Under the pieces are notes generated by a model. It worked only from the letters and a program-made list of their open reading frames with translations, was not told the DNA's origin and did no database searches. A DNA stretch of 22,005 nucleotides from a virus. Each line of letters opens with the position of its first letter. Within the stretch, counting starts at the first letter, position 1. The position numbers were made by a program, and so were the translations under genes. The stretch is from positions 1-22,005 of IMG/VR virus record IMGVR_UViG_3300023223_000134. One strand, given 5' to 3'. This document shows positions 1 to 22,005 of the stretch, piece after piece.

Positions 1-1
1 G

Positions 2-241
2 CATATTGTGAATGACGCTTCTGGACCGTTGATTGCAGACTTTCTTTCTAAAAACCCCATTGAACTGGGGAATCTTTTGAGTAGGACGCCTCTAGCACAG
101 GCTGCTTATATCGAAGGAACAATTAAGCCCAATGCGTTAAAGACGCGTAAACCATCACAAGCCCCTGAACCCGCAAATATCCTACGCGGCGGTGGATCAA
201 AAGCACAGAAGCTTGGACCTCCAGGTGCTAAATTTACATAA
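2..241 (+). CDS. Scaffold-like protein, C-terminal end (partial at 5' edge)
   Basis: This reading frame is open from the first bases of the window and stops at TAA 239-241, so only the last 79 or so residues of a longer gene are seen. A GTG at 8 is an in-frame codon but has no ribosome binding site visible and is unlikely to be the real start. The fragment begins with a segment of the type seen in phage scaffolds (roughly 'LIADFLSKNP' followed by a short helix with Arg and Glu), then a basic, proline-rich linker, and ends in a Gly/Lys-rich tail with 'APEPANILRGGG'. Its place immediately upstream of a P22-type coat gene is the place of the scaffolding gene (gene 8) in P22. In that family the C-terminal end is basic and binds the coat protein during procapsid assembly. 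The identification rests mainly on position and end style. Confidence 0.6.
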   Translation, partial: HIVNDASGPLIADFLSKNPIELGNLLSRTPLAQAAYIEGTIKPNALKTRKPSQAPEPANILRGGGSKAQKLGPPGAKFT

Positions 242-254
242 GTAAGGTATAAAT

Positions 255-1547
255 ATGGCTAATAATGTAGAGTCCAATTTTCGCGAGAAGGTAATGCCCA
301 CCTTCTTAACCGCGTTCGATACGCAGCGCATTTATTCAAAACTGGTAAACACACAGTTCTTGGATGGTGTTTTTAATCCTGAGAGCGGCACGTCCGTTGC
401 TTTTAAACGACCTTCTCGGTACAACACTATTGAAACAGCAAAGGGTGATATCACCGGCGAGTCAGCTTCAGATATTGTTGTCGGTAACGCATTCGGTCGA
501 GTGCAGAACCAAATCACAGTTTTGCTTGATTACGATGTTATCGATCAGGCATTGAAACTAAACAATCTTGCAGAAATCATTGCACCTGCTGCAACAGAGT
601 TGGTCACAAAGTTGGAAACCAATTTCGCTGATTTCATGACGAAAAATACAGCCCTACTTAGTGGCACAGTCGGCACGTCAGTCACGGCGTGGAAAGAAGT
701 TGCCGAATCTGGCGCTCTTATGAAATCTACTGGTGTTCCACAGGACAGTATGTGGTCTTTCGCAATGAACCCATTCACTCAAGTTGAATTGGCAGAACAG
801 CAACGCTCTCTTGGCGCTGGTGGCTCTGCTGGTACCGCTGTTATGAGTGCGTTGGATCGCGCGACAATTAATGAAAACTTCGCAGGCATGCGGGTTATGG
901 CAGCAACAAATTCTTCTACATATACCGCTGACTCTGTCGCTGATCGCGTCGGTGCATTATCTGCGAATCCTGATGTGACGTATTTGACCACAAAGGACAC
1001 ATACACGCAGGCGCTTGTTGTTGACAATTTCGGTGTTGATTTAGAAATCAAGGCTGGCGAGCAAGTTCAAATCACAGGCGTAAATCGTCTCAACTTGAAT
1101 AACCGTAAATTGGTCCTTGACCAACTTGGAAATCCTATTGTGTGGACAGCCACAGTTGTTGCAGATGTGACCTTAAGCGGCACAGGAACAGGAACCATCG
1201 TTGTTACTGGTCCTGCTGTCTTTGAAGCTGCTACAGGTGGTGCAGGTGCATTCAATACCGCAAGCCGTGCGCCTATTTCTGGCGATGTGGTCACAATTCT
1301 TGGTGCAGCGAGCGACACGCATCAACCAAATCTATTTTGGCACAAGGATGCATTCTCTATTGGCACAGTCCCATTGAAAAAGCTTGAGGGTCAGGTGAAT
1401 ACAGGCACCACGTCTGACGGTATTCATATCCAAGTAACTCGCGGTTCCGATTTCACAAAGTTCTCTAATCAAGTTCGGTTTGATATTCTACCTGCGTTTG
1501 CTGTTATGAACCCATTCCTTGCTGGTCAGGGTTTTGGTAATCCATAA
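255..1547 (+). CDS. 5: P22-type major coat (capsid) protein
   Basis: The product is 430 residues, the same length as P22 gp5, and forms the icosahedral shell. It starts at ATG 255 after a TAAGG ribosome binding site. Features shared with the family are an N-terminal region that leads into 'FKRPSRYNT', a helical middle segment with 'AATELVTKLETNFADFM' near residues 110-128, and a Ser/Thr/Gly-rich beta segment from about residue 245 to 350 that corresponds in position to the insertion (I) domain of P22-like coats. Then comes the characteristic 'NLFWHKDAFSIGTVPL' block near residue 358 and a C-terminus ending 'AVMNPFLAGQGFGNP', much like the P22 end. A rho-independent hairpin follows directly, which would let coat mRNA accumulate relative to downstream genes. 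The order scaffold, coat, then gp4 is as in P22. The fold assignment is firm; the host range of the family is broad. Confidence 0.9.
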   Translation: MANNVESNFREKVMPTFLTAFDTQRIYSKLVNTQFLDGVFNPESGTSVAFKRPSRYNTIETAKGDITGESASDIVVGNAFGRVQNQITVLLDYDVIDQALKLNNLAEIIAPAATELVTKLETNFADFMTKNTALLSGTVGTSVTAWKEVAESGALMKSTGVPQDSMWSFAMNPFTQVELAEQQRSLGAGGSAGTAVMSALDRATINENFAGMRVMAATNSSTYTADSVADRVGALSANPDVTYLTTKDTYTQALVVDNFGVDLEIKAGEQVQITGVNRLNLNNRKLVLDQLGNPIVWTATVVADVTLSGTGTGTIVVTGPAVFEAATGGAGAFNTASRAPISGDVVTILGAASDTHQPNLFWHKDAFSIGTVPLKKLEGQVNTGTTSDGIHIQVTRGSDFTKFSNQVRFDILPAFAVMNPFLAGQGFGNP

Positions 1548-1559
1548 ACCGCCACAGTT

Positions 1560-1586
1560 AGGGGCTTAGGCCCCTTTCTTCTTCTC
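1560..1586 (+). terminator. Rho-independent terminator after coat gene
   Basis: GGGGC, loop TTAG, GCCCC at 1561-1574, with one more A-T pair outside, is followed by a pyrimidine tract TTTCTTCTTCTCTT. It begins 13 bases after the coat stop codon. Partial termination here would set coat expression above that of the distal tail genes. No separate promoter is evident between it and the next gene at 1618, so the later genes are probably reached by read-through or antitermination. Confidence 0.75.
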
Positions 1587-1617
1587 TTAAAATACAAATC
1601 TTTGAAAGAATGTAACC

Positions 1618-1800
1618 ATGCAAGAATGGATTAAACGGAACAAAACTAAAATCATGCTTAATGAACTTCCTGATACTGTTGCCCATGCCGAAAAGCTTGG
1701 GTGGAAGCTTTTGAAGAAGACTGCCGCGCAAAAGAAGGCGGATGAAGAAGCAGAACTCGCAGCCCTACAAGAGGAGATTGACGCAGAGGAAGCTGAGTAA
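1618..1800 (+). CDS. Small helical acidic-tailed protein, unknown function
   Basis: This 60-residue protein lies between the coat gene and the gp4-like gene. The first half contains 'ELPDTVAHAEKLGWKLLKK', in which a GW dipeptide sits at the end of a predicted helix. This pattern is common in small head-region phage proteins. The second half is a charged helix with lysines and then a run of Glu/Ala that probably forms a coiled coil. The stop TAA at 1798-1800 touches the ATG of the next gene, so the two are translationally coupled. The ribosome binding site (GAAAG upstream of 1618) is weak. I do not recognise the family. A structural or assembly role is inferred from position only. Confidence 0.7.
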   Translation: MQEWIKRNKTKIMLNELPDTVAHAEKLGWKLLKKTAAQKKADEEAELAALQEEIDAEEAE

Positions 1801-2292
1801 ATGGCAACAGTAGCCGAAGTCGTTAAAGCATCACTGCAGAAAATTCTTGTGCAAGCCTCTGAAGCTCCTATTGAGGCGTCAGAGGCACAGGATTTTATTT
1901 TTACCATGAATAATTACATGTTCGCTTTGGATGCTGAGGGTGTGACTCTTGGTTATACTGCTGTGTCAGGTTTGGGCGATGAAATCACTATTCCTCTTGG
2001 TGCATTGCGTGGGCTTATTTACAACATGGCTATTGAGGCGGCTCCAGAATACAGCGGCGCAGTAACTAACGAAATTAGAGTGATCGCTGATCAAGGGTTG
2101 AAAGTTATGCGTCTGCTTGGTCAGCCTATGGGAATTACCCGTTACCCTGGGACGCTTCCTATTGGATCAGGTAATGAGGGTGATTTTTCTCACGGCCATT
2201 CCCATCATTTCTTCCCTGATGCCGAAGCCGAGATTTTAGCAGAAACCACGGGCTGTATTAGCCTCGAAACAAATACAGGCGGAACTATATAA
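1801..2292 (+). CDS. 4: P22 gp4-like tail accessory factor / head completion protein
   Basis: This 163-residue protein is close to the 166 residues of P22 gp4. In that family gp4 binds the portal from below after packaging, closes the head and gives the platform for gp10. Visible similarity includes an N-terminal helix 'VAEVVKASLQKI', which matches the 'GDLVRAALRKLGV' style of gp4. A central 'LGALRGLIYNMAIEAAPEY' block corresponds to the P22 'SAVFHNLACRIAPDY' block. The end 'YPGTLPIGSGN' followed by a His-rich 'HHFFPD' matches P22 'YPSRMPTGSGN' and 'HYFPGE'. The 'DGIIITGY'-like strand of P22 is present here as 'EGVTLGYT'. The start ATG abuts the stop of the previous gene, and the stop TAA overlaps the next ATG (TAATG at 2290). 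P22 gp4 also has reported muralytic activity; nothing here decides whether that applies. Confidence 0.85.
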   Translation: MATVAEVVKASLQKILVQASEAPIEASEAQDFIFTMNNYMFALDAEGVTLGYTAVSGLGDEITIPLGALRGLIYNMAIEAAPEYSGAVTNEIRVIADQGLKVMRLLGQPMGITRYPGTLPIGSGNEGDFSHGHSHHFFPDAEAEILAETTGCISLETNTGGTI

Positions 2293-3869
2293 TGGTTGAT
2301 CGTTCGCAGGGTCGCAAGATAAGTAACTTTCTTGCGGAAACTTCTCTTGTTTCAACTGACATTCTGAATATCGTTAAGGAAGGCACTAATTTCAAAGTAT
2401 CGTTCTCTGATCTTGTCGCCAGCCTTGGCGCACTTGGAACGATTGAGCAAGAAGGCGCTGTAACAGGAACCGCCGTACTCGATATCGTCGGAACGATTAA
2501 TAAGATTCGAAACCTTGAGAATGGTTCGGGTGTGAAATCGTCCGTTAGTGCTGAGAATGGCATTACCCTCAATCATAATTTTGCATTGGATACTGTAGGG
2601 TTCCCTTTATCTAACAATTTTACTGCGACGCAGCCAATATTTAATAGCCTTGAGTCCGGCCCAGGAATTGGATTATCAATAATTGGTAATCGAATAGTAA
2701 TATCTGAATCATCCGTCGCAACAGGAACCAAAACCGTAATCATTACGCAATTATCAGATTTGCCAACGCCAGTATCTAGCGTGATTACTTTATTGGCTGA
2801 TACAGAATATTTTTTCATTAATGATGTTAACTTAGGCACCAACCGTCTTGTGCTTAACAACAAAACAACGATTAAGGGCACGGATTCTGTTATTATCACG
2901 CTAACATATACTGGTACAGGAACATTATTTAGCACAACAACTGCAACGAATCGTATTAGCCTTCTTACTATCTCTTGCACTAGTGGTACCATGCTTAGTG
3001 TAACCGCGCCAACTGGCGCTATATTCAGGATGACAGATTGCTCATATAATTGCGATGTGTTTGGGACTTTTACAGGCGGGGTATTTCCTGCTGGCGGCGT
3101 TGCCAGATTTACAAATGTTTCTGGCGTAGTCGCAACCAACGGCTTAACCTTCACAGGAAATTGGCGTTCAATTCTTTTCGACACGTCGGCATCGACTGTG
3201 ACGTCTGCGGGGGCGTTCTTCAATCTAGGTACAGCAACATTCGATGCCTTTTATGCGCAGACTTTTCTAATTTCATTGGCTGCGGGGACGTTCTTTATTG
3301 ATGGCGCGACAGGTTCGGCAAATGTCAACGCTGGCGGTGTAGGTTCTGTCCTTCAAAACAGATTTAGTGGTGCAGGAACACCTATCACTGGTGTAACAGT
3401 TGATGACGCTCTTTGGGATTTTAACGGAAACGACGATATTGCCGATACGAGACCTGATGGGCTGCTGTCAATGCAGGGGAATGCAACAAATACTGTGATC
3501 GCCGTAGCAGGGACTGCTGTCCTAGTTGCTGGCACGTGGGTTATAGAAGATACTAGCCAAGTTACTGGAACGACTGCTGGTAGACTTACATATGATGGGG
3601 GTAAGAATGCGAAACTACCAATGACTGCTAGTGTCACTATAGTCCCTGTTTCTGGGGGCAGCGTAGAAATTGGAGCAATGATTGCTTTAAATGGGACTAC
3701 AATACCTAATTCACTTAGGACGTCATCCACCTCAGCAGGCAACCCAACGTCTATCACAGTACCTTGGCAATTAAGCCTTTCCACAGGTGATTTTATCGAG
3801 GTTTTCGTGTCTAATGAAGACTCAACTGTAGATTTATTAGTGTCCAGCGCAGTATTTAGGTTAGATTAA
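2292..3869 (+). CDS. Fibre-like tail protein with C-terminal jelly-roll-like domain
   Basis: The product has 525 residues and is rich in Thr, Ser, Gly and Val, as expected of a trimeric beta-structured fibre or spike. Residues 1-40 contain 'KISNFLAETSLVSTDILNIV' followed by 'FKVSFSDLVASLG', a common start of phage adsorption proteins. Residues about 75-140 hold two short 'NGITLNHNF' and 'GNRIVISES' strand motifs that also occur in such proteins. The middle (about 150-390) has irregular repeats compatible with a beta-helix. The last about 130 residues, with 'GGSVEIGAMIALNGT' and 'LSTGDFIEVFVSN', look like a TNF/C1q-type jelly-roll tip. The gene sits between gp4 and gp10, where P22 has none, and is joined to both by TAATG overlaps. 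It could be a receptor-binding fibre or a replacement for the tail needle (gp26). Function is inferred from composition and position. Confidence 0.75.
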   Translation: MVDRSQGRKISNFLAETSLVSTDILNIVKEGTNFKVSFSDLVASLGALGTIEQEGAVTGTAVLDIVGTINKIRNLENGSGVKSSVSAENGITLNHNFALDTVGFPLSNNFTATQPIFNSLESGPGIGLSIIGNRIVISESSVATGTKTVIITQLSDLPTPVSSVITLLADTEYFFINDVNLGTNRLVLNNKTTIKGTDSVIITLTYTGTGTLFSTTTATNRISLLTISCTSGTMLSVTAPTGAIFRMTDCSYNCDVFGTFTGGVFPAGGVARFTNVSGVVATNGLTFTGNWRSILFDTSASTVTSAGAFFNLGTATFDAFYAQTFLISLAAGTFFIDGATGSANVNAGGVGSVLQNRFSGAGTPITGVTVDDALWDFNGNDDIADTRPDGLLSMQGNATNTVIAVAGTAVLVAGTWVIEDTSQVTGTTAGRLTYDGGKNAKLPMTASVTIVPVSGGSVEIGAMIALNGTTIPNSLRTSSTSAGNPTSITVPWQLSLSTGDFIEVFVSNEDSTVDLLVSSAVFRLD

Positions 3870-5335
3870 TGCCAAGAACAGAACTTCCCATAGCGAATGG
3901 CTTTTATGAAAATTCAAGTCTGCCTATTTCCGCCCAGGAATGCGTTAACTGGTATCCCGCGCCGACTCAGAGCGGCGGATTATCCAAAATGTCATTAAAG
4001 GGAACTCCTGGCTTAGTTTCCCTGGCTACGAGCGGAACCTTGAACCAAACCAATAGGGGAGCTTATGTCAAAGAAGGGCTACCATATTTTGTGAATGGAG
4101 ACACTTTGTTTAGGTTGGATCGCACTCTTGTTGAGAGCGTTGAAACTTTTAATTTAGTGACATTAGGGACTATTACAGGTACAGGTCGCGTATCCATGGC
4201 GGACAACGGCACTCAATTAATGATCCTTGTACCAAGTGGTGACGGATTTATCATGAACGAGGCGGCAGGAACGCCATTTCAGCAGATAACAGATCCAGCC
4301 TTTACCGCTAACGGTGCGCCCCAGCATGTGGTTTATAAAGACGGATTTTTCGTAATAACCACAGACACTAAAAAATTCATTGTCTCAGCTTTGAACGACG
4401 GGCTTGCTTATGATGCGGTGGATTCTGGCACAGCTGAAGCAGACCCCGACACCATCGTTGCTCCCATAGTTCATGAGAATCAACTTTTCATAGCTGGCAG
4501 CGAGACTATAGAAGTGTTTCAGAATATTGGTGGAGCTGGCTTCCCTTTCCAGCGTGTGGAGGGATTTGTCATGTCTAAAGGGGTTTTTGCACCTTTCTCG
4601 ATTGTTGAGGGTGGCGGTACTTTCATGTTCATTGGGGGCGGTGTAAATGAGTCGCCTTCAATATATGCCTTCGCAGGTTCTGACGTAGAACCAATATCCA
4701 CAGACGCAATTGACGACATTCTAGCTGAATTCACTACTGAGCAGATTCAGCAGGCGTTTGCATGGTCATATTCACAGAACGGCGCTAGATTTGTCGCATT
4801 CTCGTTTACAAATATCACTCTAGTTTTTGATACAGTTTCTGGGCTTTGGCATGAACGAAAATCACGTATAACAGATGGTGGTTCAACAAATGATACGCGG
4901 TGCCGTGTTAATTCATTGGTCAGTGCCTATAACAAGGTTTTGGTTGGTGATTCCGTAGATGGTCGAATCGGCGATATGAGCCTAAAGTTTTTCGACGAAT
5001 ATGGGGAGAACCTAATTAGAGTTGTAGCAACTCAGCCCTTTTCAAACGAAGGATTATCCATTCTTGTTCCTGAGTTGGAATTAACCATGGAGGCGGGTGT
5101 CGGCGATTTGGTGACAAAAAATCCAGTTATTCGAATGTCGAGGAGTAAAGACGGAAAGACCTTTTCGGACGAAATCACTAGAGGAATTGGGCAGATAGGA
5201 GAACACAACAGGCGCTCTATTTGGAGAAAATTAGGACGCGCCGCACGGTTTGAGATATTCCGTTTTAAATTCAGCGAAAAAGTTAAACCGGTAATAATTA
5301 AACTGGAAGCCAATATTGTAGGCGGCACACGATGA
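3869..5335 (+). CDS. 10: P22 gp10-like packaged-DNA stabilisation protein
   Basis: The product has 488 residues, against 472 in P22 gp10. In P22, gp10 forms a hexamer under gp4, plugs the channel and provides binding sites for tailspikes and the needle. The N-terminus 'TELPIANGFYENSSLPISAQECVNWYP' has the usual 'LPL..G.......... D..N..P' pattern. 'RVSMADNGTQLMI' and the 'IVAPIVHENQLFIAGSETIEVFQN' region (about 200-222) match the P22 'RVSMAHG' and 'GTWRDFIVCFGSSTIEYF' blocks. 'GGGVNESPSIYAFAGSDVEPISTDAID' matches P22 'GAPSVYIIGSGQVSPIASASIE', and 'RRSIWRKLGRAARFEIFRFKFSEKVKPVII' matches the P22 end. The start overlaps the preceding stop (TAATG). The ATG of the next gene lies in the last codons (ATGA). 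Confidence 0.88.
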   Translation: MPRTELPIANGFYENSSLPISAQECVNWYPAPTQSGGLSKMSLKGTPGLVSLATSGTLNQTNRGAYVKEGLPYFVNGDTLFRLDRTLVESVETFNLVTLGTITGTGRVSMADNGTQLMILVPSGDGFIMNEAAGTPFQQITDPAFTANGAPQHVVYKDGFFVITTDTKKFIVSALNDGLAYDAVDSGTAEADPDTIVAPIVHENQLFIAGSETIEVFQNIGGAGFPFQRVEGFVMSKGVFAPFSIVEGGGTFMFIGGGVNESPSIYAFAGSDVEPISTDAIDDILAEFTTEQIQQAFAWSYSQNGARFVAFSFTNITLVFDTVSGLWHERKSRITDGGSTNDTRCRVNSLVSAYNKVLVGDSVDGRIGDMSLKFFDEYGENLIRVVATQPFSNEGLSILVPELELTMEAGVGDLVTKNPVIRMSRSKDGKTFSDEITRGIGQIGEHNRRSIWRKLGRAARFEIFRFKFSEKVKPVIIKLEANIVGGTR

Positions 5336-5586
5336 AAATAATCCCGCCTGCTGCAACCAATCCTATTGTAACCGAACAGGGAAAAATGACGCAAACCATG
5401 CGCTCATTTACTCAACTCGTAGCCCTGTCTGGGATTATTGTTGGTACCGGAAGCCCTGAAACAGTCGTAGAAGCCCTGCAAACTCAATTGTATATGGATG
5501 ATATAGGAACGACCGGCGCAATTCTCTATATCAAGCGTGATGCAGACATAGGCGGCGATCGCACGCAAGGTTGGATATTGGTATGA
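5332..5586 (+). CDS. Small conserved phage structural-region protein
   Basis: This 84-residue protein starts at an ATG that overlaps the gp10 stop codon (ATGA) and ends in another ATGA with the next gene. The N-terminus is 'MKIIPPAATNPIVTEQGKMT', followed by a helix 'TQTMRSFTQLVALS'. The C-terminus is 'DDIGTTGAILYIKRDADIGGDR' in style, ending 'QGWILV'. I recognise this end, with 'GAILYIKR' and a final 'GW.LV', from short proteins encoded beside neck or fibre genes in many podoviruses, but no function is assigned to them. It occupies the slot where P22 encodes the tail needle gp26, yet it is far too short for that coiled-coil trimer. It is more likely a small virion or fibre-associated component. 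Confidence 0.72.
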   Translation: MKIIPPAATNPIVTEQGKMTQTMRSFTQLVALSGIIVGTGSPETVVEALQTQLYMDDIGTTGAILYIKRDADIGGDRTQGWILV

Positions 5587-6062
5587 TCAATGTCGTTCGA
5601 ACATCTGACGCAGATTTGATTAAATCATGTGCGTTGCGTGACGATATCTATAAAACCGTTGCAGAAGACAATATCAATAATATCAAATACGAGCCTGATT
5701 TTTCAAGAACTTGTTGGCTTGCCCTTTATGACGGTGATGTTTTTATAGGATATATCAGCTTTGACGCAAAAAATTCAGTGTCTGTTGAAATGCACATAGG
5801 CATATTTACAGAATTCAGAGGGAAAAGGGCGTATGAGGCCACTAAATTAGCTTTAATCTGGTTAATTAATGAGTTTCCGTGTTATAAGAAGGTGATAGTT
5901 TTCATCCCCGTCATTTATAAGAATGTAAAGATTTTTGCTATGAAAATTGGATTTAAAGAAGAAGGGTTCAGCCGTCAAAGTTATTTGAAGGGCGGCGATT
6001 TAGTGGATCAATGGTTTATGGGTATTACTCAAGAGGAGATTTCCAATGTCGAACATAGCTGA
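5583..6062 (+). CDS. P22 gp14-like GNAT-fold protein (DUF2824 type)
   Basis: The product has 159 residues from ATG 5583, which overlaps the previous stop as ATGA. A TTG 12 bases upstream is in frame but less likely. The layout is that of a GNAT acyltransferase: an N-terminal strand 'MINVVRTSDADLI', a strand pair 'CWLALYDGDVFIGYISF' (residues 44-60), and a strand 'VEMHIGIF'. A loop 'FRGKRAYEATKLAL' (78-91) stands in for the acetyl-CoA binding loop before a long helix. After that come a strand 'KKVIVFIP' and the late 'MKIGFKEEGFSRQSY' element. Genes of this fold occupy this place in P22 (gene 14, family DUF2824), where the product is needed for virion assembly or DNA transfer. The loop is degenerate compared with the classical Q/R-x-x-G-x-G/A, so catalytic activity is uncertain. 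The next gene starts inside its end (ATG 6046). Confidence 0.75.
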   Translation: MINVVRTSDADLIKSCALRDDIYKTVAEDNINNIKYEPDFSRTCWLALYDGDVFIGYISFDAKNSVSVEMHIGIFTEFRGKRAYEATKLALIWLINEFPCYKKVIVFIPVIYKNVKIFAMKIGFKEEGFSRQSYLKGGDLVDQWFMGITQEEISNVEHS

Positions 6063-6480
6063 TTTCTTTTTTGGGGGTTCGGATGCTTCTTCGCAGCAGG
6101 CACAGATTGCCGCTAATGCGGCTGCGCAAGGTAATATTGAGCAGCGTGCGGGCCAAGCGAGACAGGACGCCTTAAACCTTATACCTATTGGTGACATCAA
6201 TCGCAATATTGGGTTCGAGGCTGCGCGAAATGTCTTATCCCAATCACAGCCGCAACAATTGTCAGCATTCCAGCAAGGTAACGTTGGTGCTCAAGGAACA
6301 ATTGCAAGAGGTTTGCCGCAAATTCAGCAAGCCATTCTAGGCGGGGCTACTGACTTTAGCGGGTTCCAGCCGCAAACTGTTCAATTTGATCCTTCATTCT
6401 TACAAACACCATTCCCGCAGTTTATCTTCCCAACCGGTCAGAATGCAGCGGGACTTGCCGCGCTTCTACAGGGTCAATAG
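6046..6480 (+). CDS. Candidate ejection / internal virion protein (Gln/Ala-rich)
   Basis: This 144-residue protein starts at ATG 6046 with a good AAGAGGAGA ribosome binding site and overlaps the end of the gp14-like gene by 17 bases. The N-terminus 'MSNIADFFFGGSDASSQQAQIAANAAAQGNIEQ' begins with a short hydrophobic stretch and continues as an Ala/Gln-rich helix. The rest has 'QPQQLSAFQQGN' and a Pro/Phe-rich tail 'FPQFIFPTGQN'. The composition and style are those of podoviral internal proteins that are ejected with the DNA, and the position after gene 14 is that of gene 7 in P22. Sequence alone does not prove this, since low-complexity helices are easily mistaken. No catalytic motif is visible. 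Confidence 0.65.
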   Translation: MSNIADFFFGGSDASSQQAQIAANAAAQGNIEQRAGQARQDALNLIPIGDINRNIGFEAARNVLSQSQPQQLSAFQQGNVGAQGTIARGLPQIQQAILGGATDFSGFQPQTVQFDPSFLQTPFPQFIFPTGQNAAGLAALLQGQ

Positions 6481-6489
6481 GGGTTTAAT

Positions 6490-7533
6490 ATGGCGCGGTC
6501 AATTTTCGACTTACTTCTAAATATAAACGACTTCCAAGCGTTAAATAGTGCTATTTTCCCTGGTCAAACACAAGGCCAGCCACAGGCACAGCCATCTGCG
6601 CAATCTTTTGCAGGAGGTACATTTTTCCAGTTGCCTGGGTCTGAGTTTACCCCGTCGTCTTCCATTTCCCCAGAAGCCCCTGTTATTCCGCCTGTAATAC
6701 CTTTACTTCCCGGTGAAGGGGGCGATATTAGCGGTCAAGAAGAGTCGCCTTCTGGTACTCCTGCTGCTGTGGACTTTTCTCAAGGCGGGAACTTCGGTTT
6801 GACGTCACCTGGGGTAGATCTTACCCAAGGAATATTAAGCGGTTTCGGATTACCAGGAGTGGGTATACCGACCACTGGCATAGGAAGAACGATTTCAAAT
6901 CTGAATACACTTAACGCAGCGAAGGGGTTCTTAGGAGAGGAACCGATCGGCCTACTCTCTGAGCTTTTAAACGCGCGTCTTATTACCGGTCAGAAAACAT
7001 TGCGAACTGTCGCAGAAGAAACTGTTCAGAAGGCACAAGCGTCTTTCCGTCAAAAAGCTATAGCTGAAGCCTCCGCTAAAAGAGCCCGAAATCTTGGTCA
7101 GACTTTAGAAAATCAAGCAGCAGAAGAACAATTACGGGCGTCGTCAGCTCAAGCAGCATTCACAGAAAGACAGGAAGCTGCGGCGCAGGCTGCTATTAAA
7201 TCTGGTGCGGCACGCAGTACCTTTGGTAAATCTCCTGCGGCGACACAGGCATCGAATGAGGCGAAGGCGGCAAGGGCAGCGGCTTCTAGGGCTGATCCGG
7301 TTGGAGCTTCAGTTGCAGCAGAAAGTGTAGCAAGGGAAAGAGCGGCGCAAAGGCGTGGCAAAGAAGCAAACATAGAGCTTGGTGACACACCTTTAGGCGT
7401 GGGTCAAGTCGGTGGATTTGGTGGAACTGGAACCGGTGGAGCGACTACCGGCGGGGGAACTGCAGGAGCAGAAGGAAATGTAGGCGGCGGTGCGGGCGCA
7501 AGAGGTGGCGAAAGTGAAAGATCGGGTCGCTAA
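6490..7533 (+). CDS. Candidate ejection / internal virion protein (Ala/Gly/Gln-rich)
   Basis: This 347-residue protein begins 10 bases after the preceding stop, with GGGG as ribosome binding site. It has three parts. Residues 1-60 hold a short helix and a Gln/Pro/Ser linker. A middle part from about 75 to 175 contains 'GLTSPGVDLTQGILSGFGLPGVGI' (split by Gly/Pro turns) and a hydrophobic helix. Residues about 175-290 form a highly charged alanine-rich helix, with many Arg, Glu and Gln, of coiled-coil type. The last about 45 residues are almost only Gly, Thr and Ala with a final Arg-rich tip. No enzyme motif is seen. Position and composition suggest a virion-internal or DNA-ejection protein. 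The alanine-rich helix makes fine homology unreliable. Confidence 0.62.
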   Translation: MARSIFDLLLNINDFQALNSAIFPGQTQGQPQAQPSAQSFAGGTFFQLPGSEFTPSSSISPEAPVIPPVIPLLPGEGGDISGQEESPSGTPAAVDFSQGGNFGLTSPGVDLTQGILSGFGLPGVGIPTTGIGRTISNLNTLNAAKGFLGEEPIGLLSELLNARLITGQKTLRTVAEETVQKAQASFRQKAIAEASAKRARNLGQTLENQAAEEQLRASSAQAAFTERQEAAAQAAIKSGAARSTFGKSPAATQASNEAKAARAAASRADPVGASVAAESVARERAAQRRGKEANIELGDTPLGVGQVGGFGGTGTGGATTGGGTAGAEGNVGGGAGARGGESERSGR

Positions 7534-7576
7534 GAAAGTACGCGCAGTAGCGCAGGAATTTAATAGGAGTTAATTA

Positions 7577-8410
7577 ATGCCACATGTAGCAGGACATTTA
7601 CCACCAACCGGATTGTTAGGATCGGAACAGGCTTTACAGTCTGGTTTGTCTGCTTCTTTGTCTGGCCTTGAACAAGGCATTAATCTTGGTCGTCAGGATT
7701 TGTCACCCTTTGCGCAACAAGGCGCGGGCGCTATTAATTTGCAAGGCGCTTTATCTGGTGCAGCAGGACAGCAGGCGCAGCAAGAGGCTTTTGCTAATTT
7801 CAATGTGTCTCCTGGGCAACAATTCTTACGTGATCGTCAAGAGCAAGCATTACTGAGAAATCAGGCCGCTATAGGTGGGTTAGGTGGTGGAAATGTTCGC
7901 GGGGCTCTGCAACAACAGGCTGTAGGGTTCGCTCAACAAGATCTAAACGATCAGTTTTCTAGGCTTGGGCAGGTGTCGGGGCAAGGACTGCAGGCGGCAG
8001 GACAGCAAGCGCAACTAGCCGGACAAGGCGGGCAACAAGCCTCTAATCTGGCATTCCAAACGGGACAATCTTTATCGGGCGGGCGAACGCGGGCGGGTGA
8101 ACAGATTGCACAGGCTATTGGCGGCACTACAAGCGCATTAGCTAATTTACAGGCGCAACAAGGTGCGGGCATTTCTGACCTATTGGGAACTACAGGAGGT
8201 AATCTTGCAAACTTGTTGTCCAGTGCTGGAGCCGCGCAAGGGCAAAGCAATGCAGATTTAGCCGCACTTCTTGCCAACATTGCAACATCTTCGGGGTCAC
8301 AGATTGGCGGATTGCCTGGGTTGCCTGGAGTACAACAGACGCCCGGTAATTTAGGACAGTTAGGTCAATTAGCTGGTGGTATTGGCGGAATTTTAGGAGC
8401 AATACAATAA
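7577..8410 (+). CDS. Candidate DNA-transfer (gp7-like) internal virion protein
   Basis: This 277-residue protein has a strong AGGAG 11 bases before ATG 7577. Residues about 45-130 contain 'DLSPFAQQGAGA' and 'FNVSPGQQFLRDRQEQALLRN', then 'AAIGGLGGGNVRGALQQQ' and 'DLNDQFSRL'. This chain of motifs (an 'SPGYQFRLDQGLQAL'-like helix, a Gly-rich 'SGG..kAL' turn, then a 'YQN.FNRL'-like helix) recurs in phage proteins annotated as DNA transfer or internal virion proteins. The remainder is a Gln/Ala/Gly-rich helical repeat region ending in a hydrophobic Gly-rich tail 'LAGGIGGILGAIQ' that could insert into membrane. The stop overlaps the next ATG (TAATG). Family recall, composition and P22-like position agree on an ejection function. 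Experimental evidence would be needed to assign it to gp7, gp20 or gp16. Confidence 0.7.
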   Translation: MPHVAGHLPPTGLLGSEQALQSGLSASLSGLEQGINLGRQDLSPFAQQGAGAINLQGALSGAAGQQAQQEAFANFNVSPGQQFLRDRQEQALLRNQAAIGGLGGGNVRGALQQQAVGFAQQDLNDQFSRLGQVSGQGLQAAGQQAQLAGQGGQQASNLAFQTGQSLSGGRTRAGEQIAQAIGGTTSALANLQAQQGAGISDLLGTTGGNLANLLSSAGAAQGQSNADLAALLANIATSSGSQIGGLPGLPGVQQTPGNLGQLGQLAGGIGGILGAIQ

Positions 8411-9591
8411 TGGCAAACGGTAACACATTAGGCACGATTGCAGATGCTCTAACTGGATTCGGAGCTGGCGTTTCTGGTCAATTGCCACAATTGCAGGCGC
8501 AAAGAGCAGAACAAGCGCGACAACTTAGCGATGAACGTAGGCGAGCATTGTTAGCAGATAATAGGGCGTCGGCTAAATTCGTCCGCGCTGGTGATTTTGG
8601 GTCGGCTTTGGAATTGCTCCAGAATAGGGCCATAGAGGTTGAGCGACATGGCGGAGACCCCCAAGATACTTTGGCGCAATTGAACCTTTTGCAAAATGAA
8701 ATTAACGATCCTACTGGAAGCGGTGGATTTCTGGAAGAATTCCTTTTGGAAAGCAATATACTTGATGACCGTGCCGTTGACGCAGGAGTCTTGCCGCCTT
8801 TGGCTACTCCTGACACGACCAAGCAAGATGAACTGGCCCTAAAGCGCGACAAGTTCGAGTTTAACCAAGATATTAAGAACAGAGAGCTTGAATTAAACAA
8901 ACAGAAATTAGCCTTCCAAAAGGAAAAACTGATCGCTGACGGTGCAAATCAATCCGAGATTAAAGCGGTTGAGCAAAAGCAGGTTAATGCATTGCGTCAA
9001 TCTTTGAAGCCGTTTGAAAAAGAATTCTCACAAGTCGAGGCCGCAAGAAATAGAATTCAACTTTCTGGCCGTAAAGGAACGGCTGCAAGCGATATTTCCC
9101 TAATCTTCAACTTTATGAAAATGAATGACCCAGGATCAACTGTTCGCGAAGGTGAATTTGCTACAGCGCAAAACGCCGCTGGTGTGGATGATAGAGTTAT
9201 TAATTTGTATAACAGTCTTCGTGAGGGTACCAGACTTGCACCGGATCAAAGAGAGGATTTTATCGGACAGTCAGAATCATTATTTGAGGCTCAACAGCAA
9301 TCGTTTGATACAAATATAGGAAACATGTTGCAGCAAGCAGATGAAGACAATATCCCTAGAGTTCGTGTTTTAGGTCAGAAGCGACTTGATGAATTCACAG
9401 CGAGACAGAACCAAGCGGCATTACAAACACTTCCTATTGGACAAGAATCAGCCCCTGAACCTATTACAGCGCCCTTAGTTCCTGCTTTAGGAGCCACAGA
9501 CGAACAAGGCTTTACTCTTGGCGGCGGCGGAACTGATTTAAGTGGTTTTTCTACTGAAGAATTGCAGCAAATGTTAGGGACCGCTCAATAA
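8410..9591 (+). CDS. Candidate ejection / internal virion protein with long coiled coil
   Basis: This 393-residue protein is joined to its neighbours by TAATG at both ends. Residues 30-55 form an Arg/Ala helix 'QRAEQARQLSDERRRALLAD'. Residues about 137-210 are a charged heptad helix, 'LALKRDKFEFNQDIKNRELE' and what follows, typical of a coiled coil. Next comes a conserved block 'AASDISLIFNFMKMNDPGS', then 'VREGEFATAQNAAGV' (about 220-265) and 'GTRLAPDQREDFI'. I recognise this block from internal or tail-tube-end proteins of many podoviruses, where it accompanies proteins ejected into the cell. The C-terminus is Gly/Pro-rich with a final short helix 'STEELQQMLGTAQ'. No lytic transglycosylase motif is seen here, unlike some gp16 homologues. 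The role is inferred. Confidence 0.7.
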   Translation: MANGNTLGTIADALTGFGAGVSGQLPQLQAQRAEQARQLSDERRRALLADNRASAKFVRAGDFGSALELLQNRAIEVERHGGDPQDTLAQLNLLQNEINDPTGSGGFLEEFLLESNILDDRAVDAGVLPPLATPDTTKQDELALKRDKFEFNQDIKNRELELNKQKLAFQKEKLIADGANQSEIKAVEQKQVNALRQSLKPFEKEFSQVEAARNRIQLSGRKGTAASDISLIFNFMKMNDPGSTVREGEFATAQNAAGVDDRVINLYNSLREGTRLAPDQREDFIGQSESLFEAQQQSFDTNIGNMLQQADEDNIPRVRVLGQKRLDEFTARQNQAALQTLPIGQESAPEPITAPLVPALGATDEQGFTLGGGGTDLSGFSTEELQQMLGTAQ

Positions 9592-11009
9592 TGGCTACTA
9601 GAAATGAAATTTTAGGCGAATTGGCAAGGCGGGGAGCTATTCGGCAGCCCGCTGCAACGCAACAACCGCAAGCTTCTAGGCCAAGTCAAGAAGAGATCGC
9701 AGCAGAATTAGAGCGCCGAAGGGTTGGTGCGTTGCCACCACAAGAACCTACAGCGGTTGAGGCGGCCGCGTCTAATGTCGGATTAGAAGATTTCGACGCT
9801 AAGAGATTTTTAATAGAAAGTTCTGATCCAGATATTTTGCCAGAATCAAGAAGCCTATTCTTACCAACTGGGACAAGTCGTGAGACCGGCGAAACTGTTT
9901 TCGCTGTTCCTTTGCTTGCTTTTGGGGTTGGGGCTTTAGCTTTGGATGCTGCTACAAGTTTACTCACTTTTGCGGGCGTCCCTGGGGAAGTGGCTGCGGG
10001 TAGATCTTTTGAACCGAAAGACGCGACTGAATTTGCATTTAATTTTGGCGTGCCAGGGTTGAGGACTTCAGGAGCGACAAAAAGTTTAGCTAAGTTCTCT
10101 AAGCTGACTAAAAAGCAAGTTGCCGATGCACCAGACACCAAGGGCTTGATAAAAGAAGCCTCAAAACTATTCGATAATTACAAAAAGACAGAATCTAAAT
10201 TAAGTTCTGATGATTTCTTTGCGTTTTTGGCAAAAACAGAAGATGACCTTGTAAAAGACGGGGCAGATCCAAAACTTCACGCTACATTATTCGATGTTTT
10301 TAATACCTTGACCAACCGATCGGGTAAAGATTTAGGGGCTCAAGAGCTATTTAATATGCGTAGAATTATTGGTAATGCGCTAGATAGCGGGAAAAAAGAT
10401 GAAGTGAGACTTGCACGAACGTTACAGAATAATTTTGACGATTTTGTACAGACTCTTCCCGGTAATGAAACATGGGTGAAAGCCAGACGCCTATATACTC
10501 AAGCGATCAAGTCCGAAAAAATAGACGATGCTTTGGTGAGGGCATCTAGACAGGCGAGCGGCATTGAAAACGGAATCAGAATAGAATTAAAAAACATTCT
10601 CAATAGTAAAAAAAGAAGTAGGGGATTTACCGATGCGGAAAAGAAAGTTATGCAGGGGATTGTCGACGGTGACTTTACCGCAAATACTTTAAAGCGCCTT
10701 GGTAAGCTTGGATTCGGCACAGGTAAACAAACAAATGTTTTAGGCGGCACCGCTGGTGGCGGGATTGGTGCTGCTGCTGGCGCTGCGTTTGGTCCTGGAG
10801 CCGCTGCAGTGGGAGCGATCGCTATACCTGCTATTGGAAACGCGGCACAGAGAATTTTGCAAAAACGAGCAACAGACGCGGCTAAAGCATTGCAGGCGTT
10901 AATTGCCGGCGCAAGTCCTAAAAAACGGGCAAGATTAACAGACGTTCAAAGAGTTCCACGCGCTGCTTTAGGCGTGACGGCTGCGACCCAATTAGAGGAT
11001 GAACAATAA
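9591..11009 (+). CDS. Candidate ejection protein with C-terminal glycine-zipper membrane segment
   Basis: This 472-residue protein is joined by TAATG on both sides. The N-terminus contains a duplicated helix motif, 'RNEILGELARRGAI' at residues 4-17 and 'QEEIAAELERRRVG' at about 33-46, separated by a Gln/Pro linker. Similar repeats begin many phage internal proteins. Residues about 105-130 form one hydrophobic segment ('FAVPLLAFGVGALALDAATS'). The central part (about 160-370) is a charged helical domain. Residues about 384-420 are a glycine/alanine-rich segment with GxxxG-type spacing, a pattern used by membrane-inserting ejection proteins to form pores. The gene is the last before the tail fibre, as gp16 is before the P22 tailspike region. 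Pore formation is an inference from the two hydrophobic segments. Confidence 0.68.
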   Translation: MATRNEILGELARRGAIRQPAATQQPQASRPSQEEIAAELERRRVGALPPQEPTAVEAAASNVGLEDFDAKRFLIESSDPDILPESRSLFLPTGTSRETGETVFAVPLLAFGVGALALDAATSLLTFAGVPGEVAAGRSFEPKDATEFAFNFGVPGLRTSGATKSLAKFSKLTKKQVADAPDTKGLIKEASKLFDNYKKTESKLSSDDFFAFLAKTEDDLVKDGADPKLHATLFDVFNTLTNRSGKDLGAQELFNMRRIIGNALDSGKKDEVRLARTLQNNFDDFVQTLPGNETWVKARRLYTQAIKSEKIDDALVRASRQASGIENGIRIELKNILNSKKRSRGFTDAEKKVMQGIVDGDFTANTLKRLGKLGFGTGKQTNVLGGTAGGGIGAAAGAAFGPGAAAVGAIAIPAIGNAAQRILQKRATDAAKALQALIAGASPKKRARLTDVQRVPRAALGVTAATQLEDEQ

Positions 11010-12703
11010 TGACTAGATTAGTTAACCCACGGACACAATTCTTTAATAATTCTGGTGATCCTTTAGTTAATGGGAAGCTGTTCTTCTTCGAAAGTGGTAC
11101 AAGTACGCCTAAATCTACATTTGCGGATATTTCAGAGACTATAGCAAATACTGATCCCGTTATTTTAACGGCTTCGGGTAGGGTGCAAAACATATTCTTC
11201 ACAGGTACGGCGCGTGTAAAACTCACTGATAAAAACGATGTGCAGATATGGGACGTTGATCCCGTAGGCGGAGAATTGTCGAGTGGTGCGTTCGGTTCAT
11301 ATGATAATGAAACGATTTACGGTGCTGGAGGTAACAATATAGTAACCGGAAGTGATGGAAATTATTATTTATCACTGACTGCGGCTAATCAATCTAATAA
11401 TCCGACGACTTCTCCCGCAAACTGGCTTCAGATTGAGTTCACTAAAACATGGAACACAAACGAAACATTTGCTCTTAATGAATATTCGAAAGCTTCAGAC
11501 GGCTTCTTGTATCGTTCTAAAATTGCGAGCAACACTGGTAACGACCCTGTCAGCAGCCCAACAGAGTGGGGTTCACCAATTCCGCCTATCGCTAGCGTTA
11601 AGGGTGCGGATTTGGTATCTGCTTCTCCGTTGGTTATTGGCACAGATGGAGATTTCTTCGACGTCACCGGTACAACTGGTTTTTCTGCAATGACCGTTGC
11701 AGCAGATAGAGCATTTGTATTGCAATTTGATGCCGCTGTACCAATTACCGTTGGTGCGGGCATAACTCTTAATAATAAGGGGTCAAATTTTACGACGTCA
11801 GCGGGGGATATTATTGAATGCCAATCAACCGCAACTGATACAGTAACGGGATGGATAATTAAATCTGATGGAACGCCTGTAAATCCGAAATTGGAAGCGC
11901 CTTTAGACACCAATTCATTTGCGATTAACGAAAGCCAGGGTGCGGCGGTTGCCTCTGCTACAACAACTGATATTTTCGGTGGTGACGATGGTAATACACT
12001 GCATATCACAGGCACAACAACAATAGTTGATTTCACGGATGCCTCTAGCGCGGGGCTATGGCGTAAGATAACATTTGACGATATTCTCACCCTAACTCAT
12101 GGGAGTGGCATTACCTTACCCGGATCAGCCAATATCACTACTGCCGCTGGTGATTACGCCTTTGTCAACGCCGATACTGTGAGTGCGTTTAAAGTTGTTT
12201 ATTTTAAAGCAGATGGAACGCCGGTTGTTGCTCCCTCTGGCGGGTTCACCCTTGGCACTGAGCAGTCTACAGGATCAGGAACAAGCGTAACATTTCCAAT
12301 ATCTTCAGGCGCTACTGTGGTGTTTGTCAATTTTGAAGGTGTGAGCCTATCAGGAACGGACTCTTTGTTTGTTCAATTAGGAGATTCAGGAGGGGTCGAA
12401 ATTACTGGGTACGAAGCTGGTCAAACGATCATTACAACGGCAATTAGCAGCAATAACAGCACGGTAGCTTTTCCGCTTAAAAGTAATGGGGCTGGAAGTA
12501 CTATACAAGGTTCACTCATACTATCTCTAAAAGATAGTGCGAATAACACCTGGATCGCTACCGGTGTAGTATATTCAAATTCAGAAGGTTGGAATTTACT
12601 AGGTGGATCTAAGTCCCTTTCTGGTGAATTAACCGATGTAACGATCTCACCTCAAGGGGCTGATACTTACGATGGCGGATCAATTAACACATCGATTATA
12701 TAA
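11009..12703 (+). CDS. Tail fibre / tailspike-type adsorption protein
   Basis: This 564-residue trimeric-type protein begins 'VNPRTQFFNNSGDPLVNGKLFFF', then 'TASGRVQNIFFTGTARVKL' and 'IWDVDPVGGE'. That is the pattern of the P22 tailspike head-binding domain ('NP...F......NGKIYI', 'INAAGKIVYNGQLVKI', 'IYDANGSQV'), so it should attach to gp10 at the neck. Residues about 117-190 carry two short repeats of the type 'YYLSLTAANQSNNPTTSPANW', resembling small chitin/cellulose-binding modules. Residues about 210-295 and 325-411 look like two copies of an 85-residue beta module, each ending 'KSDGTPV' or 'KADGTPV'. The last about 140 residues ('LFVQLGDSGGVEITGY', 'WIATGVVYS', 'GSKSLSGELTDVTI', 'YDGGSINTSI') match a C-terminal domain common in phage tail proteins. 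No depolymerase beta-helix is evident, so it probably binds rather than cleaves. Confidence 0.82.
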   Translation: MTRLVNPRTQFFNNSGDPLVNGKLFFFESGTSTPKSTFADISETIANTDPVILTASGRVQNIFFTGTARVKLTDKNDVQIWDVDPVGGELSSGAFGSYDNETIYGAGGNNIVTGSDGNYYLSLTAANQSNNPTTSPANWLQIEFTKTWNTNETFALNEYSKASDGFLYRSKIASNTGNDPVSSPTEWGSPIPPIASVKGADLVSASPLVIGTDGDFFDVTGTTGFSAMTVAADRAFVLQFDAAVPITVGAGITLNNKGSNFTTSAGDIIECQSTATDTVTGWIIKSDGTPVNPKLEAPLDTNSFAINESQGAAVASATTTDIFGGDDGNTLHITGTTTIVDFTDASSAGLWRKITFDDILTLTHGSGITLPGSANITTAAGDYAFVNADTVSAFKVVYFKADGTPVVAPSGGFTLGTEQSTGSGTSVTFPISSGATVVFVNFEGVSLSGTDSLFVQLGDSGGVEITGYEAGQTIITTAISSNNSTVAFPLKSNGAGSTIQGSLILSLKDSANNTWIATGVVYSNSEGWNLLGGSKSLSGELTDVTISPQGADTYDGGSINTSII

Positions 12704-12717
12704 AGGTATTTAATATT

Positions 12718-13377
12718 ATGAAAGATTACATTGCGGCTGTTAAATGGACAGGAAATACACTAGATAAATATAAGGATTTCGATATAGAGTCGGATGCAGA
12801 TAATCATGTTGCTAATTTTGGTGGGTTCGTCGCTGCGAATCCCGGTGGGAGTTTTATTTATTGGATAATTGATGGTGTTGCAAAAACAATCACTGTTGAT
12901 AATGCGTCGAATCTTTCTGATTCCGCTACGCTAAAGAAATCAAATATTGACGCCGCGTTAGTTTCTAGATTAAATCAGGGTATTGTATGGCAATGGAACG
13001 GAGGAGGGACACAATATTCTATTCCTCTTGATATGACGACTCAAACCTTTCTTAGAACCTTGGACAGTCAATTTGTTAGGAACCGATTAAATCCGCATGA
13101 CGGCTATCTTCAATTTAATGGTGAAAGGTTGCTCGCTCTTGGCGGCGGCGCGTTGCCAGACGATGCCGTCGAGGAGATCCTTGATTTCTCTAGTCAATGG
13201 GGCTTAAAAGTTTCAAGAATTGCTATTGACGAAAAAACAGCCATTGACGAGATGGCCGAAGCATTAGACTTGGCGGGTATTCTCACATATGATGCAAGTT
13301 CTATTGATTGGTCTGTAACATGGATAGGACATACCGACTGGATCGATGATGTAGTTTCATATATTCCTAACGTATAA
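12718..13377 (+). CDS. Unknown tail-region protein
   Basis: This 219-residue protein starts 15 bases after the fibre gene, with AAAGG upstream of ATG 12718. The N-terminal half has several short strands ('YIAAVKWTG', 'GSFIYWIIDG', 'KTITVDN'). A middle element, 'SIPLDMTTQTFLRTLDSQFV', may be helical, and the C-terminal half alternates acidic helices with Trp-containing segments ('VTWIGHTDWIDDVVSY'). No signal peptide or membrane segment is seen. It lies directly behind a fibre gene, the usual place of a fibre-associated chaperone or a host-specificity adaptor, but I see no recognised chaperone motif. Function is unknown. Confidence 0.7.
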   Translation: MKDYIAAVKWTGNTLDKYKDFDIESDADNHVANFGGFVAANPGGSFIYWIIDGVAKTITVDNASNLSDSATLKKSNIDAALVSRLNQGIVWQWNGGGTQYSIPLDMTTQTFLRTLDSQFVRNRLNPHDGYLQFNGERLLALGGGALPDDAVEEILDFSSQWGLKVSRIAIDEKTAIDEMAEALDLAGILTYDASSIDWSVTWIGHTDWIDDVVSYIPNV

Positions 13378-13389
13378 GGATGAATTGAC

Positions 13390-13554
13390 ATGTCTTCAGA
13401 CAACAAGAAAAGAACAAAAACATCAAGTCATAATAAGTCTAAGTCTAAGCCTAAATCCAAAAAAACAGTTGTGAAGAAGTCCGGCGACAAGAAGCCCACA
13501 AAGACGGCTGCAGTTCGCGCCCGAAAAACGAAAGTTAAACGCGGTACGGTCTAA
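13390..13554 (+). CDS. Lysine-rich histone-H1-tail-like small protein
   Basis: This is an uninterrupted frame of 54 residues from ATG 13390, preceded by AAGGA at 13376-13380 and ending with TAA that overlaps the ATG of the next gene (TAATG). The protein is almost entirely disordered and strongly basic: 17 Lys and 4 Arg against only 2 Asp. It has many Ser/Thr, a few Pro and no long hydrophobic run. The composition is like the C-terminal tails of eukaryotic H1 and of bacterial H1-like proteins, which bind nucleic acid non-specifically. The ribosome binding site and tight coupling to the downstream gene support it being real despite its size. Possible roles are a DNA or RNA condensing peptide, or a positively charged partner for a membrane or lysis protein. 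Confidence 0.7.
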   Translation: MSSDNKKRTKTSSHNKSKSKPKSKKTVVKKSGDKKPTKTAAVRARKTKVKRGTV

Positions 13555-14192
13555 TGATATATTTCGTATTAGCCATCTTTTTGAATATACCAACGTATGT
13601 TTTATCTGACTTACAGATGCATACGGCTTTTTCTTTGGTGGATGATGTGCAGTATCTCTTGCTTGCTATCGGTGCATTTAGCGTATGCCCTACCAGAAGA
13701 TGGCGAACAAAAACAGTTGTCTGTATACATTTAATAATCACTTTGTCATTTATATTTTTCAATATTTTTGTATATGCGGGATTGTTAGAAGCTGGCATAA
13801 TTAATTACATATCATTTGGCTTCCTGGTTATTTTTCTTATCAGACTCAGTATTAAATTGATGACCAAATGGGATGACCTACCTAGGGATAAAATAGAGCT
13901 TGGATATATTTATGAGGTTGTTGGAAAACCTCGAAATCATCTGCAGTGGGTTGCTTTCCTGCTGTCTGCTGGCCGCGGCGGTACTCAGTACGTTACTGAT
14001 GGCATCGATTGTTGGTATTTTAGTAAGAGAACAGGTGCTCAGGAGAAAGAGAAATATGACAAAGAATCTTTAATAGGTCGCAAAGTGGTTAAGGTTTGTG
14101 AATCCTCTGGCTATGTCCTTGCGAAATTAAATTCGGGTAACGGGCTAAAGTGGTCTATCTTGAATAATTGCCTCACAGCGTTTAGGATTTAG
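13554..14192 (+). CDS. Membrane protein with four N-terminal TM helices and possible papain-like C-terminal domain
   Basis: The product has 212 residues. Four hydrophobic segments lie near residues 2-19, 28-45, 55-80 and 83-104, and there is no cleavable signal. The C-terminal about 100 residues are soluble: 'YIYEVVGKPRNHLQWVAFLLS', 'GGTQYVTDGIDCWYFS', 'LIGRKVVKVCES' and a final 'WSILNNCLTAFRI'. The order of a strand, a Gly/Tyr motif, an 'IGRKV' element and a terminal 'NNC' segment resembles circularly permuted papain-like (NlpC/P60- or LRAT-type) domains and small phage proteins ending 'W..WRNCLTT'. The catalytic His cannot be placed with certainty. The gene is translationally coupled (TAATG) and lies just ahead of the peptidase and holin, so a lysis or host-envelope role is plausible but unproven. 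Confidence 0.65.
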   Translation: MIYFVLAIFLNIPTYVLSDLQMHTAFSLVDDVQYLLLAIGAFSVCPTRRWRTKTVVCIHLIITLSFIFFNIFVYAGLLEAGIINYISFGFLVIFLIRLSIKLMTKWDDLPRDKIELGYIYEVVGKPRNHLQWVAFLLSAGRGGTQYVTDGIDCWYFSKRTGAQEKEKYDKESLIGRKVVKVCESSGYVLAKLNSGNGLKWSILNNCLTAFRI

Positions 14193-14194
14193 CC

Positions 14195-14692
14195 ATGGCA
14201 GATGTTAAAGCAGAGGTAGCAGTTTTATCCGACAACGTGGCAACTCTTAAAGAGAATGATAAAGAGCATTACACATCAAACGATAAACGCAAAGAAGAGA
14301 CAAATAAAAACTCGCACAATATAGAATTGATTGGCATGTCTATTGAAGAGCAAAGTAAGGGCATGTCGGGGGTTGTGGAATTGATTGAACATGTTCAAGA
14401 GAGTGTAGATCGGTTATCTAAAAAGGTTGACGACATCTCTCTAAGCCAGACTGAGCAAAAATTACAAACTGAACTACTAAGACAAGATTTCGAATCATTC
14501 AAAGGAAAGAATTTTGTTCTTGTTCGTATATTCAAATGGATTGGTGCATACGGTGATAAAAACCCTAAATCTTTCATGTTATGTGTTATGTTTTTGTTGG
14601 TCCTCATATGGATAGGTGTTTTCCCTGAATCCGAACCTTTTATCTCCAGCGTATTCGATAAATTATTTGATACAGTGAAAGTTTCAAAATAA
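14195..14692 (+). CDS. Coiled-coil protein with C-terminal membrane anchor
   Basis: This 165-residue protein begins 2 bases after the preceding stop, with AGGAT as ribosome binding site. Residues 1-110 are hydrophilic and heptad-like ('LSDNVATLKENDKEHY', 'SVDRLSKKVDDISLSQTEQK'), predicting a long coiled coil. Residues about 126-146 ('SFMLCVMFLLVLIWIGVF') form one membrane segment followed by a short tail ending 'LFDTVKVSK'. The N-out or N-in orientation cannot be decided. The layout resembles haemolysin XhlA-type phage proteins and tail-anchored lysis helpers. There is no lipobox or N-terminal TM, so it is not an ordinary spanin. The stop TAA overlaps the peptidase ATG (TAATG), which places it in the lysis cassette. 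Confidence 0.65.
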   Translation: MADVKAEVAVLSDNVATLKENDKEHYTSNDKRKEETNKNSHNIELIGMSIEEQSKGMSGVVELIEHVQESVDRLSKKVDDISLSQTEQKLQTELLRQDFESFKGKNFVLVRIFKWIGAYGDKNPKSFMLCVMFLLVLIWIGVFPESEPFISSVFDKLFDTVKVSK

Positions 14693-15072
14693 TGTCAAAT
14701 TGGAACCCACAGTTAACGCCAAGTTTTAGCCCTTCAGAAATGGCTTGTCGGTGCGGCAGGTGCGATGGTGAGGCAAATATGGACCATGAGTTCATGCTGA
14801 AGCTACAGGCGCTCAGGGATGCTCTAGGGCCTATATCAATCACAAGCGGTTATCGTTGCGCGGAACACCCAGAAGAAAAACGGAAAGATAACCCAGGCGC
14901 ACACAGCCAAGGTAAAGCTGCAGATATTAAAATTTCTGGTGGCGAGCAGCGTTTCCGTGTTATATCTACTGCTATGAATTGCGGAATGATAGGCATCGGA
15001 GTTGCTAACTCATTCATCCACGTAGACGATGGGCATGCGCACGCTGCTAGACCCGCTACCTGGAAATACTGA
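14692..15072 (+). CDS. M15-family D-Ala-D-Ala peptidase endolysin
   Basis: This 126-residue zinc peptidase is the probable endolysin, which cleaves peptide stems of peptidoglycan. The family (Peptidase_M15_3) pattern is clear: 'FSPSEMACRCGRC' at 12-24, 'TSGYRC' at 51-56, 'HSQGKAADI' at 71-79 with zinc ligands H71 and D78, and 'FIHVDDG' at 108-114 with the third zinc ligand H110. All three ligands and the aspartate of the 'HVD' element are present. There is no signal peptide, so release to the cell wall must depend on a holin; one lies downstream at 15148. The start overlaps the previous stop (TAATG). Confidence 0.88.
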   Translation: MSNWNPQLTPSFSPSEMACRCGRCDGEANMDHEFMLKLQALRDALGPISITSGYRCAEHPEEKRKDNPGAHSQGKAADIKISGGEQRFRVISTAMNCGMIGIGVANSFIHVDDGHAHAARPATWKY

Positions 15073-15147
15073 ACCCTAACCCCGAAGGGCGGTGATCTTG
15101 TGTCTACCTTGTTTAATTTGTATGAAGGGGAGAGGGATAATTAAAAT

Positions 15148-15558
15148 ATGGGATTTCTTTCAAAAATATTAGGCGGTGCTGCTGCGGAACCTATTGAGGC
15201 GATCGGCGGCGTGTTTGATAAACTGTTCACGTCTGACGATGAACGGCTTTCACATGATGAAGTTATGGTTAGGCTCAAACAACAACCCCACTTAGCACAA
15301 ATAGCATTGAATACTGCTGAAGCTTCACACAGATCCGTTTTTGTTGCGGGCTGGCGTCCGTTCATTGGATGGGTTTGTGGTTTCGCCCTGGCATGGCATT
15401 TTATTCTTTATGATATAGCCTCATGGTTCGCTACAGTATTCGAAGGCCCGCAACCACCTGCTCTAAACGGGACAGAAACATTGATTACAGTCGTTTTGTC
15501 TCTTCTTGGCCTTGGTGGTATGCGAACATTCGAGAAAATGGCTGGTAGGGCTAAATAA
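15148..15558 (+). CDS. 3TM-family phage holin
   Basis: This 136-residue protein has a good GAGAGGGAT ribosome binding site. The N-terminus is an amphipathic helix 'GFLSKILGGAAAEPIEAIG'. Residues about 40-65 are a charged helix with 'AEASHRSVFVAGWRPFIGWV', the hallmark 'S...F.AGWRPF.GW' motif of the GTA_holin_3TM family, leading into the first TM segment (about 69-98). The second TM segment (about 109-125) lies in 'TLITVVLSLLGLGGMRTFEK', and the end is basic. It permeabilises the inner membrane to let the M15 endolysin reach the wall. It is the last gene of the plus-strand late unit; a hairpin follows within 10 bases. Confidence 0.85.
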   Translation: MGFLSKILGGAAAEPIEAIGGVFDKLFTSDDERLSHDEVMVRLKQQPHLAQIALNTAEASHRSVFVAGWRPFIGWVCGFALAWHFILYDIASWFATVFEGPQPPALNGTETLITVVLSLLGLGGMRTFEKMAGRAK

Positions 15559-15563
15559 ATAAA

Positions 15564-15583
15564 CGCGGCCCATCACAGCCGCG
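15564..15583. terminator. Hairpin between convergent units (probable bidirectional terminator)
   Basis: CGCGGC and GCCGCG form a perfect 6-bp stem around an 8-base loop, 5 bases after the holin stop codon. On the minus strand the stem is followed by TTTATTTATTTA, a good U-rich tail for transcripts coming from the recombination cluster. On the plus strand the tail (CATTATTCTAACTCCTTTT) is poorer, so termination of the late transcript may be partial. Confidence 0.65.
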
Positions 15584-15682
15584 CATTATTCTAACTCCTT
15601 TTCTCTTTAGATAGTATTTAACTATTTTCCATAAAACGCGTTATACGCGATAGGGATATATCAGGGAGTGGCATGGTTAGTG

Positions 15683-15916
15683 CTAGATGGGTTGGGGAGC
15701 GTTCTCTAGGTCCAGTGTAATTTCTTCTCTTGATACAATGATAACCTTATGTGTCTTGTAGCATTCGGTGCAGAGCGCGATATGTCCGTCTTCGTCCCAA
15801 TCTGAAAACTCTCCGTCATAGATATCGAGTTCCGAGGGATAATCGCAACAGGTATTTGCGTCATAGAAAGCCTTCGCTCCACAGTTGCCACATAGTTTGT
15901 AATCGGCTGATGCCAT
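15683..15916 (-). CDS. Small cysteine-rich (zinc-ribbon-like) protein
   Basis: This 77-residue protein is the last gene of the minus-strand cluster. The N-terminus has 'YKLCGNCGAKAFYDANTCCDYP' in style, with a CxxC and a later CC, and a second pair 'LCTECYKT' near residues 47-54. The two CxxC-type pairs fit a zinc ribbon. The middle is acidic ('DIYDGEFSDWDEDG'). The start ATG 15916 has AAAAGGAAAA upstream. An ATG 8 bases earlier opens another frame that is less convincing. No known function. Small treble-clef or ribbon proteins of this type are common in phage early regions. It is followed on its strand by about 100 bases and then the terminator hairpin. Confidence 0.62.
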   Translation of the reverse strand: MASADYKLCGNCGAKAFYDANTCCDYPSELDIYDGEFSDWDEDGHIALCTECYKTHKVIIVSREEITLDLENAPQPI

Positions 15917-16002
15917 GGTTCCATTTTCCTTTTAATACTCCGGCGTTGGTTTTCGCTCTTTGGGGTGATTTCTGAATCAGTGGCATTGATTGTGCTAGGC
16001 GG

Positions 16003-16263
16003 TCACCAAGCAACCTCAAGCTCAACATAGCTGCCATCGCTTAACGGATAGACCAGCCTTGCCGCGTGCCAACCATCCGAAAACTGGCTTTCGCTCAGAT
16101 ATTCAACTTCTGGACCTTTAATGCTCGGCGAGTGTTTGCAGAAACCTGAGAGATTGATTTCCTCTTTAGCCTTGGTGACCGGGTCGCCCGTTTTGACGTT
16201 GTGCTTATCGTTCAAGGCTTTGGTGCGCTGATGGATAAGTTTTATTTCTTCTTCAATACTCAT
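16003..16263 (-). CDS. Small unknown phage protein
   Basis: This 86-residue protein's ATG overlaps the stop of the 37-residue gene upstream (ATGA). The N-terminal third is a charged helix ('SIEEEIKLIHQRTKALNDKH'). The rest is probably beta: 'SGFCKHSPSIKG' followed by 'GWHAARLVYPLSDGSYVELEVAW'. The last segment, with alternating hydrophobic residues and a final Trp, looks like a beta hairpin. I do not recognise the family. Position behind the exonuclease and ERF genes suggests it belongs to the same transcript. Coupling to the previous gene supports real translation. Confidence 0.6.
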   Translation of the reverse strand: MSIEEEIKLIHQRTKALNDKHNVKTGDPVTKAKEEINLSGFCKHSPSIKGPEVEYLSESQFSDGWHAARLVYPLSDGSYVELEVAW

Positions 16264-16373
16264 GCTTTCGTTCTCACTATGTAGGGGAAAAACGACTTAT
16301 ACCGCTGTAGACCTCTCTTGGCGGCCTCTTCTGCCTGTTTCTCTAAAAGGCCAGTGTCGAATTCATATTCCAT
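16260..16373 (-). CDS. 37-residue small protein (mini-gene)
   Basis: This short frame runs from ATG 16373 to TGA 16260-16262. The start is directly adjacent to the exonuclease stop codon, and the stop shares bases with the ATG of the next gene (ATGA), so the genes are packed without spare bases. The peptide is charged and helical, roughly 'MEYEFDTGLLEKQAEEAAKRG' (residues 1-20 and on) and then 'LQRYKSFFPYIVRTKA'. It may be a small regulator or binding partner. Only the packing supports it. Codon conservation in relatives would be needed to be sure. Confidence 0.5.
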   Translation of the reverse strand: MEYEFDTGLLEKQAEEAAKRGLQRYKSFFPYIVRTKA

Positions 16374-17114
16374 TTAATAATCCGCCATGGCTGCAGCTGC
16401 GGTGTCTCTATTTTTCATCAAGACTTTCAATTGCTCTTTAAGCTTTTCATGCAAATCAAAATCTGGAAAAACGCGAATAATCTTCACCGTGGCGCGCGGG
16501 TGGTATAAGACCAAGTCGCACCATTCTCGACCTGTAATCATTAATTGGCCTTGTATCTGCATTTTGTGATCAGTAGGGCATTCTCCAGTCTCCTTGTAAG
16601 TTGCGAATATTTTAACCACATTTTTCGCCAAAGGAGCTTTTATTTCCATAAGGCCATTTTCTCCTACAAAGCGATCCGGAGAGCATCCTATAGTCTCTTC
16701 ATCATCGGTCACAAATCCTACTTGCTCAGGCTCCATACCCATAATATCCATATATGATTTAGCCGCGATCATCTCAGATTCATGCCCATGATCGGTATGA
16801 GCGTTTCCTAGCCATTCGTCACAATCGTAACCATATAATATTTCAGAGGCCAGTTTAAAATGATAATCCGTCTTGGACATGGCGAGCTTAGGGTTTAACT
16901 TAACGCCCAAAAGGCGAGCTATATGATGTAATTCGTCCACTTTCTTTTTTTTAAGTTCAGATTGAGCGTATTCGCTATTCGAAAGCAAATCGATAATTTC
17001 AGCTTTCAATAGGTCCTTTTCCGTGACTACCTGCCCAAACATTGAGGCCGTTGGCTTCCCTCTCCTGAGTTCGTGCCATTCGTGAGTGTTTTGGGTGACC
17101 TTATGAGGTTTCAT
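16374..17114 (-). CDS. YqaJ/lambda-exonuclease-type recombination nuclease with SAP-like insertion
   Basis: The product has 246 residues and belongs to the YqaJ-like exonuclease family, which resects double-stranded ends 5' to 3' to feed an annealing protein. The key blocks are 'EWHELRRGKPTASMFGQVV' (12-30), 'DHGHESEMIAAKSY' (108-121, with a conserved Glu), 'GCSPDRF' with the metal-binding D147, 'GLMEIKAP' with E157 and K159, and 'MQIQGQLMITG' with the conserved Gln. The PD-(D/E)xK core is therefore complete. Unusually, about 55 residues (36-92) are inserted between the first block and 'GHESE', and they read as a SAP- or HeH-like DNA-binding helix pair ('KKKKVDELHHIARLLGVK' then 'MSKTDYHFKL'). 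The start at 17114 overlaps the ERF gene by 14 bases, so the pair is co-translated. Confidence 0.85.
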   Translation of the reverse strand: MKPHKVTQNTHEWHELRRGKPTASMFGQVVTEKDLLKAEIIDLLSNSEYAQSELKKKKVDELHHIARLLGVKLNPKLAMSKTDYHFKLASEILYGYDCDEWLGNAHTDHGHESEMIAAKSYMDIMGMEPEQVGFVTDDEETIGCSPDRFVGENGLMEIKAPLAKNVVKIFATYKETGECPTDHKMQIQGQLMITGREWCDLVLYHPRATVKIIRVFPDFDLHEKLKEQLKVLMKNRDTAAAAMADY

Positions 17115-17841
17115 TGTTTGCGGCCCTTATTTTAGCACCAAGAGTCGCTTTTGTGTTTTCGAAGTCGGCTGTGGTCAGGCTTTTAATTGACTCGATTTTA
17201 TAGAATTTACAAAGATCAATAGCGGAGGAGCCTGAATCAATCAGAAGCTGTTCAAGCTCCTTTATCTGTTCGTCTGAAACAAAACTTATAACAGGGACTT
17301 GATTCGCGTCGTTATCATCTTCAGCGACGATGCCCAACATTGGCAGTAGAGTATATCTTTGACCATACGTAATAGCCATTCCTGACGTTTTAGCGTCGTT
17401 TGTGGCGTTGTTAGATGGGATTGAGCCTTCCCAGTATGATTCCTCTGAATGCCCGCCAGTGTGAGAAAGAATGCAGGTTACAGAGGTACAATCACCAACA
17501 CGTCCAGTTTTAAACCGAACTAAAAGCCCGTTCGCTTGCATATGAGGCCGTATAACAGCCATGATATTATCTAGTTTCGCGTATTTCCCGTTGTTGCTTT
17601 TGGCGGTTTTTAAAATACGCGGTACGTCATTTTGGAATTGAATAATAGCAGCGTCAAAAGATTCTTTTGCATACCGCGCCTTATCTTCTTTGTCCATGTC
17701 GTACATAACGCGCAATTTTTCGGCGTCAAACTTAGGGTCTCGGGCCAATTCAATGATCAAATTACTAAATTGTCCATGTCCACTTTGTGCAGTCGCAACC
17801 GTATTATTGCCCGCTTCGATGATTTCTTTTTTATCCGTCAT
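17101..17841 (-). CDS. erf: ERF-family single-strand annealing protein
   Basis: The product has 246 residues with the ERF signature: 'NNGKYAKLDNIMAVIRPHM' (83-101), 'NGLLVRF', and 'KTSGMAITYGQRYTLLPMLG' followed by 'AEDDNDAN' (151-180). ERF proteins bind single-stranded DNA and anneal complementary strands. In P22 the Erf protein circularises the linear genome after injection. Residues about 187-240 ('SDEQIKELEQLLIDSG' and 'KFYKIESIKSLTTADFENTK') form a separate helical C-terminal domain of the kind that in some annealases recruits exonuclease or SSB. The exonuclease gene follows with a 14-base overlap. The start is ATG 17841 with GGGGAATTAAAA before it. Confidence 0.88.
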   Translation of the reverse strand: MTDKKEIIEAGNNTVATAQSGHGQFSNLIIELARDPKFDAEKLRVMYDMDKEDKARYAKESFDAAIIQFQNDVPRILKTAKSNNGKYAKLDNIMAVIRPHMQANGLLVRFKTGRVGDCTSVTCILSHTGGHSEESYWEGSIPSNNATNDAKTSGMAITYGQRYTLLPMLGIVAEDDNDANQVPVISFVSDEQIKELEQLLIDSGSSAIDLCKFYKIESIKSLTTADFENTKATLGAKIRAANNETS

Positions 17842-18052
17842 TTTTAATTCCCCTTGCTATCTGTCTAGCTAATTTTCTGTGTTGCGGCTTATTGAGTGTA
17901 TTTCTCAAACTCTTATCTTGCTTAATCCCGTCGAACTCGTTGGTTTCGAAATTCAATATTTCATAACCTTCAAAGGTTAAATAGTGATCGTCCACAAAGT
18001 AAGTTAAACGATAAAGGTTTTGTCCGCATGGCGCTTCGAATTCAATTCTCAT
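17831..18052 (-). CDS. Small unknown protein upstream of ERF
   Basis: The protein has 73 residues from ATG 18052, chosen because GAGGG lies 8 bases upstream. A TTG 15 bases earlier would add five residues. The first half is beta-like: 'RIEFEAPCGQNLYRLTYFVDD' and 'LTFEGYEILNFETNEFDG'. The second half is basic and helical: 'NKPQHRKLARQIARGIKND'. The fold may be a small nucleic-acid-binding or adaptor protein, but I do not recognise it. Its end overlaps the start of the ERF gene by 11 bases. Confidence 0.62.
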   Translation of the reverse strand: MRIEFEAPCGQNLYRLTYFVDDHYLTFEGYEILNFETNEFDGIKQDKSLRNTLNKPQHRKLARQIARGIKNDG

Positions 18053-18063
18053 AATCCCGTCCC

Positions 18064-18309
18064 TCAATTATAGAATTTTTCAAGCACAAGATCTTTATTG
18101 TCTTGTGTGTTTAGTTGGGCCTTCCAGCGGTAAAGCTCCTCGCCTTGCACTTCGATATATTCGCCGTCATCGTCCAGCGCCTTAACGCCTTCTAGGTGGG
18201 CTTGGATATCGCCGTCAATATTCCAGACTGTAAACATCGCGAGGCAGTCGCCCAAGTCGCAAGTTGTGTCTAGTTCCTCGTCTGATAGTGGTGTTTCGTT
18301 GTGTGACAT
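18064..18309 (-). CDS. Small acidic unknown protein
   Basis: This 81-residue protein has many Asp and Glu (e.g. 'PLSDEELDTTCDLGDCLAMF' and 'LDDDGEYIEVQGEELYRWKA'). It has no membrane segment and few hydrophobic clusters. The start ATG 18309 has a strong AAAGGGAATTGAAAA leader that is almost the same as that of the GIY-YIG gene. Function unknown. Strongly acidic small early phage proteins can be DNA mimics, but the sequence offers no proof of that here. Confidence 0.62.
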   Translation of the reverse strand: MSHNETPLSDEELDTTCDLGDCLAMFTVWNIDGDIQAHLEGVKALDDDGEYIEVQGEELYRWKAQLNTQDNKDLVLEKFYN

Positions 18310-18325
18310 TTTTCAATTCCCTTTC

Positions 18326-18679
18326 CTAAGAACACCGCATGCATCTCTTGTAACCTTTATTCACTCGACGCCTTAAGCATCCTTGACACCATTCATCTGA
18401 GCCTTCTCTAGACTCTAAAATTTCTGGCGTTAATCGAACATTTAGATTTTGCTTTCTGTGCTTAATTTTGTTCATTTTCGGATTATGTTTTTTGATAAGT
18501 TCGAATTCTGTATCAAGCATTTCATCCGCACTATCAAACTGATGTAAAACCGTGAAGTCTAGATTTTTGCCGTTGTGTTTATGCCAACGAAAACGGTCAG
18601 ATGGTTTCTGTATTGTAGTTCCAATATAAACCAACTTACCGTTCAACTCCCCCTTATAAACTGTATGAATTCTACTCAT
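18326..18679 (-). CDS. GIY-YIG nuclease-like protein with C-terminal CxxC pairs
   Basis: This 117-residue protein is the first of the minus-strand cluster. The GIY-YIG pattern is seen as 'IHTVYKGELNGKLVYIGTT' (4-22), where the two short strands are 'TVYKG' and 'VYIGT', then an Arg/His helix 'DRFRWHKHNG', and 'LDTEFELIKKHNPKMN' with the catalytic-type Glu at about 58 and the final 'P..N'. Small GIY-YIG proteins cut DNA as homing or recombination nucleases. The tail has 'WCQGCLRR' and 'KRCMRCS' (C98, C101, C113, C116), a treble-clef-like zinc site. Its role may be DNA processing beside ERF and exonuclease, or it may be a selfish endonuclease. The start ATG 18679 has an AAAGGGAATTGAAAAA leader. 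Confidence 0.75.
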   Translation of the reverse strand: MSRIHTVYKGELNGKLVYIGTTIQKPSDRFRWHKHNGKNLDFTVLHQFDSADEMLDTEFELIKKHNPKMNKIKHRKQNLNVRLTPEILESREGSDEWCQGCLRRRVNKGYKRCMRCS

Positions 18680-18711
18680 TTTTTCAATTCCCTTTGTGTT
18701 TTTCTAATTGT

Positions 18712-18740
18712 TTTATTGCACAGCTAAAAAGTAATGTAAA
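18712..18740 (-). promoter_or_regulatory. Putative leftward promoter for the recombination cluster
   Basis: On the minus strand TTTACA (18740-18735) is followed by a 17-base spacer and AATAAA (18717-18712), about 33 bases ahead of the first gene's ATG. The -35 matches five of six and the -10 four of six. AT-rich sequence gives many such matches, so this is tentative. Confidence 0.35.
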
Positions 18741-18763
18741 GTAATAAATGATAATAAAAGATA

Positions 18764-18792
18764 TTGACTATTAATAATTATACATGTAGAAA
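18764..18792 (+). promoter_or_regulatory. Putative rightward sigma70-type promoter with palindrome at -10
   Basis: TTGACT (18764-18769), a 17-base spacer and TAGAAA (18787-18792) form a plausible promoter 36 bases before the first early gene at 18828, with TG directly before the -10. The perfect palindrome TACATGTA (18781-18788) overlaps the spacer end and the -10, a common position for a repressor operator. A loose direct repeat of GTAAT lies at 18731 and 18741, between the two promoters. No repressor gene is in the window except perhaps the small HTH-like protein at 19893. Confidence 0.5.
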
Positions 18793-18827
18793 TTAGTCAT
18801 CAGAAACATAAAACACGGAAATAAAAA

Positions 18828-19883
18828 ATGAATGATTTAATCGTATTTAAAGAATTAAACGTCATGGAATTATTCACAGATTCCAAAAAAATGGATGGCG
18901 TAATTGATATTATCCAGAAAGAGATTGATAATTTTTCGGGTGATATGTCCACAAAGAAAGGTCGTGATGCAATTCGCTCATTTGCTGCCAAGATTGCCAA
19001 GTCTAAAGTGGCTATGGACAAGTCAGGCAAGGCTTTGACAGAGGATGTTCGCGGTAAAATTAAGCTTATTAACGTTGAGCGAAATCGCGTGGAAGATAAG
19101 CTTCAATCCATGCAAGACGCCGTTCGCCAACCTTTGACCGAATGGGAAGACGCTGAAAAAGAACGTGTTCAAGGGCATGAAAACAATATTTCTCTTATTG
19201 TAGGATTTAGAGAGGGTCTTTTTAATGAAACCAGCGAAGAAGTAAAAAACAGCATAGCCGGAATGAAAGACGCTTTTCTTTCTACATCATGGCAGGAATT
19301 TGAGAGCCGCGCAGAAAATGAATATAATGAGAGCCTTTCATTTTTAACCGCGCGTTTTAACACATTGTTAAGTTCCGAAAAAGAAGCCGCAGAGCTTGAA
19401 AAGTTACGCGCTGAAAAGTCCAAACGTGAAGCAAAAGAAAGAGAGGAACTTATTGCCAAAGAAGCTGCTGAGGCAGCACGTGTTGAGGCAGAGGCTAAGG
19501 CCAAGCGTGATGCCGATGCCGTAGAGTCTAAAGCTAAAGCAGAGCGCGAGGCCATTGAGACAAAGGCGCGAGATGAACGTGAAGCTGCTGAGGCAGCACG
19601 TGTTGAGGCAGAGGCTAAGATTGCAGAGGCAGAAGAAGCCACTCGGGTAGCTAATGCAAAAGCAGCCCACGCCGCAGAATTAGAGCGTAGACGTATAGAG
19701 CAAGAGAAACGCGACGAAGAACAGGCCGCAATCAAACGAGAAGCTGATAAAAAACATAAATCAAAAATCAATAACGAGGCCTTATCCGCATTGTTAGACG
19801 CTGGCATTAACCAAAAAACGGCTAAATGCGTAATCACAGAGATTGCAAAAGGCAATATCCCAAATATTAAAATCAGCTATTAA
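18828..19883 (+). CDS. Phage recombination-associated coiled-coil protein
   Basis: The product has 351 residues. The N-terminal third contains 'TKKGRDAIRSFAAKIAKSKV', then 'MDKSGKALTEDVRGKIKLIN', then 'DAVRQPLTEWEDAEKERV', a pattern I recognise from a widespread phage family that sits beside ERF, RecT or exonuclease genes. Residues about 185-305 are a long alanine/glutamate/arginine coiled coil, which attracts labels such as TolA-like. The end 'NNEALSALLDAGINQKTAKCVITEIAKGNIPNIKISY' (split around residues 315-351) is the conserved C-terminal module of that family, finishing 'I..G.IP...I.Y'. No enzyme motif is present. It may act as an early scaffold or DNA-end factor. A perfect 39-base repeat lies inside the coiled coil. 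Confidence 0.75.
   Translation: MNDLIVFKELNVMELFTDSKKMDGVIDIIQKEIDNFSGDMSTKKGRDAIRSFAAKIAKSKVAMDKSGKALTEDVRGKIKLINVERNRVEDKLQSMQDAVRQPLTEWEDAEKERVQGHENNISLIVGFREGLFNETSEEVKNSIAGMKDAFLSTSWQEFESRAENEYNESLSFLTARFNTLLSSEKEAAELEKLRAEKSKREAKEREELIAKEAAEAARVEAEAKAKRDADAVESKAKAEREAIETKARDEREAAEAARVEAEAKIAEAEEATRVANAKAAHAAELERRRIEQEKRDEEQAAIKREADKKHKSKINNEALSALLDAGINQKTAKCVITEIAKGNIPNIKISY
19461..19499 (+). repeat. 39-bp perfect direct repeat, copy 1
   Basis: The 39 bases from 19461 are identical to 19581-19619 and encode the same 13 residues EAAEAARVEAEAK. The offset is 120 bases, a whole number of codons, so the repeat behaves as a unit of the coiled coil. Confidence 0.9.
19581..19619 (+). repeat. 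39-bp perfect direct repeat, copy 2
   Basis: Second copy of the repeat at 19461-19499, in frame and with no base difference. Identity at synonymous positions indicates a recent duplication rather than convergent alanine-rich coding. Confidence 0.9.
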
Positions 19884-19892
19884 GGAAATAAA

Positions 19893-20090
19893 ATGAACCG
19901 AGAAAAACTTAAAAAAGACATTAAAAATTGGGTGAGAACAGAAAAAAAGTTCATGCGCGATCTCTCACAAATGATGGGTTTCGGAAAACTTTATCTCGCA
20001 AACATTTTAGCTGGGACAACTGCGCCGACTGAAAATTTCTGGTTCCAATTAAAAGAAACAACAGGACTAGAGGAGGATAATTACAAATGA
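19893..20090 (+). CDS. Small HTH-like (Cro/XRE-type) protein
   Basis: This 65-residue protein starts at ATG 19893 with TAAGGAAA ahead of it. Residues about 19-60 fit a minimal helix-turn-helix of the XRE class: 'FMRDLSQMMGFGKLYLANIL' (first and recognition helices with a Gly-containing turn) and 'AGTTAPTENFWFQLKETTGL', which mirrors the 'NGKR.PS.E...KLA.ATGL' ending of that class. A basic N-terminal arm 'MNREKLKKDIKNW' precedes it. It could bind the divergent control region upstream, as Cro does. Its stop overlaps the next ATG (ATGA), and a strong GAGGAGGA for the next gene lies within its last codons. The assignment is by pattern and is moderate. Confidence 0.65.
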   Translation: MNREKLKKDIKNWVRTEKKFMRDLSQMMGFGKLYLANILAGTTAPTENFWFQLKETTGLEEDNYK

Positions 20091-20683
20091 GTGAAACTAA
20101 GGTAAGTGAAGATCAACGTGAAAAAGATGAAATTTTCACACGGGTTCTACTCAGCAAACTCACCGGATCCGACCTCGCCGCGCTTGCCGAACCTATGGGG
20201 CTGGCGGTGGTGCCTTTGAGTGTAACGTCTGCCATGTTTTTGTCGGCGCAAGATTGCGACCCTTCTGAATGTCCTGCAAGTCATGAAGAAATCTACAACT
20301 CCATGATCGAAGCAGGCCGCATCAAGCCCGAAACACTGACCGCGCCGGAAACGATTGAGGTGTACGACAATATCGACGCGCCAGAAGGATATAGCACCGA
20401 GCAGATGGATATTGCCAAGGATCGTGCGATCAAGTTGGGTCTGAATGGTCATCAATTTTCCGACTATATTGCGATGGAAGCGGAAGATATCGTCGAAAAT
20501 CTTAAGATTATTGAAGATTATCGGCAGGATCGGAAAAATGATCTTGCTCAGAAAATGACCTTCGCATATCCAGAAATTCTACCTATGACTAATCAAGACA
20601 CTAAAAATCTATTCGATAAAGGATTAATCAGCAAAGACATTGCCGCTCTTAACGGATATACGCCGCCAGAGGAAGGAGAATGA
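20087..20683 (+). CDS. Unknown early phage protein
   Basis: The product has 198 residues. It is preceded by a strong GAGGAGGA ribosome binding site and overlaps the HTH gene by 4 bases. The N-terminal 40 residues are charged, then 'LTGSDLAALAEPMGLAVVPLSV' and a small Cys-containing 'AQDCDPSECPASHEE' segment. The C-terminal half is acidic and helical, with 'YSTEQMDIAKDRAIKLGLNG' and 'FSDYIAMEAEDIVENLKIIE'. The segment from about 20160 to 20400 is much richer in G+C (about 55-68 percent per 60 bases) than the rest of the gene and its neighbours. I do not recognise the family. The next gene starts 2 bases after its stop. Confidence 0.65.
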   Translation: MSETKVSEDQREKDEIFTRVLLSKLTGSDLAALAEPMGLAVVPLSVTSAMFLSAQDCDPSECPASHEEIYNSMIEAGRIKPETLTAPETIEVYDNIDAPEGYSTEQMDIAKDRAIKLGLNGHQFSDYIAMEAEDIVENLKIIEDYRQDRKNDLAQKMTFAYPEILPMTNQDTKNLFDKGLISKDIAALNGYTPPEEGE

Positions 20684-20684
20684 A

Positions 20685-20867
20685 ATGTTATACAAACTCT
20701 GTAGAGCCCGCGAGGATGACGAAATAATCTGGATTGAGGACGAAGTCTGTAAAGTTATTTGCCTGTTCTGGAGTCTGAACTGGTCGGGGCATCAGGTAGC
20801 TATTGAAGACGCGGAGTCCAACGCCCGCAAGATTTGCCAATTGCTGAATAAGGGAGAAGATAAATGA
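20685..20867 (+). CDS. Small unknown protein
   Basis: This 60-residue protein starts at ATG 20685, behind GGAAGGAG and just after the previous stop; an in-frame upstream ATG at 20640 lies inside the previous gene and is not needed. The sequence contains 'ICLFWSLNWSGHQVAIEDAE' and 'NARKICQLLNKGEDK', and ends in an ATGA overlap with the next gene. Two Trp and one His in the middle may form a compact core. No family is recognised. The end is helical. Confidence 0.6.
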   Translation: MLYKLCRAREDDEIIWIEDEVCKVICLFWSLNWSGHQVAIEDAESNARKICQLLNKGEDK

Positions 20868-21094
20868 TAGAAAAATATGAAATGTGTCTAAACTCGAAAA
20901 CAAAATGTATTTTGGAATCCGTGACAATCCACTTCGCAGAAATAAGCGGAAGAAGCGCGGGGCCTGCAAAAATCAAGATGAGTGTAGACGTTACTGGTCA
21001 AATGGCTGCTGATATCTATCTAAGTGATGAAATAAAGCAGAAGATTGTCAAAGAAATTTCAGAAAAACTAGGACTAACACGTCCAGTAGAATAG
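20864..21094 (+). CDS. Small unknown protein
   Basis: This 76-residue protein starts in the ATGA overlap with the preceding gene, behind GGGAGA. The first two thirds alternate hydrophobic and polar residues in strands ('SVTIHFAEISG', 'AKIKMSVDVTG'), and the end is a helix 'SDEIKQKIVKEISEKLGL'. It resembles a small alpha/beta protein without catalytic residues. No family recognised. It lies directly before the RusA-like gene. Confidence 0.6.
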   Translation: MIEKYEMCLNSKTKCILESVTIHFAEISGRSAGPAKIKMSVDVTGQMAADIYLSDEIKQKIVKEISEKLGLTRPVE

Positions 21095-21103
21095 GTGGCT
21101 ATT

Positions 21104-21472
21104 ATGAAACTCCTAAAACGATTAACGATGGTCACAAAGCCTTTTTCTCTTAATAAATCCACGCAAAATGTCGGAAACCATAGGTCTTGCACTAAGGGTT
21201 ATCGCTTATGGAAAAGAGAATTAGGCGCTGAGATATCCGCGCAACTTATCCCAAATTTAAAAGTCGTCGCTGGTAAATACCAAATTATCATTGAAGTTGG
21301 CCGCAAAGCTACAAAGGCTGATATAGACAACCTCATTAAACCTATTGTTGACGTGATGGTTAATCTTAAAGTAACGCCTGACGATAGAAATATGGAAGCC
21401 GTTTGTATTTACCGCATCGAAGGCAAAATATCTTACATAGAGATTTACGGAGAGGATCAAGGGGATGGTTAG
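21104..21472 (+). CDS. rusA: RusA-type Holliday junction resolvase
   Basis: The protein has 122 residues from ATG 21104, chosen because TAGGTGG lies just upstream; a GTG at 21095 would add three residues. The RusA hallmark is 'KADIDNLIKPIVDVM' (about 70-84) with two Asp, followed by 'VTPDDRNMEAV', which contains the second DD pair. These carboxylates bind the metal used to cut four-way junctions. RusA family proteins are dimeric and about 120 residues, as here. The N-terminus lacks the usual 'PxPKxR' strand motif and instead has 'TKPFSLNKS', a modest departure. The enzyme would resolve junctions formed by the ERF/exonuclease pathway before packaging. The next gene starts inside its last codons. 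Confidence 0.85.
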   Translation: MKLLKRLTMVTKPFSLNKSTQNVGNHRSCTKGYRLWKRELGAEISAQLIPNLKVVAGKYQIIIEVGRKATKADIDNLIKPIVDVMVNLKVTPDDRNMEAVCIYRIEGKISYIEIYGEDQGDG

Positions 21473-21641
21473 GACTTGTCAGGCCTTTTCTAAGGGCAAA
21501 GAGCTTATAGACGCCAACAAATGCGGTGAGATTGCCATGGAACGCAGCAGTTTTTGCGAAAAACACCACAAGCAATACCACCGTACCCCGAACAAGTCAG
21601 CGAACGACGCAAGCGATTACATCAAGAATTTATCAGAGTAG
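21465..21641 (+). CDS. Small Cys/His protein (possible zinc-binding)
   Basis: This 58-residue frame runs from ATG 21465 to TAG 21639-21641, overlapping the RusA-like gene by 8 bases, with AGAGGA 8 bases upstream. Cys at positions 5, 20 and 31 and 'CEKHHKQYH' at 31-39 (several His) fit a small zinc finger. The pattern C..., C..., then CxxHH occurs in short phage proteins beside resolvase genes. The end is helical and polar, 'NDASDYIKNLSE'. Function is unknown. Confidence 0.6.
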   Translation: MVRTCQAFSKGKELIDANKCGEIAMERSSFCEKHHKQYHRTPNKSANDASDYIKNLSE

Positions 21642-21651
21642 GGAGTTTGAT

Positions 21652-22005
21652 ATGAAAAAGCTGAACGTCTTGGACCTATTCAGCGGTATTGGTGGTTTCT
21701 CACTCGGTCTTGAGAGAACCGGAGGATTCGAAACTGTTGCTTTTTGCGAGATCGAGAAATTCCCGCAAAAGGTTTTAAAAAAACATTGGCCTGACGTGCC
21801 TATTTATGAAGATGTGAGGGAATTAAATGGACAAGAAATCACAAATAATCATGGACGAATTGATGTCATTACCGGCGGGTTCCCCTGTCAAGACCTCTCT
21901 ATCGCCGGCTACCAACGTGGAATCAGCGCCGATCGGTCCGGGCTTTGGTCTGAGATTGTCCGCCTTACTAGCGAGTTACGACCAGAATACATCATCGTGG
22001 AGAAC
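21652..22005 (+). CDS. C5-cytosine DNA methyltransferase, N-terminal part (runs off the window)
   Basis: The first 118 residues of a Dcm-type enzyme are present, and the frame is open to the last base. Motif I 'LDLFSGIGGFSLGLE' (7-21) binds S-adenosylmethionine. Motif II/III residues follow with 'FCEIEKFPQKVL', and motif IV 'GGFPCQDLS' (75-83) holds the catalytic Cys79, which attacks cytosine C6. 'RSGLWSEIVRL' (motif V) and 'PEYIIVEN' (start of motif VI, ENV) close the visible part. The target-recognition domain and motifs VIII-X are outside the window, so the specificity cannot be judged. No restriction gene is seen nearby, so it looks like a phage orphan enzyme that masks sites from host restriction. 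ATG 21652 follows TAGGGAG. Confidence 0.88.
   Translation, partial: MKKLNVLDLFSGIGGFSLGLERTGGFETVAFCEIEKFPQKVLKKHWPDVPIYEDVRELNGQEITNNHGRIDVITGGFPCQDLSIAGYQRGISADRSGLWSEIVRLTSELRPEYIIVEN

Follow-up and report, generated by a model that had tools for sequence, protein, structure and literature searches.

Exonucleases of the lambda type are the workhorses of recombineering, and their grip on DNA is usually credited to a few side chains in the central channel. Two solved enzymes are the closest reference for the protein described here, namely LHK-Exo of Laribacter hongkongensis (PDB 3syy), the nearest in structure, and lambda exonuclease itself (PDB 3sm4, 1avq, 6m9k). A published account of the lambda enzyme (PMC7496540) names Trp24 and Arg28 as pocket residues and includes Arg45, Lys49 and Met53 among those of the central channel. 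The same source has Arg45 reaching, downstream of the active site, into the minor groove; of the channel mutants, R45A gave the strongest DNA-binding defect, with activity nearly full. Within titles and abstract openings, a search that covered few subscription journals, we found no description of SAP/HeH, zinc-finger or helix-turn-helix modules inserted into exonucleases of the YqaJ/lambda type, nor any work joining YqaJ with the SAP domain.

The stretch of DNA analyzed (the window) is the 22,005-base virus record IMGVR_UViG_3300023223_000134, which carries virion genes recognizable through Pfam and PHROG (Phage_stabilise and a major head protein). The open reading frame at 16374..17114 on the minus strand is a genuine gene coding for a YqaJ/lambda-type exonuclease of 246 amino acids (Pfam PF09588, E 7.2e-18, 65.7 bits versus a curated cut-off of 22; PHROG 149 exonuclease, E 3.9e-27). 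The original prediction of a YqaJ-type enzyme with a normal PD-(D/E)xK core was correct. The catalytic set E114, D147, E157 and K159 was invariant or nearly so in a 76-row alignment, with D147 and E157-x-K159 located at residues 147-159 (16638..16676, minus strand) and D147, K159 and E114 corresponding to lambda Asp119, Lys131 and Glu85. W13 and R17 are conserved as well, within a phosphate-pocket block, EW...R.G..TAS (residues 12-24; 17043..17081, minus strand), that aligns with lambda Trp24, Arg28 and Ser35. The full-length model (mean pLDDT 89.7) has the ordinary fold of the family, and fold searches retrieved LHK-Exo (3syy, Z 23.5, rmsd 1.6, 184 aligned residues) and lambda exonuclease (3sm4_B, Z 22.6, rmsd 2.8, 203 aligned). 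As a member of this family, the protein would form a trimeric toroid and digest DNA processively in the 5'-3' direction. The start of the gene shares 14 bases with an ERF single-strand annealase gene located upstream (17101..17841, minus strand; Pfam ERF, E 1.2e-17; PHROG 155, E 2.4e-32), and both make up a minus-strand recombination pair.

The difference from the known enzymes lies after the N-terminal block. The short loop of Arg45, Lys49 and Met53 in lambda exonuclease is longer by 41 residues in the window protein, and LHK-Exo lacks these residues as well (the alignment to it stops at residue 32 and restarts at 78). We placed this insertion at about residues 34-74 (16893..17015, minus strand) because residues 36-73 face only gaps in all the other rows of the 76-row alignment. 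Its length was derived from a survey that compared the window protein with 178 relatives, all collected ahead of the scans for long segments (six were hand-picked from a tblastn list). Between TAS and the G of the G...E motif, 169 rows have 29-61 residues, most often 43-45; the count rises to 85 in the window protein and to 92-96 in nine rows of the actinophage type. The inserted segment, as first noticed from the sequence, is thus partly confirmed: it is real and located before the "GHESE" helix, but the earlier figure of about 55 residues is an overestimate, since the "SK.D" end (residues 80-83) belongs to the core. The closest relatives devoid of the insertion show G..SKS...Y at this point, and in the model "SK.D" is part of an ordinary core helix (residues 75-94; 16833..16892, minus strand). 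The other motif invoked, "VDEL..IARLLG" (residues 59-70), does fall inside. The range 36-92 proposed as foreign to the core is divided in the model: 34-74 form helices of their own and 75-94 the core helix. The full-length model predicts three short helices (32-45, 48-56 and 59-68) with moderate confidence (pLDDT of the block, 59-76). When residues 30-96 were modeled with the homologue L208 described below (pLDDT 75), the last two were fused, i.e., the helix boundaries differ between models.

The location can be read directly on the lambda structure. W13, R17 and T22-A23-S24 of the window protein match lambda Trp24, Arg28 and Thr33-Ala34-Ser35 (6m9k numbering), and therefore residue 34, the first one inserted, lands at Arg45, with Lys49 and Met53 in the same loop. 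The expectation that this spot is normally a short loop near the DNA entry of the toroid is right by homology. The loop that holds the DNA would therefore be replaced or enlarged.

When viral_contigs was searched directly, the window protein gave 12 stretches and no confirmed relatives, and tblastn of residues 18-98 among phages returned nothing beyond chance matches (E 5 or worse). Given the outcome of the direct search, we resorted to alignments and to a length-based DNA pattern combining conserved exonuclease residues with an over-long gap. Two scans recovered 59 stretches, of which 53 read as exonuclease frames (the other six were dropped as chance matches). One phage contig, L208 (also fetched a second time as L240), codes for a protein with 50% overall identity, an insert of this type and a TAS-to-G stretch of 84 residues. 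Identity is 14/40 aligned positions in the insert and 105/198 in the core. Both inserts share the pattern KDLLK.E...KKK..EL..IAR and keep a basic cluster, K55-K57 plus R67. The best conserved portion, KKKKVDELHHIAR (residues 55-67; 16914..16952, minus strand), has K55-K57, E61, L62, I65, A66 and R67 in common with L208. The ERF-exonuclease gene pair is also found in L208, and a scan using this pair as the query provided 47 relatives, with the insert present, again, only in the L208 contig. The window protein and L208 cluster together (SH-aLRT 97) in a tree built from 229 core sequences, and L241, without the insert, is their sister (99). L241 has ERF beside the exonuclease gene, like other close relatives lacking the insert, and the type of annealase does not account for the insert, since it accompanies both L208 and L241. 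As for its confinement to one clade, the window type of insert was found in two phages only, whereas the same site is used in several clades of the tree.

Other phage exonucleases carry different modules at this place. Those of actinophages (Gordonia phages Moosehead and Malisha, Arthrobacter phage Auxilium and Mycobacterium phage Frankie) are also YqaJ proteins with an insert of similar size, but theirs matches the Phage_zn_bind_8 zinc finger, above the cut-off in 5/5 full proteins tested and listed for four of the seven members of the set A1. HeH-like inserts were found in L193, L206, L210, L217, L230, L231, L233 and L368. The HeH profile matched four of five isolated segments tested (E 4e-6 to 0.09, all below the cut-off), and the L206 insert matched an Arc-like repressor PHROG (5e-9). 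By sequence, a solved natural relative of these inserts is FluMu gp35 (2out, E 2e-4), although a designed protein scored equally. A third class, helix-turn-helix-like, accounted for most reads among the matches listed by the third scan. PHROG 641, a terminase small subunit, was recovered with 3/3 segments tested (E 6e-6 to 5e-4) and Pfam with 0/5, so the link with terminases comes from PHROGs only. Inserts outside these classes appeared in the L182 and L186 groups, L213, L232, L235 and L401. A conserved one, FPDD..IE...F.GTKA.C..WVR, was seen in L182, L183, L188, L203, L207, L218 and L220, and tests of three proteins and one segment gave no Pfam match to it. That of L401 is rich in cysteines (CCWCG...YHPDC), unlike the actinophage zinc finger, and had no match in Pfam or PHROG.

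We sorted the inserts by regular expressions in 391 usable rows (397 pooled, minus the truncated L274, L280, L327, L346, L367 and L374). Among the matches listed there were at least 249 rows with no insert, 82 helix-turn-helix-like, 32 zinc, 17 other, 8 HeH and 3 of the window type (the latter from two contigs, as L208 and L240 are the same), counts that are not frequencies because three scans asked for long segments. The tree, 229 rows thinned from these 391, was built by a quick method that left 87/226 inner branches open, and therefore only the starred branches were relied on. The six insert labels require 18 changes on it, versus a mean of 56.4 when shuffled, and the starred branches alone force at least six changes of the label "no insert." A clear-cut case is that of the Pseudomonas phages Medea1 (L405, 1501-2268) and YA3 (L406, 1501-2145), whose exonucleases are 77% identical, the former with an insert and the latter without. 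The Medea1 insert is at the same place as in the window protein, and a gene noted as ERF family is found just upstream, as in the window, but the insert belongs to the class resembling terminase small subunits (by the relatives tested). In YA3 the annotation of the upstream gene reads single-stranded DNA-binding protein. Judging from these comparisons of sequence, the Arg45 loop of lambda-type exonucleases is a recurrent plug-in site for small modules, several of them of DNA-binding kinds. This modularity has been hidden by annotation, since the proteins are labeled only "exonuclease" or similar ("Cas4 family exonuclease" in some of the actinophage records).

The reading that we favor, with a probability of about 0.55, is that of a lambda-type 5'-3' exonuclease paired with an ERF annealase and equipped with a helical module at the Arg45 loop that adds contacts to the incoming duplex. 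In phage single-strand-annealing recombination, the enzyme would act together with the annealase of the adjacent upstream gene. The module would be part of the central channel's wall, at the entry point of the duplex, and a trimer would display three of them per ring. Their contacts may alter loading, grip or processivity, with ordinary catalysis. Contact with DNA is suggested by the position at the Arg45 loop, by the conserved K55-K57 and R67, and by the mostly DNA-binding families of the modules found at the site elsewhere. Against it are the lower conservation of the insert compared with the core, the moderate confidence of the model and the dependence of the helix boundaries on the model used. 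Charge has to be considered as well: the window insert is neutral (7 K/R and 7 D/E), that of L208 is net acidic (6 K/R and 10 D/E), and median net charges in the other classes range from -1 to +1, which counts against a generic DNA clamp.

The insert had been proposed to be SAP/HeH-like. A genuine DNA-binding domain of this fold (or of the Rho_N type), in which the core helix 75-94 may supply the second helix, is a reading that we regard as rather unlikely. The expectation of separate helices was right, and Rho_N (PF07498) gave a partial match at residues 53-72 (E 0.03 with the whole protein and 0.0019 with the segment alone), covering only positions 1-20 of 43 and with 18.6 bits versus a cut-off of 24.9. 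PHROG 3281, endonuclease VII, was weakly matched by the inserts of the window (0.045) and L208 (0.012). In SCOP, the N-terminal domain of Rho and the C-terminal domain of endonuclease VII fall within the LEM/SAP HeH fold. HeH-like segments do occur at this site in other phages, so the SAP/HeH idea suits the site better than the window sequence. However, Pfam HeH and SAP matched neither the whole protein nor the isolated segment (E up to 10, although the HMMER filters drop weak ones), the L208 segment had no Pfam match, and hhalign found no match between the window insert and the HeH-type inserts. Likewise, the fold searches with the insert-alone model, which had been suggested for comparison with SAP domains, contained no SAP/HeH chain among the matches listed, and both models of the insert are helical, with three helices in the full-length one and no clear extended loop. 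The best of those matches, TotA in VIA (Z 5.0, rmsd 2.7, 63 aligned) and one at E 3.0 in Foldseek, led to no fold assignment. Sequence searches of the PDB retrieved designed repeat proteins for the window insert and, once L208 was included, thioredoxins and a ligase-interacting factor (E 0.03 or worse). These, like PfNDH2_hel_ins in Pfam (0.014 at best), were considered chance matches. The zinc finger Phage_zn_bind_8 (PF24623) did not match the window insert either, and residues 34-74 contain no cysteine. The SAP/HeH label is thus not established and the original interpretation is, overall, partly supported. We describe the insert as a predicted helical module, whether HeH/SAP/Rho_N-like or of another helical kind.

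About equally improbable, in our opinion, is that the insert serves to dock a phage or host protein (e.g., the annealase, a single-stranded DNA-binding protein or a helicase) rather than to contact DNA. The neutral to acidic composition would fit, and lambda exonuclease does bind its annealase, but the account cited above places that contact on helix E, other than the Arg45 loop (PMC7496540). Moreover, ERF is found beside insert-bearing and insert-less close relatives alike, and several modules of the site come from DNA-binding families in other phages. We give even less credit to a neutral variation in length with no function of its own, even if nearly all close relatives lack the insert (0/73 new loci, L107-L179, had a stretch of >61 residues) and its conservation is below that of the core. 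Two phages at 50% identity have kept it with a common pattern, and the stretch lengths were two-humped (29-61 versus 85-96) before any scan choosing long ones.

Extending the DNA-contact reading beyond this protein, we can only tentatively suggest a general socket, a possibility that we would not yet call probable. Unrelated phage lineages would repeatedly place small DNA-binding modules of unrelated kinds (zinc finger, HeH, a terminase-like helix-turn-helix, the helical one of the window and others) at the DNA entrance of the ring, so that each enzyme would prefer particular DNA ends or sites, e.g., the phage's own packaging ends for the terminase-like module. The gain and loss of entire modules at the place where DNA enters would reveal how phages tune the processing of DNA ends, and Medea1 and YA3 provide a matched natural pair, with and without the insert, for direct comparison.

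Two other genes were observed in the vicinity. A small GIY-YIG endonuclease-like open reading frame (18326-18679, minus strand; Pfam E 7e-5, and endonuclease and homing endonuclease PHROGs) lies just upstream of the recombination genes. A RusA-like Holliday junction resolvase (Pfam E 7e-6) is located at 21095-21472 on the plus strand, so annealase, exonuclease and resolvase are all found within ca. 5 kb, on opposite strands.
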